A model generated the notes under the pieces. It saw only the letters and a list, made by a program, of their open reading frames with translations. It did no database searches and was not told the origin of the DNA. 64,000 nt of DNA from Desulfovibrio mangrovi (GTDB taxonomy: Bacteria > Desulfobacterota > Desulfovibrionia > Desulfovibrionales > Desulfovibrionaceae): NCBI RefSeq assembly GCF_026230175.1, contig NZ_CP104208.1, forward strand, positions 124,001-188,000, in the 5' to 3' direction. Numbering within the stretch: position 1 is the stretch's first letter; each line of letters starts with the position of its first letter. This document shows positions 1 to 64,000 of this stretch, one piece after another. The translations under genes and the position numbers were made by a program.

Positions 1-1542
1 CTGGATGTACAGGGCAGGGCCGCCAAGGCTGCGTTGTCGCTCACCAGAGAGAGGGATTGCAGTGAGATGGACGATGCGCAGCAGGGCATTCGGATGCATT
101 GTCTTCAGCGCTTGCGGGAGGCCAAGGGTAAGGCAGAAGCGATTCTGGATCGGGAGCGCTATGCACGTGCCGAATATGCTGCCTTCAATCCGCTCGGCAG
201 GCTCAAGGATACGATGCACAAGTTTGAGAGTGCAGTGCAGCATGCCACCTTCGGGCGTCGTAACGAACTGCGGAACAGCTTTGGCAAGGTCGTGGAATTG
301 CGTATGCAGTTGTGGAAGTTACGGCAGGACAGGGGGTATGAGCGCGATCCTCAGCCGCAGGGAAATGTGCAGGCTGCAGTAGGCTGGCTTGTGGTGGCGG
401 TGATTCTTGAGACTTTCTTCAACGGCGTTCTCTTCGCCGGCGGCAGTGAAATGGGGTACGTAGGGGGGCTGACGCAGGCCTTGTTCATTTCACTGGTGAA
501 CCTGATCCTTTCGTTTGGAACGGGCTATCTGCTCAAATTGCGCAATGCCCTGAACGGTTGGCGCAGGTACGCGGTAACGGGCGGTCTGCTTTCGATGCAG
601 CAGGCTATCATCGGTCTGGTTAACCTGAGCGCTGCGCACTACAGGTCTGCCGTAGCCGTGCTGGAAAGCTTTGAAAGGGCAAACCGGCAGTTTTTGAGCC
701 GGGTGTTCACCCAGCCTTTTCAACTGGAGTCCTTCGAATCCTTCGTGTTGCTTATCTTCGGTATCATCATAGCCCAGTACCTGCTCTACAAGGGCTACAC
801 CTTTGGCGATGTAGACAAGGAGTTCGGCAAGGTAGGGCGTGAGCTTGCCGAGGCGGAAAAGGACTATGAAGAACTGAAGCTGAACGTGGAGGAAGACATC
901 AAGCTCGCCCGTGCGGATGCCGACCGTGAGGTAGGTAGGGACGTGGGCGACTATTCCCGCATTCTGGGGCTCTACAAATCCAGCCTTGCCATGAGCCGGA
1001 ACATCCGTGAGGAATATGGCCGCATTGCCTCTGAGTGGAATGATGCCCAGAAACTTCTGCTCAGACAGTTCAGACGACTGCTGGGAGGTGCCCCTACGGC
1101 CTGTCCGCTCCCCGGATATTGGGATACCTACAAGGATTTTGCAGAGGGCGAAATGCAGGTGACCTTGGATCTGACCGATGACGAAGCAGTGCTTGCCCGC
1201 ATGGTTGTCCTTGATGATGTGGTCAGCAAGGGGGAGGAGATCAAGCAGATCGTGCATCAGCGCGAATTGGAAGAGTCCCGTAGTCTTGAAGCGTTCTTCA
1301 ACAGCATAGAGCGGAAGAGGGAGAAGGGCGAGGACGGAGCCTCAAAGAATGCAGCCGGTGAACCCGGTGAGGATTCTGCCGGACCAACGGGACCCGGAAG
1401 CCGTTTCGATGCCGAAAACGGTAGCGATGCGGGGGATTCTTCGTCCGCAGAGTATGATGATGCCTCTTCTTTCAGCAGTGACAACGGCAACGGGCCTCAC
1501 GACGACATGGGAGACTATCATGGCCAGGCAGAAAGGATCTAG
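1..1542 (+). CDS. Membrane protein of unknown function, 5' end may lie outside the window
   Basis: The frame is open from the first base, so the true start may lie upstream; a TTG at 34 or an ATG at 67 are internal alternatives. The N-terminal 110 residues are charged and probably coiled. Three hydrophobic segments follow, roughly residues 125-145, 160-180 and 245-265, the last ending near an AQYLLYKGYTF motif. A second charged helical region follows. The last 90 residues are a low-complexity tail rich in Glu, Gly, Ser and Asp. No family was recognised. The stop overlaps the start of the next gene by 23 bases, so the two are probably translated together. The layout suggests an inner-membrane scaffold working with the VWA-like protein, but this is inference. 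Confidence 0.7.
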   Translation: MDVQGRAAKAALSLTRERDCSEMDDAQQGIRMHCLQRLREAKGKAEAILDRERYARAEYAAFNPLGRLKDTMHKFESAVQHATFGRRNELRNSFGKVVELRMQLWKLRQDRGYERDPQPQGNVQAAVGWLVVAVILETFFNGVLFAGGSEMGYVGGLTQALFISLVNLILSFGTGYLLKLRNALNGWRRYAVTGGLLSMQQAIIGLVNLSAAHYRSAVAVLESFERANRQFLSRVFTQPFQLESFESFVLLIFGIIIAQYLLYKGYTFGDVDKEFGKVGRELAEAEKDYEELKLNVEEDIKLARADADREVGRDVGDYSRILGLYKSSLAMSRNIREEYGRIASEWNDAQKLLLRQFRRLLGGAPTACPLPGYWDTYKDFAEGEMQVTLDLTDDEAVLARMVVLDDVVSKGEEIKQIVHQRELEESRSLEAFFNSIERKREKGEDGASKNAAGEPGEDSAGPTGPGSRFDAENGSDAGDSSSAEYDDASSFSSDNGNGPHDDMGDYHGQAERI

Positions 1543-2377
1543 CACCGGATTGAAGAGCTTGCTGAAGCGGGAAGGCCGTAAACAGCAATCTTTTCCGCAT
1601 CGTTATGAAGACAGAAGGCGTGGCGACTCCAGAGGCAGGAAGCCGGAACGCACCGGCAGCCTGAAAGGGCTTCCTGTTGTGGCTGCCGCATTGGTTCTCA
1701 TGGTTGCTCTTGGCGTTATATGGAGAGAAGTCACGGCCGCGCCGAAGACGCTTGCCTACCATCTTGTGTTGCTGCTTGACCGTTCCGACCCATTGACTGA
1801 GACACAGCAGCAGGAATTGCGCAGCATTATGCAATCTGTGGAGTGGGGCACGCCGGACGGCGGCAAGGTTTCGGTCTTTTATCTGGATAATATGTCCGGT
1901 TCGTATCTGGAACCTGTGGCGAGTGCCGTTGCCCCGCCGCGCCATCAAGGGAATTTGTTTGGAAACGAGCGGATTGCCGAGCAGCGTTTCAGGCGGGATT
2001 TTCTGCCGGTGATTTCGGATGCCGTCATGGACGTGCAGAATGCCACGGACGTGAAAGGAACCGCCATTGCCGAAATCGTTGCCAAGATCTGCAGGCGGCC
2101 AGACTTCTCGGACGCGGTTGCCCGTCGCAAGATATTGATCTTCTCGGACATGTTGCAGAATTCCGGCTTGTGCAGCGAGCACGCAAGGGAGCAGGAGCGC
2201 AAATGCACCCCGGGTAAAATCGGCAGGGCGTTGCCGGATTTGAAGGATGTGGAGGTGGATATGCTCTATCTGCGGCGGGATGCCTACAAGAAGCTGCAGA
2301 CCCGCGAGCATGAAGGTATGTGGATAACCCTGCTGCAGAATGCGGACGCCCGTGTCCGACTGGATGACGTCTATTGA
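1520..2377 (+). CDS. Membrane-anchored VWA-like protein of unknown function
   Basis: A 285-residue protein. The ATG at 1520 is preferred over more upstream in-frame starts because those lie deep inside the preceding gene. The first 45 residues are strongly basic, then one hydrophobic segment (about residues 50-70) would anchor it in the inner membrane. The rest begins with a hydrophobic strand ending in LLLDRSDP, which resembles the DxS metal-site start of von Willebrand A domains. A later strand, KILIFSDMLQNS, fits the second conserved Asp strand of that fold. Assignment to the VWA fold is by pattern only. It overlaps the upstream membrane-protein gene and probably forms a unit with it. Confidence 0.7.
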   Translation: MARQKGSSTGLKSLLKREGRKQQSFPHRYEDRRRGDSRGRKPERTGSLKGLPVVAAALVLMVALGVIWREVTAAPKTLAYHLVLLLDRSDPLTETQQQELRSIMQSVEWGTPDGGKVSVFYLDNMSGSYLEPVASAVAPPRHQGNLFGNERIAEQRFRRDFLPVISDAVMDVQNATDVKGTAIAEIVAKICRRPDFSDAVARRKILIFSDMLQNSGLCSEHAREQERKCTPGKIGRALPDLKDVEVDMLYLRRDAYKKLQTREHEGMWITLLQNADARVRLDDVY

Positions 2378-2504
2378 TCGTGGAACTATGTGACGTGGTC
2401 TTTTGACGGGGGCGGTTGCCGTTCAGACTGCCTGTCTTGCGTATGGGATCTGGCTGACAGTTCACATCAGCTCCGGCTTGAATGATGCAACGATAAGAAA
2501 TGAT

Positions 2505-2547
2505 AAGCCCCGGCTTCTTCCTGGCATGGAGGAGGCCGGGGCTTTGC
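2505..2547. terminator. Bidirectional rho-independent terminator
   Basis: Inverted arms AAGCCCCGGC and GCCGGGGCTT flank an imperfect inner stem. It lies between the convergent VWA-like gene and cmk and can serve both strands. Confidence 0.75.
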
Positions 2548-2565
2548 TTGCGTTTTGCGAGACGG

Positions 2566-3237
2566 TTAGGCGTTTGCCTTCACGTGGCGCATGATTTCGT
2601 TGAACACGCCGTCAATGTCCAGCGTCGTCGTGTCCACGATGACGGCATCTTCAGCGGGCTTCAGGGGGGCTATGGCCCGGTTGCGGTCCTGATCGTCGCG
2701 CTGGCGGATCTGTTCCGTCAGTGCCTCCAGATCGGGCGTTTCGCCCATGGCTACCAACTGGTCGAAGCGCCTGCGGGCGCGTTCCTGCGGTGAGGCATCA
2801 AGGAATATCTTGCAGCGGGCTTCAGGGAATACCACCGTGCCCATGTCGCGGCCTTCTGCCACCAGCGGGGTTGCTGCGCCCATGGCCTGCTGCGCGGCTT
2901 TCAGTGCAGTGCGTACGGCAGGCAGCTTGGCCACGATGGAGGCAAGCATGCCCACTTCCTCTGTGCGGATTTCCTGTCCTACCGGTGTGCCGTTGACGGA
3001 TAGAACCGTGTCTGCACCGCTGCCGGAAAGCGAGAACGAGAAAGCGGCAAGCCGTGCGGTAAGCTCAGCTTCGCTGAGGGAAGCGGCGTCCGCGCCGAGC
3101 TTCCAGCCCAGTGTGCGGAACATGGCGCCGGTATCCAGATAGGCGATGCCCAGAGCCTGTGCCGTACGTTTTGCCAGTGTGGTTTTGCCCACGCCTGCGG
3201 GACCGTCCAGCGTGACGATGTTCCGCTTAGCGGTCAT
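2566..3237 (-). CDS. cmk: Cytidylate kinase
   Basis: A 223-residue protein that phosphorylates CMP and dCMP with ATP in the cytoplasm, feeding pyrimidine nucleotide pools. It begins MTAKRNIVTLDGPAGVGKTT, giving the P-loop GPAGVGKT near residues 11-18. It also has the LDTGAMFRTLGW segment, the VAEGRDMGTVVFPEA segment and the ARRRFDQL region typical of the family, and the length is normal for bacterial Cmk. The ATG at 3237 is chosen because it starts right before the P-loop strand. It overlaps the hisC stop by 11 bases, so hisC and cmk are co-transcribed and translationally coupled. The identification is secure. Confidence 0.95.
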   Translation of the reverse strand: MTAKRNIVTLDGPAGVGKTTLAKRTAQALGIAYLDTGAMFRTLGWKLGADAASLSEAELTARLAAFSFSLSGSGADTVLSVNGTPVGQEIRTEEVGMLASIVAKLPAVRTALKAAQQAMGAATPLVAEGRDMGTVVFPEARCKIFLDASPQERARRRFDQLVAMGETPDLEALTEQIRQRDDQDRNRAIAPLKPAEDAVIVDTTTLDIDGVFNEIMRHVKANA

Positions 3238-4351
3238 GCAGAATCTCCTTGAAGGCGTTGATGAACACCTTGTTTTCGTGCGCATTGCCCACGGTCACGC
3301 GCATGTGGCGCGGCAGGCCGTATCCCTTGTTCAGCGGGCGCAGAATGATGCCCCGGCGCAGGAGCTGCTCGTGCAGTTCGGTACCGTCAATGGGGGCCTC
3401 AAACATGATGAAGTTGGCTTTGGAAGGAAATACGGTGCAGCCCAGTGCGGCCAGTTCCCTGTTCAGATAGTCGCGGCCTTCTGCGGTGACACGGAGGGTC
3501 TCGTTGTAGAAGACCGTGTCGTCAAGGGCGGCCATGCCTGCATGTTCGGCGAGAATGTTCACGCTGAACGGCGGGCGGATGCGCTTGAGATAGTCCGCGA
3601 GTTCCGGCTGCATGGCCCCGAAGCCGAGGCGCAGGCCCGCAAGCCCCATGCTTTTGGAAAAGGTGCGCAGCACGCATACGTTGGGGAAGTCCGCAAGGCG
3701 CGGCAGCATGGAATAGGCATCCTTGTTGCCGGTGAAGTCCATGTAGGCTTCGTCCACAACCAGCAGGCACTGTTCGGGAAGACGCTTGGCAAGGGCCATG
3801 ATCTCTTCCACGGGCGGGGTGTAGCCGGAAGGGTTGTCGGGCGTTGTCACGAAGACGATGGCCGTGTTTTCGTCCGTCAGCGAGACAAGGGCGTCCCAGT
3901 TGAAGGAAAAGTCGTTGTTCAGCGGCGTCTGGCGCAATTCCACGCCGCACAGGCGGGCCAGCACGGTGTACATGGAGAAGCAGGGATCAAACGCTACGAT
4001 GTTATCTATGCCGGGGCGCGCCTTGGCGCGGATGAGCAGGTCAATAACCTCGTCCGAGCCGTTGCCAGTGACGATGCATTCTGCGGGCAGGCCGAATAAA
4101 TCGGCAATTTTCTTTGCCAGACGAGGATTGCCGGACTGGGCGTAGCGGAATACGTGATCGGCATGGGAGCGGATGACCTGCTGAACCAGAGGAGAAGTGC
4201 CAAGCGGATTTTCGTTGCTGGCGAGCTTGACGACCGTATCGAGGCCGTAGCGTTCCTTGATTTCCTGGATGGAAAGTCCCGCCGAATAGGGGGAGAAGTC
4301 CATCACTTCGGGCCGCACCTGCGAGGTTGCGCGGCAACGTTGGGAGGTCAT
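3227..4351 (-). CDS. hisC: Histidinol-phosphate aminotransferase
   Basis: A 374-residue PLP-dependent fold type I aminotransferase that converts imidazole acetol phosphate to histidinol phosphate using glutamate. Visible marks are the LASNENPLG substrate-pocket motif, TGNGSDEVIDLL, the PDNPSG motif, VVDEAYMDF carrying the PLP-contacting Asp and Tyr, and RTFSKSMGLAGLRLGFG with the PLP lysine (SFSK-type). The start at 4351 has an AAGGAG site about 9 bases upstream and sits just before the conserved N-terminal region. It is first in a two-gene unit with cmk. Related aromatic aminotransferases share the fold, but the motif set fits HisC well. Confidence 0.93.
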   Translation of the reverse strand: MTSQRCRATSQVRPEVMDFSPYSAGLSIQEIKERYGLDTVVKLASNENPLGTSPLVQQVIRSHADHVFRYAQSGNPRLAKKIADLFGLPAECIVTGNGSDEVIDLLIRAKARPGIDNIVAFDPCFSMYTVLARLCGVELRQTPLNNDFSFNWDALVSLTDENTAIVFVTTPDNPSGYTPPVEEIMALAKRLPEQCLLVVDEAYMDFTGNKDAYSMLPRLADFPNVCVLRTFSKSMGLAGLRLGFGAMQPELADYLKRIRPPFSVNILAEHAGMAALDDTVFYNETLRVTAEGRDYLNRELAALGCTVFPSKANFIMFEAPIDGTELHEQLLRRGIILRPLNKGYGLPRHMRVTVGNAHENKVFINAFKEILHDR

Positions 4352-4394
4352 GCGATGCTCCTTGCGCTGATGATGTGGTATCGCCGTGAAAAAA

Positions 4395-4416
4395 GGGCGA
4401 TCCTTTCGGACCGCCC
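4395..4416 (-). terminator. Rho-independent terminator after the universal stress gene
   Basis: Read on the minus strand, the stem GGGCGGTCC-GAAA-GGATCGCCC is followed by six T residues. It separates the stress-protein gene from hisC, so hisC probably has its own promoter in the short gap. Confidence 0.8.
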
Positions 4417-4513
4417 ATGAATAGACTACGAGGGGGGCTGTGCGCAAGCGGACAATGCGGTTGCGTAAGGCCGGTTGTCCCTACGCGGCATTTCCGTCAG
4501 GCTGCCGGAGCAC

Positions 4514-4960
4514 TTACAGTGCCGGAGGACGCACGGTGAGCACGGGGATGTTCGCGCCCTTAACCACCTTTTCCGCAACGGAACCGAAGAGGATGCGGTC
4601 AATGCCCTTGCGGCCATGGGTGCCCATGATGATCATGTCCACGTTTTCCTGTTCGGCAGTGGCCAGAATTTCTTCCGCGGCATAGCCGGTGACAACCTTG
4701 CCGGAAGCCTGCAGTCCGCCGAAGTTTTCGGCAAGGAACGCGTCCATGGACTTTTCGGCGCCGGATACGATTTCGCCCACAAAGCTTTCTATGGAGTTCG
4801 GGGGAACGTGGAAGCCCACATACTGACTCAGGGAGGGCGCTGCGTACACAACTACCAGCGCGGCATCCAGCTTGGTTGCAAGGAGCTTTGCGTAGTCAGC
4901 TATGTACTTGCTGTGGTCAGAGAAATCGACAGCGACGAGGATCTTGTTGATGGCAGTCAT
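4514..4960 (-). CDS. Universal stress protein, UspA family
   Basis: A 148-residue single-domain Usp with the Rossmann-like alpha/beta fold. It starts MTAINKILVAVDFSDHSKY, with the nucleotide-binding first-strand Asp. Near the C-terminus it carries GTHGRKGIDRILFGSVAEKVV, matching the G-2x-G-9x-G(S/T) ATP-binding pattern, so it probably belongs to the ATP-binding subgroup. The start at 4960 has AGGAGG seven bases upstream. It stands alone, between its own terminator and a divergent gene. The precise stress it answers cannot be read from the sequence. Confidence 0.92.
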   Translation of the reverse strand: MTAINKILVAVDFSDHSKYIADYAKLLATKLDAALVVVYAAPSLSQYVGFHVPPNSIESFVGEIVSGAEKSMDAFLAENFGGLQASGKVVTGYAAEEILATAEQENVDMIIMGTHGRKGIDRILFGSVAEKVVKGANIPVLTVRPPAL

Positions 4961-5181
4961 ATTGGCCTCCTGTGGCTATATTGCATGCACAGTCCGCATT
5001 GCGCGGTATTCATTCTAATCTTACTTAATCTATACACATTTCACGGCGCATAGACAAGGAAAAGGTTGTGAAGTAGGTTTAAGCCCAGAGACGGGCATCT
5101 TTTTCCCCGTGCGGCAGAAAATGCCCCGTGTGTTTTTTGATTATTTCATTAAAATCAATGCATTGAAGTTTTTATAAGGGT

Positions 5182-5197
5182 TGGCAGGCTTCTTGCT
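5182..5197 (+). promoter_or_regulatory. Sigma-54 promoter
   Basis: TGGCAG, five bases, then TTGCT. The GG and GC dinucleotides are 12 bases apart, as required for the -24/-12 class. It lies about 35 bases upstream of the ATG at 5232 and predicts transcription from about 5208. Confidence 0.7.
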
Positions 5198-5231
5198 CAA
5201 TCTGGTCAAAACCCTAAAAAGGGGTGCGCCG

Positions 5232-5729
5232 ATGAAGATTCGTTCAGAACAGGTAGATGCACTTCAGCAACAGGAAGAACTCCGCAAGCGGTCCAAGACG
5301 ACCGGCGAGGGGTTCGGTGATCTGTTTGCCGAGGAGCTGGGGCGTCAGGATGAGGCCTCGAAAACACAGGCAACCGTGCCTCCTGTGGGAGCGCGGGCCA
5401 TGGTTCTGGATCCGTTGCTGATGGCGAACCCGGTGGAAGAGGCCGGAGCGGTTGAGGGTACGGGAACGGAGGCTGCCGCGCTTGTCGGCCAGCTGGATGG
5501 CATGCTGGACAAGTGGGAATTGTATTCCCGCCAGATCGGTGCCGCCGGTGCTCCTGACCTGAAGGGCGCGTATGGAACGCTGGAAAGCATTTCCGGCGAA
5601 CTGTCGCAGCTCAAGGAGCAGAACCCGGAACTTTCCGCACGCTATCCCGATCTGGGATCCGTGGTGAATGAACTTGAGGTGATGTCGTTCACCGAAAGGT
5701 TCAAAATCAACAGGGGCGACTACGTGTAG
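5232..5729 (+). CDS. Small hypothetical protein behind a sigma-54 promoter
   Basis: A 165-residue soluble protein with no signal peptide or membrane segment. The ATG at 5232 is preferred because AAAAAGGGG lies just upstream, and because a longer reading would start inside the sigma-54 promoter. The N-terminal 60 residues are charged and rich in Gln, Glu, Lys and Arg (MKIRSEQVDALQQQEELRKR). A middle Ala/Gly/Val-rich linker is followed by a helical C-terminal region with WELYSRQIGAAG and LSQLKEQNPELSARYPDLGSVVNELEVM. The family was not recognised. Sigma-54 control is common for flagellar genes in Desulfovibrio, and the small helical form would suit a flagellar accessory protein or chaperone, but that is only inference. 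Confidence 0.75.
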   Translation: MKIRSEQVDALQQQEELRKRSKTTGEGFGDLFAEELGRQDEASKTQATVPPVGARAMVLDPLLMANPVEEAGAVEGTGTEAAALVGQLDGMLDKWELYSRQIGAAGAPDLKGAYGTLESISGELSQLKEQNPELSARYPDLGSVVNELEVMSFTERFKINRGDYV

Positions 5730-5768
5730 TAGCTGCTCCGGAGTCGGCAGGCTTGCCCTGTCCGAAAT

Positions 5769-5797
5769 GAAAAGGGACGGATTATTTCCGTCCCTTT
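5769..5797. terminator. Bidirectional rho-independent terminator
   Basis: AAAGGGACGGA and TCCGTCCCTTT arms with a four-base loop and T runs on both strands, between the convergent small gene and pncC. Confidence 0.85.
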
Positions 5798-5804
5798 TTC
5801 TATG

Positions 5805-6293
5805 TCATTGCGCTTCAATCAGGGTGGTCAGTTCCTGCACGGCGGCTGCGACTGTCTGTAGCCGTACGGCATCGCGATTGCCGGAAAACACAAAGCGGCG
5901 CACGGCAAGGGCCTCGCCCGCACAGGCAGCCAGCCATACTGTGCCCACAGGCTTTTCCGGTGTGCCTCCGGAGGGGCCGGCAATGCCTGATACGGCAACG
6001 GCACAGTCCACGCCGAGCACGCGGGTTGCTCCGCGCACCATGGCCTCCACGGTTTCACCGCTCACGGCACCGTGGGTCACAAGGGTATCATGCGGCACAC
6101 CAAGCACCTGCTCCTTGATTTCGTTGGCATAGGCCACCACGCCGCCGGCAAACCAGCCTGAAGAACCGGAAACGTCGGTGAGTGCGGCGGCGATGAGGCC
6201 GCCCGTGCATGATTCGGCCGTGCCGAGCAGCATGCCCCGTTTTCTGAGCATATCCCCAAGATTGAGGATGGATGGGTGCAGGTCTTTCATCAT
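5805..6293 (-). CDS. pncC: Nicotinamide-nucleotide amidase, CinA C-terminal family
   Basis: A 162-residue stand-alone CinA C-terminal domain. The family hydrolyses nicotinamide mononucleotide to nicotinic acid mononucleotide and ammonia in NAD recycling. The diagnostic motif TAESCTGGLIAAALTDVSGS is at residues 25-44, with the catalytic Ser region, followed by GGVVAYANEIK and VAVSGIAGPSGGTPEKPVGTVW. The start at 6293 has AAGGAG nine bases upstream; a second ATG follows at once. The N-terminal MoCF-like domain found in full CinA is absent, as in E. coli PncC. It appears to be transcribed alone, divergent from the next gene. Confidence 0.93.
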   Translation of the reverse strand: MMKDLHPSILNLGDMLRKRGMLLGTAESCTGGLIAAALTDVSGSSGWFAGGVVAYANEIKEQVLGVPHDTLVTHGAVSGETVEAMVRGATRVLGVDCAVAVSGIAGPSGGTPEKPVGTVWLAACAGEALAVRRFVFSGNRDAVRLQTVAAAVQELTTLIEAQ

Positions 6294-6474
6294 GATATTT
6301 CTCCTTTGCAGGGGCTGTCTTCGTTTGTGTCGTGCCGCAAGGCAGAGGCACGTGCAGGCTTTCATATTGCCACCACGGAGGTCTGCTTGCAATGGCAGCG
6401 TTGTATGTATACTGTCACCGGATGGAAAAAGGGCGGACGATACGCGGCGCTGATGCCGGACTGGAAGTGAGGGC

Positions 6475-7374
6475 ATGGTGAAGCAGGAATCTTTTACTTC
6501 CTTGCTGCATGACGAGGTCATGTCGGAGATGGCGGACAATTTTTTCAGTGCCCGCAAAGCCATTGATGACGAGATTGACCTGTTTGAAGCCAAGGAGGCG
6601 GACGTTGCGCTGGCCGGGCAGCGCGCCCTGTGCAGTTGTGCCTTGCTGTATGCCCTGTTGCAGGGAGAGGAGGGGGCGCAGGCCCTTTTCGATGCCATTG
6701 GGGTGGACGTTGCCTCTTATGGTTTGCACTTCAAGGTTCGCAATGTCGAGCCTTGCCTTTTTCTGCGTCTTCCGTGGGGCATTACCCGCAAGAGGCGCTT
6801 TGCCGGACTGCTGGTGCGTGTATACCAGCATGTCTACAGCGCTTTTGACCGGTATCTGAACGGCAGCGGCTATACCAGCTACCATGCCGTGCAGACGTAT
6901 GCCTTGCCCGAGACAAAGGGCTCTGGTCAGGAGAACGGTGCATCGTCCTTTGACAAGATGAGCGGCATGATGGGTAAGGTGCGCAGCCGTACCGTCGGCT
7001 GGAAACGATACATCGCATGGTGCGACGAGATTAATGCCCGCATAGAAGAAGTGAACCTGAACCAGCCGCCCTCGCAGGTGCTGGGGATGGCGCGCTCCAT
7101 GGATGTTGTCGGACTCGCGCAGGAGAAGGCTTCCGGCGGCGGTGTGGACGGCCTTGTGGCTTCCATGGACAGGACGCTCTGTCTGCGTCCCATTGCCTGC
7201 CATCTTGCCGGGGTAGGGTCGCTTCCCGCGTTGCCTGATCCGGAAGAAGTGGAATCCGCCATCAGACAATTTGCCATGTCCTTTTATACGCGGGAACATC
7301 ACGCCGTGGATAAAACCATTGCAGATCTGGAACGGGCGCTGGATTGCATGCTGAATCCCGATGCTTGTAGTTAA
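6475..7374 (+). CDS. Conserved-looking hypothetical protein
   Basis: A 299-residue soluble protein with no signal peptide or transmembrane segment and no recognised motif. The N-terminal half is helical and acidic (MSEMADNFFSARKAIDDEIDLFEAKEADVAL). It is followed by a small globular part with FLRLPWGITRKRRFAGLLVRV. A Gly/Ser-rich linker near residues 145-155 leads to a C-terminal helical part. Codon use matches the neighbours and a GAGGG site precedes the ATG at 6475, so it is very likely a real gene. No function can be assigned. The following gene starts 65 bases later on the same strand and may share its promoter. Confidence 0.75.
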   Translation: MVKQESFTSLLHDEVMSEMADNFFSARKAIDDEIDLFEAKEADVALAGQRALCSCALLYALLQGEEGAQALFDAIGVDVASYGLHFKVRNVEPCLFLRLPWGITRKRRFAGLLVRVYQHVYSAFDRYLNGSGYTSYHAVQTYALPETKGSGQENGASSFDKMSGMMGKVRSRTVGWKRYIAWCDEINARIEEVNLNQPPSQVLGMARSMDVVGLAQEKASGGGVDGLVASMDRTLCLRPIACHLAGVGSLPALPDPEEVESAIRQFAMSFYTREHHAVDKTIADLERALDCMLNPDACS

Positions 7375-7438
7375 CCCTACAGTCTTTTGCTAATCTGCCG
7401 ATATGATACGGAAGAACGCCAACACTCAGGAGACGGTC

Positions 7439-8617
7439 ATGTTTCTTCGCAATGCCTTACGCGGTCACGCCGTAGCCATATTGCTGAGTTCCGTATTGCT
7501 GTATCTCTTTGCCGCAGTTCTGCCTGCCGCGGCAGAACCGCCCATGAAGGTCATCTACGGATTCGACCGCGAATATCCGCCGTTCAGCTTTGAAGAGGCT
7601 GCAGGCAAGCCCGCGGGATTCGATGTGGATCTCATCCAGGCCGTATTGCAGGACGAGAATGTGCGGCTCATCATGCGTCCACTCACATGGGATCAGGTGC
7701 AGGTCGAGCTTTCCGCAGGCAATATTCAAGTCTCGTCGGGCATGGCCGTTACCAAGCAGCGACAGCTTCTTTACAAGTTTGCCGACAAGCCCAGCATGCC
7801 TCTGCAGATCAAGCTGTTCACCAAGCCTGCTGCGCGCGTGGGCAACGTGACCATGCTTCGAGGACAGACGGTGTCCGTTGAGAAAGGTTCATACCAGCAG
7901 CGCGTGCTGGAAGAGTTCGGCGGCCTGAACATCAAGCTTTACAAGAGCAAGACGGAAGCTCTCAAGGCGTTGTACAACGACGAGGTCGTTGCCTACGGCG
8001 GGCCTACCCAGACTGCCTACTATCTCATCGACCGCCTTAAACTGGGTACCATTACGGCTGTGGGGACGCCTTTGGTTGTTTCCGATACCTATTTTGCGGT
8101 CAACCGCGATCAGGACAAGCTGCTTGCCATGATCAACCGGGGCATGCTGCGTGTTATCCAGAGCGGTGAATATGACCGTATCTATCGCAAATGGTTCGTG
8201 CCCACCCTGTATCCTGAAGAATACTCCGCCCTGTATACGGCGGCGCGGAACGCGGCCATCAATGCCTATGCTCCGTATTCGCGTTACCCGGTCGGTGCAG
8301 CCGTGATGACCCGTTCCGGCAGGATCGTAACCGGCTGCAACGTGGAGAATGCGCTCATGAGCGAAACGCAGACCGCGCTGCGCACAGCCATATTGAAGGC
8401 TGTTTCCGAGGGGGAATACGAATTCCGCGCGGCGGTAGCCGTAGCTCCGGACGGGAGCGTGCAAGCTCCTTCCGCAGCGGACAGGCAGTTCCTCTTCGAG
8501 TTTGGCCGCGGGGTGCTGTGTGCCGTGCAGCCGGAGAAGGGCAGGGTTGAACTGAAGATGGTCTCGGAGCTCCTGCCGTATCCGTATGAAAACAGGCCCG
8601 AATCCTACCAGTATTAG
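7439..8617 (+). CDS. Secreted solute-binding protein family 3 fused to a zinc-less cytidine deaminase domain
   Basis: A 392-residue protein. The ATG at 7439 is chosen for its AGGAGA site five bases upstream. Residues 1-32 form a clear signal peptide ending AAAE. Residues 36-255 are a family 3 periplasmic binding domain: YGFDREYPPFSFEE, GFDVDLIQAVL, VSVEKGSYQQRVLEEF, and the usual ending GEYDRIYRKW. Residues 262-384 align without gaps over long stretches to cytidine deaminase: NAYAPYSRYPVGAAV, GCNVENA, LRTAILKAVSEG and a final ELLPYPY. The zinc cysteine is Thr312, the proton-shuttling Glu is Leu314, and the two PCxxC cysteines are Ser345 and Asp348. The ribose-contacting Asn and Glu of NVEN remain. 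It therefore cannot be a zinc deaminase; binding of nucleosides in the periplasm is inference. No transporter permease gene adjoins it. Confidence 0.88.
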   Translation: MFLRNALRGHAVAILLSSVLLYLFAAVLPAAAEPPMKVIYGFDREYPPFSFEEAAGKPAGFDVDLIQAVLQDENVRLIMRPLTWDQVQVELSAGNIQVSSGMAVTKQRQLLYKFADKPSMPLQIKLFTKPAARVGNVTMLRGQTVSVEKGSYQQRVLEEFGGLNIKLYKSKTEALKALYNDEVVAYGGPTQTAYYLIDRLKLGTITAVGTPLVVSDTYFAVNRDQDKLLAMINRGMLRVIQSGEYDRIYRKWFVPTLYPEEYSALYTAARNAAINAYAPYSRYPVGAAVMTRSGRIVTGCNVENALMSETQTALRTAILKAVSEGEYEFRAAVAVAPDGSVQAPSAADRQFLFEFGRGVLCAVQPEKGRVELKMVSELLPYPYENRPESYQY

Positions 8618-8645
8618 CAGGTTGCATGAACGCAATCATTCAAAA

Positions 8646-8674
8646 AACCACCGGTTGCGAAACGGTGGTTTTTT
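8646..8674 (+). terminator. Rho-independent terminator
   Basis: AACCACCG and CGGTGGTT arms followed by a T run, 29 bases after the binding-protein/deaminase fusion gene. Confidence 0.85.
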
Positions 8675-8746
8675 GCGTTACAGTTCCGCATGATAGTTGA
8701 TGGAGCGTTCGGATCGCCCCTGAAACGAGCCCACCGAGGAGCTGGT

Positions 8747-9097
8747 ATGCCCAACAGACGTAAGCGCAGCCGTGTGCGCGGGAGTTACGACGGTATTCTT
8801 GTCGTGCGTGGCAGGGAGTGGCCTGTGCAGACGAGGGATATTTCTCTCAAGGGGGCTCTCATTTCTGCTGCCGTATTGCCTCCGCTGCGTGAAGAGTGTC
8901 GACTCAGAATAGCCCTTGCCGATGCCATAGGGCTGGAGATTGAGGGCATTATTGTTCGTGTGGGAACGGATGACGCTGCCATGAACTTCACGGGTATGGA
9001 TGAAGAGTCCTATGCCCATCTTTCCACCATGGTGCGGCTGCGGATGCAGAACGCCGATATGCTGGACCGCGAGGAGCTTGCCGAACCGTTCGAGTAG
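8747..9097 (+). CDS. PilZ-domain protein
   Basis: A 116-residue single-domain protein. It begins MPNRRKRSRVRGSYDG, with the arginine-rich loop that in PilZ proteins grips cyclic di-GMP. It continues with QTRDISLKGALIS, matching the (D/N)xSxxG motif. The start at 8747 has GAGGAG a few bases upstream; more upstream ATG codons lack a site. Length and motif order fit a stand-alone PilZ receptor for cyclic di-GMP, acting by binding a partner protein. It sits between two terminators, so it is probably transcribed alone. Its partner cannot be read from the context. Confidence 0.82.
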   Translation: MPNRRKRSRVRGSYDGILVVRGREWPVQTRDISLKGALISAAVLPPLREECRLRIALADAIGLEIEGIIVRVGTDDAAMNFTGMDEESYAHLSTMVRLRMQNADMLDREELAEPFE

Positions 9098-9122
9098 AGC
9101 TCCCGGCATTGATGAGAATTGA

Positions 9123-9156
9123 AAAGCCGCCGGATACAGTCGTATCCGGCGGCTTA
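9123..9156. terminator. Bidirectional rho-independent terminator
   Basis: AAGCCGCCGGATAC and GTATCCGGCGGCTT arms around a short loop, between the convergent PilZ and RND pump genes. Confidence 0.85.
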
Positions 9157-9158
9157 TT

Positions 9159-12100
9159 TTACCTGTCGGATGCCGCCCGGGCTTGTTGTTCCGAGCTCCC
9201 GAACAGCCTGCGCAATCTGCGTTGGGCCGCATCAAGGTATATGTAGTAGACGGGCGTGAAATACAGGGTGAGCAACTGGGAGAGCAGCAGTCCGCCTACG
9301 ACGGAAAGCCCCAGCGGTCTGCGGGCTTCAGCACCGGCTCCGAAGCCGAGGGCGATGGGCAGTGTGCCCATGAGTGCGGCAAGGGTGGTCATCATGATGG
9401 GACGGAAGCGGACCAATGCGCCTTCGCAGATGGCCTTGCGGGCGTCCATGCCCTGTTTGCGCTGCGCTTCCAGTGCGAAGTCGATCATCATGATGGCGTT
9501 TTTCTTTACGATGCCGATAAGCATGATGATGCCCACGAAGCCGTAGAGATTGAGATCCACCCTGAAGATCATGAGGGTGAGCAGGGCCCCGACACCGGCG
9601 GAGGGAAGACCGGAAAGAATGGTGAGCGGGTGTATGAAGCTCTCGTACAGAATGCCCAGCACAATGTAGATGATGAGCACGGAGAGGATGAGCAGCAGGG
9701 CCAGACCCTTCATGGAATCCTGAAATGCCTGCGCTTCACCCTGGAAGCTGGTGGAGACGCTGGAGGGAACAACCTCTGCCGCTACGGCTTCCACTTTGCC
9801 CATGGCGGTGCCAAGTGAGATTCCCGGCCGCAGGTTGAAGGACACGGTGGTGGAAGGGAGCTGGCCGGAATGGTTGATATACAGCGGACCCACGCCCATC
9901 TTTCGTTCCACCAGAGTATCAAAGGGCACAAGCCTGCCGTCCCTTGACCGGATATGGAGGAAGGCAAGCGAGTCCGGATTCGCCTGGTACTCGGGCGCAA
10001 GTTCCATGAGCACCTTGTATGTGTCGTTGGCGGCATAGATGCTGGTGACGCGTCGTTCCCCGTAGGAAGCGGCAAGGGCATCCTCGATCTGGAAGGCGCT
10101 TATGCCCAGAGCTGCGGCCTTGTCGCGCAGAATGGTCAGTTGCAGTTCCGGGCTTTTCAATTCCATGTCCGAACTTACGTCCTGCAGTTCGGAGATGCCG
10201 CCAAGGCGTTCTTCCAGTTCTGCTGCAACGCGATACAGGTCATCGGTGTTCGGGCTTTGCAGGGTGTACTGATACTGCCCCTTGGAGGCTCGCGCGCCGA
10301 TGCGGATGGCGGGGGGATTTTGCAGGAATATCTTTACCCCGGGCACCTGCGAGAGCTTGCCCCTCAGGCGCTGGAGCACTTCGTCGGCCGTTTCCGTGCG
10401 TTCCGCATGAGCCTTGAGCGTTATCATCAACCGTCCGGCGTTGTTGGCCGAGTTGGGACCGCCGGAACCGGCAACGGACATGTACCCCTGCACGGCCGCA
10501 TCCCTGCCCAGAATCTCCATGACTGCCTTCTGGCGACGTACCAGGGTATCGAAGCTGATGCCTTCTTCGTAGACCAGTGACGCCTGCAGGCGGCCCGTAT
10601 CTTCCTTGGGCAAAAAGCCTTTGGGAATGATTGCGAACATCCATGCGGTCACTCCCAGCAGGATGATGGAAACCCCCATGGTCAGGGCATGGTGGCGCAC
10701 GCACCAGTGCAGGGTCACGTCATAGAGGCGGTGCCATGCGTTGAACATGCGCTCCATGAAATTGTAGAACCGCCCATGGCGATCATGCGTGTTGGGGCGC
10801 AGTATGAGGTTGCAGAGCATGGGGGTGAGCGTGAGCGATACCACGCCGGAAAGCAGGATGGCGGCGGAAATGGTCACCGCGAATTCGTGGAACAGCCTGC
10901 CAACCACGCCGCCCATGAAGAGCACGGGAATGAACACCGCTGCAAGGGAGATGGTCATGGAGACGATGGTGAAGGCGATTTCCTTCGAGCCGTCCATGAC
11001 GGCCTCCCGCACGGTCTTGCCCATCTCCTGATGCCGGACGATGTTTTCCAGCATGACGATGGCGTCGTCCACCACGAATCCCACGGACAACGTGAGCGAC
11101 ATGAGCGAGATGTTGTCCAGACTGAAGTTCATGAGGTGCATCACCGCAAAGGTGCCTACGATGGACATGGGCAGGGCAAGACTCGGGATGATTGTGGCGG
11201 AGACCTTGCGCAGGAACAGGAAGATGACCATGACCACAAGGCAGATGGTCAGCACAAGGGTGAATTTTACATCTTGTACGGAGTCCCTGATGGATTCTGA
11301 GCGGTCATAGAGTATCTCAAGATTCGCGGAGGCGGGCAGCATGGCGCGGAATTCCGGCAGCAGGGTGCGTATGGAATCGGCCACGGCCACGGTGTTGGTT
11401 CCGGGCTGGCGCTGGATGGCAAGCACCATGCCGGGAGTGCCGCTGTACCAGTTGAGGCGGCGGGTTCGTTCAACGCTGTCGAGCACGGTGGCCACTTCGC
11501 CGAGGCGTACCGGTGCTCCGTTCCGCCATGCGATGATCAGCGGCCGGTAACTGGCCGCGTCCATGAGCTGACCGGATGAGCGTACCGTGTATTCCCGTGC
11601 TGAGCCGCTGATGGTGCCCACAGGCAGGTTCACGTTGCCGCTGCGGATGGCGCTGGCCACTTCGTCCACGCCGATTTCCTTGGCGGCCAGCGCTTCGGGG
11701 TTAAGCTGTATGCGTACCGCGTATTTCTTGGAGCCGTATACCATCACTTGCGCCACGCCGTTGATCATGGAAATGCGTTGGGCCATCATGCCTTCGGCGT
11801 ATTCATTCACGTCCGAAAGGCGCATGGTGGGTGAGGAAATGGCGAGATACAGAATGGGATAATCCGCGGGGTTCACCTTGCGGAAGGTGGGGGGCGTGTC
11901 CATGTCTTCCGGCAGGTTGCGCATGGCTGCGGTGATGGCGGACTGCACGTCCAGCGCGGCGGCATCGATCTCCTTGTCCAGATTGAACTGCAGGGTGATG
12001 CGGGAAGTGCCCATGCTGTTGACCGAGGTCATGGAGTCCAGCCCCGCAATGGTGGAGAACTGCTTTTCCAGCGGCGTTGCCACGGAAGAGGCCATGGTTT

Positions 12101-12269
12101 CGGGATTGGCTCCCGCAAGGCTGGCGCTCACCTCGATGGTGGGAAAGTCCACGCTTGGCAGGTCGCTCACGGGCAGCTTGAAGTAGGCCATGATGCCGAA
12201 AATAAGCATGGCCAGCATGACCAGTGTGGTCATGACCGGACGGTTGACGAACAGGGCTGAGGGATTCAT
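9159..12269 (-). CDS. RND multidrug efflux pump, MdtB/MdtC-type inner-membrane transporter
   Basis: A 1036-residue proton-driven exporter of the HAE1/AcrB family, full length with 12 predicted membrane segments in two halves. It opens MNPSALFVNRPVMTTLVMLAM and continues KLPVSDLPSVDFPTIEVSA. The SLSVGFVVDDAIVMLENIVRH stretch carries the two Asp residues of the proton relay in the fourth membrane segment. The second half contains GLPSAGVGALL and KKNAIMMIDFALEAQR. The sequence is closest in feel to MdtB/MdtC. It follows its adaptor gene by three bases in one operon. Only one pump subunit is present, so it is probably homotrimeric. No outer-membrane factor is nearby. The substrate is unknown. Confidence 0.92.
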   Translation of the reverse strand: MNPSALFVNRPVMTTLVMLAMLIFGIMAYFKLPVSDLPSVDFPTIEVSASLAGANPETMASSVATPLEKQFSTIAGLDSMTSVNSMGTSRITLQFNLDKEIDAAALDVQSAITAAMRNLPEDMDTPPTFRKVNPADYPILYLAISSPTMRLSDVNEYAEGMMAQRISMINGVAQVMVYGSKKYAVRIQLNPEALAAKEIGVDEVASAIRSGNVNLPVGTISGSAREYTVRSSGQLMDAASYRPLIIAWRNGAPVRLGEVATVLDSVERTRRLNWYSGTPGMVLAIQRQPGTNTVAVADSIRTLLPEFRAMLPASANLEILYDRSESIRDSVQDVKFTLVLTICLVVMVIFLFLRKVSATIIPSLALPMSIVGTFAVMHLMNFSLDNISLMSLTLSVGFVVDDAIVMLENIVRHQEMGKTVREAVMDGSKEIAFTIVSMTISLAAVFIPVLFMGGVVGRLFHEFAVTISAAILLSGVVSLTLTPMLCNLILRPNTHDRHGRFYNFMERMFNAWHRLYDVTLHWCVRHHALTMGVSIILLGVTAWMFAIIPKGFLPKEDTGRLQASLVYEEGISFDTLVRRQKAVMEILGRDAAVQGYMSVAGSGGPNSANNAGRLMITLKAHAERTETADEVLQRLRGKLSQVPGVKIFLQNPPAIRIGARASKGQYQYTLQSPNTDDLYRVAAELEERLGGISELQDVSSDMELKSPELQLTILRDKAAALGISAFQIEDALAASYGERRVTSIYAANDTYKVLMELAPEYQANPDSLAFLHIRSRDGRLVPFDTLVERKMGVGPLYINHSGQLPSTTVSFNLRPGISLGTAMGKVEAVAAEVVPSSVSTSFQGEAQAFQDSMKGLALLLILSVLIIYIVLGILYESFIHPLTILSGLPSAGVGALLTLMIFRVDLNLYGFVGIIMLIGIVKKNAIMMIDFALEAQRKQGMDARKAICEGALVRFRPIMMTTLAALMGTLPIALGFGAGAEARRPLGLSVVGGLLLSQLLTLYFTPVYYIYLDAAQRRLRRLFGSSEQQARAASDR

Positions 12270-12272
12270 GTG

Positions 12273-13475
12273 CTACTGCGCCTTTGCCGGTTCCGCTCCG
12301 GCGGGGGAGGGGACTGCCTTGGGTTCGTTGCGTACCTCGACGCTCATGCCGGGGGCCAGACGGACCTGGCCGTCAAGCGCCACCCGTTCGCCCGCTTTCA
12401 GACCCGCGGAGACAACGGTTCGGTCTCCGACAAGAAAATCCACGGTGATGAGCCGGTCTTCGGCCTTGTTGTCCGGAGTGATGACATACACATACGAGCC
12501 GTTGATGCCGTCCATGACCGCAGCGGTGGGAATGAGCACGGCGGCGGGCTCTTCACGCAAGACCAGTCCGGCCCTGACAAATTGCCCGGGCCAGAGTTTC
12601 TTGTCGGCGTTGGAATATTGAGCCCGCAGCTTGATGGTGCCCGTTGCCGTATCCACGGTGTTGTCCATGGCGGTGAGCGCGGCGGCAATGGAGTTGCCTG
12701 AACTGGAGGCGCTCTGGCTGTCGTCCGCTTTGCCGGTGGCAGGCGTGATGTACACGGTTACCTCTCCTGCCTGCCGCATGGTCATGACTTCCGGCAGATA
12801 TTTTTCCGGCAGGGAGAAGGAAATGGAAATGGGTTCCAGCTGGTTGATGACGCAGAGGGTGCGGTCGTCGTTGGCCTTGATGACGTTGCCCTCGTTGACC
12901 TGCACAATTCCCACGTTGCCCGGAATGGGGGCGCGGATGACCGTGTAGCTGAGGTCCAGCTGCGCACGTTCCAGCGTGGCCAGATTGAGCTGTATATCGC
13001 TTTCCAGCGATTTTGCGTCGGCGTAGGTCTTGTCGTACTGCTCCTGCGCCACGGCGTTTATCTTGTTGAGCTGGGCATACCGCTTGAGATCCTTGTTGGC
13101 TTTTTCCAGCAGAATGCGGTTACGCCCGAGTTTGGCCTGTGCCTCGCGGATGGCAAGCTCGAAGGGGCGCGGGTCCAATCTGAAAAGCAGGTCGCCAGCA
13201 TTCACGCTCTGGCCGTCGCGAACCCGCTGTTCCACAATGGTACCGCCAACCTGCGTCTTGATGGCAACGGTTGCCTGCGGTTGGACGTTGCCTACGGCGG
13301 AAACCACGAACTGGGCTGGTTCCTGCACCGCTGTTGCAACGATAACGGGGACGTCGCGTTTCTTTTTTCCGCTCTCCGGCGCATTGCCGGAGCAACCGGC
13401 CAGCATGCCGAGGCAGAAGAGCAGAATCAGGCAGGGGAGATATACGAGGCGTGCATACGCCGGATGATGGACCAT
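12273..13475 (-). CDS. RND efflux periplasmic adaptor lipoprotein, MdtA/AcrA type
   Basis: A 400-residue membrane-fusion protein. The ATG at 13475 has GGAG eight bases upstream; a start 24 bases earlier lacks a site. The leader ends in the lipobox LAGC, so the mature protein is probably lipid-anchored in the inner membrane. The biotinyl-lipoyl half motifs are seen in VAIKTQVGGTIVEQRVRDGQ and in RAPIPGNVGIVQVNEGN, flanking a coiled-coil hairpin around residues 110-170. The beta-barrel part and the C-terminal VALDGQVRLAPGMSVEV follow. It links the downstream RND pump to an outer-membrane channel encoded elsewhere. Confidence 0.92.
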   Translation of the reverse strand: MVHHPAYARLVYLPCLILLFCLGMLAGCSGNAPESGKKKRDVPVIVATAVQEPAQFVVSAVGNVQPQATVAIKTQVGGTIVEQRVRDGQSVNAGDLLFRLDPRPFELAIREAQAKLGRNRILLEKANKDLKRYAQLNKINAVAQEQYDKTYADAKSLESDIQLNLATLERAQLDLSYTVIRAPIPGNVGIVQVNEGNVIKANDDRTLCVINQLEPISISFSLPEKYLPEVMTMRQAGEVTVYITPATGKADDSQSASSSGNSIAAALTAMDNTVDTATGTIKLRAQYSNADKKLWPGQFVRAGLVLREEPAAVLIPTAAVMDGINGSYVYVITPDNKAEDRLITVDFLVGDRTVVSAGLKAGERVALDGQVRLAPGMSVEVRNEPKAVPSPAGAEPAKAQ

Positions 13476-13804
13476 GCGATTGTCTCCGTGTACGTGCATA
13501 ATCGGAAGCGGCGGGCAGTACGTTTGCGAACTGCGCGTTTTGAACTCGTATGGATGTTTGTCAGAACCGAGGGATGAGTCAATAAGAATCTTGGCCTGTT
13601 ATGCCTTGCGGGAGAATGGGGTTGGACTGTGTTTGGGCAAGAGGTCAGACCAATCAGGCGGTTACGATGCGTGCCGGCAATGTGATTTACATGCAGAGGG
13701 AAAATCAGCATAATGCCAGACTGTCTGGACCATGGGACGGTCCATGGCTTTTGCAATGAACTGAGTGTGTCGGGCGGGTTGAATCCGTGCCCTGAGGAGT
13801 TGCC
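13476..13804. other. Intergenic region between divergent RND operon and YhcH-family gene
   Basis: About 330 bases hold the divergent promoters. Around 13729-13747 there is a small inverted repeat, with CCATGG twice around GGACGGTCC-like sequence. No convincing gene or regulator site was seen; short frames here have no ribosome site. Confidence 0.5.
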
Positions 13805-14281
13805 GTGATTGTCGATACCTTGGAAAACTGGCGGACGTATCCGCTTGGACCTACGTGGGAAAAGGCCTTTCTGTTTCTGGAATCGCTGACGCCCGAAATG
13901 GCCGTGGGGAAGTATGCCATAGACGGTACGGACATCTTTGCCGTGGTTGCGGAATACGAGACGGTTCCGGAGAACAGCAAACCCTACGAGTCGCACCGTG
14001 AGTACATGGACGTGCAATTCCTGCTGCGTGGGCATGAGTGGTTTGATTATGCTCCCGTGAAGGCGCTTGCCGTGACGCAGGACTATGATCCCGCCAAGGG
14101 GGACGTTATGCGTTATGCCCGCGATGGAGCGCCCACTACGCGCATAACGCTGGGAGACGGCGTGTTTGCGGCCTTGTATCCTGAAGACGGACATGCCCCG
14201 GGTGTGGCCATGGACGGAAAACCTGCCCCCGTGAAGAAAGTGGTGGTGAAGGTCAGGGTGTCCCTGCTGGCAGGACGCTGA
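13805..14281 (+). CDS. YhcH/YjgK/YiaL family protein
   Basis: A 158-residue cupin-like cytoplasmic protein. It starts at a GTG (13805) with GAGGAG upstream. Family marks include the opening MIVDTLENW, the stretch YESHREYMDVQFLLRGHEW carrying the conserved His and Glu of the putative metal site, and the late FAALYPEDGHAPGVAM with its His. The family includes E. coli NanQ (YhcH), which helps the anomerisation of N-acetylneuraminate, and other sugar-related members. No sugar operon is adjacent here, so its substrate is open. It is transcribed alone, with a strong terminator after it. Confidence 0.88.
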   Translation: MIVDTLENWRTYPLGPTWEKAFLFLESLTPEMAVGKYAIDGTDIFAVVAEYETVPENSKPYESHREYMDVQFLLRGHEWFDYAPVKALAVTQDYDPAKGDVMRYARDGAPTTRITLGDGVFAALYPEDGHAPGVAMDGKPAPVKKVVVKVRVSLLAGR

Positions 14282-14305
14282 TTTTTCCGAGTTATATGAA
14301 TGGAT

Positions 14306-14340
14306 AACGGCGACAGGTCTGATGACCTGTCGCCGTTTTT
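14306..14340. terminator. Rho-independent terminator
   Basis: AACGGCGACAGGTC and GACCTGTCGCCGTT arms with a TGAT loop and a T run, following the YhcH-family gene and facing the convergent histidine kinase gene. Confidence 0.85.
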
Positions 14341-14365
14341 TGTATCTTGTATGGAGATCCGCAGA

Positions 14366-16309
14366 CTAGTGCGTTGCGGGCTGGTGCAGGGGCAGACGGA
14401 TATGGAAGCTGCTGCCGCAGCCTACTTCGGAATTAATGGTGATGTCGCCATGGTGGCGGGTGATAACTTCGTGGGCGTAGAAAAGGCCGATGCCCGTGCC
14501 TACGTGTCCCTTGGAGGAAAAGAACAGGGTGAACATGTTGTCGCGGGTTTCCCTGTCCAGTCCCACGCCGTTGTCTTCCACTACCATGTGCGCGTATTCG
14601 CCGTTGCGCCAGACGCGGAATGTGACGGCATGTTTCGTCTTTGTTCTGTCGAAGAGGCAGGCATCCACGGCGTTATCAAGAATGTTGGTGACGGCTGAAG
14701 CGAGGGACAGCGTATCCGCTTCAAAGGAACCTTGCGCCTGTTCCACATCCAGCGTCAGGGCGATGCCGTTGGTTTCCGCCTTGTGGCGTATGGCCTCGAA
14801 CTGCTGAACCGCAAATTCCCGGAGGTCTGATTGGCCGAGTTCAAGCTCGCGGTTTCTGGCGTAGTCCAGAATATCGAGCGACATCTTGCGCAGACTGCCG
14901 AGCTTTTCCCGTACCTGCGTCCAACCTGATGCGATGCGCTCGATGTCTTCCTTCCTGAGGCCCGCTTCCAGTCTGTAGGCACCGCCGTCTATGGCCATGA
15001 GCAGGCCCTTCATGCCGTGCGACATGGAGCCGAGCATGATGCCGAGGGAGGCGAGATGGCTCTGCAACTGGCGGATCATGGTGATATCTGTGGAAAGCTC
15101 GATGACGTGCGTCAGTTCGCCATGTTCATCATATATGGGAGCAGTCTGGACAAGGATGTTGCAGGGGGTGCCCTGATTGGTGGTCACCTGCTTTTCCGCC
15201 TGATGGGACTGGCCGTCTTCAAAGGTGCGGACGATAGGGCATTCCGCGCAGGGTTCCGAGCTGTGCCTGTACAGCTCATGACAGCGTGCACCCGGGGTGT
15301 AGCTGAACTGCTCCTTGAACCGGCGGTTGGCGTCCACCACCCGCAAGTCCTTGTCCTGCACGGTGATGAAACAGGGGGCTTCGTCAAAAAGTTTGCGATA
15401 CTGCTTCTGCACGGCAAGCAGCTTCTGCTGCTGTTCCTCAACCTCGGAAACGTCTACGGCAATTTCCAGCACGAGATCGTATTCGCGTTCCGGTCCCTTG
15501 ATGGGGAAGGTGTAGATGAGGGAGGGCAGTTCTTCGCCGTGGGCAGTGAAAATTGGTTCGCATCGTTTGCAGGAAGCGCCGGAAAGGAAGGTTTCCTCAA
15601 CGGGGTTGATCCATCCTTCATTGCCTGCGGACTGGTAGACGATGCCTTTGGCGCTATTGATTGCGTCGGTGCAGAATCGGTCACGGAATGCATTATTGGC
15701 GGCGACGATGGAGCCGTTGCGTTCATGCAGCGCGGCATGGGTGGGCAGTTGGGCCACATACTCCGCACACTTGGCGTCTTCCACGGCTTCCAGCATGGCG
15801 CGGGAAAGGCCTTCCACAATCATGCCCGCGGCGGCGATGCGTTCGTCCTGCAGCATGGCTGCGGCCTGCTCGTGGGCAACCTTGCGGCTGTCTTCCTGAT
15901 AGCGCCTCAGCTCGTGGCGCATTGAGGCGTCGTCCCATGCCTTGCGGATGGTTGCGAGCAGCAGGGCGGGGTCATACGGCTCAGGCACCATGGCGGATGC
16001 GCCTTCATCCAGAAGGGTGGCGACGTCGGAAAATTCTTCGGGGTACGCCAGAATGACGATTTCGGAGTCCAGAAAGTCCGGCACGGTGTGCGGACGGGAG
16101 AGGATAACCGTGGGAGAGGCCATGCCGACAGGGGTATTCGCAGAAAGGGAAGGGCGGCTGCACAGCCCGCCGAGCGTTCTCTGATCCGTCAGGACGTTGA
16201 AACCGGCTCTTTCAAGCAGGGCCACGACATCCGGCGCATCAAAGGTGACAAGCACGGAAGGGGTGTCGGAAGTGCCACTGAAACAACTGGCGGATGGGAA
16301 TGGGAGCAT
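14366..16309 (-). CDS. PAS-domain sensor histidine kinase with a degenerate N-terminal receiver
   Basis: A 647-residue soluble kinase. GGAAGAG lies six bases before the ATG at 16309; an ATG two codons earlier has no room for a site. Residues 15-125 look like a receiver remnant: the end GASAMVPEPYDPALLLATIRKA fits the last strand and helix, but no phospho-acceptor Asp is evident and the usual Lys is Pro. Two PAS domains follow (about 185-290 and 305-415). The first has CKRC, the second CHELYRHSSEPCAECP, so a redox or metal role is possible. The kinase core has the H-box MSHGMKGLL (His431), NILDNAVDAC, EDNGVGL and GTGIGLFYAHEV. It is separated by a terminator from the response regulator gene upstream, its likely but unproven partner. 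Confidence 0.88.
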   Translation of the reverse strand: MLPFPSASCFSGTSDTPSVLVTFDAPDVVALLERAGFNVLTDQRTLGGLCSRPSLSANTPVGMASPTVILSRPHTVPDFLDSEIVILAYPEEFSDVATLLDEGASAMVPEPYDPALLLATIRKAWDDASMRHELRRYQEDSRKVAHEQAAAMLQDERIAAAGMIVEGLSRAMLEAVEDAKCAEYVAQLPTHAALHERNGSIVAANNAFRDRFCTDAINSAKGIVYQSAGNEGWINPVEETFLSGASCKRCEPIFTAHGEELPSLIYTFPIKGPEREYDLVLEIAVDVSEVEEQQQKLLAVQKQYRKLFDEAPCFITVQDKDLRVVDANRRFKEQFSYTPGARCHELYRHSSEPCAECPIVRTFEDGQSHQAEKQVTTNQGTPCNILVQTAPIYDEHGELTHVIELSTDITMIRQLQSHLASLGIMLGSMSHGMKGLLMAIDGGAYRLEAGLRKEDIERIASGWTQVREKLGSLRKMSLDILDYARNRELELGQSDLREFAVQQFEAIRHKAETNGIALTLDVEQAQGSFEADTLSLASAVTNILDNAVDACLFDRTKTKHAVTFRVWRNGEYAHMVVEDNGVGLDRETRDNMFTLFFSSKGHVGTGIGLFYAHEVITRHHGDITINSEVGCGSSFHIRLPLHQPATH

Positions 16310-16356
16310 GAACATCTCTTCCGGCGTTTTGCTGAGCCGTTCCGGTTCTGGATATG

Positions 16357-16392
16357 AAAAAAGCCGTGCGATGGGGTTTCCGTCGCACGGCT
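16357..16392 (-). terminator. Rho-independent terminator between response regulator and histidine kinase
   Basis: AGCCGTGCGA and TCGCACGGCT arms. On the minus strand they are followed by TTTTTT. Transcripts of the response regulator should largely stop here. Confidence 0.8.
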
Positions 16393-16410
16393 ATCACGAT
16401 TCAGGATACC

Positions 16411-16764
16411 CTAGGCAATACGCTCTGCAACCGTGCTAAGAAGCAGGGATACATCAACGGGTTTGGAAATGGTGGGAACACCCTTGCGCAGCGCCGGAGG
16501 ACGGGGGCCCACACCGCTGACGACCACTACGGGCGTATCCTTGATTTCCGATTCCTTACGCATATTCACAAAGAACATGGTGCCGCCCTTGCCGGGCATT
16601 TCCATATCCAGAAGCACGAGGTCAGGCTTTTCCTGACGTGCTTTTTCAAGACCTTCCGCACAGCTGTAAGCGGCGCAGGTAGAGTAGTCGTGATCGCGCA
16701 GCAGGTCTTCGAGGAACGTTACAATAGTCGGGTCATCATCAACGATGAGGATCTTCTTGGCCAT
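16411..16764 (-). CDS. Single-domain response regulator (CheY-like)
   Basis: A 117-residue receiver with no output domain. All active-site residues are visible: the acidic pair in LIVDDDPT, the phospho-acceptor Asp in DLVLLDMEMPGKGG, the Ser in VVVSGVG and the Lys in ISKPVD. The ATG at 16764 starts right at the first strand and has GGAGG upstream. It probably relays phosphate to or from another protein. The histidine kinase gene lies just downstream in the same direction, with a terminator between them, so a phosphorelay between the two is plausible. Confidence 0.92.
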   Translation of the reverse strand: MAKKILIVDDDPTIVTFLEDLLRDHDYSTCAAYSCAEGLEKARQEKPDLVLLDMEMPGKGGTMFFVNMRKESEIKDTPVVVVSGVGPRPPALRKGVPTISKPVDVSLLLSTVAERIA

Positions 16765-16901
16765 GGGGCCTCCCTGTTCAATTCGTCCGGACGAGTCCGT
16801 TTTCGGGTGTTGCTCCAACCGTCCGCGCCGCTCCCTGACGGATCGGTCTGCGCGCAGCGTGCGCAGAGGAACGGCGCGGCCGGAAGGAGTAGTTGTTCTT
16901 T

Positions 16902-17510
16902 TTAGGCGTTCTTGGACTTTCCGAGGGCGGAAAGCAGTTCAGCCATGATACCGAGAGCCTGCTTGGAGTCCTTGCTGTGCAGCTGGCCCACCATGCCGAG
17001 CGGGCTAACGCTCTTGGCATTTTCGATGTCAGCGTCGGCAAGGCGCTCGAGCAGACCGGCCATGTTCACCAGAGCGGTGCCCATACGGCCGAACTCTTCG
17101 GGGGTGTACTTCTGGGTGATGTTACCCATGGAATCGCTCAGAGCGCCAAGCGCCTTGAACACGCCCTTCTGATCGAGTTCATCGAACTTTTCGATGGAGG
17201 CGATGAAGGTGGGCTTGATCATGGGTTCGCAGGTGCGCCACAGCTCGATGATGTTCTCAAGAGATTCCATCATCCAGGTGAGGTCGCGAACGCTCATCAT
17301 GAAGCGCTTGGACAGTGCGCCAAGGTCTTCAAGGGTGCAGCGTTCCTGCACATCGCTGAAGCTTTTCAGCATCACGTTGTTCATCACGTCCCGTACGATG
17401 GGCGTGACGGTCTCCTGAAGATCCTGCATGGTCTCTGCACGGCTGTGCATCATGCTGATCTTCTCCTCGAGAGACTCGAGGCGTTCGAGAATGCGTTCTT
17501 CGTTGGTCAT
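16902..17510 (-). CDS. DUF1641 family protein
   Basis: A 202-residue soluble helical protein. The N-terminus is a short coiled coil (ERILERLESLEEKISMM). The central part has LEDLGALSKRFMMSVRDLTWM and the C-terminal part repeats the same kind of helix (EEFGRMGTALVNMAGLLERL). DUF1641 proteins are commonly encoded beside type III sulfide:quinone oxidoreductases and related flavoproteins, as here, where the oxidoreductase ends 10 bases upstream. The function is unknown; an accessory or regulatory subunit for the oxidoreductase is the simplest inference. The C-terminus, residues 165-202, may be flexible. Confidence 0.85.
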   Translation of the reverse strand: MTNEERILERLESLEEKISMMHSRAETMQDLQETVTPIVRDVMNNVMLKSFSDVQERCTLEDLGALSKRFMMSVRDLTWMMESLENIIELWRTCEPMIKPTFIASIEKFDELDQKGVFKALGALSDSMGNITQKYTPEEFGRMGTALVNMAGLLERLADADIENAKSVSPLGMVGQLHSKDSKQALGIMAELLSALGKSKNA

Positions 17511-17520
17511 TGCACCGCCC

Positions 17521-18765
17521 CTAGTCTTTCTTGGCTTTGCGGACGTCGAGCTTGCCGGCCATGTACATGTCAGGTTCGAACGGCAGTTCGTGGCCCTTCA
17601 TCATCAGGTTGAAGTAAATCCAACGGAACATCAGCTTGCCGTAGTAGTTCATGCGGCTTTCACCGAGCAGGTCGAAGGGGCCAACGCCGGGCAGGGGGAA
17701 CTTACCGGGCAGGGGCTCAACAGTGTAGTTGAAGTCGATGAGGGAAGCCTTGTCGAAGCCGGTAACGATGAAGCAGTTGGAGTGGCCGTCGAAGTGGTGA
17801 TGGGGCTCATGGCCTTCGATTTCGGCAAACAGGTTGGCGCACACGATGTCGCACTCGAAGTGGGCCACGGAGCCGGCCTTGGAGGTGGGTACGTTGGTGG
17901 TGTCACCAAGAACGTACACGTTTTCCATCTGCTCGGCCTTCAGGGTGGCGTTGTCGGTGGGGATGTACATCATGGCATCGCCCAGACCGGAGTCTTCGAT
18001 GACCTGCTGACCGAAGTTCGGGGGAATGGATACGAGCATGTCGTAGTCCAGTTCGTTGCCCATAACGTCGGAGATAACCTTGTTCTCGGAGTCAACGCTG
18101 TCGAGAACGAAGTTGGGAACAACCTTGATGTTCTTGTCGTCACACAGCTTGCCAAGCACTTCGGCGGCAACGGCCTTGGTGAAAGCGCCGGTGAGGGGAG
18201 TCACCAGTTCGATTTCGATGTCCTTGCGGACACCCATCTTGGTGAAGAACCAGTCGGCCATGTATACGAATTCGAGAGGAGCAACCGGGCACTTGATGGG
18301 CATTTCGGCGATGTTGAACACCATGCGGCCCTTCTTGAAGTTGTGCATCTGGGGGCACAGGGCCTTAGCGCCATCGGGGGTGTAGAAGTCGAAGATGTTC
18401 TTGCGCCAGCCTTCGGACATGCCTTCGATTTCGTCGGGCATGATGCGGCAGCCGGTGGAGATCACCATGTAGTCGTAGTCATACTTACCCTGCTTGGTGG
18501 TAACCACCTTGGCGGCGGGGTCGATGTTCACGATGGTGTCGAGAACAAAGTTTACGCCCTTGGGGATGAAGTCGGACTTCGGCTTGACGCAATCCTTCAT
18601 GGTGTAGATGCCGAAAGGCACAAACAGCCAGCCGGGCTGATAGTGGTGGATGGGATCGCGGTCAATGATGGTGATGTCCCATTCGGACTCCGCCAGCAGT
18701 TTGCGCATCTTTGCTGCAACCATGGTACCGCCGGAACCGGAACCGAGAATGAGCAGTTTTTTCAT
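17521..18765 (-). CDS. sqr: Sulfide:quinone oxidoreductase-like flavoprotein (type III)
   Basis: A 414-residue FAD-dependent disulfide oxidoreductase. The N-terminal GSGSGG is the FAD phosphate-binding loop, and VLGDTTNVPTSKAG near residue 285 is the second FAD motif. Cys159 (in PIKCPVAPLEF) and Cys331 (in HSNCF) sit where the redox cysteine pair of SQR enzymes is expected. The C-terminal region MNYYGKLMFRWIYFNLMMKG is amphipathic and suits quinone and membrane contact. The family oxidises sulfide to sulfane sulfur and passes electrons to quinone. In a sulfate reducer it may serve sulfide tolerance or sulfur-compound redox balance (inference). The start at 18765 has AAAGGAG. An ACCCC/GGGGT operator-like repeat lies about 100 bases upstream. 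Confidence 0.85.
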   Translation of the reverse strand: MKKLLILGSGSGGTMVAAKMRKLLAESEWDITIIDRDPIHHYQPGWLFVPFGIYTMKDCVKPKSDFIPKGVNFVLDTIVNIDPAAKVVTTKQGKYDYDYMVISTGCRIMPDEIEGMSEGWRKNIFDFYTPDGAKALCPQMHNFKKGRMVFNIAEMPIKCPVAPLEFVYMADWFFTKMGVRKDIEIELVTPLTGAFTKAVAAEVLGKLCDDKNIKVVPNFVLDSVDSENKVISDVMGNELDYDMLVSIPPNFGQQVIEDSGLGDAMMYIPTDNATLKAEQMENVYVLGDTTNVPTSKAGSVAHFECDIVCANLFAEIEGHEPHHHFDGHSNCFIVTGFDKASLIDFNYTVEPLPGKFPLPGVGPFDLLGESRMNYYGKLMFRWIYFNLMMKGHELPFEPDMYMAGKLDVRKAKKD

Positions 18766-18866
18766 GCCAGGTCTCCTTTATCGAATGCTATGTTCTAAGC
18801 ACGTTATTGTTTGCCCCCGCCTGAGCGGGAGAGCGTATTCAAAAGCTGTGGCCTTTCGGCCTTGCC

Positions 18867-18888
18867 TACCCCCTACGGGAAAGGGGTA
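18867..18888. promoter_or_regulatory. Inverted-repeat operator candidate upstream of SQR
   Basis: TACCCC and GGGGTA arms spaced by ten bases. The same core recurs at 21057 and 28358. The pattern resembles operators of the CsoR/CstR/FrmR family, some of which sense persulfides. No such regulator is encoded in the window, so this is inference. Confidence 0.45.
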
Positions 18889-19043
18889 TGCATAAGTGCA
18901 TTGCAACGCCGGCCCTTCTCAGGGCATGAAGGTGCATAATCCTGCCTGCGGCAGGGCGTTGCCATATGCCTTTCGTGTGGTTTCGCCGACTGAACGTCTG
19001 CCGATCTGACCGAAACCGGGCAGGGTGAACCTGCGTGTCCGGG

Positions 19044-19463
19044 TTACTGGCAGGGGTAGGAGTTCAGGTTCTCCTTCATCAGGTCAGCCAGCGTGATGGA
19101 TTCCAGCGTCTGCTCCAGAGCTCTGGTTACAGAGTTCCAAGCCGTGCGGGCTGCGCAATCGTGTTCGCCGCACTGGTTGTCGGGGCAGCACTGGGGCGGC
19201 TGAACACCGCCTTCAACAACGCGCAGCACCTGACCGAGCGTCACTTCCTCGGGGCGGATGCAGAGCATGTGGCCACCGGAAGCACCGCGTACGCTGCGAA
19301 CGAAGCCCGCAGTCTTCAGGGGACGGATGATTTTTTCGATGAACTTCACGGAGATGCCTGTGCTGTCGGAAAGCACCGCAGCCGGAATGGGCTTGTCGGT
19401 TTCGTGCATGGCGAGCTGTGCAAGAAGGCGGGATGCGTAATGCGCAGTGGTGGAAATTCTCAT
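19044..19463 (-). CDS. Rrf2 family transcriptional regulator with cysteine cluster
   Basis: A 139-residue winged-helix regulator. It starts MRISTTAHYASRLLAQLA; the ATG at 19463 has GGGAGA upstream. The recognition region is SDSTGISVKFIEKIIRPLKTAGFVRSVRGASGGHML, typical of Rrf2. The C-terminal half has the cysteines CCPDNQCGEHDC, which suggests an iron-sulfur cluster or another thiol-based sensor, as in IscR and NsrR. It is encoded upstream of the SQR/DUF1641 pair on the same strand with a 278-base gap. It is thus a candidate regulator of sulfur or redox genes nearby. A final Cys is the second-last residue. Confidence 0.9.
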   Translation of the reverse strand: MRISTTAHYASRLLAQLAMHETDKPIPAAVLSDSTGISVKFIEKIIRPLKTAGFVRSVRGASGGHMLCIRPEEVTLGQVLRVVEGGVQPPQCCPDNQCGEHDCAARTAWNSVTRALEQTLESITLADLMKENLNSYPCQ

Positions 19464-19853
19464 GGGCTTCTCCCGGGAGAGGTTCATTCGTTCAGGAATG
19501 ACAATCGCGAGTTCTGGGCACGCGATCTGTAGTCCTCGTGTTCAATCCGGAGTATTGTGTTCTGAATTAAATTAATCTGGGAATGATTTAATTCCGATTA
19601 AAATGATCTGGATTGTTCGAGTCAGGATTAATGCAAAGTGAAAAATGTGTCAAGCGCGGCTCTTTAGAAAAAAGTCGCGCTATTTTAGTATGTTGTGATG
19701 TGTTGTTGAAAAAGCGAAGTGATTGGTTGCTCAATTTGGAAGATATCTCACTCTCATTCTTTGCGGCGAGCTGAGCGAAAAAACTGTGAGGGAGTGGGTT
19801 TTCTTCCAAAAGGTTCAGGGAACCGGGAGCGGGATGGGAGAAAAAGGGAGGGG
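19464..19853. other. AT-rich intergenic region between two Rrf2 genes
   Basis: About 390 bases, clearly richer in A and T than the surroundings. It holds a 16-base inverted repeat (GGAAT-N6-ATTCC at 19580-19595) with nearby AATTAAATTAAT-like sequence, a possible operator for one of the Rrf2 proteins. A 73-codon reading frame here has no site or family signs and was not called. Confidence 0.5.
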
Positions 19854-20282
19854 TTATTCCGGCAACGTTACATCGCCGTTGATGAGATCCTTGAGCGAGA
19901 TGGAATCCAGTTCCTTCTCAAGGGCTCGGGAGGCACGAAGCCATACAACGCGGGTGAGGCAACGGTCGGTTCTGGGGCATTCCTTGGCAATTTCATCCTG
20001 ACAGCAGTGAGTGAGCTCGATGCCGCCTTCCATGATTCGGATGATGTCGCCGATGCTGACGGATTCGGGATCGCGGGTCAGCATGTGTCCGCCGGCGGCT
20101 CCGCGCACGCTTGCGACAAGACCTGCCTTTTTCAGCGGCTTGAGAATCTGTTCGATGAACTGCACTGAAATGCCTGAGACTTCAGAAAGCGTTGTGGTAG
20201 TGACAGGATTTTCACTGTCCCCGTGCTGGGCAAGGTCGAGAAGAATTCTCGTGGCGTATCGTGTGCGTGCAGAAAGTTTCAT
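19854..20282 (-). CDS. Second Rrf2 family transcriptional regulator with cysteines
   Basis: A 142-residue protein, clearly a paralogue of the Rrf2 protein encoded at 19044. It opens MKLSARTRYATRILLDLAQHG and has LSEVSGISVQFIEQILKPLKKAGLVASVRGAAGGHML as the DNA-binding wing. The cysteine region is CCQDEIAKECPRTDRC, with the spacing CC-N8-C-N5-C, similar in kind to that of its neighbour. Cluster binding is therefore likely (inference). The ATG lies at 20282. Tandem Rrf2 regulators next to a sulfide oxidoreductase suggest two redox or sulfur inputs on this region. Confidence 0.9.
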   Translation of the reverse strand: MKLSARTRYATRILLDLAQHGDSENPVTTTTLSEVSGISVQFIEQILKPLKKAGLVASVRGAAGGHMLTRDPESVSIGDIIRIMEGGIELTHCCQDEIAKECPRTDRCLTRVVWLRASRALEKELDSISLKDLINGDVTLPE

Positions 20283-20736
20283 GTACGGCGGTGGTTGAGT
20301 GAGAAAGTTGACGTGCCGTGCTCGACACAGGATTCACACGTGTAATGACATCCCTACATGAGGGCTAGGCGGGCGTCAAGGAACACTCGTTCCTGATGCC
20401 CGGCACGTGTTTATACACCTTCATGTCGCAGAATGATAGGCTTGGTAGAGCCGTGTTGGTGAAACGGGATGCCCTTGTGAAGGAGGTTATGCATCCCGTT
20501 TCATCCACTCGATACACACGTATGTGTTTGGCTGCTGATTTCTGCCGGTCCCATGCCATTGGGACCGGCAGATTGTATCAATGTCTTGATGCCTTGTTGC
20601 GGCTTTTGCTGCCGCATCATGCATCCGGTTTCAAGGACGATCTACGTATGCCAGATTCGTCGTGCTGCCGGCGCAGGGTCGGGAACCGTCGTGCTGCACG
20701 CCGTCGTAGAACGTTTTCATAGCCGGATGATGCGGA
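20283..20736. other. Intergenic region with a perfect 12-bp hairpin
   Basis: About 450 bases between the second Rrf2 gene and the WDMW-repeat gene. Its main feature is the hairpin listed separately at 20542. Reading frames on the plus strand give basic, cysteine-rich products without family signs and were rejected. Confidence 0.5.
20542..20571. repeat. Perfect 12-bp stem, 6-base loop hairpin
   Basis: CTGCCGGTCCCA and TGGGACCGGCAG flank TGCCAT. No long T run follows on either strand, so it is either a weak terminator for the gene at 20737 or another RNA structure. Confidence 0.6.
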
Positions 20737-20931
20737 TTACTGTTTGCGGAAGGGTTTCCACATGTCCCAGTCCATGGGACGGTTAACTTCTTCCTCAACT
20801 TCCGCGGGCTTCGGGTTCGCCTGGCGATCCTTTGCGCGCTGTTCCCAGCGCTTCTTGTTGAAGCATGTCCACATATCCCAATTCATTGGCTTGTTGGACT
20901 CATCCTGTGTCTTGTACCCCAGAGCTGTCAT
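20737..20931 (-). CDS. 64-residue protein with duplicated WDMW motif
   Basis: A small, soluble, charged protein. The motif NKPMNWDMWTCFNKK near residues 13-27 recurs as NRPMDWDMWKPFRKQ at the C-terminus (residues 50-64), joined by an acidic and basic linker (PKPAEVEEEV). One Cys lies in the first copy only. AAGGAGG stands eight bases before the ATG at 20931, which is strong support for translation. Two palindromes lie upstream: CCTACCT-AAC-AGGTAGG at 20979 and TACCCC-GTA-GGGGTT at 21057. The family was not recognised. The position next to Rrf2 regulators and SQR suggests a redox or sulfur response, but this is inference. Confidence 0.75.
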   Translation of the reverse strand: MTALGYKTQDESNKPMNWDMWTCFNKKRWEQRAKDRQANPKPAEVEEEVNRPMDWDMWKPFRKQ

Positions 20932-20978
20932 GGCCAGCCTCCTTCACTAAAGGTTTTGAAACCACTCCTTATCCATCT

Positions 20979-20995
20979 CCTACCTAACAGGTAGG
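20979..20995. promoter_or_regulatory. Perfect 17-base palindromic operator candidate
   Basis: CCTACCT-AAC-AGGTAGG lies about 48 bases upstream of the ATG of the WDMW-repeat gene, where a repressor would block transcription. One of the two Rrf2 proteins encoded next door is a natural candidate to bind it. Confidence 0.5.
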
Positions 20996-21056
20996 AATTG
21001 TGCGTACTGGAATCCCTGCTCGGGTTTTCTTTCCCCGGCTGTGTTTTTCATACTTT

Positions 21057-21071
21057 TACCCCGTAGGGGTT
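21057..21071. promoter_or_regulatory. TACCCC-GTA-GGGGTT operator candidate
   Basis: Same core as the repeats at 18867 and 28358, here with a three-base spacer, about 125 bases upstream of the WDMW-repeat gene. Confidence 0.45.
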
Positions 21072-21226
21072 ATTGTGAGAAAAACAAACAGTCGTTCGGC
21101 AGGGGCGGCAGCGGTTTCCAAAGGGGCTCCTCCGTGCACCTGTCGTATAAAGTATAAGACAAGTGCGGGGCATTGGCTCCATCTGTGGCAGATTTTTTTC
21201 AGAAATGCCGCAGCGTGTCCCTGTGG

Positions 21227-21289
21227 TTAATTCATACCTATTTTGTATGTTTTAGGCAAGCTTTTCCTACAAAAAAGGTATGAATTTAA
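21227..21289. repeat. Long AT-rich inverted repeat
   Basis: Two near-matching arms of about 21 bases, each containing TTCATACC or its complement GGTATGAA, are spaced by about 20 bases. It lies between the WDMW gene promoter and the end of the radical SAM gene. The right arm is not followed by an evident T run on the minus strand, so it may be an operator or recombination relic as well as a terminator. Confidence 0.55.
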
Positions 21290-21369
21290 AAAATAGTTTT
21301 GATGCTTGGGAATTGTGGTGTTTTTAATTGAATTAAAACAATGTATTACAGATATTGTTCTGGGTGGGG

Positions 21370-22263
21370 TCAGGGGCGGAAAAATCCCGTGCAGTTTCGG
21401 CAAAGGGGTATTTCGGCCTTGCGATTTTGCAGCATGAGTTCCTTCATCTGTTGTCTGACCGGAGAAGGGGCAATGTCTCTGAGCGGGGTTTCGTGCAGGG
21501 TGCCGATGACTCCCCGGGCATTCAGATCGTTGCAGCATACCGTGACAGATCCGTCCGGAAGCACCACCAGATTGTGTTCCAGCAGATAGCAACACTGGCC
21601 TGTATGCCGTTCGGCTATATTTCTGTAGCTTGCGTCATTCACGCCCAGTTCGGCGCTGCCATCCCAGTTGTGCGGGTGGCGCAGGGAAACTGTGTCGATA
21701 TTGGCAAGAAGGGCGGTGAACTCGTCAGAGAAGGGGGTGTTGTGTCCTTCCGGCACCATGCATATGGCTTCAGTACGAATGGGCTGCAACGCCTTGGTGT
21801 TCAGCTCGCAGAATCGGGTTACGTTGCGTACCAGTGTCTTCCAGCGCGCCCCGACCCGGATTGCTTCGTACTGTTGCGGGGAACCGCCGTCCACACTGAA
21901 CCGCAGGCAGTCAACGGCACTGCTTTCTATGATCTGGCGGGATTTGCGTTCCGTAAGCAGCATGCCGTTGGTGAGCAGACGTATGCGTAGGTCGGGGGTC
22001 TGCCGGAGCAGGGCGGTTTTCCATTGGCTCAGGACGGCGAGCATGGAGCCGAGGTCCGGATGCAGAAGTGTCTCGCCGCCGTTGTGCAGATCAAGCCGTT
22101 TGAGTGCCGGCAATGCGCCTTCAGCCAGTTGTGAGAGCAGGATGTCCAGTGTTTCCGGCGACATGACTGTGCGGGGGCGGCTGTGGTCCAGCGCGCACCA
22201 GCGGCAGCGCAGGTTGCACGAGGAATTGAACTCGACATTCAATATGGCTATGCGGTCCGGCAT
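21370..22263 (-). CDS. Radical SAM/SPASM-type protein
   Basis: A 297-residue enzyme. The N-terminal CNLRCRWC gives the CxxxCxxC set that binds the radical SAM [4Fe-4S] cluster. LHNGGETLLHPDL corresponds to the GGEP SAM-binding motif. The C-terminal region has CCYLLEHNLVVLPDGSVTVCCND and ends LCRNCTGFF, a cysteine set like the SPASM auxiliary cluster domain. The ATG at 22263 has AGGA upstream; a longer reading overlaps the divergent sulfotransferase region. The substrate is unknown. Members with a SPASM domain often modify peptides or proteins, but no precursor peptide is obvious next to it. It is divergent from the sulfotransferase gene with only about 135 bases between. Confidence 0.88.
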   Translation of the reverse strand: MPDRIAILNVEFNSSCNLRCRWCALDHSRPRTVMSPETLDILLSQLAEGALPALKRLDLHNGGETLLHPDLGSMLAVLSQWKTALLRQTPDLRIRLLTNGMLLTERKSRQIIESSAVDCLRFSVDGGSPQQYEAIRVGARWKTLVRNVTRFCELNTKALQPIRTEAICMVPEGHNTPFSDEFTALLANIDTVSLRHPHNWDGSAELGVNDASYRNIAERHTGQCCYLLEHNLVVLPDGSVTVCCNDLNARGVIGTLHETPLRDIAPSPVRQQMKELMLQNRKAEIPLCRNCTGFFRP

Positions 22264-22398
22264 GTTTTTCCTGTAGAAAATGGGCAATGCTTGCAGTATG
22301 TTGTCGTGACTAGTATGCAGTACCCTGTTCAATTATTGACGCAGGGAGTCCTGAACGGGATTACTGCACGTACCATGCCGGAGATATCGTATAGCCCC

Positions 22399-23241
22399 AT
22401 GACAGCCAAGCCCTTCTTCTTTCTGCATTTACCCAGGACAGCCGGGACCACTCTCAATGCCATTCTGCGGGACAGCTTTGGCAGGGAGGAGATTCTCAGC
22501 GTCTATTCCGAACAGGAGTATCGCGAATTTCGCGAGATTGAAGCGGCGAGACTGGACGGCATCCGGCTTATTCAGGGCCATTTGTTTCTGGAGGAATATG
22601 ATCCTCCGCGCATCTACTCCCGCGACGTTTCGGTATTCACCTTTCTGCGGGAGCCTGTTTCGCGGCTTGTTTCCGAATACCTGTTTCTGAAGTCCTGGCC
22701 GGAAAACCACATGTACAGCTATCTTAATGAAAACAAAGTAAGTTTCAGAGAGTATCTGGCAAGCGTGGAGCCGCGTCTGGTGTTTCGGGGCAAGAATTTT
22801 ATGACCCGTTTCTATACGGGCCTGCATTTTGATGTGAACGTCTTTCCGGCAGAAGCGCTGGAGGTTGCCAAGCACAATCTGGAGCATGTGTTCGGCTTTG
22901 TGGGCATTCAGGAACGCTTTGACGAAAGTCTGTTGTTGCTGGGGGACTTTCTGGGATTGAAGTCCTTGTGCTATGAGAAGCGTAACGTGCTTGCTGCGGA
23001 AAAGCGCGAAGCCGTGAGTGATGATGACATTGCTCTTGCGCGGGAGCTGAACGCGGCTGATGTGGAGTTGTATGCTTTTGCCCGCACTTTGTTTGAAAAC
23101 AGGATCGCCTCGCTTGGGCGTTTGTTTGCTCTGAAGGTGCGCGAGTTTGAATTGATAAATACCAAATACCAGAAAATGTGCAGCGCCATTTCCACTGAGT
23201 TGGTGGGAGAGCAGAACGGGCCGATCATATTACCCAAGTAA
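22399..23241 (+). CDS. Sulfotransferase family protein
   Basis: A 280-residue protein with the PAPS-binding P-loop-like motif near its start, FFFLHLPRTAGTTLN. A second motif, FTFLREPVSRLVSEYLFLK, matches the 3'-phosphate-binding loop. It resembles carbohydrate sulfotransferases of the family 2 kind. A start at 22375 is equally possible; neither has a strong ribosome site. The C-terminal 60 residues are helical. It would transfer sulfate from PAPS to a glycan or similar acceptor (known of the family). It shares an intergenic region with the radical SAM gene, so joint action in a surface-modification step is possible. Confidence 0.82.
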   Translation: MTAKPFFFLHLPRTAGTTLNAILRDSFGREEILSVYSEQEYREFREIEAARLDGIRLIQGHLFLEEYDPPRIYSRDVSVFTFLREPVSRLVSEYLFLKSWPENHMYSYLNENKVSFREYLASVEPRLVFRGKNFMTRFYTGLHFDVNVFPAEALEVAKHNLEHVFGFVGIQERFDESLLLLGDFLGLKSLCYEKRNVLAAEKREAVSDDDIALARELNAADVELYAFARTLFENRIASLGRLFALKVREFELINTKYQKMCSAISTELVGEQNGPIILPK

Positions 23242-23297
23242 GGCATCCGGTTTTTGTGTGTCTGGGCGATCCGGTGGGAGTTGCACGGTGTTACATG

Positions 23298-23326
23298 CCA
23301 TGGGGGGCCATGGGGGGCCATGGGGA
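23298..23326. repeat. Short tandem repeat CATGGGGGGC
   Basis: Nearly three copies of a ten-base unit just upstream of the ribosome site of the next gene. Such a G-rich tract can slip during replication. Confidence 0.55.
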
Positions 23327-23339
23327 TCATGAGGGAAAT

Positions 23340-23795
23340 ATGGTAGTTTGTTCCACTGTGAGAGAGGCCTATGCCTCAGTGGCGAAAGCCGATGACGTAT
23401 TGAAGGGGTGGCCTGCGGCGTGGGCGGTCTGGAATACGCTGGATGAGGCGTTCAAGGCAGACCTGTTGTCGGCTGCCTCCGATCATATCGATGCTCTGCC
23501 TTTTCGTTTCGCCAGAGTGGAAGATGGGCAGGTGCGGGCTTTTCCCCTGCTGTGCAGCGGGGAGGCGATTGGTTGTGAGGAAGCGGAGCTGGCCTGCATT
23601 CTTCAGGCTGTGCATCTGGTCATGAATCTGGACCAATTGGCAGACAGGGGGGCACCGCTTGCAGTACGGGAGATCAAGTCTACACAAACTGTCTGCTACG
23701 AGGACTCCGGTGATTGCGTGTTGTATTCACTCGGGGCGATGCTGGTGCTGGAAGGTTTTGTGGACTTGTCCGATCTGAGTGTCGATGAAGAGTGA
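23340..23795 (+). CDS. Hypothetical soluble protein
   Basis: A 151-residue acidic protein with no signal peptide, membrane segment or known motif. The ATG at 23340 has AGGGA close upstream; a longer frame would read through the G-rich tandem repeat and gain no family support. Visible parts are VREAYASVAKADDVLKGW, a central IDALPFRFARVEDG and a C-terminal helical LGAMLVLEGF. It ends before a bidirectional terminator. It may be co-transcribed with the sulfotransferase. No function is proposed. Confidence 0.65.
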   Translation: MVVCSTVREAYASVAKADDVLKGWPAAWAVWNTLDEAFKADLLSAASDHIDALPFRFARVEDGQVRAFPLLCSGEAIGCEEAELACILQAVHLVMNLDQLADRGAPLAVREIKSTQTVCYEDSGDCVLYSLGAMLVLEGFVDLSDLSVDEE

Positions 23796-23849
23796 AAGCG
23801 AGCCCCGGCGGAGCCAAAAAAGGCCAGAAATGACTTTGTCAGCAATGTA

Positions 23850-23876
23850 AACGGGCCCCTCGGGGCCCGTTTTTTA
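23850..23876. terminator. Bidirectional rho-independent terminator
   Basis: AACGGGCCCC and GGGGCCCGTT arms around a TC loop with a T run, shared by the hypothetical gene and the convergent RND operon. Confidence 0.9.
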
Positions 23877-26800
23877 TTACGATTGTTTTGCTGCTGTCAG
23901 TTGGTGGTAGGTTACCGGAATGATGAGCAGCGTGAATAAGGTAGAGGCGATGAGTCCGAAGATAAGGGCGTAGGCAAGCCCCGAGAAAATGGGGTCCAGC
24001 GTGATGGGCCATGCACCCAGTGCCGTGGTTGCGGCCGTGAGCAGAATGGGGCGCATGCGCGTTGCCCCGCTTTGCAGCACGGCGTCCCTCAGGGGCATGC
24101 CCTGTGCCATTGCTTCCTGAATGAACTCGATGAGCACCAGTGAATTGCGTATGACGATGCCGCCAAGGGCAATCATGCCTATCATGCTGGTGGCCGTGAA
24201 GAACACGGGGTCGTCATAGCCTCCCACACTGTCGCCGAAGAGCAGGTTGAGCAGCCAGAACCCGGGCATGATGCCGATGAGCGTGAGCGGAATGGCAGAC
24301 ATGATCAGCAGCGGCAGCCCGAAGGAATCCGTCTGGATGATCAGCAGCAGATAGATGCCAAGCAGCGCAACGCCGAAGGCGATGCCCAGATCACGGAATA
24401 CGTCCAGCGTGATCTTCCACTCGCCTTCTCCGGCCCATTCTACGGTGGTCGAAGGCGGCATGGGGTTGTCCCTGAGTATGCCGGACATATCCAGAACGGC
24501 CTCTGCCGGTGCGCGTCCGGCCATCTCCCCGAACACGTACACCACGCGTTTCAGATTCTTGTGATAGATGGGCTGGTCTTCATTCACGAGACGGAAGCTG
24601 CCCAGCTCGCCTAGCGGAACCATATGGCCCGAAGAGGACTTGAGGGGGATTTCTTCCAGCATCGCGGCAGAGGATCGCTGGTCGCGGGGCAGCATCATAT
24701 GGATGGGCAGTGGTTGCCGTTCGTCCGGCAGATGCAGGGTGGCAGGGCTTATGCCGCCTACCGCCATTTGCAGGGTGTCCGTTATGGCGCGGGCGGAAAT
24801 GCCGTGCAGGGCCGCTTTTTCCCTGTCCACGGTAAAGTCCAGACGCTGGCGACGTGCCTCATAGGTGGCGTCAATGTCCGTCACGCCCGGTTCTGCGCGC
24901 ATGACGTCCTGAATATGCCTTGCCGCCGTGATGAGCTGCTCCGGCGTGCGGTCGGGACTGCCGTATACTTCTGCAGTGATGGTGGAGAGCACCGGAGGTC
25001 CGGGCGGAGTTTCCACAAGCTTGAGCCGTGCGGCATGCCTGTCTGCTATGGCCTGCAGCGCGTCGCGCATGCTCAGGGCAAGGGCGTGGCTTTGCATGTC
25101 GCGCTGAGACTTGTCCAGCAGGTTGATGCGGATATCCGCCTGATGCGAGCTGTCGCGCAGATAGTAGTGGCGAACCATGCCGTTGAAGTCCATGGGGGAC
25201 GAGGTGCCCGCATAGGTGGTGAAGTCCGTGATCTCGGGAATGGTGCGCAGGTAGGCTTCCATGTCGCGAATCGCACGGTCCGTGGCCTCAACGCTGGAAC
25301 CTTCCGGCAGGTCGAGCACGATCTGCAGTTCGTTCCGGTTGTCAAAGGGCAGCATCTTCAGCGGTACGAACCGGCCCGCAGCCAAGGCGAGGCTGAAGAT
25401 GAAGAGCAGAGCGGTGGCACCCGCAAGGCCCAGTCGCGCAGTGCGCGAATCCAGAAACGGCGTCACGCAACGGCGGTAGCCGTTGACGATCCATGCGGGG
25501 GTGACCTCGCCTTCCGCAACCTCTCCGGCTCTGTGCTTCAGCAACTGGTAGCTCAGCCACGGCACCACCGTCAGTGCGCAGACCGTGGAGAAGGTGACGG
25601 TCAGGGGCACGTTCACGGCCATGGGAGCCATATAGGGGCCCATCATGCCCGTGATGAAGAACATGGGAGTAAAACAGACAATGATGGCCAGCGTGGACAT
25701 GATGACGGGCGGCAGCACCTCGCGCACGCCCCGAAGTGTGGCGGGCATGGGGGGCAGCTTGCCTGCCCTGATATGGCGCTGGATGTTGTCCACGTTGGTG
25801 ATGGGGTCGTCCACCACAAGGCCCAGCGACAGGATGAGCGCAAACAGGGTGACGCGGTTGATGGTGTAGCCCGCGAACCAGTTCACGGCCAGCGCCAGTG
25901 CGAAGCTGACGGGAACCGCCACGGCGACGACCAGCGCCTCGCGTCTGCCCAGTGTGAAGGCAAGCAGAATGACCACGGTGACAATGGCGAAGCCCAGAGA
26001 GGAGAGCAGATCGTCCACCTTGGCCTGCGCCGTGGCCCCGTAGTTGCGTGTTATGCGAATATGCACCCCGTCAGGCAGAATGGTGGCTTTGAGCTGTTCG
26101 GCCGTGGCGATGACTTCTTCGGCAACCGTAACTGCATTCGTGCCTTTCTTCTTGGAAACGCCCAGCGTCACGGCGGGCAGGGAATCACGGACTTCCGGCA
26201 GGCCGTTGGCCTTGCCGTAAGCGTCTGAAAATCCGATGCGGACGTAATCGCGCGGTTCCTGCGCTGTATCCGCAACCTCGGCCACGTCGCCCAGATAGAC
26301 AGGTCGGCCCTGATAGGCGCCCACGACCAGAGAGCGTACCTCTTCCGTGGTACGCAGGAAGGAGTCGGAGGTGACGGTGAATGTGCGGTTGAGGCTGTCC
26401 ATGCTGCCTGCAGTGACGGAGGCGTCAGCCCCGGCCAGGGCCGTACGCACATCAAGGGCGGAAACGTGGTATGCGCCAAGCGCTTCCGGCGAGAGGGAAA
26501 CGCGAACCTCGCGCGGCATGCCGCCCGTTAGGGTGCAACGGGAAACGTTCTCCACCTCGGCAAGGCGGTGGAACATCTCCTCACCCATGCGGCGCAGTGC
26601 CTGCGGACCGTAGCCGGTATGCGCATCGGCATAAAGGGTCAGGGTGACGATGGGCACATCGTCGATCTCGACCGGCTTTACCACCCATCCCGTCACCACG
26701 GAGGGCACGAGGTCCTGATTCTTCATGATGGTGTTGTGCAGCCGGACCAAGGCGTTTTCCCTGTCCTCACCCACGTGGAAACGCACCGTGGCAAGGCAGG

Positions 26801-27170
26801 CGTCTCTGCGGGACATGGAATAGACGTATTCCACGCCGTCGATCTGCCAGAGCAGTCGTTCAAGCGGTGTGGCGACCAGTTTTTCAACTTCCTGCGCAGA
26901 AGCTCCGGGCACCTGCACCATGATGTCTGCCATGGGCACGATGATCTGGGGTTCTTCTTCGCGCGGCGTGGCGAGAATTGCGCCTATGCCGAGAGCCAGT
27001 GCAAAGGCGAGAAACAGGATGGAGTTCTTGCTTTTCAGGAACTGCCTGACAATGCCGATGATGACGCCAGCATCAACTCCGTTCGCAGCTTCCATGGGCT
27101 GGTCCGTGGGGTGGTCTGTGGGGTGGTCTGTGCTGCGCGGCTGGTTCTGGCTGTTCGGATCACTGGACAT
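23877..27170 (-). CDS. RND efflux transporter, second system
   Basis: A 1097-residue RND permease with 12 predicted membrane segments. It differs clearly from the pump encoded at 9159. The cytoplasmic N-terminus of about 30 residues is unusual: Pro-rich with DHPTDHPTDQP repeats. The first membrane segment follows near residue 50, then REEEPQIIVPMADIMVQVPGA. The fourth membrane segment has LILSLGLVVDDPITNVDNIQRH, retaining the two Asp of the proton relay. The second half has LGGIVIRNSLVLIEFIQEA. The ATG at 27170 overlaps the adaptor stop by 11 bases and has GGAG upstream. Substrate unknown; the promoter carries an operator like that of SQR. Confidence 0.9.
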   Translation of the reverse strand: MSSDPNSQNQPRSTDHPTDHPTDQPMEAANGVDAGVIIGIVRQFLKSKNSILFLAFALALGIGAILATPREEEPQIIVPMADIMVQVPGASAQEVEKLVATPLERLLWQIDGVEYVYSMSRRDACLATVRFHVGEDRENALVRLHNTIMKNQDLVPSVVTGWVVKPVEIDDVPIVTLTLYADAHTGYGPQALRRMGEEMFHRLAEVENVSRCTLTGGMPREVRVSLSPEALGAYHVSALDVRTALAGADASVTAGSMDSLNRTFTVTSDSFLRTTEEVRSLVVGAYQGRPVYLGDVAEVADTAQEPRDYVRIGFSDAYGKANGLPEVRDSLPAVTLGVSKKKGTNAVTVAEEVIATAEQLKATILPDGVHIRITRNYGATAQAKVDDLLSSLGFAIVTVVILLAFTLGRREALVVAVAVPVSFALALAVNWFAGYTINRVTLFALILSLGLVVDDPITNVDNIQRHIRAGKLPPMPATLRGVREVLPPVIMSTLAIIVCFTPMFFITGMMGPYMAPMAVNVPLTVTFSTVCALTVVPWLSYQLLKHRAGEVAEGEVTPAWIVNGYRRCVTPFLDSRTARLGLAGATALLFIFSLALAAGRFVPLKMLPFDNRNELQIVLDLPEGSSVEATDRAIRDMEAYLRTIPEITDFTTYAGTSSPMDFNGMVRHYYLRDSSHQADIRINLLDKSQRDMQSHALALSMRDALQAIADRHAARLKLVETPPGPPVLSTITAEVYGSPDRTPEQLITAARHIQDVMRAEPGVTDIDATYEARRQRLDFTVDREKAALHGISARAITDTLQMAVGGISPATLHLPDERQPLPIHMMLPRDQRSSAAMLEEIPLKSSSGHMVPLGELGSFRLVNEDQPIYHKNLKRVVYVFGEMAGRAPAEAVLDMSGILRDNPMPPSTTVEWAGEGEWKITLDVFRDLGIAFGVALLGIYLLLIIQTDSFGLPLLIMSAIPLTLIGIMPGFWLLNLLFGDSVGGYDDPVFFTATSMIGMIALGGIVIRNSLVLIEFIQEAMAQGMPLRDAVLQSGATRMRPILLTAATTALGAWPITLDPIFSGLAYALIFGLIASTLFTLLIIPVTYHQLTAAKQS

Positions 27171-28314
27171 TGGTGCGCTCCAGCAGCAGGGTTTCGCCGC
27201 CGTTCAGACCCGAAAGCACCTCAACCTCGTCGTCATGGCGGGGGCCGGTCTTTATGTAAGTGGTGGTAACGGCTCCACCATTCTGCATTCGCACGGTTTC
27301 AAGCTGGCCTACGCGTGTGACGGCGCGTGCCGGTATGAGCACGGTGCTGCGTTCGCCGACGGGAATGAAGGCGCGCCCGAACATGCCGGGGTAGATGGTG
27401 GCATATGCGCCAGTGTCCGCGGGCAGGCCGATGCGAACTTCGAAGGTGCGTGAAAGGGGATCCGCCGCGGGGACAACCTCTTCCACCACGCCTTCCAGCG
27501 GCGTATCGCCAATGGCGCTGATCATGACCGTGAGTCTCGTGCCGGTGCGTACCTGTCTGATGAGTCCTTCACGCACCTGCGCATCAAGTCTGAGCGACCC
27601 GCCGGTCTGCAACACGAGCAACGCTTTGCCGGGGAAGGCCAGATCGCCGGGCTCGGCTTCGCGGCGGACGACTTCGCCATCGTCAAGGGCGCGGATAACG
27701 CCGTAGTCGAGGGCGATGCCCGCCTCTTCCAGCATGTTGCGGGACCGGGCTTCCGACGCCATGGCACCGCTCACGCCCTCCGTGGCCTGCTTCAGGGCGG
27801 CCTCTGCCTGCGCATAAGCAGCCTCTGCCTGATCCATCTCGCTTTTGGCCACGGCGTTGGTTTCATACAGGGCGCGGATGCGCTTGTACTGGGCCTCGAT
27901 TCTGGTGAAGGCGGCCTGCGCCGCAGTCTTTGCCTGACGTGCCTGCTGGGTTGCCGCGTTGGCGGATGCTATGGCCTGCTGGCTTTGCTGCCTGCGTGAT
28001 TCAAGCTCTCTGGTATCCAGTACCACCAGAACATCCCCCTTTTTGACCCGCGAACCCGGTCGAACGCGCATTTCCAGTATGCGTGCGGTAATCTGCGCTT
28101 CTATGCGGGTTTCCGTGCGGGGGCGGATGGTGCCCACGGCCTGCTGCGTTTCCGTTACCGTTACCGTGCGGGCCGTGACGGTCTCCGCTCCGGAGGGCGG
28201 TTGCGTTGCATCTGCCGCCAAAGCCGTTAATGGAAAGCAGACAAGAGAAAGCGCCAGTATCAATGTCGGGGCAAGGCGGTGAGGAAAACTCTTAATCTGG
28301 TGGGGGTTGCGCAT
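27160..28314 (-). CDS. RND efflux periplasmic adaptor, second system
   Basis: A 384-residue membrane-fusion protein. The ATG at 28314 has GGAGA upstream and starts a basic N-terminus (MRNPHQIKSFPHRL) followed by a cleavable signal peptide ending ALAADA, with no lipobox Cys. Half-lipoyl motifs appear in RIEAQITARILEMRVRPGS and in RALDDGEVVRREAEPGDL, separated by an Ala/Gln-rich coiled coil (about residues 105-190). The C-terminus has the expected barrel and VLSGLNGGETLLL. It forms a two-gene operon with the RND transporter. No outer-membrane channel gene follows. Confidence 0.9.
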   Translation of the reverse strand: MRNPHQIKSFPHRLAPTLILALSLVCFPLTALAADATQPPSGAETVTARTVTVTETQQAVGTIRPRTETRIEAQITARILEMRVRPGSRVKKGDVLVVLDTRELESRRQQSQQAIASANAATQQARQAKTAAQAAFTRIEAQYKRIRALYETNAVAKSEMDQAEAAYAQAEAALKQATEGVSGAMASEARSRNMLEEAGIALDYGVIRALDDGEVVRREAEPGDLAFPGKALLVLQTGGSLRLDAQVREGLIRQVRTGTRLTVMISAIGDTPLEGVVEEVVPAADPLSRTFEVRIGLPADTGAYATIYPGMFGRAFIPVGERSTVLIPARAVTRVGQLETVRMQNGGAVTTTYIKTGPRHDDEVEVLSGLNGGETLLLERTNVQ

Positions 28315-28357
28315 GCTTGTCTCCGGTTCTTTCAGTGAGTGAGTACTGTTGTCTGTG

Positions 28358-28372
28358 TACCCCATCGGGGTT
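28358..28372. promoter_or_regulatory. TACCCC-ATC-GGGGTT operator candidate
   Basis: Third copy of the ACCCC/GGGGT core, 44 bases upstream of the second RND adaptor start. It may link this pump to the SQR region in one regulon. Confidence 0.45.
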
Positions 28373-28589
28373 TTGTTGAAAAGCATATGAGAGACTCCAG
28401 CGGAGACTGCCGGAGCTTTTTCTTTTGGCGTGTGGTGCGGCGTGTTGATGGCGATTGGCATCTGAAAGCCGTGGTTGCGGGCTTTGGGACGTGTCGGGCT
28501 ACAAAAAGGAAGATTTCTAGCGGGGTTGCAGGAGGACAGGAACTTGCGCTATGTGTGCCGCAACTGGTGAGAAGGAGACTGCGGGAAGC

Positions 28590-29621
28590 ATGAGCGGCAA
28601 AAACATCTATGGTCCGTATCGGAATGAAAGCGTTCTTGTGGTGTCACAGAACGAGCGGCATGTTTCCGTGGACCGGAAGATGCTGAAGAACCTCGGCTAT
28701 ACCAACGTCACTCACCGCACCTCTCAGGAGCTCGGCCACGTCTATCTGGAAAAGAGCGCTCCGGACCTTCTCATTGTCGGCGGCACGCTTGCCGATGCCA
28801 CCGGTCAGGAATTCATCCGCTCCGTCCGCAAGACTTATCCGGATATGGTCATCCCCAGCGTAATGGTCACATTGCGCAACCGCAAAAGCGATGTGCTTGA
28901 AGCCATCAGCGCAGGCTGTGCGGGCTACGTTCTCCGTCCCTATTCCATGGATACCATCACGCGGCATCTTGCCGCGGCGCTTGAGTCTTCCCGTTTCGAC
29001 GAACTGGATAACGAACAGCTCATTTCTGCGCGCAATCTTGTTTCCGCAGCCTGCTTTGACGAGGCCATTGAAGAGTTCAGCGAGCTGGTTCCCCATGAAA
29101 ACGAGGCGGACCGGTATTTCTCCATGGGGACGCGCGCGCTCATGGAGGGGAAGTTCGGCAAGGCCATCATCGCCTTCAACAAGGCGCTGGCCCTGAACGC
29201 CCTCTACGCGGAAGCCTACAAGGGCATGGCGGACGCCTACAAGGGCAAGGGGGATATGCGGAAGTATCAGGAGCACCTGAAGAATGCCGCTGATATTTAT
29301 GCGCAGCAGAACAGGCATCAGGACGTGAAGGATTTGTTTATCGAGATCCTGCGCGTGGACCCCGATGCCATGAATCCCTACAACAAGGTGGGCATGCGGC
29401 TGCGCAAGGAAGGTGACTATCAGTCCGCCCTGCAGATGTATTTTCAGGCGCAGGAACTCTCGCCCGATGATGAGCATCTCTGCTTCAATATCGCCAAGGC
29501 CTACATGTATCTTGAGGATATCGACAGCTCCTGCCGCTACCTGAAGGAATCGCTCAAGCTCAATCCCGACTTCGAGCAGGCCAGCGCACTGCTGGAAAAA
29601 CTGCAGCGAAAGAAGCGCTGA
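28590..29621 (+). CDS. Pseudo-receiver protein with TPR repeats
   Basis: A 343-residue soluble protein. The ATG at 28590 is the start that places the receiver fold at the N-terminus. Residues 12-130 fold like a response regulator receiver but are degenerate: the acidic pair is replaced (VVSQNERH), the phospho-acceptor position is Gly64 (PDLLIVGGTLAD) and the usual Lys is Arg (YVLRPYSMD). Phosphorylation is therefore unlikely. Residues 140-343 carry about five TPR units, for example ADRYFSMGTRALMEGKFGKA and AEAYKGMADAYKGKGDM. It probably serves as a protein-protein scaffold. Proteins of this receiver-TPR layout are common in deltaproteobacteria. Confidence 0.87.
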   Translation: MSGKNIYGPYRNESVLVVSQNERHVSVDRKMLKNLGYTNVTHRTSQELGHVYLEKSAPDLLIVGGTLADATGQEFIRSVRKTYPDMVIPSVMVTLRNRKSDVLEAISAGCAGYVLRPYSMDTITRHLAAALESSRFDELDNEQLISARNLVSAACFDEAIEEFSELVPHENEADRYFSMGTRALMEGKFGKAIIAFNKALALNALYAEAYKGMADAYKGKGDMRKYQEHLKNAADIYAQQNRHQDVKDLFIEILRVDPDAMNPYNKVGMRLRKEGDYQSALQMYFQAQELSPDDEHLCFNIAKAYMYLEDIDSSCRYLKESLKLNPDFEQASALLEKLQRKKR

Positions 29622-29643
29622 CGTTTTCTGCGCGGGAAGCTTC

Positions 29644-30132
29644 TCAAAAACGCAGGGTTGCCCGCAGTCTGTCCGTGTGCAGCAGCAGGTCCAGCCCGTC
29701 GCGGATATCCTTTACCATCACCTGAGCCGCTCCGAGTGCGGTAGTGGAAAGTCCTTCATCTCCCAGAACAGCCACGGAAAGCGCGGCATGCTCGAGCATG
29801 AGCGCGTCGTTGCGCCCGTTGCCGAAGGCGGCGCAGGTGGCTGCACCGCGTTCTTCCAGAACATGGAGCTTTGCAATGTCTTCCGTTTCGCCTGTGGCAG
29901 GGCTTGAGGCCTTGATGACCGTCACCTGCACGGGGAGCCCTGCCGTTTTGCCGGCGACGGTTCCGTGGGTGTCGGCGGTGAGCACGATGATCTGCATGTG
30001 CCTGCCGAGTTGCTCAAGCCGTTCGGCCACCCCTGCAAGCAGGTCCCCGTCTTTTGCCAGCGTACCGTTGTAGTCCAGAATGAGGGTGGAAAGAACGAGC
30101 GGCTCTTTCCCCGGAAGTTCTATACGCAGCAT
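29644..30132 (-). CDS. HAD-superfamily soluble P-type-ATPase-like phosphatase, last gene of the pst operon
   Basis: A 162-residue HAD protein. Motif I is LDYNGTLAKDG, with the nucleophile Asp but Asn in place of the usual second Asp, as in P-type ATPases and the COG4087-like group. Motif II is IIVLTADTHGT, and motif IV is FGNGRNDALMLEHA. There is no membrane segment and no cap domain of size. The ATG at 30132 has GGAGG upstream and overlaps the pstB stop by 13 bases, so the gene is translated with pstB. A role linked to phosphate supply is suggested by position, but the substrate is unknown. Confidence 0.8.
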   Translation of the reverse strand: MLRIELPGKEPLVLSTLILDYNGTLAKDGDLLAGVAERLEQLGRHMQIIVLTADTHGTVAGKTAGLPVQVTVIKASSPATGETEDIAKLHVLEERGAATCAAFGNGRNDALMLEHAALSVAVLGDEGLSTTALGAAQVMVKDIRDGLDLLLHTDRLRATLRF

Positions 30133-30989
30133 GCGGCGTCCTCCAGCATGAGTTCCAGCGTTTCGATGTCGGGCAGCCCGACCTGTCTGTCCCCGACCGT
30201 TCTGTCCCATTGATGCCGGATGCGCCCGTTGCCCATGAGCACCAGCCTGTCTGCCAGCCGGAGGGCTTGCCCCAGACTGTGCGAAACCATGATGATCGGA
30301 TACCTGCTCTTCAATTCCTTCAGCAGGGTCTCAATGGTTCTGGACGAAACGTTATCCAGCGAGGCCGTGGGTTCGTCGAGCAGCAGCATGGCGGGGTGCA
30401 TGGCAAGTGAACGGGCAAGGCAGAGCCGCTGCTGCTGCCCGCCGGAAAGCGTTTCTGCCGGAGTGTCCAGCCTGCTGTGTACCTCATCCCACAAGCCCGC
30501 ATCGCACAGCGCTCGTTCAACGCGAATATCCATGACCGACTGATCAAGGCCGAGGGCATACTGCAGGGGGAGCGTGATGTTGCGGCGTATGGAAACCGGC
30601 AGCACATCCGGCGTCTGGAATACCATGCCCACACGGACCCGCAGACCGGCGGGGTCGCGGAATCCGGAATGGATATCCGTAAGCCTGCCGTCCAGCAGCA
30701 CCTCCGCATGGCCCGTCGTGCGGCAGTCGGGAAAACACTCGTTCAGCCGGTTGAGAGAGCGCAGCACTGTGGTCTTGCCAGAGCCGGAACGGCCTATGAG
30801 GACGGTTACGGCATTGGATGGCGCTTCGAGCGATACTTCTTTGACCACCTGCTGTTTTCCGAAGAAGACACTCAGGTTCCTGATACGGGCCGCAAGGGGC
30901 TGTGCGGGAAGCTGTTCATTCGGGAGCGGTGCGGAAGAGGCTTGCGCAACGTCTTGTCTGTCAGGCGTACTATGTTCAGTAGTTTTCAC
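30120..30989 (-). CDS. pstB: Phosphate ABC transporter ATP-binding protein
   Basis: A 289-residue ATPase. The GTG at 30989 is chosen because AGGGA lies just upstream; an ATG 48 bases earlier is inside pstA and has no site. The first 35 residues form a hydrophilic extension not usual for PstB. Then come Walker A GRSGSGKTT, the Q-loop FQTPDVLPVS, the signature LSGGQQQR, Walker B LLLDEPTASLD and the switch His in VSHSLGQA. It powers phosphate import with PstC and PstA, whose genes lie directly upstream. No phoU follows. The call as PstB rests on operon context; the sequence is somewhat divergent. Confidence 0.87.
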   Translation of the reverse strand: MKTTEHSTPDRQDVAQASSAPLPNEQLPAQPLAARIRNLSVFFGKQQVVKEVSLEAPSNAVTVLIGRSGSGKTTVLRSLNRLNECFPDCRTTGHAEVLLDGRLTDIHSGFRDPAGLRVRVGMVFQTPDVLPVSIRRNITLPLQYALGLDQSVMDIRVERALCDAGLWDEVHSRLDTPAETLSGGQQQRLCLARSLAMHPAMLLLDEPTASLDNVSSRTIETLLKELKSRYPIIMVSHSLGQALRLADRLVLMGNGRIRHQWDRTVGDRQVGLPDIETLELMLEDAACCV

Positions 30990-31866
30990 GGGTTCCCTGC
31001 CATCGTTGTTCCAGAGTGCGTTGCAGTTTCGAGGCACCTGCCAGCAGGGCGAGCGAGAGAGTCAGCAGCACCAGTGTGGTGGCGAATCCCTGCTGCAGCT
31101 CCAGCGCATCCCGATACTGCGATGAGCGGTAGAAAATGGAGAAGGGCAAGGCCTCGAAGCGTGAGGTGATGCCCGCCGGAAGGCCTGCGTTGGCCACTGC
31201 GCCCGTCAGCATGATGACGGCGGTGTCTTCTGCAGCACGGCCTGCTGCCAGCAGAACGCCGCCCAGTATGCCGCGTGCCGACGAAGGGAGCAAGATATGT
31301 CTGATGGTCTGCCACTTGCCGAGTCCGAGCGCCGCCCCTGTAAGATGCAAGCGCAGCGGGAGCGCCTCCAGCGCCGCGCGCGTGGTGGATACCAGAACGG
31401 GGAGCACAAGCAGGGCAAGGCAGCATGCTGCCAGCAGCAGCGAGGCACTGGCCTGCGGGGCAATGGTGCGCCGCAACAGAAGCAGCATGGTGAAGCCGAA
31501 CAGACCCATCACGATGGAAGGAATGCCTGCCAGAAGATCAATGGCGAAGCCCAGTACGGCTTTGATTCTGGTGGGGGCGCAGGTGGCGAGGTATATGCCG
31601 CAGCCGATGCCGGGACCGAGGGCCAGCAGCATGGTGAGTGCGAGAAGGGATACGGTGCCTGCGCAGGCGGGCCATATGCCGTCCCAGACGGGGATGCGGC
31701 CGGTTATGGCCGCAAGGGCGGGGACGCCGCCGAAAAAGAGGTCGACGTCAAGGGCTCCTGCTCCCCGGACGACCAGCACCCCGGTCAGCGCGGCAAGGGC
31801 AAGGGGTACGAGGAGGGCGGCAATCCAGACCGCTGCCCGCAAAAGATGCAAACCGGGTTTGTTCAT
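30976..31866 (-). CDS. pstA: Phosphate ABC transporter permease PstA
   Basis: A 296-residue inner-membrane protein with about six predicted membrane segments. It starts MNKPGLHLLRAAVWIAALLV. The cytoplasmic loop that docks the ATPase shows ALEALPLRLHLTGAALGLGKWQTIRHILLP, the EAA-type motif with its Gly. IYLATCAPT and AGIPSIVMGLFGF also match PstA. Its ATG overlaps the pstC stop by four bases (ATGA). It pairs with PstC to form the phosphate channel. Confidence 0.9.
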   Translation of the reverse strand: MNKPGLHLLRAAVWIAALLVPLALAALTGVLVVRGAGALDVDLFFGGVPALAAITGRIPVWDGIWPACAGTVSLLALTMLLALGPGIGCGIYLATCAPTRIKAVLGFAIDLLAGIPSIVMGLFGFTMLLLLRRTIAPQASASLLLAACCLALLVLPVLVSTTRAALEALPLRLHLTGAALGLGKWQTIRHILLPSSARGILGGVLLAAGRAAEDTAVIMLTGAVANAGLPAGITSRFEALPFSIFYRSSQYRDALELQQGFATTLVLLTLSLALLAGASKLQRTLEQRWQGTRENY

Positions 31867-32699
31867 TCCGTCTTCCCCGTCTTCAGACAGAAACGCAGAC
31901 TCAGCTGCACGGCTACGTTGACGAGAAGCAGCAGGCAGCCTGCCACAAAGACCGAACCATAGGCCGCGCTGTTGCTGTCCGTGGCCAGTACGAGTCCGAT
32001 GTGGGCGGTAAGTGTCCGGATGCTGTCAGACGCCATGGCAGGCCATTGCGGCGCATTGCCGGCCAGCATGAGCGGAATGAGCGTGTCGCCTACGGCGCGC
32101 CCGAAGCCGAGAGCTGCCGCTGCAAACAGGCTCTTGCGGCAGGCAGGCAGCACAAGGTGGGCCAGGGTCTGCTCCCGGGTGAATCCCAGAGCCGCCCCTG
32201 TCAGGCGCAGGCTCTTTTCGGTCTGGCGCATGCCTGCATCCATGACAAGGGCCATGGTGGGCAGAATCACCAAGGCCAGCACCAGACTGGCCGTGGCCCA
32301 GTTCAGGCCGGAACCTCGCCCCAGCGCTTCACGCATGATGGGGACCAATAGAAAAAAGGCGGCGAAGCCGTAGACCACTGTGGGAAAGGCCGTCATGCCG
32401 CGCAGCATGACAAGGAGAGCGCGTCCCAGCGGGCGGGGCAGAAAGCCCCGGATGCCGCAGCAAAGACCGAGAGCCAGCGGCCAGCCTATGGCAAGGGCCG
32501 ACAGCGCGACGCACAAGGAGGCTGCCAGCATGGGCAGAATGCCGTACTGGCCCTTGAAGGGACTCCACTCTCCACTCAAAATGGCAAGTCCCTGCCCGCC
32601 GGTGAAGACGGGCAGGGCAAACAGGAAGAGAAAGATGAAAATGGCCGCCACGGCAGTGCCTGTGATAAGGGCGGAGGCCGTGAGTCCGGCCTCCGCCAT
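31863..32699 (-). CDS. pstC: Phosphate ABC transporter permease PstC
   Basis: A 278-residue membrane protein, about six segments. The start at 32699 has AAAGG upstream; the ATG at 32720, directly after the pstS stop, is an alternative through coupling. Marks are GLAILSGEWSPFKGQYGILPML, the GMTAFPTVVYGFAAFFL segment and the EAA-like loop RLTGAALGFTREQTLAHLVLP. It is shorter than many PstC proteins at its N-terminus. With PstA it forms the transmembrane path for phosphate delivered by PstS. Confidence 0.9.
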   Translation of the reverse strand: MAEAGLTASALITGTAVAAIFIFLFLFALPVFTGGQGLAILSGEWSPFKGQYGILPMLAASLCVALSALAIGWPLALGLCCGIRGFLPRPLGRALLVMLRGMTAFPTVVYGFAAFFLLVPIMREALGRGSGLNWATASLVLALVILPTMALVMDAGMRQTEKSLRLTGAALGFTREQTLAHLVLPACRKSLFAAAALGFGRAVGDTLIPLMLAGNAPQWPAMASDSIRTLTAHIGLVLATDSNSAAYGSVFVAGCLLLLVNVAVQLSLRFCLKTGKTE

Positions 32700-32721
32700 G
32701 CAGCCTTTACGGAAGTGCATG

Positions 32722-33561
32722 CTACTTGGATACGGGAATGTAGCCGCTTGCACGGATGATTTCTGCGCCTTCGGGTGTGAAGATGTATTCAATGAAGTCC
32801 TTCACCACGCCCTGGGGCTCGCCCTTGGTGTTCATGAAGAGCTTGCGGGTGATGGTGTAGGTGCCGTTGGCGGCGTTTTCCTGCGTGGGGACCATGCCGT
32901 CCATGGAGGGGGCCTTCACGGTGCTGTCGATGTGGCCGATGCCCACGTAGCCGATGGCGCCGGGATCCTGTGCGATGGCGGTCTTCATGGCGCCGTTGGA
33001 GGGCACCACGTTGGCAGAGGCGGCAATGTCGCCCTTGGCGAGCAGCTTCTTGAAGAATACTTCACGGGTGCCGCTGGCTTCGTCGCGGGTGTAGAGGGTG
33101 ATGGCACGGTCTTCGCCGCCCAGCTCCTTCCAGTTGGCAATCTTGCCTGCGTAGATGTCTTTCACCTGTGCGGCGGTCAGGGCATCAATGCCGTTGGCGG
33201 GATTGATGACCACGGCCACGCCGTCAATGGCAAAGGCAAAGCTGACAAGGCCGTACTTGGCGACTTCTTCGGAGGAAAGGCCACGGCCGGTGTTGCCGAT
33301 ATGCACCAGTCCTTCGCCAACCTGCTGTACGCCCACGCCGGAGCCGCCGCCGGCAATGCTGATGCGGACTTCGGGGTTGGCGGTCATGATGCGCTTGGCA
33401 GCTTCCTTCATGACGGGAATATGGGCGGTGCCGCCTGCGATATCCACGGTCCCCTGCTTGCCCTTGAAGGCATCAAGCGGTGAGGCCCATGAAAGGGAGG
33501 CGGTAACAGTCAGGGCCAGTGTCAGGCAGACAACCATCAGCAAGCGCAGTCGATTGAACAT
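32722..33561 (-). CDS. pstS: Phosphate-binding periplasmic protein
   Basis: A 279-residue secreted binding protein. The ATG at 33561 has AAGGAG seven bases upstream. A signal peptide (LLMVVCLTLALTVTASLSWAS) precedes the mature domain. The phosphate-site motifs are visible: IAGGGSGVGVQQV, TGRGLSSEE, and RDEASGTREVFF with its Ser-Gly-Thr-Arg. It captures phosphate in the periplasm for PstCA. It is first in the operon pstS-pstC-pstA-pstB-HAD. A PHO box lies 54-71 bases upstream, so PhoB control under phosphate limitation is expected. Confidence 0.93.
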   Translation of the reverse strand: MFNRLRLLMVVCLTLALTVTASLSWASPLDAFKGKQGTVDIAGGTAHIPVMKEAAKRIMTANPEVRISIAGGGSGVGVQQVGEGLVHIGNTGRGLSSEEVAKYGLVSFAFAIDGVAVVINPANGIDALTAAQVKDIYAGKIANWKELGGEDRAITLYTRDEASGTREVFFKKLLAKGDIAASANVVPSNGAMKTAIAQDPGAIGYVGIGHIDSTVKAPSMDGMVPTQENAANGTYTITRKLFMNTKGEPQGVVKDFIEYIFTPEGAEIIRASGYIPVSK

Positions 33562-33917
33562 GTGAATTCTCCTTGGCATATTGGGGTGCGGATATTCTGC
33601 TACAAATCCGGATTGTTACGGTTTGGTGACAATATGCGGGGGAAGGGGATGGGGCAAATTGATTATTGCAATGGAACTGCTTTGTATCCATTGAAAATTC
33701 CAATGCAAATTGGCTGCGGAGGCTGTGACCGCGAGGGCGTTATTATGTGGGCTGCCGATGGGTAGAATGCTGGAAAATGGCACTTCAATCTCATGTAGTG
33801 CAGGAGGCTTGGCTTTATCTTCGGTTCCAAGTAAGAATCATACGATTGATTGGAGAAGCCATTCGCTCCATTCGATGCCAAACCTCCCGTAACCAATCTC
33901 CCATAATGGAGGATAGT
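33562..33917. other. Divergent promoter region of pst and the META-domain gene
   Basis: About 355 bases. The pst side carries the PHO box at 33615. Next to it is a short palindrome AATCCGGATT (33605-33614). Toward the plus-strand lipoprotein gene nothing regular was seen apart from its ribosome site. Confidence 0.5.
33615..33632 (-). promoter_or_regulatory. PHO box upstream of pstS
   Basis: Read on the minus strand: TTGTCAC-CAAA-CCGTAAC, two 7-base half-sites 11 bases apart, close to the PhoB consensus CTGTCAT-N4-CTGTMAY. Its distance from pstS suits activation. Confidence 0.65.
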
Positions 33918-34355
33918 ATGATGTCATCATTGACCCGCACTGTGATTTCAGGACTGGCCCTGCTTTTTCTGGCGGCAACATCCGCCTGTGTCGGCGCGAA
34001 GCCTCAGACCAGCCCGCAGGCTGTTCTCGGAACCACATGGCAGTGGATTGCCACGATAACTCCTCAGGAGACCGTAAAGGCGATCGAACCGGAACGGTAT
34101 ACGTTGTTGCTGGACGAAGAGCGCCTTGTTGCACGTTTTGACTGCAACCGTGGCGGCGGTCAGTATACCCTTGAAGAGGGCAAGCTTTCCTTCGGTATGC
34201 TTATGTCGACCCGTATGATGTGCCCGCCGGACTCACAGGACATGCTGTTCATGCGCGATCTTGAGCGCGTTGCCACGTTCCGTGTGGAAGACGGCGTGCT
34301 GCATCTGGGATTCGCCGGTGATGGCGGCGAGATGCAGTTCCTTCCGCTCCCCTAG
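33918..34355 (+). CDS. META-domain lipoprotein (HslJ-like)
   Basis: A 145-residue secreted protein. The ATG at 33918 has GGAGG six bases upstream. The N-terminal leader SGLALLFLAATSAC ends in a lipobox-like TSAC, suggesting lipidation. The mature part opens LGTTWQWIATITPQE, the typical 'gets W' start of META/HslJ domains. It continues ARFDCNRGGGQYTLEEGKLSFG and MLMSTRMMCPP, the conserved (S/T)T(R/K)MAC-like segment, with two cysteines. The domain is short and beta-rich. Its function is unknown in general; in E. coli HslJ is tied to heat and novobiocin response. Confidence 0.88.
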   Translation: MMSSLTRTVISGLALLFLAATSACVGAKPQTSPQAVLGTTWQWIATITPQETVKAIEPERYTLLLDEERLVARFDCNRGGGQYTLEEGKLSFGMLMSTRMMCPPDSQDMLFMRDLERVATFRVEDGVLHLGFAGDGGEMQFLPLP

Positions 34356-34399
34356 CACATGCGACTCTGTCTTTGTGGTAGGTCGAAAGACGGATAAAC

Positions 34400-34426
34400 A
34401 AAGCCCCCGCATATGCGGGGGCTTTT
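34400..34426 (+). terminator. Rho-independent terminator
   Basis: AAAGCCCCCGC and GCGGGGGCTTT arms with AT loop and T run, after the META-domain gene. Confidence 0.9.
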
Positions 34427-34634
34427 ACTTTGTAGGAGGGGGCATGGTGTGAAATCGGAAGGGACAGTGTATGTTGCAGGCCTAACCTGCATTGGACTTG
34501 TCGCTGGCGGGTAACGCTGCATGCTTTATAGGCATTTTAACTTTTCTCCGAAAATGAATTTGTGAGGGAAAAATATCCTATTCACAAACGTTATTATAGA
34601 AAAGAATAATATTTATCCTATGTGGGAGGTTAAC

Positions 34635-35273
34635 ATGGCTAAAATTCCTTTGTTTGCAAGCGGCACCATAAAGGGACGCCTTCATAGCTTCATATGCTCC
34701 TTCATGTTTGTTTGTCTTATCCTTGCGCTTGTTGCGCTTCCCTATCAGCTGGATATTAAAGCTCGAAAAATGTCTGTGGCTGTAGCCCTTGCCGATGACG
34801 ATGGTGGAGGAGACAGCGATGGTGGAGGAGACAGCGATGGTGGAGGCGACCGTGGTGGTGATGACGGCGGAGATGACGGCGGAGATGACGGCGGAGATGA
34901 CGACGGCGATGACGATGGTGATGACGATGGTGATGACGATGGTGATGACGATGGTGATGACGACGGCGATGACGATGGTGATGACGATGGTGATGACGAA
35001 GGTGATGACGACAAGGATGACGATGGTGATGACGACAAGGATGACGACAAGGATGACGACAAGGATGATGACAAGAGCGATGACAAGGGTGATGACAAGG
35101 GTGATGACAAGGGTGACGACGACAAGGGAGCCAGTGACAGTAGCAGAAGACGGGGTGAGGGTGGTAATGTTTCTGGTGCAGTAAACGTTGGCGGCGTGGA
35201 AGGGCTTTCTCCCGTGTCGGAAGATGAAGAGGCCGGTTTGCTGGGCAACTGGGGCGAAGCTGGCGAGAAATGA
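34635..35273 (+). CDS. Secreted Asp-Gly/Asp-Lys repeat protein
   Basis: A 212-residue protein. GGGAGG stands before the ATG at 34635. Residues 1-53 are a long leader with a hydrophobic core (FICSFMFVCLILALVALP). From residue 54 to about 160 the chain is almost only Asp, Gly, Ser and Lys: GGGDSD units, then DDGG, then DDDGDDDG and finally DDKGDDK units, with a four-residue period. Such a tract would bind calcium or other cations and be disordered without them (inference). The C-terminus is different and looks specific: SGAVNVGGVEGLSPVSEDEEAGLLGNWGE. An ECF sigma factor gene starts 39 bases later, so this may be part of its signalling operon. Confidence 0.75.
   Translation: MAKIPLFASGTIKGRLHSFICSFMFVCLILALVALPYQLDIKARKMSVAVALADDDGGGDSDGGGDSDGGGDRGGDDGGDDGGDDGGDDDGDDDGDDDGDDDGDDDGDDDGDDDGDDDGDDEGDDDKDDDGDDDKDDDKDDDKDDDKSDDKGDDKGDDKGDDDKGASDSSRRRGEGGNVSGAVNVGGVEGLSPVSEDEEAGLLGNWGEAGEK
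34796..35130 (+). repeat. Tandem 12-base repeats encoding the Asp-Gly tract
   Basis: Units close to GATGACGATGGT repeat without a break, with GGAGATGACGGC variants before and GATGACAAGGGT variants after. The unit length keeps the frame, so copy number could vary between strains without loss of the protein. Confidence 0.8.
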
Positions 35274-35311
35274 TTGCGAGCAGTTGTTCGGGAACTTGAT
35301 ATGTACTGAAT

Positions 35312-35851
35312 ATGTGGAACCGCAATATTACGAGAAACAGCGTAACGGGAAAGGAGCTGCTGAAACTGGAATTGATCAGCCTCCTTCCCCGCTTGCGTAG
35401 GTTTTCCAGAGGATTGGCACGAGACACGGAAACTGCCGATGATCTTGTTCAGGAAGCCTGCGAGCATGCTTTGGGGCGACTGGAACAGTTTCATCCGGGA
35501 ACACGTTTCGACAGCTGGATGTTCCGAATTCTTCATACGCGATGGCTGGATCGTTTGCGCAAGGGCAAGGTCAGGGCCAATTATTTAAGGCTTGTCAACG
35601 GCGGTGCTGAAGAGATTTCCATACATAACGGTGCGCCGCTTGGAGTTGAGGACGCCATGGACATGAAAACAGCATTCGGGTCTCTGTCAGAAGAACAACT
35701 CTCTGCAATCATTCTTGTTTGTGTTGAAGGGTATTCGTATGCCGAGGCAGGCGAGATTCTCAATCTGCCGTCGGGCACTGTTGCGAGCCGTGTTGCCCGG
35801 GGAAAAAGGGATCTGGTTAAGGCCCTATATCCCGAACTGTCTGATAAGTGA
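35312..35851 (+). CDS. ECF-type RNA polymerase sigma factor
   Basis: A 179-residue sigma-70 family protein of the extracytoplasmic type, with regions 2 and 4 only. Region 2 shows DTETADDLVQEACEHAL and FDSWMFRILHTRWLDRLRK. Region 4 shows LSEEQLSAIILVCVEGYSYAEAGEILNLPSGTVASRVARGKRDL, a clear helix-turn-helix. The ATG at 35312 is the only ATG that keeps region 2 whole, but it has no good ribosome site; AAAGGAG further in suggests a non-ATG start near 35370. It would direct RNA polymerase to its own regulon when freed from the anti-sigma factor encoded next. Confidence 0.9.
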   Translation: MWNRNITRNSVTGKELLKLELISLLPRLRRFSRGLARDTETADDLVQEACEHALGRLEQFHPGTRFDSWMFRILHTRWLDRLRKGKVRANYLRLVNGGAEEISIHNGAPLGVEDAMDMKTAFGSLSEEQLSAIILVCVEGYSYAEAGEILNLPSGTVASRVARGKRDLVKALYPELSDK

Positions 35852-35880
35852 CGCTGCTTGCTCTAATGAGAGAGGTATTC

Positions 35881-36519
35881 ATGAACAGGACTTTTGATGA
35901 AATGGAGCTGCAAGCCTATATTGAAGGTGAATTGGATCTGCAAGAAATGGCGCGGAATGACGCCCTGATCGCGCAGGACGAGCAAGCTCGGGAATATGTC
36001 ATCAAAACTGTACGGTCTGTTGCAATGCTTAAGGCGGAGATGAATCGTGTGCTTGATGAACCCATTCCGTTACGGCTTTTGGAAGCGGTCAGGACAACGC
36101 ATCAAGAAAAAGGGGCGCGTGGCGGGTGGTTCCAGTTATCGCGAATAGCGGCCATGTTCCTGCTTGCCGCCATCGGGTTCGGCGGAGGCTTGCTGGTCGA
36201 GCGTAACGAGGTTGAGCATGAACGCGCCCCTTTGCTGATGGGCTATGTTCCAAGCCAATTCAATAATGTGGTGATGGATGCTCTGGAGCATTCCGTGCGG
36301 GGAACATCGCGGGAATGGGTGTCTGCCGATCAAAGCAAGGCAGTGAAGGTGACGCCGGTGGGAACCTATCGGGACAGTAAGGGCGGGTATTACCGCCAAT
36401 ATGTGATGGAGATGACCATGGAGCGTGAACGCCAGATACTTACAGGTCTTGCCTACAGAGCACCGGATGGGCAGTGGAAAACGCGATCTCTGCAGTTCGA
36501 GGTTGCTGATTCAATATAG
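35881..36519 (+). CDS. Transmembrane anti-sigma factor with 17-kDa-antigen-like C-terminal domain
   Basis: A 212-residue protein. GAGAGG precedes the ATG at 35881. The cytoplasmic N-terminus (about residues 1-85) is acidic and helical: MNRTFDEMELQAYIEGELDL resembles the start of many anti-sigma factors. It has no His-x3-Cys-x2-Cys zinc motif. One membrane segment is at about residues 92-110 (IAAMFLLAAIGFGGGLLV). The periplasmic part ends YRDSKGGYYRQYVMEM ... ERQILTGLAYRAPDGQWKTRSL, a pattern like the Rickettsia 17-kDa surface antigen domain (GxYCREY ... GTACRxPDGxW) but without the two cysteines. It sits 29 bases after the sigma gene, which it probably controls. Confidence 0.83.
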   Translation: MNRTFDEMELQAYIEGELDLQEMARNDALIAQDEQAREYVIKTVRSVAMLKAEMNRVLDEPIPLRLLEAVRTTHQEKGARGGWFQLSRIAAMFLLAAIGFGGGLLVERNEVEHERAPLLMGYVPSQFNNVVMDALEHSVRGTSREWVSADQSKAVKVTPVGTYRDSKGGYYRQYVMEMTMERERQILTGLAYRAPDGQWKTRSLQFEVADSI

Positions 36520-36539
36520 TTTACTATCGGGAGGTGCTG

Positions 36540-37484
36540 ATGAAAATTCCGTACACAAGTTCGATCGGATATGTCTTGCACGTCATTATGCTATCGTTTC
36601 TGATCACTGTATCAGCGGGATGCAGTTTGCATGGGACTTTGCCGCAGGAAGGTCCCGAACTGCAACCCGCAGGCTTGCCCTTATATACTGTCGGCACAAC
36701 CTTTGTGTATTCCGATGGAACTTGGGAAATGGTTGCGGACGCCTCTCCCGGAACGGTGACATGGAGAAATCATCGAGGGCATGTTTCCACCGGGTCTCCG
36801 GATTTTATCCAGAAACGTACATACTGGGAGACGAGTAAGCGAAAGGGTGAAAGAGTGATAGTCCGGCGCGATTGGCCTTTGTTACCTGATGCAGAGTCCA
36901 TATGGCCCCTAGGGAAGGGGGCTGAATATTATTATACGGAACAAGGCGCATGGAGCATGGATGGTGGACGTGTAAGGACATATACCTATTATGGCGACGC
37001 CAAAGTGATCGGTACCCGTCGGGTCTCCGTGATGGCTGGCGAGTTTGACACATGGGTCATTCGGGTGAAGCGCTATGCAAGCAAAAAGCGTTTGCGTGAA
37101 ACCATAACGTGGTATTACGCACCCGTCGTTGGTCATTATGTCCTGATGGAATCCAAACGCAGTAACCCCAGAGTGCCTTCTCGCCGGTTGGAACTATTGG
37201 CTGTGATTCCTCCTCAGGGCCAGATGCTTCCCGCTTTTCACGAGGTGGCCGAGAAGAATCTTCAGCAGGCTCTCGAGTTCAGTAGGAGCGGGGTGCCGGT
37301 TACTTGGTCGGATGACGTTTCCGGGCTTTCAGGAAAGACAACTCCGACGGCGACGTTCAGGTTGGATACCGGCATGTTTTGTCGCAGCTATGAACAGGAA
37401 CTGAATTTGCCCGGAGAGCGGAAGGTGTATTATGGCATGGCATGCAGGGATCAGTCCCGCGGCTGGATTGTTCCCCGCAAGTGA
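36540..37484 (+). CDS. Lipoprotein with 17-kDa-antigen-like C-terminal domain
   Basis: A 314-residue protein. GGGAGG lies five bases before the ATG at 36540. The leader ends SAGCS, a lipobox. The central part (residues 35-230) is beta-rich with no known motif: VGTTFVYSDGTWEMV, RVSVMAGEFDTWVIRVKRYA and ITWYYAPVVGHYVLMESKR. The last 45 residues read TATFRLDTGMFCRSYEQEL ... YYGMACRDQSRGWIVP, a 17-kDa-antigen-like pattern with both cysteines. The same domain type, without cysteines, ends the anti-sigma factor encoded just upstream. It is the last gene of the sigma operon and is a candidate envelope sensor or effector (inference). Confidence 0.83.
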   Translation: MKIPYTSSIGYVLHVIMLSFLITVSAGCSLHGTLPQEGPELQPAGLPLYTVGTTFVYSDGTWEMVADASPGTVTWRNHRGHVSTGSPDFIQKRTYWETSKRKGERVIVRRDWPLLPDAESIWPLGKGAEYYYTEQGAWSMDGGRVRTYTYYGDAKVIGTRRVSVMAGEFDTWVIRVKRYASKKRLRETITWYYAPVVGHYVLMESKRSNPRVPSRRLELLAVIPPQGQMLPAFHEVAEKNLQQALEFSRSGVPVTWSDDVSGLSGKTTPTATFRLDTGMFCRSYEQELNLPGERKVYYGMACRDQSRGWIVPRK

Positions 37485-37675
37485 CGAAAGTTGGGCGGCG
37501 GTTGTGCTTGGTTACGCAGCCGCGTGCCGCCTGCAGGCTCAGGTAGGTGTCGGTGAAAGTATGAATGCCGTAAAAGGGACGGAGTGTGTGGATTATGCAG
37601 CCGCTCTAAGTCTCCGGGAGCGGCACTTGTAATGCCTGTATCGCCGTAGAAGGCATAGTGGCATCCTGCGTTATC

Positions 37676-37710
37676 AAAGCCCCCGAGATCTCGTATTCTC
37701 AGGGGCTTTT
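37676..37710. terminator. Rho-independent terminator
   Basis: AAAGCCCC-GAGA and TCTC-GGGGCTTT type arms with T run, between the sigma operon and the convergent glycerophosphodiesterase gene. A further hairpin (GCCGCTC/GGAGCGGC) stands at about 37599-37624. Confidence 0.8.
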
Positions 37711-37747
37711 CTTATGGTCTGTCATGATAGGGCAGGAAGGGCCTTGC

Positions 37748-38566
37748 CTATAAGTCGGGCACATCCTGCGGATTGTCAGTGACAATGCCACTTACGCCCC
37801 ATTCGATAAGCTGCACCATGCGGGCGGGATCGTTTACTGTGTAGGGGGTGACCGCAAGGCCTGCGTTCCGAACATGCGCGATGGCGGCCTGTGTCAGGCG
37901 TTTGTGTCCGGGGTGCCATGCGTCGGCCTTGATGGACTGTGCCAGTGCGGCGGCATCGCCGGTGTAGGCATGCGGGGTGAGCATGCCGGTGAGGATGTGC
38001 GGCGCGTGCTGTTTGCATTCCGCCACATAGGCGAGGTTGAAAGAAGAGACAACAACGGACTCTTCCATCTTGAGTCTGGCAACAACGTCCAGTGTGCGCA
38101 GGACAATCTCCTTCGCCATCGGCCCCGGCATGGCGTTGGAGACATCCTTGATCTCTATGTTCACCCACAGGCCCAGTTCGGCGGAGCGGCGCAGGGCTTC
38201 TTCCAGCGTGGGGATGGGCTGCACCCCGAAAGAGGTGTCCGTTCCCCAGTCTTTTCTGCCGCAACGGCGGCGGGGGAATATGCCTGCGTTCAGCGTCTTC
38301 AGCTCCTCCAGCGTGAAACGCCACGGCAGGGCGGGCGGATTGCTTCGGAACGTCTCGTGTTTGGCGGCATCCGTGGTGCGCAGCAGGTTCAGGTCGTGCA
38401 GCAGCACCGGAATGCCGTCTCTGGTCAGAACAACATCCAGTTCCCAGCCGTCGGCTCCCTTGGCGTGCGCCAGTTCCATTGAAGCCAGCGTGTTTTCGGG
38501 GGCCAGAGAACGGCAGCCGCGATGCCCCCAGATCAGCGGTTTGTCGGCGTTCAGCATGAGACGCAC
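37748..38566 (-). CDS. Glycerophosphodiester phosphodiesterase
   Basis: A 272-residue GDPD family TIM barrel without signal peptide. Motifs are WGHRGCRSLAPENTLASM with catalytic His and Arg, WELDVVLTRDG with metal ligands, VLLHDLNLLRTT with the second catalytic His, and VNIEIKDV. The end VTPYTVNDPARMVQLIEWGVSGIVTDNP is typical. GTG at 38566 with GGAG eight bases upstream is preferred; ATG three codons later is possible. It hydrolyses deacylated phospholipid diesters to glycerol 3-phosphate and an alcohol in the cytoplasm. It lies about 200 bases after the amino-acid transporter operon on the same strand. Confidence 0.92.
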   Translation of the reverse strand: MRLMLNADKPLIWGHRGCRSLAPENTLASMELAHAKGADGWELDVVLTRDGIPVLLHDLNLLRTTDAAKHETFRSNPPALPWRFTLEELKTLNAGIFPRRRCGRKDWGTDTSFGVQPIPTLEEALRRSAELGLWVNIEIKDVSNAMPGPMAKEIVLRTLDVVARLKMEESVVVSSFNLAYVAECKQHAPHILTGMLTPHAYTGDAAALAQSIKADAWHPGHKRLTQAAIAHVRNAGLAVTPYTVNDPARMVQLIEWGVSGIVTDNPQDVPDL

Positions 38567-38764
38567 TGTGCATGCTCCATCGGGGTGAGAAAAAGGCACC
38601 CCTTCAATGTATATGGTTCCGCGCCGTGAGCGTTTCGTCCCTTGCAAGGGGCTGAGCTACGCAGCGTGATGAATCGTGTGCAGACAACTCCGGCAGCAGG
38701 GGGACAGGCGGAAGCTGCACGGCATCCGGAAGCTTTTCCCCCAAGGTGCAGCGGTACGCCTTTC

Positions 38765-39541
38765 CTAGTGGTTCAGAATCTGCTCAAGGAAGGTGCGGCA
38801 GCGTTCCTCGCGCGGCGAGGTGAAGAACTCGTTCGCCGGCGCGTATTCCACGATCTGCCCCTTATCCATGAAGACCATGGTGTCGGCTACCTCGCGGGCA
38901 AAGCCCATTTCGTGCGTCACGCAGAGCATGGTCATGCCCTGGTCGGCCAGCTCGCGCATGACGTCCAGCACTTCCTTGATCATTTCAGGGTCAAGGGCGG
39001 AAGTGGGCTCGTCAAAGAGCATGATCTTGGGCTGCATGGCCAGTGCGCGGGCAATGGCCACTCGCTGCTGCTGGCCGCCGGAAAGCTGGCCGGGGAATTT
39101 GCGTGCCTGTTCGCTGATGCCAACGCGTTCAAGATAGGTGAAGGCGATTTCCTCCGCCTCCTTTCTGGGCATCTTGCGTACGTGGGTCGGGCCTGCCGTC
39201 ACGTTTTCCAGAATGGTCAGGTGCGGGAACAGGTTGAACTGCTGGAACACCATGCCCACGTCGCGGCGGATGCGCTCGATGTGCTTGATGTCGTTGGTGA
39301 GCGGGGTTCCTTCCACCGTGATCACGCCTTCCTGATGCTCTTCCAGTCTGTTGATGGTGCGGATGAGCGTGGACTTGCCGGAACCGGAGGGGCCGCAGAT
39401 GACCACCTTCTCCTGTTTGCGGACCTGCATGTGGATGTCCTTGAGCACGTGGAACTGGCCGTACCACTTGTTCAGGCCCTTGATGTCTATAACGACGGGG
39501 GCGTCGCCGAGATGGGTTGCCGTATATGTCTGGGTATGCAT
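38765..39541 (-). CDS. aapP: Polar amino-acid ABC transporter ATP-binding protein
   Basis: A 258-residue ATPase of the GlnQ/AapP group. Walker A is GPSGSGKST, the Q-loop [11 protein letters not shown], the signature LSGGQQQR, Walker [16 protein letters not shown], and the switch His in [24 protein letters not shown] is also typical. The start at 39541 has GAGGAC upstream. It is the last gene of an operon in the order binding protein, AapQ-like permease, AapM-like permease, ATPase, just as in aapJQMP. It energises import of general L-amino acids, with glutamate- or glutamine-like substrates most likely. Confidence 0.93.
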
Positions 39542-39550
39542 GTGAGTCCT

Positions 39551-40639
39551 CTATTTCCCTGCGGAGGGAATCTTCCGTTCAAGGTGCTGGCTGTAGCTGG
39601 AGAGCCCGAAGCAGAGCACCCAGTACCAGAAGGCGATAAAGACATAGGCTTCTTCCAGCCTGCCGAACCACTTGGGGTTGGAGGTGGTGGCAAAGGCGAT
39701 CTGCAGCAGGTCCACAAGGCCTACGATGCCGACCAGCGAGGTGTCCTTGAGAATGCCGATGAAGTTGTTCACCATGGGCGGGATGACGATACGCAGTGCC
39801 TGCGGCAGGATGACCACGCGGATCTTCTGCCAGTAGCTCATGCCCAGCGCGTCGGCCGCTTCGTACTGTCCGCGGGAGAGTCCCTGTAGGCCGCCGCGGA
39901 TGTTTTCCGCAAGGTAGGCTGAGAAGAACATGGTGATGCCCACCATGGCGCGGAGCAGCTTGTCCAGTTCCATGTTGGAAGGCAGGAACAGCGGCAGCAC
40001 CACCGAGGCCATGAACAGGATGGTGATCAGGGGCACGCCGCGGATGAGTTCAATGTAGGCCACGCAGAAGGGACGTGCGATGGGCATGTTCGAGGTGCGG
40101 CCCAGCGCCAGCAGGATGCTGATGGGAAACGCTGCGATCATGGCCACCACGGCAAGGAGGATGGTGAGCATCAGTCCGCCCCAGTAGTGGGTGCCTACCT
40201 CGGGCAGGCCGGTGATGCCGCCGCCTCTGATGATGGCAAACACCAGCAGCGGTGTGGCCAGCCATGCCGCCCGCAGCCATGTGGCGCGGCGCAGCGGCCG
40301 CAGCAGGCTGAGCCCGACCATGGCGAGAACAAGGCAGAGTGCCAGCAGAGGCCGCCAGCGTTCTTCCGCAGGATAGATGCCGGTCATGAATACCGGCCAC
40401 ATGTCGCGCAGAAAGCCCCATGCCGCGCCGCTGTGCTGCTTGGCTACCGCCGGATCGAGCGAGATGCTCGCATTGACCACGGCCCAGTTCCAGAAAGGCA
40501 CCACGGCCTTCCATATAAGGTACAGCGAACCGGCAGAGAGCAGGGCGTTGTACCACGGGCAGAGCAGGTTGGCCCGTATCCAGCTCCATACGCCTACGGT
40601 GGCGGCCGGAGGCAGTCTGTCGGGAATGTCGTGTGCCAT
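39551..40639 (-). CDS. aapM: Polar amino-acid ABC transporter permease, AapM-like
   Basis: A 362-residue permease. The ATG at 40639 has GAGAGG upstream. The N-terminal third carries extra membrane segments and an insert, as in AapM. The core permease domain has ELIRGVPLITILFMASVVLPLF and the EAA loop AYLAENIRGGLQGLSRGQYEAADALGMSYWQKIRVVILPQALR. It ends close to the ATPase gene and pairs with the AapQ-like permease to form the channel. The length agrees with AapM rather than short GltK-type permeases. Confidence 0.92.
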   Translation of the reverse strand: MAHDIPDRLPPAATVGVWSWIRANLLCPWYNALLSAGSLYLIWKAVVPFWNWAVVNASISLDPAVAKQHSGAAWGFLRDMWPVFMTGIYPAEERWRPLLALCLVLAMVGLSLLRPLRRATWLRAAWLATPLLVFAIIRGGGITGLPEVGTHYWGGLMLTILLAVVAMIAAFPISILLALGRTSNMPIARPFCVAYIELIRGVPLITILFMASVVLPLFLPSNMELDKLLRAMVGITMFFSAYLAENIRGGLQGLSRGQYEAADALGMSYWQKIRVVILPQALRIVIPPMVNNFIGILKDTSLVGIVGLVDLLQIAFATTSNPKWFGRLEEAYVFIAFWYWVLCFGLSSYSQHLERKIPSAGK

Positions 40640-40641
40640 GA

Positions 40642-42018
40642 CTACCTCTCCACCAGTGCTATGCGTGCATTGTAGACGTTCATGGCGAACGAGATGCACA
40701 GGGAAATACACAGATACACGCCCATCCAGATGCCCACGATCTCCACAGCCTGACCGGACTGGTTGAGAATCGTGCCGCCGACGCTCACGAATTCCGGATA
40801 GCCGATGGCTACGGCCAGCGAGCTGTTCTTGGCGATGGCGAGATATTCGCTGGTCATGGGGGGGACGATGACGCGCATGGCCTGAGGCAGGATCACGATG
40901 CGCATGACCTGTCGCTCATTCATGGCAAGGGCGCGGGCTGCCTCACGCTGTCCGCGCGATACGGCTTCTATGCCGGAGCGGATGATCTCTGCGTTGAAGG
41001 CGGAAACGTAGACGGTCAGACCTACGACCAATGCGGTGAATTCGGGGGTGAGACCGGTGCCACCCTTGTAGTTGAAGCCTTTCAGGACGGGGAATTCCAG
41101 ACCGAACGGCGTGCCGCCCAAAAGCCAGGCCAGACCGGGCAGGCCGATGAGAAGCAGCAGGCAGGGCACGAGGCGTTTTCCTGCTTCGCCTGTATCGTCA
41201 CGCAGTTGCTTTGCGCGGCGCAGCACAAGCCAGCAGCCGCACAGCGCAGCAACGATGGCTCCGCAGAACAGCCATGCCCCTTGGTGGGGGACCAGTGCGG
41301 GCAGAAAGAGGCCGCGTTTGTTCAGGATGAGCCAGCCGCCGAGGTCAATGGACTGCTTTACGCCGGGGAGTTCCTGAAACACCACGAAATACCAGAAAAA
41401 TAACTGCATCAGCACGGGCAGGTTGCGGTTGAGTTCCACATACCAGCGGCAGAGGCTGCTGAGGAGCCAGTTGGGGGAGAGGCGTCCCAGTGCGATGAAG
41501 AGGCCGAGAAATGTGGAGGCAACGCAGCCGATGACCGCGACCTTGAGCGTGTTGGCAAGACCCGTGGCCAGCGCCATGACGTAGCTGGAGGATTCCGTGT
41601 AGTGCGCAATCTCCACGCTGTTGCGGAAGAGGAACAGGGTTGCGGCGGGAATGCCTATGCTGAGCAGAAGGCAGAGACCGAACCATTTCGTGTTCAGCGG
41701 GGCATTGGTGCGGGCCTTCATATGCCGGGTCAGCATGCGGGAGAGCGCAAGGCCGAGGGCAAGGCTGATGAGGAAATAGAGGAAACCGCCTTGCGGCAGC
41801 GGAATGCCGGTAACCTCGCCGATACGGAAGCCGGCTTCGGAGTGCAGAAAACCGAAACCGGAGCTTATGCCGCGCGTCTTCAGATTCTCCAGCGTGTTGC
41901 GATACATGCTGACGGCCAGCCAGAGAAACGAGCCGAGCATGACAGCCTGAAATGCCCACGCTCTTCCGGTCGGGCTGCGCCAGAAGGGAACTCGCGGAGG
42001 GGCGGAATGGTCAGTCAT
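40642..42018 (-). CDS. aapQ: Polar amino-acid ABC transporter permease, AapQ-like
   Basis: A 458-residue permease, longer than simple HisMQ proteins because of a periplasmic insert and additional membrane segments, as in AapQ. The EAA loop is FNAEIIRSGIEAVSRGQREAARALAMNERQVMRIVILPQAMR. RWYVELNRNLPVLMQLFFWYFVVF is the typical family stretch. AGGA precedes the ATG at 42018. A strong hairpin at 42077 separates it from the binding-protein gene upstream. Confidence 0.92.
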   Translation of the reverse strand: MTDHSAPPRVPFWRSPTGRAWAFQAVMLGSFLWLAVSMYRNTLENLKTRGISSGFGFLHSEAGFRIGEVTGIPLPQGGFLYFLISLALGLALSRMLTRHMKARTNAPLNTKWFGLCLLLSIGIPAATLFLFRNSVEIAHYTESSSYVMALATGLANTLKVAVIGCVASTFLGLFIALGRLSPNWLLSSLCRWYVELNRNLPVLMQLFFWYFVVFQELPGVKQSIDLGGWLILNKRGLFLPALVPHQGAWLFCGAIVAALCGCWLVLRRAKQLRDDTGEAGKRLVPCLLLLIGLPGLAWLLGGTPFGLEFPVLKGFNYKGGTGLTPEFTALVVGLTVYVSAFNAEIIRSGIEAVSRGQREAARALAMNERQVMRIVILPQAMRVIVPPMTSEYLAIAKNSSLAVAIGYPEFVSVGGTILNQSGQAVEIVGIWMGVYLCISLCISFAMNVYNARIALVER

Positions 42019-42076
42019 ATCTTATCCTAAATGTGGCGGTCGTGGGGCGATCCGTGACCATGGAGGATACGCAATG

Positions 42077-42106
42077 CCCCTTCAGGAACCGGAGTTCCTG
42101 AAGGGG
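42077..42106 (-). repeat. Perfect 13-bp hairpin between aapJ and aapQ
   Basis: CCCCTTCAGGAAC and GTTCCTGAAGGGG around a four-base loop, with no T run on the minus strand. Such structures often protect the binding-protein message or reduce expression of downstream genes. Confidence 0.7.
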
Positions 42107-42156
42107 GGAGGTACGTATGAGCACCGCAGGCGAAAGAGCGTGTGGCGCTTGAACGA

Positions 42157-43167
42157 CTAGCGGAAAGGCGGAGCGTAGATCAGGCCGCCCTTGTTCCACT
42201 GCGCGTTGGGGCCGCGCTCAAGACGCAGAGGGGTGCTGGGGCCGAGGTTGCGGTCGAAGATCTGGCCGTAGTTGCCCACGGTCTTCAGCACGCGTACGGG
42301 AGCGCCCTGATCGAGGCCGAGGTCCTGCCACAGGGTGCCGGTCTTGCCGAGCATGCGCTGCACTTCAGGGTCGGTGCTTTCTTCGTACATCTTCTCCACG
42401 TTTTCTGCGGTGATGTCGAACTCTTCAGCGGCCATGGTCAGCCATACAGTCCAACGAACAATGTCCCCCCACTGGTTGTCGCCGTGGCGCACAACGGGGC
42501 CGAGGGGCTCCTTGGAAATCAGCTCAGGCAGAATGACGTGCTCTTCGGGCTTTTCCATGAGGGAGCGCTGGGCGGCGAGGCCCGAAACGTCGGTGGTATG
42601 CACGTCGCAGCGACCGGCGTCGTATGCGGCGCGAACGTCAGGCTGCTTGTCGAACACCACGGGGGTGAAGGACATGCCGTTCTTGCGGAAGTAGTCGGAA
42701 ATGTTCAGTTCGGTGGTGGAGCCGGTCTGCAGGCAGATGGTGGCGCCGTCCAGTTCCTTGGCGCTCTTGATGCCGCTGGACTTGCGAACCATCATGCCCT
42801 GACCGTCGAACAGGGTGATGTTGGTGAAGTCGAGGCCGAGGTTGGCGTCGCGGCTCATGGTGTAGGTGGTGGTACGGGAAAGCAGGTCGATTTCGCCGGA
42901 CTGCAGGGCGGGCAGGCGCTCCTTGGAGGTGAGCGGGGTATACTTGATTTCCGGCGTGTTCACCGCAGCGCCGACTGCGCGACAGAAGTCAACGTCAAAA
43001 CCGAAGCGCTGGCCGTTGCTGTCCAGCGCGGAGAACCCGGGGTTCTCGATGTGGGTTCCACATTTCAGAAAGCCGTTCGCCTGCACATCCTGCAGGGTAC
43101 CGGCCTGCGCTACGGAAGACGCAAACAGGGCGCCAGCCGCGGCAAGGGCAACCAGAATAGAACGCAT
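42157..43167 (-). CDS. aapJ: Polar amino-acid ABC transporter binding protein, AapJ-like
   Basis: A 336-residue periplasmic family 3 binding protein. GAGGAAC lies upstream of the ATG at 43167. Signal peptide MRSILVALAAAGALFASSVAQA. The mature part has TLQDVQANGFLKCGTHIENPGFS, FGFDVDFCRAVGAAV, LLSRTTTYTMSRDANLGLDF and GEIDLLSRTT. The late segment WGDIVRWTVWLTMAAEEF is characteristic of the AapJ group. It is the first gene of the transporter operon. A GntR/UTRA regulator is divergent. Confidence 0.93.
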   Translation of the reverse strand: MRSILVALAAAGALFASSVAQAGTLQDVQANGFLKCGTHIENPGFSALDSNGQRFGFDVDFCRAVGAAVNTPEIKYTPLTSKERLPALQSGEIDLLSRTTTYTMSRDANLGLDFTNITLFDGQGMMVRKSSGIKSAKELDGATICLQTGSTTELNISDYFRKNGMSFTPVVFDKQPDVRAAYDAGRCDVHTTDVSGLAAQRSLMEKPEEHVILPELISKEPLGPVVRHGDNQWGDIVRWTVWLTMAAEEFDITAENVEKMYEESTDPEVQRMLGKTGTLWQDLGLDQGAPVRVLKTVGNYGQIFDRNLGPSTPLRLERGPNAQWNKGGLIYAPPFR

Positions 43168-43494
43168 AGCAAGTTCCTCACACCCCCGAAGACAAGCGGC
43201 GCAATATCGCGGGAGATTCGAATCCTGCACATGGCATGCAGGTTGCGCCGGTTCATACAGCACGGGCCGCATAGTATAGGACCACCCTCTTTGCTATTCA
43301 TCCGGCAACAGATGGAATCGCCAAGCTGTGGCTGCTCCGTAGATACACGGATGTCGGGACTTGCGCAACTGGATTAACCCAGATGAAAAGAGTGTTTGTC
43401 AATTCCGCCGAAGGTGCGTAGATAAACACCTTCGAAATCCTATGCGTAGAGATGTCCTGTTTGGCTTGTAATTATACACTTTCGGGCGGGGGTC
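43168..43494. other. Divergent promoter region of aapJ and the GntR gene
   Basis: About 325 bases. The main feature is the 26-base inverted repeat at 43409, listed separately. Nothing else regular was seen. Confidence 0.5.
43409..43434. promoter_or_regulatory. Inverted repeat, possible GntR operator or terminator
   Basis: CGAAGGTG-N10-CACCTTCG, about 60 bases upstream of the GntR start. Lack of a following T run favours an operator. Confidence 0.45.
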
Positions 43495-44202
43495 ATGGCG
43501 GTATTCCGATATTATCAGATAGTCAGAAAGCACATCCTCAAGCGCATCGAATCCGGTGAGCTTTCTCCGGGAAGCCAGTTGCCCTCCGAGCGGACGCTGT
43601 GTGCCGAGCTGGATCTCAACCGCAACACCGTGCGCCATGCCCTGCAGTTGCTGCAGCGCGAGGGGCAGATATTCAGGCTCGAGCGTAGGGGATGGTATGT
43701 CAGCACCAGACGGTTGGTATACAATCCGGCAAAGCACGTGAACTTTGCCCGTCTTGCCTCCTCGCAGGGATTCGAGGCCCGTTGGACCACCAAGGATAAC
43801 GGGGTGATCGAGGTCTCTCCGGAGATGGAGGATGAAGCCGGTTTCCCTTCCGGAACAAACGTTTATGAGATGGAAAACGACTTCTTTCTGGACAACCAGA
43901 AGGTGGCACACGTTGTTTCCCATCTTCATGCTGAACGGTTGAAGGATATTGTGCCCAAGACCGTATCCCGCGCCTTGACGCAGGTGGTGCAGGAAGAATA
44001 CGGCATTTCCCTGTTGCAGCGCCGTTTGCTTATCCGTCCTGTATTGCTGCATAAGCAGGTGACGGATATGCTGGGGCTTTCGCTTGGTGCGCCCGGGCTG
44101 TATGTCCGTCGAGTCAAGACGGACGAACGGGGCGCGGTTTTATCCGTAGAGCAGGAATACTGGCGTTACGACGCCATCGAACTGCGTGTTGATGCCGAAT
44201 AG
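43495..44202 (+). CDS. GntR family transcriptional regulator, HutC/UTRA type
   Basis: A 235-residue regulator. The N-terminal winged helix has the GntR signature GELSPGSQLPSERTLCAELDLNRNTVRHALQLLQREG. The C-terminal half (residues 85-235) fits a UTRA ligand domain, with ending VRRVKTDERGAVLSVEQEYWRYDAIEL like PhnF and HutC members. The effector is unknown. It is divergent from the amino-acid transporter operon, and an inverted repeat lies between them, so control of that operon or of itself is a fair guess. It starts at ATG 43495 after a G-rich GGCGGGGG site. Confidence 0.88.
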   Translation: MAVFRYYQIVRKHILKRIESGELSPGSQLPSERTLCAELDLNRNTVRHALQLLQREGQIFRLERRGWYVSTRRLVYNPAKHVNFARLASSQGFEARWTTKDNGVIEVSPEMEDEAGFPSGTNVYEMENDFFLDNQKVAHVVSHLHAERLKDIVPKTVSRALTQVVQEEYGISLLQRRLLIRPVLLHKQVTDMLGLSLGAPGLYVRRVKTDERGAVLSVEQEYWRYDAIELRVDAE

Positions 44203-44450
44203 CTGTACGGTGCATTGGGTTTGTCGTAATAATAGAAAGCGTTCGATCTAGCTGTTTATTTGAGGGGCAATTTTTTGTCAGCTATTGAACGGCGGGATGT
44301 TTGCTTTTATATCTAGTCGTAGTCGTTGTTTTTTCCTGCCGATTGATATCTTGAACTGATAATGGCGATGACAGATGCGACTTGTCCGCCGTAGCTTTTT
44401 CGGCCTGTCTGCCTGACTGGCGCAAGTGCCGATGATCAAGGAGATGTTTC

Positions 44451-45893
44451 GTGCTGATCCCCGTTATTTTATCCGGTGGTTCCGGTACCAGACTGTGGCC
44501 GCTTTCCCGCAAGCTGTTTCCCAAGCAGCTTATGCCCATGTTGGGTGGAAAAACCTCTCTGCTGCAGGCAACGGCTGGGAGAACGGTCGCCAAGGCGGGC
44601 ATTTCCTCTCCCATTCTGGTCGTCAACGAAGAACACCGCTTCATGGTTGCCTCCCAGATGCAGGAAATCGGCGTGCACCCCTCAGGCATCATCCTTGAGC
44701 CGGTAGCAAGAAACACTGCTCCGGCCGTGGCGGTTGCGGCTCTCACGGCCATGCAGCAAGAGGATGACCCCATATTGCTGGTGCTGCCCGCAGATCATTA
44801 CATCAAGGATAACGAGGCATTTCTGGCCGCTGTGGATATCGGCGTAGCCAGTGCGCAACAGGGCAGTCTTGTCACCTTTGGTATCGTGCCGGACAAGCCG
44901 GAGACCGGCTATGGTTACATCAAACGGTCAGCCGGAGGTGCGGGTGAAGGGGCTGCTCCCATTGAGCGGTTTGTGGAAAAGCCGGACCGCCCCACCGCTG
45001 AAGAGTATCTCGCCTCTGGCGATTACCTCTGGAACAGTGGCATGTTCATGTTCAAGGCATCCGTATTCCTCGCTGAACTTGAGCGCTTCAACCTGTCCAT
45101 GCTTCAGGCATGTCAGGCTGCCACTTCGGGCGCCAGACTGGACCTCGATTTCGTGCGTCTGGATAAGACCGCTTTTTCGGGATGTCCTTCCGACTCCATC
45201 GACTATGCCGTTTTGGAAAAAACGGACAAGGCCGTGGTCATTCCGTTGTCCTGCGGTTGGAGTGACGTGGGGTCGTGGTCCGCACTGCAGGAAGTGCGCG
45301 AGAAGGATGCCAACAACAACGTGTGCATCGGTGATGTGGTGGCCGAAGATACCAAGGGTTGCTACCTGCATTCCACCAACAGGCTCATCGCCACGCTGGG
45401 GCTCGAAAATGTGGCCCTTGTGGAAACCAAGGACGCCGTGCTTGCCGCCCCCCTCGACAGGGTGCAGGACGTGAAGAATATTGTTGCCACGTTGAGCCGC
45501 GACAATCGGGAAGAGGTGATAAGCCACTGCCGCGTATTCCGTCCGTGGGGCAACTACGAGGGCATAGACCTTGGCGAACGTTATCAGGTGAAGCGCATTA
45601 CCGTGTATCCGGGGCAGATTCTTTCTTTGCAGAAGCACTTCCATCGTGCGGAACACTGGGTCGTGGTCAAGGGAACGGCCCTTGTCACCAGAGGTGATGA
45701 ACAAATTCTTCTGAGTGAGGACCAGTCTACCTATATTTCTCTCGGCACCGTGCATCGTCTTGAAAACCCGGGCAAGGTCAACCTCGAACTCATTGAGGTG
45801 CAGACAGGCAGCTATCTGGGTGAAGACGATATCGTACGATTGGACGACGTATATGGTCGCAGCGGCGATGCCGCAGTGAAGGGGGAGGAGTAA
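44451..45893 (+). CDS. manC: Mannose-1-phosphate guanylyltransferase / mannose-6-phosphate isomerase
   Basis: A 480-residue bifunctional enzyme that makes mannose-6-phosphate from fructose-6-phosphate and GDP-mannose from mannose-1-phosphate. A GTG at 44451 with AAGGAG seven bases upstream starts it. The nucleotidyltransferase motif is [20 protein letters not shown], followed by [14 protein letters not shown]. The C-terminal cupin isomerase part has [20 protein letters not shown], the metal-binding [15 protein letters not shown] and [16 protein letters not shown]. Its stop overlaps the start of the phosphomannomutase gene by one base. Together they supply GDP-mannose for the surface polysaccharide genes in this region. 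Confidence 0.95.
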
Positions 45894-47248
45894 TGTCTGA
45901 CCGGTTGGGGTGCTTCAAGGCCTATGACGTGCGCGGCAGAGTGCCTGACGAGCTGAATGACGACATCGCCTACCGCATCGGGCGTGCGTATGCAGCTTTT
46001 CTCAAGCCTTCGCGGGTGGCGGTGGGACACGATATCCGCTTGTCCAGTCCCGCCATGACGGACTCCCTGATCCGGGGACTCACGGAAGGCGGCGCAGACG
46101 TCTTTCATATTGGTCAGGGTGGAACGGAGGAGATATACCACGCAGCATTCGACATGAATGTTGACGGTGGTATAATGGTCACTGCCAGTCATAATCCCAA
46201 GAATTATAATGGGATGAAGTTTGTGCGTGAAGGCTCGCGACCCATCAGCGGCGACACGGGGCTCAACGAGATCGGCCGCATGGCTGCGCTGAACGAGTTC
46301 CCTGCTGTTTCCAAGGTCGGGGCCGTGTCATACCACGATAACTCTGAACGCTATGTCGAGCATCTTTGTGGGTATGTGGACGCTGCCAAGCTCAAGCCGC
46401 TCAAGATCGTGGTAGATCCCGGCAACGGCGGAGCAGGCAAGATCATCTCCCTGCTGGAAAAGCACCTGCCCTTTACCTTCATCAAGATTCATTTTGAGCC
46501 GGACGGCAATTTCCCCAACGGGGTACCCAACCCGTTGTTGCCCGAAAACCGTGCTGCCACGGCTGCGGCCGTGCGTGAGCATGGTGCGGACATGGGGCTT
46601 GCCTGGGACGGAGACTTTGACCGCTGTTTCTTCTTTGACGAGCAGGGCGAGTTTATTGAAGGATACTACCTTGTAGGACTTCTCGCTCAGGCTTTTCTGC
46701 AGAAGGAGCCCGGTGCCAAGATCATCCATGATCCCCGCCTGACGTGGAACACCGTGGATGTTGTGGGGCGCAACGGTGGCATTGCCGTGCAGTCCAAAAC
46801 AGGGCACGCCTTCATCAAGGAACGTATGCGGCATGAGGATGCCGTCTACGGCGGGGAGATGAGCGCTCATCACTATTTCAGGGAGTTCGCTTATTGCGAC
46901 TCCGGCATGATTCCGTGGCTTATGGTGGCTCAGCTCGTAAGTGTAACGGGCAAATCCCTGTCTCGGCATGTTGAGGAAGCCATGCGGGCCTATCCCGCCA
47001 GCGGCGAAATCAACCGACGGGTGCAGGACGCCAAAGCCTGTATCCGTGCCGTGCGCGAGGTGTTTGAACCGCAGGCTCTCCGCGTGGATGAAACCGATGG
47101 CATCAGTCTTGAGTTTCCGGAGTGGCGGTTTAACCTGCGAAGCTCCAATACGGAGCCTGTTCTCAGGTTGAATGTGGAATCTCGCGGAGACAAGGCCCTG
47201 ATGGAAGACATGACGCGCCGGTTGCTCGAGATCATTGACGCTGCGTAG
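45893..47248 (+). CDS. manB: Phosphomannomutase / phosphoglucomutase
   Basis: A 451-residue alpha-phosphohexomutase. The catalytic serine is in [17 protein letters not shown], the metal loop is [15 protein letters not shown], the sugar-binding loop is [11 protein letters not shown], and the phosphate-binding end is [15 protein letters not shown]. The N-terminal [16 protein letters not shown] is also typical. It interconverts mannose-6-phosphate and mannose-1-phosphate, the step between the two activities of ManC. Start and stop of manC and manB overlap (TAATG). A terminator follows, so manC-manB is a two-gene operon. Confidence 0.95.
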
Positions 47249-47272
47249 GGGCGCAGACGATACGCTGATAGA

Positions 47273-47304
47273 AAAAGCCGCTGTCCGTATGGGCAGCGGC
47301 TTTT
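47273..47304. terminator. Rho-independent terminator
   Basis: AAAAGCCGCTG and CAGCGGCTTTT arms with T run, between manB and the convergent glycosyltransferase gene. Confidence 0.88.
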
Positions 47305-47323
47305 ATTTTTTTCTGAAATGCGA

Positions 47324-48439
47324 CTACAGGCAGAGCCTGTTGTAGAGGGATTCGTATTGCTCGAACATGACCGATTGTGCGTAACGCTGTTCCACAACCG
47401 CGGGAGCCTGTCTGGCAATGCTGTTGCGTAAGGCGTGGTCTGTGATGATGCTCCGCAGTGCCTTTGCAAGGTCTTGAGGCGACTCCGACGAAACCAGACA
47501 GCCGTTGCGGCCATGTTCCAGAATTTCTGGAATATGGCCAACACTGGTGGATATTACGGGTTTTCCGGCTGCCATGGCTTCCAGCAGGGCAAAGGGCAGC
47601 CCCTCGGAGCGGGAGGGCATGACAAAACAGTCCAGTGCTGCGAGTATTTCCGGGATGTTGCTGCGGGCACCTGCAAACACTACTTTTTCTGCCAGCCCCA
47701 ATGCGTGGGCGCGTTCCCGCAGGGGGCTCTCCATGCTTCCCGAGCCGGTCAAGACAAGTCTGGCTTCGGGAAAACTCCCGGCGATGTCCGCAAAGGCTTC
47801 AAGCAGAATGTCCGGCCCCTTGATATGCTCAAGTCTGCCTACGGAACCTATGAGGAAATTCTCTGCCGATGCGGCTATCTCTGTACGGAATCGTGTGCCG
47901 TCGGCCCGCTGCATTGCGTCAATATCCACCCCGTTCACGATGGTCAGTATTTTTCGGGGGGGGATACCGTCTTTTCGGGCGGAGGCTTCCGCCAGTTGGG
48001 GGGATACTTCCGCAAGGGCATCCAGCCCGTACGCAAACAAACGCTTTTCCCAGCGCCTGCGGGCGCGTTCGTCCAGATAGTGCCTGCTGTGCTCGGTCAT
48101 GATGACCGGAATGCGACATATGGTGCCAGTCGCGGAGGCGTAAGCCATGCTGGACAGATCGTGGGCATGGAGAAGCTGTATTCCGTTGTCCCGAACAAAG
48201 CGGCATAGCCCCCGAAATACCTTCCAATCGAAGACCATGGGACGTCGGGGAATGTGGTGTATGCGAATGTCGTGTCTATTCAGTGTGGATGTGTCGTAAT
48301 CCTCGCCGTCGAAGCAGATAATGGAGGCTTGAGCCCCCCGTCTTGCGTGCTCCACTGCAAGGTCATGGACGAGCTTCTCCGCGCCGCCAAGGCGCATGGC
48401 GAGTATCGTGTGAGCTACGTGGGGGAGGGGTGAAGGCAT
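47324..48439 (-). CDS. Glycosyltransferase family 4 protein
   Basis: A 371-residue GT-B enzyme. The N-terminal MRLGGAEKLVHDLAVEHARRG is the usual glycine-rich acceptor-side loop. IVNGVDIDAMQ, GSVGRLEHIKGPDILLEAFA and FVMPSRSEGLPFALLEAM with the EX7E donor motif define family 4. The ATG at 48439 lacks a good ribosome site; a TTG 33 bases upstream is the alternative. It transfers a sugar from a nucleotide-sugar to a glycan or lipid acceptor in the cytoplasm. Its position beside manCB suggests mannose use, but the donor cannot be read. Confidence 0.9.
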   Translation of the reverse strand: MPSPLPHVAHTILAMRLGGAEKLVHDLAVEHARRGAQASIICFDGEDYDTSTLNRHDIRIHHIPRRPMVFDWKVFRGLCRFVRDNGIQLLHAHDLSSMAYASATGTICRIPVIMTEHSRHYLDERARRRWEKRLFAYGLDALAEVSPQLAEASARKDGIPPRKILTIVNGVDIDAMQRADGTRFRTEIAASAENFLIGSVGRLEHIKGPDILLEAFADIAGSFPEARLVLTGSGSMESPLRERAHALGLAEKVVFAGARSNIPEILAALDCFVMPSRSEGLPFALLEAMAAGKPVISTSVGHIPEILEHGRNGCLVSSESPQDLAKALRSIITDHALRNSIARQAPAVVEQRYAQSVMFEQYESLYNRLCL

Positions 48440-48486
48440 TGGGCAACAAGAGGTGTTAATGTTTATCTGCAAGTGGTGATGCCAAA

Positions 48487-49044
48487 TTACGATACACGCG
48501 GTTCCGCATTTTTCTTCAGCAACATTTCAACAGGCCCGCCCTGCTCAAGAAGACAGCGGAGCATGTCGTTGCTGGCAGGATCTGTCATTTCAAAAATAGC
48601 CCCTACATGCAGTTCGTCACCAATGGGATCTATTCGTTTGGCTTTGCAGGAAAAACGGAGAGGGAATTTCTCCTCGTCAATCGCGAAGAAGATTTCGAAG
48701 TTCAGCGTGTCAGCATCCCGGTTGCCTAGCGAGCCCCCGAACGCACTGGCCTTGCAGGATATTCCTAATCCTTTGTGTGAAATATCCCGTATGGTTGCAG
48801 CCTGATACTTTCCGTGTGTTCCGGATATGTCCATGATGTAGACCATGGCTGGAATGGACAGATGCATGCGATTGAAGGCGCGCTGATCAGATCCGTGAAT
48901 CTTGGAGAGGTCGCGATAATACAGGTACTGATCGACAATACCCTCCAATAGTTCCTGTGCGGCAATCCCCATCTCCTCAGCGGCTCTTTCCAGCCGTCTG
49001 CCAGTCTGGTCGCTCGTCTTGTATGTGTAATCGGTGGTTTTCAC
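48487..49044 (-). CDS. PilZ-domain protein with N-terminal helical extension
   Basis: A 185-residue protein. AAAGGAG lies five bases before the GTG at 49044; the ATG at 49080 has no site. Residues 1-60 are helical (GRRLERAAEEMGIAAQELLEGIV) and look like a small DNA-binding or dimer module. The PilZ part begins at QRAFNRMHLSIPAMV and has the motif IRDISHKGLGISC. The end VGAIFEMTDPASNDML fits PilZ domains. It should bind cyclic di-GMP (known of the family) and may link that signal to the surrounding polysaccharide genes (inference). Confidence 0.82.
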   Translation of the reverse strand: MKTTDYTYKTSDQTGRRLERAAEEMGIAAQELLEGIVDQYLYYRDLSKIHGSDQRAFNRMHLSIPAMVYIMDISGTHGKYQAATIRDISHKGLGISCKASAFGGSLGNRDADTLNFEIFFAIDEEKFPLRFSCKAKRIDPIGDELHVGAIFEMTDPASNDMLRCLLEQGGPVEMLLKKNAEPRVS

Positions 49045-49671
49045 ACGAACTCCTTTGCGAAAATACAAGGAACGCTTCATTGGAAGGATATATGAAAAAG
49101 CCGTGCCATAATGCTTTGTGAAGGTTGTATTGTTTTATAACTGTTTGATATTGTGATTTTTATCTGTTTATTTAAGAAGTCTGGGGAGTTGGCGTTAAAG
49201 AATGATGTGTCAGTATTTCAGTGTGTTGTATTGTTTGTTCGGTTGATTGTGTGAAAGGTGCAGGTCTTCAGTTGTTGTTATAATCCGGAAATTATGGATA
49301 GATCAAGGCGGCCCTTGATGTTTTACGGTATTTTCGGACTTGTAGTTTTCTGTATTTATTGCGAATGCGCTGTGGTGGAGAGGGTGTCGTATTGTTCCGG
49401 ACAATAGTTATTTTTTAATTCACACCTTGGTGCTTTTTTGGCATATTGGTAGAGTAGTAATAGGATTATTTATCTTGTGTTCTCCGAAAAGCCGAACCAA
49501 TCGTGAGGTTGGGGGGAAAGCCGGCGGATATCGGGGGGGAGATGGCCGGGCTGCCAGAGGCGCGCCAGATGCTCCTGGCTTCATGGGGGATCTGGTCGCG
49601 ACAGTCTTCTTTGCACAGCGGGCCATTGCTTTGGGTGTGCTACAGGCAAATACAGCAAGTCGTGGACTTCG
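49045..49671. other. AT-rich 627-base intergenic region before the sigma-54 activator gene
   Basis: The region is markedly AT-rich up to about 49500. It holds an inverted repeat ATTGT-TCCGG-ACAAT at 49391-49405 and a sigma-54-like element at 49427. No reading frame with a ribosome site and family marks was found. A long untranslated leader or small RNA cannot be excluded. Confidence 0.5.
49427..49443 (+). promoter_or_regulatory. Sigma-54-like promoter candidate
   Basis: TTGGTGC-N6-GGCA has GG and GC 12 bases apart, but TGGC instead of TTGC at -12. The same form occurs upstream of the TPR lipoprotein gene at 58103. About 230 bases before the activator gene. Confidence 0.4.
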
Positions 49672-51096
49672 ATGGAACGAATACACATCATAGACGATCG
49701 CAAGGATTTTTGCGTTGCATTCACATCCATGATCAAGCGCATGGGCTATCCTTGCGAGGTTTCCAATTCCATTAGTGAAGGTATGCAAAGGCTTTGGGAT
49801 AAGCCTGGTGAACTTATCTTCATTAATGGGAATCTGCCGGAAGGCAGCTCCCTTGATTACATCGGTGAGCTTTCGCTTTCTCCGGGAACGCCGGATGTTG
49901 TTGTCATCACAGCCAACGGCAACAGCGATAATGCCGAATCGGCCATCCGTGCCGGCGCATGGGATTATCTGGTAAAACCCATTACCTATGACAAGCTGGA
50001 AGAAACGGTCACCCGTTGTCTGACTCATCGGGCCGCGCGAAGGGATTATGAACTGAAGGCCGTATTCGACAGGGGCAGCATTATCGGCAGCAGTCCCCGT
50101 TTCGAACAGGTATTGCAGAAGCTCGCAATCGTATCGCGCTCTATCGGTAATGTGTTGTTGATTGGGGAGACAGGCACCGGCAAGGAGCTTCTGGCCAAAG
50201 CCATTCATAAGAACAGCGACAGGGCTGATAAGGCCTTTATTGTGGTGGATTGCACCAATCTGCCGACAACCCTTGCCGAGAGCATTCTGCTGGGGCATGC
50301 CAAGGGCGCTTTTACCGACGCCAAGGAGGCCAGCGACGGTCTTTTCAAGCAGGCGGACGGCGGTACCATTTTTCTGGATGAGATAGGCGACCTTGATCTT
50401 TCCATCCAGAAGTCCCTGCTTCGAGTGTTGCAGGAACGTTCATTCAGGCCGCTGAAATCCCTCAAGGAAGTGCAGAGCGACTTCCGCGTTGTGGCGGCTA
50501 CCAACAAGAATCTCACCGAGATGGTTGAAAAGGGCGAGTTCCGCAGGGATTTGTACTACCGTTTGAGAACCAACGTGGTTGAGGTGCCGCCTCTCAGGGA
50601 AAGAAGAGAGGATATTGAACCTCTTGTAAGACACTTTGCAGATTATATCTGCGAGCAGCTGAAGATGCCGGAGAAAAAGATTTCCCAGGATTTCATTAAT
50701 GCCATGGAGATCTACGATTTTCCGGGGAATGTGCGCGATGTGATTAACATCATGCATACCGCTGTGAGCAATTCCTTTGATGTCGGCATGTTGTATGTAC
50801 ATCACCTGCCCAGAGAAGTGCGCGCCTTTCTCATGAAGCACTCTCTGGCGGGAGAGGAGACCCAGAACAGGGGCGATGTGCTGGATATCACCCCCTCGGA
50901 TTTGTATTATGGGGAAGATTTCCCGACCATAAAGGAAGTCCGTCGGCAGGTGGTTGACCAGATGGAATCCGAGTATCTCAACAGACTTATTGAGCGATTT
51001 GGTGCTGATGTTGCGGCCCTGTGCAATGTGTCGGGTATGTCACGGGCACGGCTATATGAATTGCTGAGCAAACACGGCATGTCTCTTAAAAAATAG
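49672..51096 (+). CDS. Sigma-54-dependent response regulator, PrsR-like, with Asn at the phosphorylation site
   Basis: A 474-residue NtrC-type activator. The receiver (1-120) has the acidic pair in IIDDRKDF, Thr in VVITANG and Lys in DYLVKPIT, but the phospho-acceptor is Asn52 (LIFINGNLPEG), one base change from Asp. The AAA+ domain (about 140-370) has Walker A GETGTGKELL, GHAKGAFTDAK in place of the usual GAFTGA loop, Walker B GGTIFLDEIGDL and the arginine finger region FRRDLYYRL. The C-terminal Fis-type helix-turn-helix is VAALCNVSGMSRARLYELLSKHG. It resembles PrsR, which activates PEP-CTERM genes with sigma-54; the PEP-CTERM gene in this locus has a good sigma-54 promoter. It may act without phosphorylation (inference). 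Confidence 0.88.
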   Translation: MERIHIIDDRKDFCVAFTSMIKRMGYPCEVSNSISEGMQRLWDKPGELIFINGNLPEGSSLDYIGELSLSPGTPDVVVITANGNSDNAESAIRAGAWDYLVKPITYDKLEETVTRCLTHRAARRDYELKAVFDRGSIIGSSPRFEQVLQKLAIVSRSIGNVLLIGETGTGKELLAKAIHKNSDRADKAFIVVDCTNLPTTLAESILLGHAKGAFTDAKEASDGLFKQADGGTIFLDEIGDLDLSIQKSLLRVLQERSFRPLKSLKEVQSDFRVVAATNKNLTEMVEKGEFRRDLYYRLRTNVVEVPPLRERREDIEPLVRHFADYICEQLKMPEKKISQDFINAMEIYDFPGNVRDVINIMHTAVSNSFDVGMLYVHHLPREVRAFLMKHSLAGEETQNRGDVLDITPSDLYYGEDFPTIKEVRRQVVDQMESEYLNRLIERFGADVAALCNVSGMSRARLYELLSKHGMSLKK

Positions 51097-51125
51097 CCAG
51101 GCAGAAAGGATTCAACACAACGTGT

Positions 51126-51150
51126 AAGCCCCGTTTTACGGGGCTTTTTT
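51126..51150 (+). terminator. Rho-independent terminator
   Basis: AAGCCCCG and CGGGGCTT arms with TTTTA loop and T run, after the sigma-54 activator gene. Confidence 0.9.
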
Positions 51151-51198
51151 GTCAGGGCAGTCAAGGATCGCTTTGAGGTGGGTTCAGAAATTGTTTGA

Positions 51199-52467
51199 TT
51201 ACGCGGTCGCCCCGGAACTTTCAGTCAGTTGCTCCAGATGTTCCGCACAGAGCAGGGGAGCATCATAAGTTGAAATGATGTGTTGCATCGTGCGGGCGTT
51301 GTCGCTGAATCGTGGCGAGCCGAGAATCTGCTGGACGGCATCATGCAGGGCCGTTGGGGATGTCTCGAATGTCTTTTGTGTGACTGTCAGCCCTGTGCCG
51401 AGCGCTTCCACTCTGCGCATGTTGAAGTGCTGATCCGGAATTGTGGGAATACCGATTACGGGAACGCCCTTGCCAAGCGCCTGATAGATGGTGCCGTTTC
51501 CGCCATGGCAGATGACTATGGCGCTTTTCTCCAGCACATGATTACCGTCTATGAATGGTGTGACCCGGATATCCGGATGATCCTGAGGCAGATCCTCCTT
51601 CTGGCCGCCGGTCGCGATAACGCCGCGCATGCCGTTGGCATCAAGCATGTTGAAGGCTGTTTCAAACAGCGCCGGAATGGCGGTGGAACCCATGCTGACA
51701 AAGACAAGCGGCCTTGTATCCTGAGCGTTTGCCATGTCCTGCCACCACTCTGGGGCGGGAGACGTACCGTTCCATACAATGGGACCCACGTAGTGGTAAT
51801 GGGACGGCAGGCATCGTGTCGGGAAGTATTCAGGGGTATCTGCCAGCAGGGTCAGGTCGCCCCCCGCAAGGCAGTTTGTTGCTGTTGCCTGCCTGTGCAG
51901 TCCGTATCGCCTTGAGCGCTTGGAAAAGGCGGGCATGGCCATATTGAATACCGCCATCTCCAGCCAGAGGTTCAGATTGTCCAGCCACCTGTTCCATCCT
52001 GTAGATTCTGCGGCACAGGTTGGTGAGTGGTGGGCGCAGTCACCGGTGCGGGAGGGGAACAGCGGTACATACGGGTTGGCGCGATAGGCTGTTGAAGAGA
52101 CGTTGACGATGGCCGCATGGGGGACCTTGGCAATGTATGTGGATATTCTGGCCGAAAAACGGCCGTCCGTTAGAACCACATCCGGGCGTACGGATTTGAA
52201 GAGCTCCACGTCTGCGTCAATCATTTTGTCCAGTGTGTTTTCATCAACGAAGCGAAGCTTGCCGTCACGTATGTTGTCGAAAAGCTGCTTTGGGTCGGGT
52301 TCGAACAATGGGAACGTATTGAATCCTTCCTGTTCAAGTATCCGCATCTTCGGGCTTTCACCTGCAAACTCTACCAAATGCCCACGTTGCCGAAGTGTTT
52401 TACCGGCCTCAAGCACTCTGCTCAGGTGTGAGTACGTGTGGGAGTATGGGATGCAGAGAATGCGCAT
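51199..52467 (-). CDS. Glycosyltransferase, UDP-glucuronosyltransferase/MGT-like
   Basis: A 422-residue GT-B enzyme of family 1. It opens MRILCIPYSHTYSHLSRVLEAG with the acceptor-site His region. The donor site is ICHGGNGTIYQALGKGVPVIGIP followed by PDQHFNMRRVEALGTG, typical of macrolide, sterol and zeaxanthin glycosyltransferases. FVSMGSTAIP precedes it. AAGGAGG stands upstream of the ATG at 52467. It likely glycosylates a small or lipid acceptor. The position between the sigma-54 activator and the PEP-CTERM gene suggests a role in the same envelope programme, but its acceptor is unknown. Confidence 0.88.
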   Translation of the reverse strand: MRILCIPYSHTYSHLSRVLEAGKTLRQRGHLVEFAGESPKMRILEQEGFNTFPLFEPDPKQLFDNIRDGKLRFVDENTLDKMIDADVELFKSVRPDVVLTDGRFSARISTYIAKVPHAAIVNVSSTAYRANPYVPLFPSRTGDCAHHSPTCAAESTGWNRWLDNLNLWLEMAVFNMAMPAFSKRSRRYGLHRQATATNCLAGGDLTLLADTPEYFPTRCLPSHYHYVGPIVWNGTSPAPEWWQDMANAQDTRPLVFVSMGSTAIPALFETAFNMLDANGMRGVIATGGQKEDLPQDHPDIRVTPFIDGNHVLEKSAIVICHGGNGTIYQALGKGVPVIGIPTIPDQHFNMRRVEALGTGLTVTQKTFETSPTALHDAVQQILGSPRFSDNARTMQHIISTYDAPLLCAEHLEQLTESSGATA

Positions 52468-52637
52468 GGCAGCCTCCTTGGTTCTGATTGGCGGTTCTAA
52501 AGGATCTGCTGAAAGTGTGTCGGTATTGTTTGCAGAATGCGATTATTATATGTCTGATCAATATGTTGAGTGCAGGGGGCTTGCAGGCTGTTTGGTAATA
52601 CCGACCTTGTCCGGCTTTGACCGGGAAAGCAAAACAA

Positions 52638-52668
52638 AGAGGCGCAGACCATGGTGGTCTGCGCCTTT
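52638..52668 (-). terminator. Rho-independent terminator after the PEP-CTERM gene
   Basis: AGGCGCAGACC and GGTCTGCGCCT arms; both flanks carry short A/T runs. Confidence 0.8.
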
Positions 52669-52694
52669 GTTATGCTTCTTGGGAGTTTATGAAG

Positions 52695-53648
52695 CTAGGC
52701 AACCTGATTCCTGCGGCAGAAGAAGCCCAGTACGAGCAGGCCGAGGCCGCTGAGCAGGATGGTTGCAGGTTCAGGAACGGTGCCGAAGGAGCTTGCGCCA
52801 TCAACTTCGAAGGCAAAGTCGCCGGGGCTGCCGTCCCCGTTGGGGTAACCGTTGATGTGGGCGTAATCACCGTTGCCAGCCAGCAGGAGGTAGTCAATGG
52901 GGATCGTGCCGCCAGCCAGAGTCTCGATGCCATCGGGGGGATCGATGTGAGTGAAGGGGACACTCTGCGTTCCGACAAAGTCCAGAGTGATGAAGAGAGA
53001 CTGGGCAAGAAGGGCAGCAAGGGTTTCTTCATCAAGGGTGAAGTAGCCGTCAGCAAGGAAGTCGATGAGCATATTGGCCTTTGTACCACCGCCACCTTCC
53101 ATGGCCGCGACATCGGGCTGTGCAAGGGTGCCGTTAGGGTAGTTGTCAAGGTAAGGAACGATGTCGCCGGCGGTGGAGTAAGTGGAGGTGCCGAGGCTGG
53201 TAAAATGTCCGCTGAGGATAAGCGTTCCATCAGTGGTGTGGTCGAGGCTGCCCGCGGTGTCGATATACACTTCAAAGTAGTTAAGATCGGAAGGGAGCAG
53301 ATCAAAAGAAGCAAAGCTCAAGCCGGGCAGGGTATAATAGGTTCCGGTTTCCGAGAACCCAGCTATTGCGTTGATCTCATATGCTGGATCAAGACTTGCC
53401 AAACCACCGGGAGTCAGGAGGTTCGACAGGGTGGACTGCAGATATACATCCGAATCCCATGTCCAGCTATCTTCTGCGCTGAAAATTACAGAGTCCTTTG
53501 CCACACCTGCGCCAGGAGCCCAGTCAAAACCGGTGATTTCAATACCGCCTCCGCCACCGGTCGGGTCAAAGAAAATTTGCGCATGGGCTGATAAGCTCCC
53601 CGCGAGGACCATCAACGCAACTGCGATTGTAGCGATTAGCTTTTTCAT
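52695..53648 (-). CDS. PEP-CTERM sorting-domain protein
   Basis: A 317-residue exported protein. AAGGAAGG precedes the ATG at 53648. Signal peptide MKKLIATIAVALMVLAGSLSAHA. The mature part is acidic, beta-rich and low in Lys and Cys, with no known enzyme motif. The C-terminus is a textbook PEP-CTERM tail: VPEPATILLSGLGLLVLGFF, then CRRNQVA. An exosortase would cut at this tail and may attach the protein to the surface or release it. A sigma-54 promoter lies 80-95 bases upstream. It is the only PEP-CTERM substrate seen here. Confidence 0.93.
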   Translation of the reverse strand: MKKLIATIAVALMVLAGSLSAHAQIFFDPTGGGGGIEITGFDWAPGAGVAKDSVIFSAEDSWTWDSDVYLQSTLSNLLTPGGLASLDPAYEINAIAGFSETGTYYTLPGLSFASFDLLPSDLNYFEVYIDTAGSLDHTTDGTLILSGHFTSLGTSTYSTAGDIVPYLDNYPNGTLAQPDVAAMEGGGGTKANMLIDFLADGYFTLDEETLAALLAQSLFITLDFVGTQSVPFTHIDPPDGIETLAGGTIPIDYLLLAGNGDYAHINGYPNGDGSPGDFAFEVDGASSFGTVPEPATILLSGLGLLVLGFFCRRNQVA

Positions 53649-53727
53649 TTTTTCAACCTTCCTTAGATTTTTTGGAGGGGAAAAAGACCCCTGGCAAATT
53701 TTGATGATACGGTTTCGAAGCTAATTG

Positions 53728-53743
53728 TGCACGGAGTGTGCCA
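53728..53743 (-). promoter_or_regulatory. Sigma-54 promoter of the PEP-CTERM gene
   Basis: On the minus strand TGGCAC-N6-TGCA, with GG and GC 12 bases apart. Only one position of the core -12 element differs from consensus. Predicted start near 53717. Confidence 0.72.
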
Positions 53744-53819
53744 TTTGAATATCGTTTTGAAATTTAAGGTAAAAATGCGATTCCCAGGGTGGTTGTTATG
53801 GCGTGGGGCTTTCAGATGT

Positions 53820-53846
53820 GACAGGTTGTCCGACAGTTATCGACAG
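53820..53846 (-). promoter_or_regulatory. Three phased CTGTC repeats, candidate enhancer
   Basis: CTGTC occurs three times on the minus strand at 10- and 12-base spacing, about 105-130 bases upstream of the predicted start. One copy reads CTGTCGG, also seen twice upstream of the TPR lipoprotein gene. Confidence 0.4.
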
Positions 53847-53884
53847 ACCTTACATACGACCGGCCGGAGGACGGATGCGGGGCA

Positions 53885-53919
53885 GAAAAAGCCCGCTGTG
53901 TCCTGAGGACAAGCGGGCT
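53885..53919 (-). terminator. Rho-independent terminator after the CPBP protease gene
   Basis: AGCCCGCT and AGCGGGCT arms with an inner GTCC/GGAC stem; T run on the minus strand. Confidence 0.8.
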
Positions 53920-53965
53920 GTTGTTACTGAAATTTCTTTATCTGATTGGTAATTACAGAGGGGGG

Positions 53966-54655
53966 CTACCAGAACCACCACTGCTCGTACCGGATGACAT
54001 AGAGTCCCAGCAGCAGGTTGGTTACGGCGTGCGAGAGAATACACTGGGCAATGCTGCGTGTTCGCCAGTAGATGGTATTGTATGCCAGTCCGGCGAGAAA
54101 GCCCGCAGCCACGGAGTGGTGTTCCAGTGCAAAGAGGAGGGCTGTGCCGAAGAAGGTCAGCGGAGAGATGGTACCAATGGGGAGGGAAGTGAAATCTGCT
54201 TTCTGCAGATAGCGGATGAGAAATGAGCGCCAGAAGAGTTCTTCGATTATCGGAACAACCAGAGCAGCTCCTGCAAGGCGTACAGCAATGAGGGCTGTTC
54301 GTGGAACGCCTTCAGGGACGGCCTGTGGCGTGAAGCTGGTCTGCGGTATGGACAGGACGGCCCAGGGCTGGGTCAGATAAATCCATAGTCCGAACACCGC
54401 TATGCCGAGTGAAATGCTTAATGAGGACTGCCTCAGCTGAGAGAGTTCTCTCCATCGGATTTCATTGCAATGTCTGTAGAAAAAGAAAAGAGTTGCCAAG
54501 GCGCAGGTTATTTTAACAGGATACAGCAGTGTCTGGCTTTCCGGCGAAAGCAGGGATGACGTGGCTGGAATCAGGGCGATGATCTCGCTGGTTGCCACAA
54601 AGAGCATGTACACCGCGAAAGGGGCTACGCGCGGAAGGTATTTCGGGAAGTTCAT
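53966..54655 (-). CDS. CPBP family (CAAX protease-like) membrane metalloprotease, PEP-CTERM associated type
   Basis: A 229-residue membrane protein with about six predicted segments. The catalytic motifs of the ABI/CPBP family are clear: EELFWRSFLIR (EExxxR), FALEHHS and HAVTNLL (HxxxN). It closely resembles the TIGR03008 group that is found with exosortase loci. It probably cleaves a membrane substrate within the bilayer; whether this is a PEP-CTERM protein or a regulator is unknown. GGAGGG lies upstream of the ATG at 54655. It follows the ABC exporter genes on the same strand with 27 bases between, so it is probably in one operon with them. Confidence 0.88.
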   Translation of the reverse strand: MNFPKYLPRVAPFAVYMLFVATSEIIALIPATSSLLSPESQTLLYPVKITCALATLFFFYRHCNEIRWRELSQLRQSSLSISLGIAVFGLWIYLTQPWAVLSIPQTSFTPQAVPEGVPRTALIAVRLAGAALVVPIIEELFWRSFLIRYLQKADFTSLPIGTISPLTFFGTALLFALEHHSVAAGFLAGLAYNTIYWRTRSIAQCILSHAVTNLLLGLYVIRYEQWWFW

Positions 54656-54682
54656 GAGGGCAAACCCTCCGTGAATGTGGCG

Positions 54683-55732
54683 TTATGGTGTTGCGGAGAT
54701 GAACACGTCCATGCGAAGGCCGCTTACCAGCGGGCCGGGGGCATCCAGCGTCACAATGATCTCCAGAACCTTTCTGTCCATGGTTTCTGCGGGATCACCT
54801 GAAAAGATTTTCTTTCGTCCCATTATCTGGCTGATGCGGGTTATTCTCCCGGGAAAACGCTGCTCGCCAAAGGCCGTTGCCGTTGCGTAGGCGGGCAGGC
54901 CAACCCGCAGATGGCCGATGTCCTTTTCGTCCACCTCTGCCCGGATATTCAGCGTGCTTATGTCGCCAAGCGCTATGACGGGACTGTCAAACAATATGGA
55001 AACCGCCTCGCCGCCTTGACGCAGCAGTCGAAGCACCGTGCCTGCTATGGGGGCGGTCAATCGTGTCTTTGCCAGTTCGGCTTCAGCCTCGTGCAGGCGG
55101 GCTTTGCTGGCATTTACGGAAAATGCCGCCTTTTTGATGTCTTCGGAGCGGAAAGGCCGGTCGGCCAGTTCAAATCGGGCCTGGGCTTCCTTGTGGGCTT
55201 CTTTGGCTACATAGTATTCCTTCCACGCTCTGTAGACTTCTTCGGTCGCAATATGGTCATTTTTCTGAAGGGCGTCTCTGCTCTTTGCTTCCCGCAGATT
55301 CTGCTCCATTATCATTTTGGCCTGCTTCACAGCGGCCCATGCTTCATTTCGTTCCTGCTGTCTGCCGCCGGAGATCTGTTTGCGGTATTCCGTTTCGGAA
55401 ATACTGTTTTCGGCCCGGGCATTCTCAACCTTGGCAAGGTAGGAATCCTGCTTCAGTCGGGCCAGCAACTGCCCCGCCTTGACGCTCTCGCCTTCGGATA
55501 CAAGCACTTCTTCAATCAGTCCGCTGAGCTCGAAGGAAAGCTCAAGTTCTTCTGAAACAGGTTCAACAACGCCTGAGGCAACGATGAAAGAGTTGTCGGC
55601 GACCGCTATATGCTGCGCTGCGGGCGTGACTGGCAATTTCACCTCTGACGCGGCAGCCATGTGCCTGTCCAGATAAACATATCCGGCTCCGGCTGCGAAC
55701 AGGGATAAGAGGATGATCACTAAGGCTTTCAT
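54683..55732 (-). CDS. devB: ABC exporter membrane-fusion protein, DevB-like
   Basis: A 349-residue HlyD-type adaptor. GGAGGAG precedes the ATG at 55732. One N-terminal membrane anchor (ALVIILLSLFAAGAGYVYL). The first lipoyl half is LSFELSGLIEEVLVSEGESVKAGQLLARL and the second is RLTAPIAGTVLRLLRQGGEAV, around a coiled coil from about residue 95 to 215. The C-terminal part has IGHLRVGLPAYATATAFGEQRFPGRI. Its partners are the ATPase and DevC-like permease encoded upstream. DevBCA systems export glycolipids or proteins across the envelope with an outer-membrane channel. Confidence 0.87.
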   Translation of the reverse strand: MKALVIILLSLFAAGAGYVYLDRHMAAASEVKLPVTPAAQHIAVADNSFIVASGVVEPVSEELELSFELSGLIEEVLVSEGESVKAGQLLARLKQDSYLAKVENARAENSISETEYRKQISGGRQQERNEAWAAVKQAKMIMEQNLREAKSRDALQKNDHIATEEVYRAWKEYYVAKEAHKEAQARFELADRPFRSEDIKKAAFSVNASKARLHEAEAELAKTRLTAPIAGTVLRLLRQGGEAVSILFDSPVIALGDISTLNIRAEVDEKDIGHLRVGLPAYATATAFGEQRFPGRITRISQIMGRKKIFSGDPAETMDRKVLEIIVTLDAPGPLVSGLRMDVFISATP

Positions 55733-56481
55733 GCTTTATCTCCTCCGGTCGCTTTGCATTGCTGAGGTGCTGTGCGGGCAAGCGGATTCGTGGTGTCGTC
55801 GTAGTCGGGACCGATGAGGTGCCCGTCTTCGATGCGTAAAATCCTGTCTGCGAACTCCGTTATCCGGTTGTCATGGGTCACAATCACGACCGCGCGGTTA
55901 TGTTCGCGGGCAAGCTTTCTCAGCAGGTTCATGATGATTGTGCCATTCTCCGAGTCCAGTGCGGCCGTTGGTTCGTCGGCGAGCATAAGCGTGGGGTTGC
56001 CTGCAAGCGCACGGGCTATGGCAAGCCGCTGCTTTTGTCCGCCGCTTAGTTTGGACGGGTGGTTTTCCAGTTTATCGCCGAGCCCCACGCTCTGCAGATG
56101 CATGGCTGCCTCATCCTTGGCTTTCTTGCCGCTCTCTCCTCTCAGTGCCAGCGCTACCTGGACATTCTGCAGGGCTGAAAGGCTGGGAAATAGATTGTAC
56201 TCCTGAAAGATGAAGCCGATATGCTGCAGCCGCAGTTGCGCTTTTCGGGATGAGGATACGCCGGTCATGGGGTGGCCCGCGATGGTAATTTCTCCTGACG
56301 TCGGGCTGAGGATGCCGCCCATGATGGAGAGCAGGGTGGTCTTGCCGCTTCCGGAGGGCCCCATGAGCATGACGATTTCCCCTTTGCTCACAGTGAGACT
56401 CACGTTTTTCAGGGCGTGGTGGACAGTGGTCCCTGTCGTGAAGCTTTTACTTATGTTGTCCGCGATGAGAACTGTCTGCAT
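55729..56481 (-). CDS. devA: ABC exporter ATP-binding protein, DevA/MacB-like
   Basis: A 250-residue ATPase. Walker A GPSGSGKTT, Q-loop FQEYNLFPSLSALQNV, signature LSGGQKQR, Walker B LMLADEPTAALDSENG and switch His in VIVTHDNRI are all present. The group is the LolD/MacB/DevA type that drives mechanotransmission exporters. AAGGGG precedes the ATG at 56481. Its end overlaps the DevB start by four bases. The C-terminal 25 residues are a less conserved tail. Confidence 0.9.
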   Translation of the reverse strand: MQTVLIADNISKSFTTGTTVHHALKNVSLTVSKGEIVMLMGPSGSGKTTLLSIMGGILSPTSGEITIAGHPMTGVSSSRKAQLRLQHIGFIFQEYNLFPSLSALQNVQVALALRGESGKKAKDEAAMHLQSVGLGDKLENHPSKLSGGQKQRLAIARALAGNPTLMLADEPTAALDSENGTIIMNLLRKLAREHNRAVVIVTHDNRITEFADRILRIEDGHLIGPDYDDTTNPLARTAPQQCKATGGDKA

Positions 56482-56483
56482 GG

Positions 56484-57614
56484 TCAACGCCCCTTGAATA
56501 CGATTGCAGGATCAATGGTCGTGACCTTGCGAATGGATATGAACGAGGCGGTCACGCACATGATGATGGTGAGGCCGAGCATGCCGAGAGCCACGTCCTG
56601 CGGCAGCAGAATGGCAGCATCACCGCCGGTGTTGAGCTTGACGATATACATGCAGATGATCATGCCGCAGCCGTATCCCAGCGATGCGCTGATGATGGCC
56701 TGCAGAATGAGTATCTTGTAGATGAAGCTGTTTGGAGCGCCCATTGCCTTGAGCGTGGCGAATTCCGCCATGTGGTCGAGCGTTGTGGCGTAGAGGGTTT
56801 GCGCTACGACCACCATGCCAACGATGAAGCCCAGCAGAGCGGCCAGAAGAAGCGACACGCCCGCTCCGGTGCTGAACATCCAGTAGTGCTCCGTTTTCTT
56901 CGCAAATTCCGCGGAGGTGAAAACATCCACATGTGGCACTTGCTGCCTGATTCTGTCCCTCAGCGTTTCCGGTGAAAGACCTTTTTCCGCTTTAACCAGA
57001 ACATAGGTCAGCTGTTCAGGGGTGACAGGGGTGTACTTGGGGGCGTTCTTGAATGCCGTGAACACGTAGGGGGATGTGGTGAAGGAGCGTATGCCGGAGG
57101 TCAATCCCACCACTCTGGCTCTTTTTCCTTCGATTTCCGCTTCCTGTCCGATGCGTTCCACGCCGAGGCGTTCAAGGTACAGGTGATCCAGAAATACCGT
57201 ATCCGCGGCATCAAGCATTTCCGTATGTCCTTGAATCAGGTTCCATGGGCCACCCAGTCCCGTTGTCATGTCAAACCCGACAACTTCGATGGATTCCTGT
57301 CCGCCCCCCTTCTTTTTCCATAACGCGAAGTGGACAATCATGGGGCTGGCCTTGGCGACTCCGGAGACGGATCTGACCTCATACAGTTTGCCCTCGCTCA
57401 TGGGCATGGCGATGTCGAAGTTCTTCACTCCCTTGGAAGCAACCCATACGTCTGCCCCGCTGTGTCTGATGACTCCGGAGATGGTGTCCACGAACCCCAG
57501 AAACAATCCGACCTGAACCGTAATGAGGACGACAGCGAAGACGATGCCTATCAGTGTGACTGATAGCCGGATTTTGTCGTGGAAGAGGTTTTGCCAGGCG
57601 ATCGTGGAAATCAT
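56484..57614 (-). CDS. devC: ABC exporter permease, DevC-like
   Basis: A 376-residue FtsX/MacB-fold permease with four membrane segments: one near the N-terminus (LSVTLIGIVFAVVLITVQVGLF) and three near the C-terminus. A large periplasmic domain lies between, with ADVWVASKGVKNFDIAMP. ATLKAMGAPNSFIYKILILQAI is typical of DevC. The ATG at 57614 has AGGA upstream. It is first in the operon devC-devA-devB-protease. It reads away from the exopolysaccharide operon that starts with the TPR lipoprotein. Confidence 0.89.
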   Translation of the reverse strand: MISTIAWQNLFHDKIRLSVTLIGIVFAVVLITVQVGLFLGFVDTISGVIRHSGADVWVASKGVKNFDIAMPMSEGKLYEVRSVSGVAKASPMIVHFALWKKKGGGQESIEVVGFDMTTGLGGPWNLIQGHTEMLDAADTVFLDHLYLERLGVERIGQEAEIEGKRARVVGLTSGIRSFTTSPYVFTAFKNAPKYTPVTPEQLTYVLVKAEKGLSPETLRDRIRQQVPHVDVFTSAEFAKKTEHYWMFSTGAGVSLLLAALLGFIVGMVVVAQTLYATTLDHMAEFATLKAMGAPNSFIYKILILQAIISASLGYGCGMIICMYIVKLNTGGDAAILLPQDVALGMLGLTIIMCVTASFISIRKVTTIDPAIVFKGR

Positions 57615-57920
57615 GATGGTCCTGTGAGCGCTGTGCTGCTTTGTTAATGTATGGCTAAATCGGGCCGTCCTCACTTGGTGGATGCTCTGCTGATTTCATG
57701 TCTGATTCAATTTTTTCACTGTAGAATCGCTGAGTTAGTTTGTTCCTCTTGGGTTGTTTGTGCCGAGGGCTCCGTTTTTTTTCAGATATACTCCTCAGAG
57801 GTCGCAACCTCGCGTATTGTGTTCATGCATGAAATGAACCGGTTGTAATCCGTGGAAGAACTGTGACGTGCAATTACAGTGGGGAGACTTGTCCATCATA
57901 GTAACATATGAGGATAAAAT

Positions 57921-58022
57921 ATGAAACTGTCGGTAAATTTATCAGATTGGGTTGAACGGGTTATTCAGTCCAGAATTTGTGGACAGAATCATGTGAAAAG
58001 TACGGGCGGTTGTAAGGAATAG
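57921..58022 (+). CDS. Possible 33-residue small protein
   Basis: ATG at 57921 with GAGGA about seven bases upstream. The product starts MKLSVNLSDWVERVIQSRI, an amphipathic helix, and ends with a short Gly/Lys/Cys tail. It lies in the regulatory region before the TPR lipoprotein gene and overlaps one CTGTCGG copy and the GTCCA/TGGAC repeat. Without comparison to other genomes it may well be chance. Confidence 0.25.
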   Translation: MKLSVNLSDWVERVIQSRICGQNHVKSTGGCKE

Positions 58023-58102
58023 TGACAGTATGAGCGGGCAGTATTGGTGAAAGAAACAAGTATTCCAGATCGTTCATCCCTGTTGAATATCTGTCGGAAT
58101 AG

Positions 58103-58119
58103 TTGGCATGCCTTTGGCA
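58103..58119 (+). promoter_or_regulatory. Sigma-54-like promoter of the exopolysaccharide operon
   Basis: TTGGCATGCCTTTGGCA has GG and GC 12 bases apart. The -24 part is good and the -12 part is TGGC rather than TTGC, the same variation as at 49427. The predicted start is near 58130, giving a leader of about 87 bases. Confidence 0.5.
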
Positions 58120-58216
58120 GTGATTGGAATGATTAAAACGTCGGAAGAGACTTTGTATGAGGCGAAGCCTTCCGGGTGAACGGTGTTCACCGCTAAACAT
58201 TCTCATGGGAGCAATC

Positions 58217-60886
58217 ATGGCTTTCTTCCGAACTATCCTTTGTGCTCTTATTATCCTGCCCCTGTTTGTCTCCGGTTGCGCCGGCGACAGCAGCAAGGAT
58301 TTTTTCAAAGAAGGGGAACAACTGCTCAAGGACGGGAATTCCGGAGGGGCCATAGTTCTGTTCAAGAGTGCCCTTGACCTGGATCCGGGGTATTACGATG
58401 CCCGTTTGAAGCTGGGGATTGCGTACATGTACAGCGGCAAACCCGAGCAGGCAGAGAAGGAGTTGCAGAAAGCGTTTCACCAGAAACAGGATGATCCGGC
58501 CCTGCTGATTGCCATGGCTCGTTTGTATACAGCCTGGAATAAGGGGGAAGAAGCGCTCGTCCCGTTGAAGCGTCTTGAGAACCTCTCCAAGGTCAATGCC
58601 GAGAGCGAGGAGTTGCTCGGTCTGGCCAAGGCCATTCTGCGTGATAAGCCGGAGGCCATAGCGGCGTTTAAGCGTTCTCTTGAGATTGACCCCAAGCGTC
58701 AGTCGGCCCGGTTGGCGCTGGCCCGTTATTACTTCTTCCAGCAGATGTATGATGATTCGCGTTCCGAGCTTTCCCTGCTGACCGAGGAAGCGCCTGACGA
58801 TGTTGGCGTCCTCAAGCTTGCGGTTGATCTCGAAATGAAGGTCGGCACCGCGGAAACCCAGATGGTTGCCTTGCGCAATATGCTCAAGGTCAAGCCTCAG
58901 GATGTCTATGGCAGGTACTGGGTTGGCGTTCTGCTCCTGCGTGAAGGAGACTTGAACGGTTCACAGGCGATGCTCGCTTCCATGAAGCAGGATGCGCCTG
59001 AAGATTATTATACCCGAATGCTCGAAGGGGTTCTTGCTTTCAGGGAAGGTGATTACCTCACCGCTTTGAACCAGTTCCAGAAATGTGTGGCCATACGGCC
59101 AACCTATGATGCCTATTTCAAGTTGGGCGTCGCCGCTAATGCCAAGGGGGATGTCGAGACGGCACTCAGTCATTTTCAGGTTATCGTGGACTACTGGCCC
59201 AACGACGAGGCTGCCCGTCGCATGATTGCGACGATACTCATGAGGCAGGGGCGTCTTGAAGAGGCCGAACAGGTTACCGAAAAGCTGGTGGAAATTAACC
59301 CGGAGAACGTCTGGGCCAACTTCATGCTCGGGAACACCCTGATGGCCAGAGGCGAACTGGATAAGGCTGAACAGGCCTTTGATGCTGCCATTGCCAAGGA
59401 GCCGGGGATGGTTCTGGCCCACTTGCGCAAGGGGGCTATCTACAAGGCCAAGGGTGAGACAAAGGCCGTGCAGAGTTCTCTGGAGTCCGCTGTTGATGGT
59501 GCGCCTGATAATCTGCTGGCCAGAACGGCCTTGGCTAACTTCCATATACAGCGTCGGAACCTCAAGGAAGCTCGAAAGGTATTGGAAGGCGGGTTGGGTG
59601 CCGGCGGTTCTTCCGATGCGCAGGTGTACAACCAGCTTGCCTCGCTGGATATCGCTGAACGAAATAAGGTTGAGGCGATAAAGCATCTCGATAGGGCGAT
59701 CAAGGCCGATTCCAAGTTCGAACCTACCTATTTTGACAAGGTCAATCTGTATCTCGCAGACGGGAAACAGGAAAAGGCCTTGGCCGAGCTGGACACGTTG
59801 CTGGCGGTGAATCCTGAATCCGTCAGGGGACTGATTGCCTCAGCAGCCCTTTTGGACGTTCTGGGGCGGGATGATGCGGCTGAAGCGCGATTGCTGAAGG
59901 CCCGTTCCATTTCCCACCAGCCCATGGCGTTGGAACTGATAGCCGTTCGCTATCTGCGCATGGGGCGCACGGATGAAGCTCTGGCTACGCTTTCCTCTGC
60001 GGAAGGCGGGCCGGGTTCCGAGCCGCTTGTCAATCTGCGGGCGAATATCCTCATGAATTCCAACAAGCCGGATGAAGCTCTGAAAGTGTATGAGTCTGTT
60101 GCCAGCACCATGCCTATTCTTTCCCGTGCCGGAACGTACCGGATTTACAGCCAGACCAAGCAGTATGACAAGGCTCTGGTTGTTGCCCGGGAAATTGAAA
60201 CCTTTGCCAGGACACCCGCAGAGGCTCAACTGGGCATCATCTTCGCCAGCCGTTCTCTTGAGCAGCAAGGAAAGAGCAAGGAAGCCTTTGAAGGACTTGA
60301 ACAGGCTTACAAGGCGACACCTTCTCCCGAGTTGCTGCTTGAGCAAGCTGCCATGAGCACACGCCAGAAGAACTTTGAGAAGGCGGAAACGTATCTTTCG
60401 GCCTGTATCAAGCGATATGACGATTATGCGCCCGCCAAGAGCGCATTGGGTAACCTGTATATTCTGAAGGGACAGAGAGAAGAGGCAATCAAGGTGTACG
60501 AGGGGCTGGTGCAGGGCGGTGCCGCAGACCTCACCGTGCTGAACAATCTGGCCATGCTGTACATCGACTCGAACAGCAACAAGGAACAGGCTCTCAGAAT
60601 CGCCTATGCCGCATACATGAAGGCTCCTGCCAATCCTGCAGTGCTTGATACGCTGGGTGTGGTGCTTCTGGGCAACAACAGGGCTGCCGATGCTGTTCGG
60701 GTGTTCCAACGGGCTATTGCCATCGTGCCGGACCAGCCGTCTCTGCGCTACCAGCTTGGGCGCGCTCTGGCTGCTGCCGGCAAAGTGGCCGAGGCGAAGA
60801 AAGAGCTCAAGTCTGCTCTGGAGATGGGAACTTTCCCTGAATCGGACAAAGCCAGGAAGCTTATGGGAGAGTTGAATAAGAGCTAG
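58217..60886 (+). CDS. prsT: PEP-CTERM system TPR-repeat lipoprotein, PrsT-like
   Basis: An 889-residue exported protein. GGGAG stands five bases before the ATG at 58217. The leader ALIILPLFVSGC ends in a lipobox. From residue 30 to the end the chain is a long run of TPR units, about twenty, for example GGAIVLFKSALDLDPGYYDARLKLGIAYMYSG split over two helices and the last units ADAVRVFQRAIAIVPDQPSLRYQLGRALAAAG. Length, lipobox and position before the sugar transferase match the TIGR02917 family. It probably works as a periplasmic or outer-membrane scaffold for polysaccharide assembly and export. Confidence 0.92.
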   Translation: MAFFRTILCALIILPLFVSGCAGDSSKDFFKEGEQLLKDGNSGGAIVLFKSALDLDPGYYDARLKLGIAYMYSGKPEQAEKELQKAFHQKQDDPALLIAMARLYTAWNKGEEALVPLKRLENLSKVNAESEELLGLAKAILRDKPEAIAAFKRSLEIDPKRQSARLALARYYFFQQMYDDSRSELSLLTEEAPDDVGVLKLAVDLEMKVGTAETQMVALRNMLKVKPQDVYGRYWVGVLLLREGDLNGSQAMLASMKQDAPEDYYTRMLEGVLAFREGDYLTALNQFQKCVAIRPTYDAYFKLGVAANAKGDVETALSHFQVIVDYWPNDEAARRMIATILMRQGRLEEAEQVTEKLVEINPENVWANFMLGNTLMARGELDKAEQAFDAAIAKEPGMVLAHLRKGAIYKAKGETKAVQSSLESAVDGAPDNLLARTALANFHIQRRNLKEARKVLEGGLGAGGSSDAQVYNQLASLDIAERNKVEAIKHLDRAIKADSKFEPTYFDKVNLYLADGKQEKALAELDTLLAVNPESVRGLIASAALLDVLGRDDAAEARLLKARSISHQPMALELIAVRYLRMGRTDEALATLSSAEGGPGSEPLVNLRANILMNSNKPDEALKVYESVASTMPILSRAGTYRIYSQTKQYDKALVVAREIETFARTPAEAQLGIIFASRSLEQQGKSKEAFEGLEQAYKATPSPELLLEQAAMSTRQKNFEKAETYLSACIKRYDDYAPAKSALGNLYILKGQREEAIKVYEGLVQGGAADLTVLNNLAMLYIDSNSNKEQALRIAYAAYMKAPANPAVLDTLGVVLLGNNRAADAVRVFQRAIAIVPDQPSLRYQLGRALAAAGKVAEAKKELKSALEMGTFPESDKARKLMGELNKS

Positions 60887-60915
60887 CGGCCTTTATCTGG
60901 GGAGAGGAGGCTAAT

Positions 60916-62271
60916 ATGGCTATTTCATTAATAATGTGGGACGGCTTGTGGTTTGTCGCAGGTGTGTTGGTCGGTGGCATGCCGTTGATCAATGCTCTGG
61001 GAGCCGATGCAGACCGCGCCATACTGGTTATGGAATTCTCGGTGTTCTGTGCCGTTGTGCTCTGCGCTTCGGTATTTGCCAATACCTATGTGGCAGGCAG
61101 GAATAACAAGGATAAGGAATACGACATCTTCTTTTCTACCGGCCTGCTCATGTTGATCTCCACAAGCGTGCTGTTGTTGTTGAATCAGCTGGTCGGCATG
61201 TTCAGTCAGCACGCCTATCAGATGCTCGTCGTCCTGTGTTGTTTCGGACTGTTCCGTTGTGGAGTGGAAGTGTTGAGTCAGTATTGGCTGTACTTGCCTT
61301 TTCTCGCGCCCAAGGTGCTTGTCATTGGTAACGGTGCGCAGGTGAGCCAGGCTGAAGATCTTGTGCTCAGGAGCAATGGTCGCTTCCGTTTGAAGAAGGT
61401 AGTGGATTGCTCTGACGTTACCTGCGACCAGAACGGGCTGTATGCCATAACCAATGGCACGGAGTTGCACGAATACCTTCGCAGGGAAGGGGTCGACAAG
61501 GTCATCGTTTCATTCTCGGAGCGGCGCGGGGCCTTTCCCGTTGACGAGATCCTGCAGTGCCGCATGAGCGGCATCGAAGTAGTGGATGCGGTTACCTTCT
61601 ATGAAAGCGTGAACAAGAAGCTGTTCATAGAGAACATCACGCCGAGCTGGTTCATTTTCTCTTCCGGCTTCAGAATTTCTACCGCGTACCGTTTTTGCAA
61701 GCGTGTGCTGGATATCTGCGGGGCATTGTTCGGTTTGGCAATCTGTCTTCCGTTCTTCCCGCTGGTGGCGCTTGCGATCAAGCTTGATTCCCCCGGTCCC
61801 ATCTTCTTCAGGCAGGTTCGCGTAGGCGAGGGGGATAAGCTATTTATAATATTCAAGCTCCGTACCATGCGTCAGGATGCTGAAGTAGGAACCGGAGCTG
61901 TCTGGGCCAGCAAGGATGATCCGCGCATTACCCGTCTTGGCGCGTTTTTGCGCAAGTCCCGCCTTGATGAATTGCCCCAGCTTATCAACGTCTTGCGTGG
62001 CGAGATGAGTCTGGTCGGCCCCAGACCTGAGCGTCCGGAGTTCGTGAAGAATCTGAAGAAGGAAATTCCGTTCTATTCCGAGCGGCACTACATGAAACCC
62101 GGTGTTACCGGTTGGGCGCAGGTTCGGTATCCCTATGGTGCATCCTTGCAGGATGCCGTGGAGAAACTGCGCTACGACCTGTATTATATCAAGAACTACA
62201 GTCCGTTGTTTGATGTATGGGTGATCCTCCTGACGATTGGCGTCGTGGTATTCCGAAAAGGGGCGAGATAG
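60916..62271 (+). CDS. Priming sugar transferase of the PEP-CTERM/exosortase-linked type
   Basis: A 451-residue membrane enzyme. GAGGAGG precedes the ATG at 60916. Four N-terminal membrane segments (about residues 5-115) lead to a nucleotide-binding-like region (VLVIGNGAQVSQAEDLVL). Near residue 255 a further membrane helix starts the catalytic part: KRVLDICGALFGLAICLPFF, then SPGPIFFRQVRVGEG, FKLRTMRQDAE, RKSRLDELPQLINVLRGEMSLVGPRPERPEF and KPGVTGWAQVRYPYG. It transfers a sugar phosphate to undecaprenyl phosphate, the first step of repeat-unit assembly. It resembles TIGR03013. The gene ends one base before the export protein's ATG. Confidence 0.94.
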   Translation: MAISLIMWDGLWFVAGVLVGGMPLINALGADADRAILVMEFSVFCAVVLCASVFANTYVAGRNNKDKEYDIFFSTGLLMLISTSVLLLLNQLVGMFSQHAYQMLVVLCCFGLFRCGVEVLSQYWLYLPFLAPKVLVIGNGAQVSQAEDLVLRSNGRFRLKKVVDCSDVTCDQNGLYAITNGTELHEYLRREGVDKVIVSFSERRGAFPVDEILQCRMSGIEVVDAVTFYESVNKKLFIENITPSWFIFSSGFRISTAYRFCKRVLDICGALFGLAICLPFFPLVALAIKLDSPGPIFFRQVRVGEGDKLFIIFKLRTMRQDAEVGTGAVWASKDDPRITRLGAFLRKSRLDELPQLINVLRGEMSLVGPRPERPEFVKNLKKEIPFYSERHYMKPGVTGWAQVRYPYGASLQDAVEKLRYDLYYIKNYSPLFDVWVILLTIGVVVFRKGAR

Positions 62272-62272
62272 T

Positions 62273-63082
62273 ATGAAAAGAGCCTTTGTTACCATCATGT
62301 TCTTTCTGGCTATGGCAGTGATTACGACTTCGGCGTTTGCCGGCGAGTATCGGCTTGGTGCCGGTGACGCGGTTGCCATCAACGTGTGGGGCGAACCTGA
62401 CCTGAATATTCAGGCCGCCATTCGTCCTGACGGAGTGATTACCATGCCCGGCGTGGGTGAAGTGGCTGCGGCGGAGAAGACGCCTAACGAGCTGCAGAAA
62501 GAGTTGGTGGACAAGCTGAAGACTCTGGTCCGTAACCCCATAGTCACGGTCACGGTTCTTGCTTTTCGTAACAACTCCGTTGTTGTCCATGGTCAGGGTG
62601 TGGAACCCAAGGTGGTGCCCCTGGATGGCCGCACAACCCTGCTTCAGCTGCTTTCATCCATTGCCCCCGGCAATATGGCCGACCTGAAGGGGGCATATGT
62701 GATGCGCGATGACAAAAAGGTGGTTGAGGGCTTTGAGGAGTTGTTCCTTCGCGGCGAAACCTCCCGCGACATCGTGCTCGAACCCGGCGACCGTATATTC
62801 ATTCCGTACCGGGAAGACCGTTTCGTCTTTGTGCTCGGCGCAGTGCAGGCTCCGCAGGCCATTCCCTTCTATGAGGGCGTGACCATTCTTGAGGCGATTC
62901 TGCAGGCTGGCGGATTCGGAAAATATGCTGATGAGAATGACACGGTCATTATCCGCAAGGTGGCAGGCAAGACTTCCACGATCAAGGTGAAGGGAGAAGA
63001 CCTCATCAAGCGTGGAGATCTTGAGCAGAACGTAAACTTGGTTGCAGGCGATTACGTTATCGTACGCGAAGGACTTTTCTAG
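62273..63082 (+). CDS. Polysaccharide export protein, Wza/EpsA-like
   Basis: A 269-residue exported protein with signal peptide MKRAFVTIMFFLAMAVITTSAFA, no lipobox Cys. The polysaccharide export domain opens YRLGAGDAVAINVWGEPDLN and includes RPDGVITMPGVGEV. SLBB-type beta-grasp units follow, FVFVLGAVQAPQAIPFYEGVTILEAI and AGGFGKYADENDTVII. It resembles TIGR03027, the exosortase-linked group. AAAAGGGG lies upstream of the ATG. It forms the outer-membrane part of the export channel for the polymer started by the sugar transferase. Confidence 0.92.
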   Translation: MKRAFVTIMFFLAMAVITTSAFAGEYRLGAGDAVAINVWGEPDLNIQAAIRPDGVITMPGVGEVAAAEKTPNELQKELVDKLKTLVRNPIVTVTVLAFRNNSVVVHGQGVEPKVVPLDGRTTLLQLLSSIAPGNMADLKGAYVMRDDKKVVEGFEELFLRGETSRDIVLEPGDRIFIPYREDRFVFVLGAVQAPQAIPFYEGVTILEAILQAGGFGKYADENDTVIIRKVAGKTSTIKVKGEDLIKRGDLEQNVNLVAGDYVIVREGLF

Positions 63083-63098
63083 GGAATGGTGGTTTGTC

Positions 63099-64000
63099 AT
63101 GCAAGGTCTTGATCACAGTCGGCACGTCGTCAAACGCATTGTGAAGCTGCTTGTGGACAGGATTGTCCTGATTTCAGCGATCCTGTTTGCGTTCGTTCTG
63201 GGGGCCGTCGTCCTCAGCTACTCGTTGCCCAAACGCTATGAGGCAAGAGGGACGGTGTACATTGAGCAGAGTGTGATCAACGACCTTGTGCGCGGCATAG
63301 CCATTACCCCATCCATGTCGGCCAAGATCAAGGTTCTCAATGTGACCATGCTGAGCCGGGCCATGCTTCTCGAGGTCATCCGGGAGCTGGATATGGATGT
63401 CAATGCCGACTCTGAACCGGCTTTGGATACGCTCATCAATACCGTGCGCAGCAAGGTGGAGATATCTCTCAATGAAAGCAAGGGCCTGTTCTTCATCTCC
63501 TATGTGGATGAGGATCCGGCCCGCGCCCGGGACTTCGTGAATACGCTGATCCGACGATACATTGAGGAAAGCACCACCTCCAAACGCGAAGAAGCCTTTG
63601 AAGCCACGCGCTTTCTGGCAGACCAGATTGAACTGTTCCGCAAGCGTATCGAGCAGGCTCAGGTTGATATCGACGACTATCTGTCCCGTAACGGCAAGGC
63701 GCTCAATGCCAACGAGCAGATATTGCGGCAGGAAATCGAAATGGCTGAAGCCAAACTGCAGGGGCTGCGCATCAGAAAGAATGAGTTGGTGGCCAAACGC
63801 AGTCTGCTGGTTCGCAACACCCCGCTCAGAAAGCGCCTTGAAGATCTGGAGGCAGGCCGTACTTCCCTGCTTGTGAACTATACGGAGAATCATCCCAGAG
63901 TTCGCCGGGTGCAGGAAGAGATCGTTGCGGTCAAGCACGAGATATCGCGCAACGGCGAGAGCGAGAAACGGGCTGTCTACGGGACTGCAGAGTATCAGGA
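63099..64000 (+). CDS. Chain-length determinant protein (Wzz/GumC-like), cut by the window end
   Basis: The frame from the ATG at 63099 is open to the last base, giving 300 residues of an unfinished protein. GGGAA lies upstream. One N-terminal membrane segment (about residues 23-43, RIVLISAILFAFVLGAVV) leads into the Wzz domain: LPKRYEARGTVYIEQSV and VDEDPARARDFVNTLIRRYIEE. A long coiled coil starts near residue 165 (FLADQIELFRKRIEQAQVDID) and the stretch ENHPRVRRVQEEI is typical of the GumC/TIGR03007 type. It sets polymer length and links inner and outer membrane export parts. The second membrane segment should lie downstream. Confidence 0.9.
   Translation, partial: MQGLDHSRHVVKRIVKLLVDRIVLISAILFAFVLGAVVLSYSLPKRYEARGTVYIEQSVINDLVRGIAITPSMSAKIKVLNVTMLSRAMLLEVIRELDMDVNADSEPALDTLINTVRSKVEISLNESKGLFFISYVDEDPARARDFVNTLIRRYIEESTTSKREEAFEATRFLADQIELFRKRIEQAQVDIDDYLSRNGKALNANEQILRQEIEMAEAKLQGLRIRKNELVAKRSLLVRNTPLRKRLEDLEAGRTSLLVNYTENHPRVRRVQEEIVAVKHEISRNGESEKRAVYGTAEYQ

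Follow-up and report, generated by a model that had tools for sequence, protein, structure and literature searches.

A probably exported family-3 binding protein fused to a zinc-free cytidine deaminase fold in Desulfovibrio mangrovi and related bacteria

Background

Family-3 solute-binding proteins that bind amino acids use an Arg to hold the carboxylate of the ligand and an Asp to hold the alpha-amino group. Domains of this type are also found in sensors such as BvgS. Solved members of the family include the binding proteins ArtJ (2q2a) and AncQR (4zv1), and the sensor domains of a histidine kinase (3h7m) and of RmcA (7ejg), where the domain serves in sensing and not in transport.

Deaminase folds without catalytic activity are known as well. 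The C-terminal domain of the E. coli cytidine deaminase (CDA) and ADAT3 are non-catalytic deaminase folds that act in assembly and are paired with an active deaminase. In ADAT2/3 it is likewise an inactive deaminase that is partnered with an active one. The tetrameric CDAs (TIGR01354 and NF004064; structures 1jtk, 1zab and 4f3w) are the described proteins closest to the domain treated here. In the part of PMC9897663 that deals with substrate contacts, those of tetrameric CDA include positions 24, 42, 44 and 48, with Asn42 and Glu44 among them (B. subtilis CDA numbering, used here for positions 24 to 89 of the CDA domain).

Here we describe a gene of Desulfovibrio mangrovi that joins these two known families in a single 392-residue protein. 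The gene lies in a stretch of 64,000 nucleotides, hereafter the window (NZ_CP104208.1, positions 124,001 to 188,000). Among open-licence PMC papers, searched by title and the start of the abstract, no description of a family-3/CDA fusion was found. A preliminary description made from the sequence of the window proposed a nucleoside- or pyrimidine-binding protein evolved from a dead enzyme. We give an about even chance to another reading, in which the product is an exported orphan binding protein and its zinc-free CDA fold an assembly or docking module.

Results

Architecture of the fusion protein

The gene is read from an ATG at 7439 to a stop codon at 8615-8617 (Table 1). Five bases separate the AGGAGA from this ATG, and an alternative in-frame ATG is present at 7403. 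A promoter and terminator scan found promoter-like sites no more frequently than in shuffled sequences. The genome (3.95 Mb, one contig) was found to contain a single copy with both domains. The hydropathy of the N-terminus peaks at 2.39 over a 19-residue span. The rest of the protein reaches only 1.17 over 19 residues and has no strongly hydrophobic stretch. A hydrophobic segment, judged by hydropathy, precedes the binding domain in 38 of the 39 fusion ORFs with a readable N-terminus. From hydropathy, the protein is probably exported and its N-terminus cleaved.

Table 1. Features of the fusion gene and its neighbours, in window positions
Feature	Position	Strand	Basis or remark
CinA C-terminal-type gene, neighbour only	5805..6272	-	Pfam 1.5e-55
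Uncharacterised gene (299 aa), 64 bases ahead of the fusion ATG	6475..7374	+	Without Pfam match
AGGAGA, probable ribosome-binding site for ATG 7439	7428..7433	+	Read from sequence
Gene for the 392-aa fusion protein	7439..8617	+	Single open frame
Signal-type N-terminus, residues 1-32, AAA end then EPP	7439..7534	+	Sequence, hydropathy
Family-3 solute-binding domain, about residues 36-256	7544..8206	+	Pfam SBP_bac_3, PDB relatives
Zinc-less cytidine deaminase domain, about residues 262-385	8222..8593	+	NF004064, model, Foldseek
NVEN motif, residues 301-304	8339..8350	+	Alignment
Thr312-Ala313-Leu314 replacing Cys53-Ala54-Glu55	8372..8380	+	Alignment; Thr312 directly precedes model helix 313-323
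Ser345 to Asp348 replacing Cys86..Cys89	8471..8482	+	Alignment; Ser345 directly precedes model helix 346-355
PilZ-domain gene downstream, neighbour only	8690..9097	+	Pfam 1.4e-10

The layout given in the preliminary description, a signal-type N-terminus followed by a family-3 binding domain and an in-frame CDA domain, is borne out by profile searches. The Pfam model SBP_bac_3 matches residues 39-253 (E 3.8e-28; 98.3 bits against a gathering score of 26.4). The NCBIfam model NF004064, cytidine deaminase, matches residues 262-385 (E 3.4e-27; 95.1 bits against a cut-off of 74). The CDA domain is also matched by dCMP_cyt_deam_1 of Pfam (residues 261-332, E 4.6e-9) and by TIGR01354, in this case with 87.3 bits (E 9.6e-25), under the cut-off of 113.65. 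A sequence search of the PDB retrieved the CDAs of mouse (1zab, 1.1e-22) and B. subtilis (1jtk, 1.8e-21). The NVEN motif and the YAPYS..VGAA core, reported earlier as retained, are both present in the sequence.

The earlier proposal of a CDA fold had been referred to structure prediction, and the fold is found in the AlphaFold2 model. The mean pLDDT is 67.9 for the whole protein and 75-94 per ten-residue block over residues 261-380; the first lobe of the binding domain is poorly predicted from an alignment of 9 sequences. Foldseek aligned the model to CDA structures with a TM score on the target of up to 0.92 (4f3w, 6kw6), and the rmsd of these best matches is 1.4-1.5 Å.

Lost zinc site and its replacement

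The alignments place Thr312, Leu314, Ser345 and Asp348 on Cys53, Glu55, Cys86 and Cys89, as the preliminary description had it. The loss of these four residues is general to the family. The check covered 41 distinct fused CDA domains residue by residue, including two with an incomplete binding domain (L029 and L045). Cys and His are absent from all three zinc positions (53, 86 and 89) in every one of them, and none has the catalytic Glu55 or any acid at position 55. The three Cys and the Glu are all present in 28 of 35 separate CDAs; in the other seven the local alignments stop before the second zinc motif. The fused domain thus lacks metal and catalytic residues, which supports its reading as a dead enzyme.

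The residues that stand at these positions follow a pattern. Position 53 is Ser or Thr in 36 of the 41 fusions and position 55 is Leu, Ile, Val or Met in 37. Position 86 is Ser or Thr in 28, all of which also have an acid at position 89 (residue 348); overall Asp or Glu is found there in 39 of the 41. Two helices of the model begin at residues 313 and 346, right after positions 53 and 86. Helices are known to be capped by a Ser or Thr just ahead of them together with an acid three residues later. As far as the model goes, the zinc would have been replaced structurally by helix-cap-like residues.

Distribution, phylogeny and selection

The fusion was found in all nine other genomes of the genus that were searched. 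These copies have 57-87% identity and no internal stops, and the one in G023 is split across two contigs. Among 297 genomes sampled from the class, 89 have a CDA-type match, which is fusion-type in 42 and not in 47. The fusion-type matches occur in 15 of the 53 genera and match the whole model with E 1.9e-37 or less. Score and frame length decided what counted as a fusion-type match, both in this sample and in one of 199 genomes from the family; in the family sample, one genome with a 217-aa frame (G641) counts as fusion-type by this sorting alone, and one that is fusion-type in the class sample (G192) was missed by the search. Across the phylum, again sampled with 297 genomes, fusion-type matches occurred only in D. 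mangrovi itself and in a genome of another class (G314); within the class of G314 the fusion-type was found in 1 of 63 genomes.

The fusion is also present in a Syntrophaceae MAG (L045), with the frame interrupted inside the binding domain. The broken frame may be an assembly error or decay.

In an unrooted tree a branch supported at 100/99 sets the 41 fused CDA domains apart, and the clade is recovered in 100% of 200 bootstrap trees. Because a single clade holds the domains without zinc, the loss of catalysis most likely predates the divergence of the known members.

The CDA domain is under purifying selection. The dN/dS of this part is 0.018-0.122 in eight of nine congeneric pairs, values that are rough with a dS of 0.9-2.3; the ninth pair is saturated. 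The binding domain gives 0.016-0.129 in the same eight pairs. A pair from different genera has a value of 0.315 for the CDA part. The possibility, raised in the preliminary description, that the fusion is a sequencing or assembly error or a recent pseudogene finds no place beside open frames, conservation and low dN/dS.

No second CDA was found in the D. mangrovi genome at E up to 1. On this ground a pairing with an active CDA inside the same cell, in the style of ADAT2/3, was rejected for this genome. Each genome with a match (89 in the class sample and 66 in the family sample) shows a single one at E up to 1e-8, in the class sample among at most 13 candidates scored per genome. The fusion and a separate CDA were never found in the same genome (42 against 47 of the 297; 46 against 20 of the 199). 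No genus is shared between the 15 genera with the fusion and the eight with a separate CDA (n=53), an exclusion that is not significant (P 0.055) in a test that treats genera as independent though they are not.

Substrate pocket

Conservation in the pocket was compared over 12 positions, made up of the substrate contacts listed in the relevant part of PMC9897663 with the zinc and neighbouring positions. These positions average 1.85 bits in the 41 fusions against 1.89 bits for the whole domain (permutation P 0.56). They average 3.54 bits against 1.94 overall in 30 separate CDAs, the five divergent sequences of the 35 being left out (0 of 20,000 permutations as high). Outside the pocket, the conservation profiles of fusions and separate CDAs correlate at 0.64.

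The Glu of the NxE motif (Glu44; Glu303 in the window protein) is the only side-chain contact to be retained, in 39 of 41 fusions. Asn42 is found in 27 of the 41, an aromatic residue (F or Y) at position 24 in three and Y or F at position 48 in two. Within the genus, all ten members have both Asn42 and Glu44, with the motif NVEN or NVET. The only two fusions without the NxE Glu (L131 and L132) come from one genus, g50.

Under cut-offs that we set ourselves, and in comparison with the 30 separate CDAs, ten residues are conserved in the fusions and not in the separate CDAs (261, 293, 328, 330, 358, 359, 360, 374, 377 and 382). Their conservation suggests a new contact surface. A role in the tetramer for motifs that are kept in the fusions is proposed in section 8 of PMC9897663.

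Family-3 binding domain

Amino-acid binders make up most of the closest solved structures to the binding domain, and sensor domains (3h7m, 7ejg) are among the others. Like ArtJ and AncQR, the fusion has the whole domain and retains the GM..T..R motif, with Arg108 in 19 of 20 fusions. Unlike them, it has no Asp at the position of the amine contact (189) in any of the 20, all of which have Pro, Ala or Met, so that the Arg and Asp pair of the amino-acid binders is incomplete. An acid at the adjoining position 190 occurs in 10 of the 20 fusions, and the amine contact may therefore survive in half of the family. As a guess, the ligand is probably a small acid, bound by its carboxylate and lacking the amine contact of the amino-acid binders.

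Second binding-protein ORFs in L125, L129, L131 and L133 were set aside as apparent shadow frames, as judged by composition and strand.

Gene neighbourhood

The fusion gene stands in the order CinA-type (-), 299-aa gene (+), fusion (+), PilZ (+) and RND pump genes (-). The 299-aa protein is mostly helical in a weak model (mean pLDDT 70.9, 4 sequences), for which no matching fold was found at E up to 0.001. This gene was rejected as a dedicated partner of the fusion, its family having matches in 105 of the 199 family genomes. In a genome of genus g43 (G077; L165, 5401-6717) the CinA-type and 299-aa-type genes are followed by the PilZ gene (Pfam 3.8e-9) with no fusion between them, and a second locus of this genus (L159) has the same block with no match to either fusion domain. 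The absence of the fusion from between the 299-aa-type and PilZ genes makes this block a clean presence/absence site and indicates that the fusion gene comes and goes as a unit.

Other surroundings are found elsewhere. The fusion follows fliP in G026, adjoins a MATE-family exporter in L125, L132 and L133, and adjoins a sigma-54 response regulator in L119 and L130, with other genes at the remaining loci. The scan of 25 neighbour proteins, drawn from the window and from 10 of the 20 context loci, recognised no ABC permease or ATPase and no nucleoside uptake gene. Five of the 25 lack a Pfam match and may include a partner that went unrecognised.

Discussion

The fused domain resembles the tetrameric CDAs in fold, length, order of motifs, the VGAA and the NxEN. 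It differs from them in the absent zinc ligands and catalytic Glu, in the relaxed pocket, where Glu44 alone is kept of the full set of contacts at 24, 42, 44 and 48, and in being joined to a binding domain that follows a signal-type N-terminus. A fold that is still under selection in the absence of metal and catalytic residues argues for reuse as a structural or docking part and not as an enzyme. The C-terminal domain of the E. coli CDA and ADAT3 are alike in that they too keep a deaminase fold without catalysis, with a known role in assembly. However, no other CDA is found in the D. mangrovi genome and the fusion protein is probably exported. The other half of the protein differs from the family-3 binding proteins by its extra C-terminal domain and by the lack of recognised importer genes among the scanned neighbours. 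It is similar to the sensor domains of 3h7m and 7ejg, but these belong to membrane signalling proteins, while here the dead CDA fold is the sole further domain.

A possible course of events is as follows. In a common ancestor, an orphan exported family-3 binding protein would have gained a CDA domain of the tetrameric type at its C-terminal end. Both zinc site and catalytic Glu would have disappeared before the known members diverged, and the helix starts that once held the zinc re-capped by Ser or Thr and by Asp or Glu. The CDA fold would have been kept as a non-catalytic module, which most likely brings the protein together into an oligomer, in the manner of CDAs, or anchors it to a partner; several binding domains could thereby work in concert. 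A small acid is the probable ligand of the binding domain, which would pass it to a membrane partner or signal through that partner. An arrangement of four binding domains around a dead-CDA tetramer, as an exported oligomerisation hub, is a tentative extension of this scheme that we think possible, with the balance against it.

The module might instead serve in docking only, without self-assembly, and tie the binding protein to a specific membrane receptor or transporter. Such a role would suit an orphan binding protein without recognised importer genes among its scanned neighbours and newly conserved sites that lie away from the listed pocket positions. The sensor domains among its solved relatives are in keeping with it too, although most of these relatives are amino-acid binders. 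No shared gene for a membrane partner was recognised at the scanned loci (MATE in three, a sigma-54 regulator in two), and we regard docking without self-assembly as rather doubtful, a little more so than the tetramer. Lower still stands the proposal of the preliminary description, a nucleoside or pyrimidine receptor. The dead site would here still bind a nucleoside outside the cytoplasm and thereby control either a partner or the binding domain itself. The retained CDA fold speaks for it, as do Glu44 in 39 of 41 fusions, Asn42 in 27 and the NVEN or NVET of all ten genus members, given that both residues are substrate contacts in the relevant part of PMC9897663. Conservation of the pocket at background level weakens this reading; in addition, the aromatic residues at 24 and 48 are kept in only three and two of the 41, the catalytic and zinc residues are absent from all, and the 25 scanned neighbours include no recognised gene for nucleoside uptake. 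The origin from a dead enzyme therefore stands, with no catalytic residue in any of the 41 domains, while nucleoside or pyrimidine binding by the domain appears unlikely. Since Glu44 is kept so widely and Asn42 throughout the genus, a small-molecule site of some kind may persist in the CDA fold.

The remaining explanations carry much less weight. The acid at residue 348 in 39 of the 41 fusions could be taken for part of another metal site or another chemistry in an enzyme that is still active. Since all 41 lack Cys and His at the three sites and an acid at position 55, and the pocket is relaxed, this is very improbable. Decay or accident, whether a recent pseudogene or a sequencing or assembly error, would account for the loss of all catalytic residues and for the one frame-broken MAG relative. 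It is hardly credible beside stop-free frames in the window and nine genomes of the genus, one clade that spans genera and dN/dS far below 1. A search for the same fusion in other genomes, suggested in the preliminary description, found it in all nine congeners searched and in 15 of the 53 genera of the class sample, and intact zinc ligands were found in none of the 41 fused domains.

Read as an assembly or docking module, the protein is a clear case of an enzyme fold retained to do something other than catalysis, probably in a different compartment of the cell. The sampled members form a single clade, there are intact relatives for comparison, and the structural replacement of the metal site is visible. 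The phenomenon is broader than a single gene and extends over a family in sulfate-reducing bacteria and a few relatives. The tetramer hub, if true, would represent a new type of multivalent receptor in the periplasm, with a deaminase fold adapted to that compartment by the exchange of its zinc site for helix caps.

The fusion also bears on annotation. Judged by its residues, the protein almost certainly cannot carry out the deamination step of pyrimidine salvage, a step with which annotation may credit such bacteria. Fusion proteins could be misnamed cytidine deaminase because they pass the NF004064 cut-off, which is exceeded by 16 of the 46 fusion-type matches in the 199-genome family sample and by the window protein as well.
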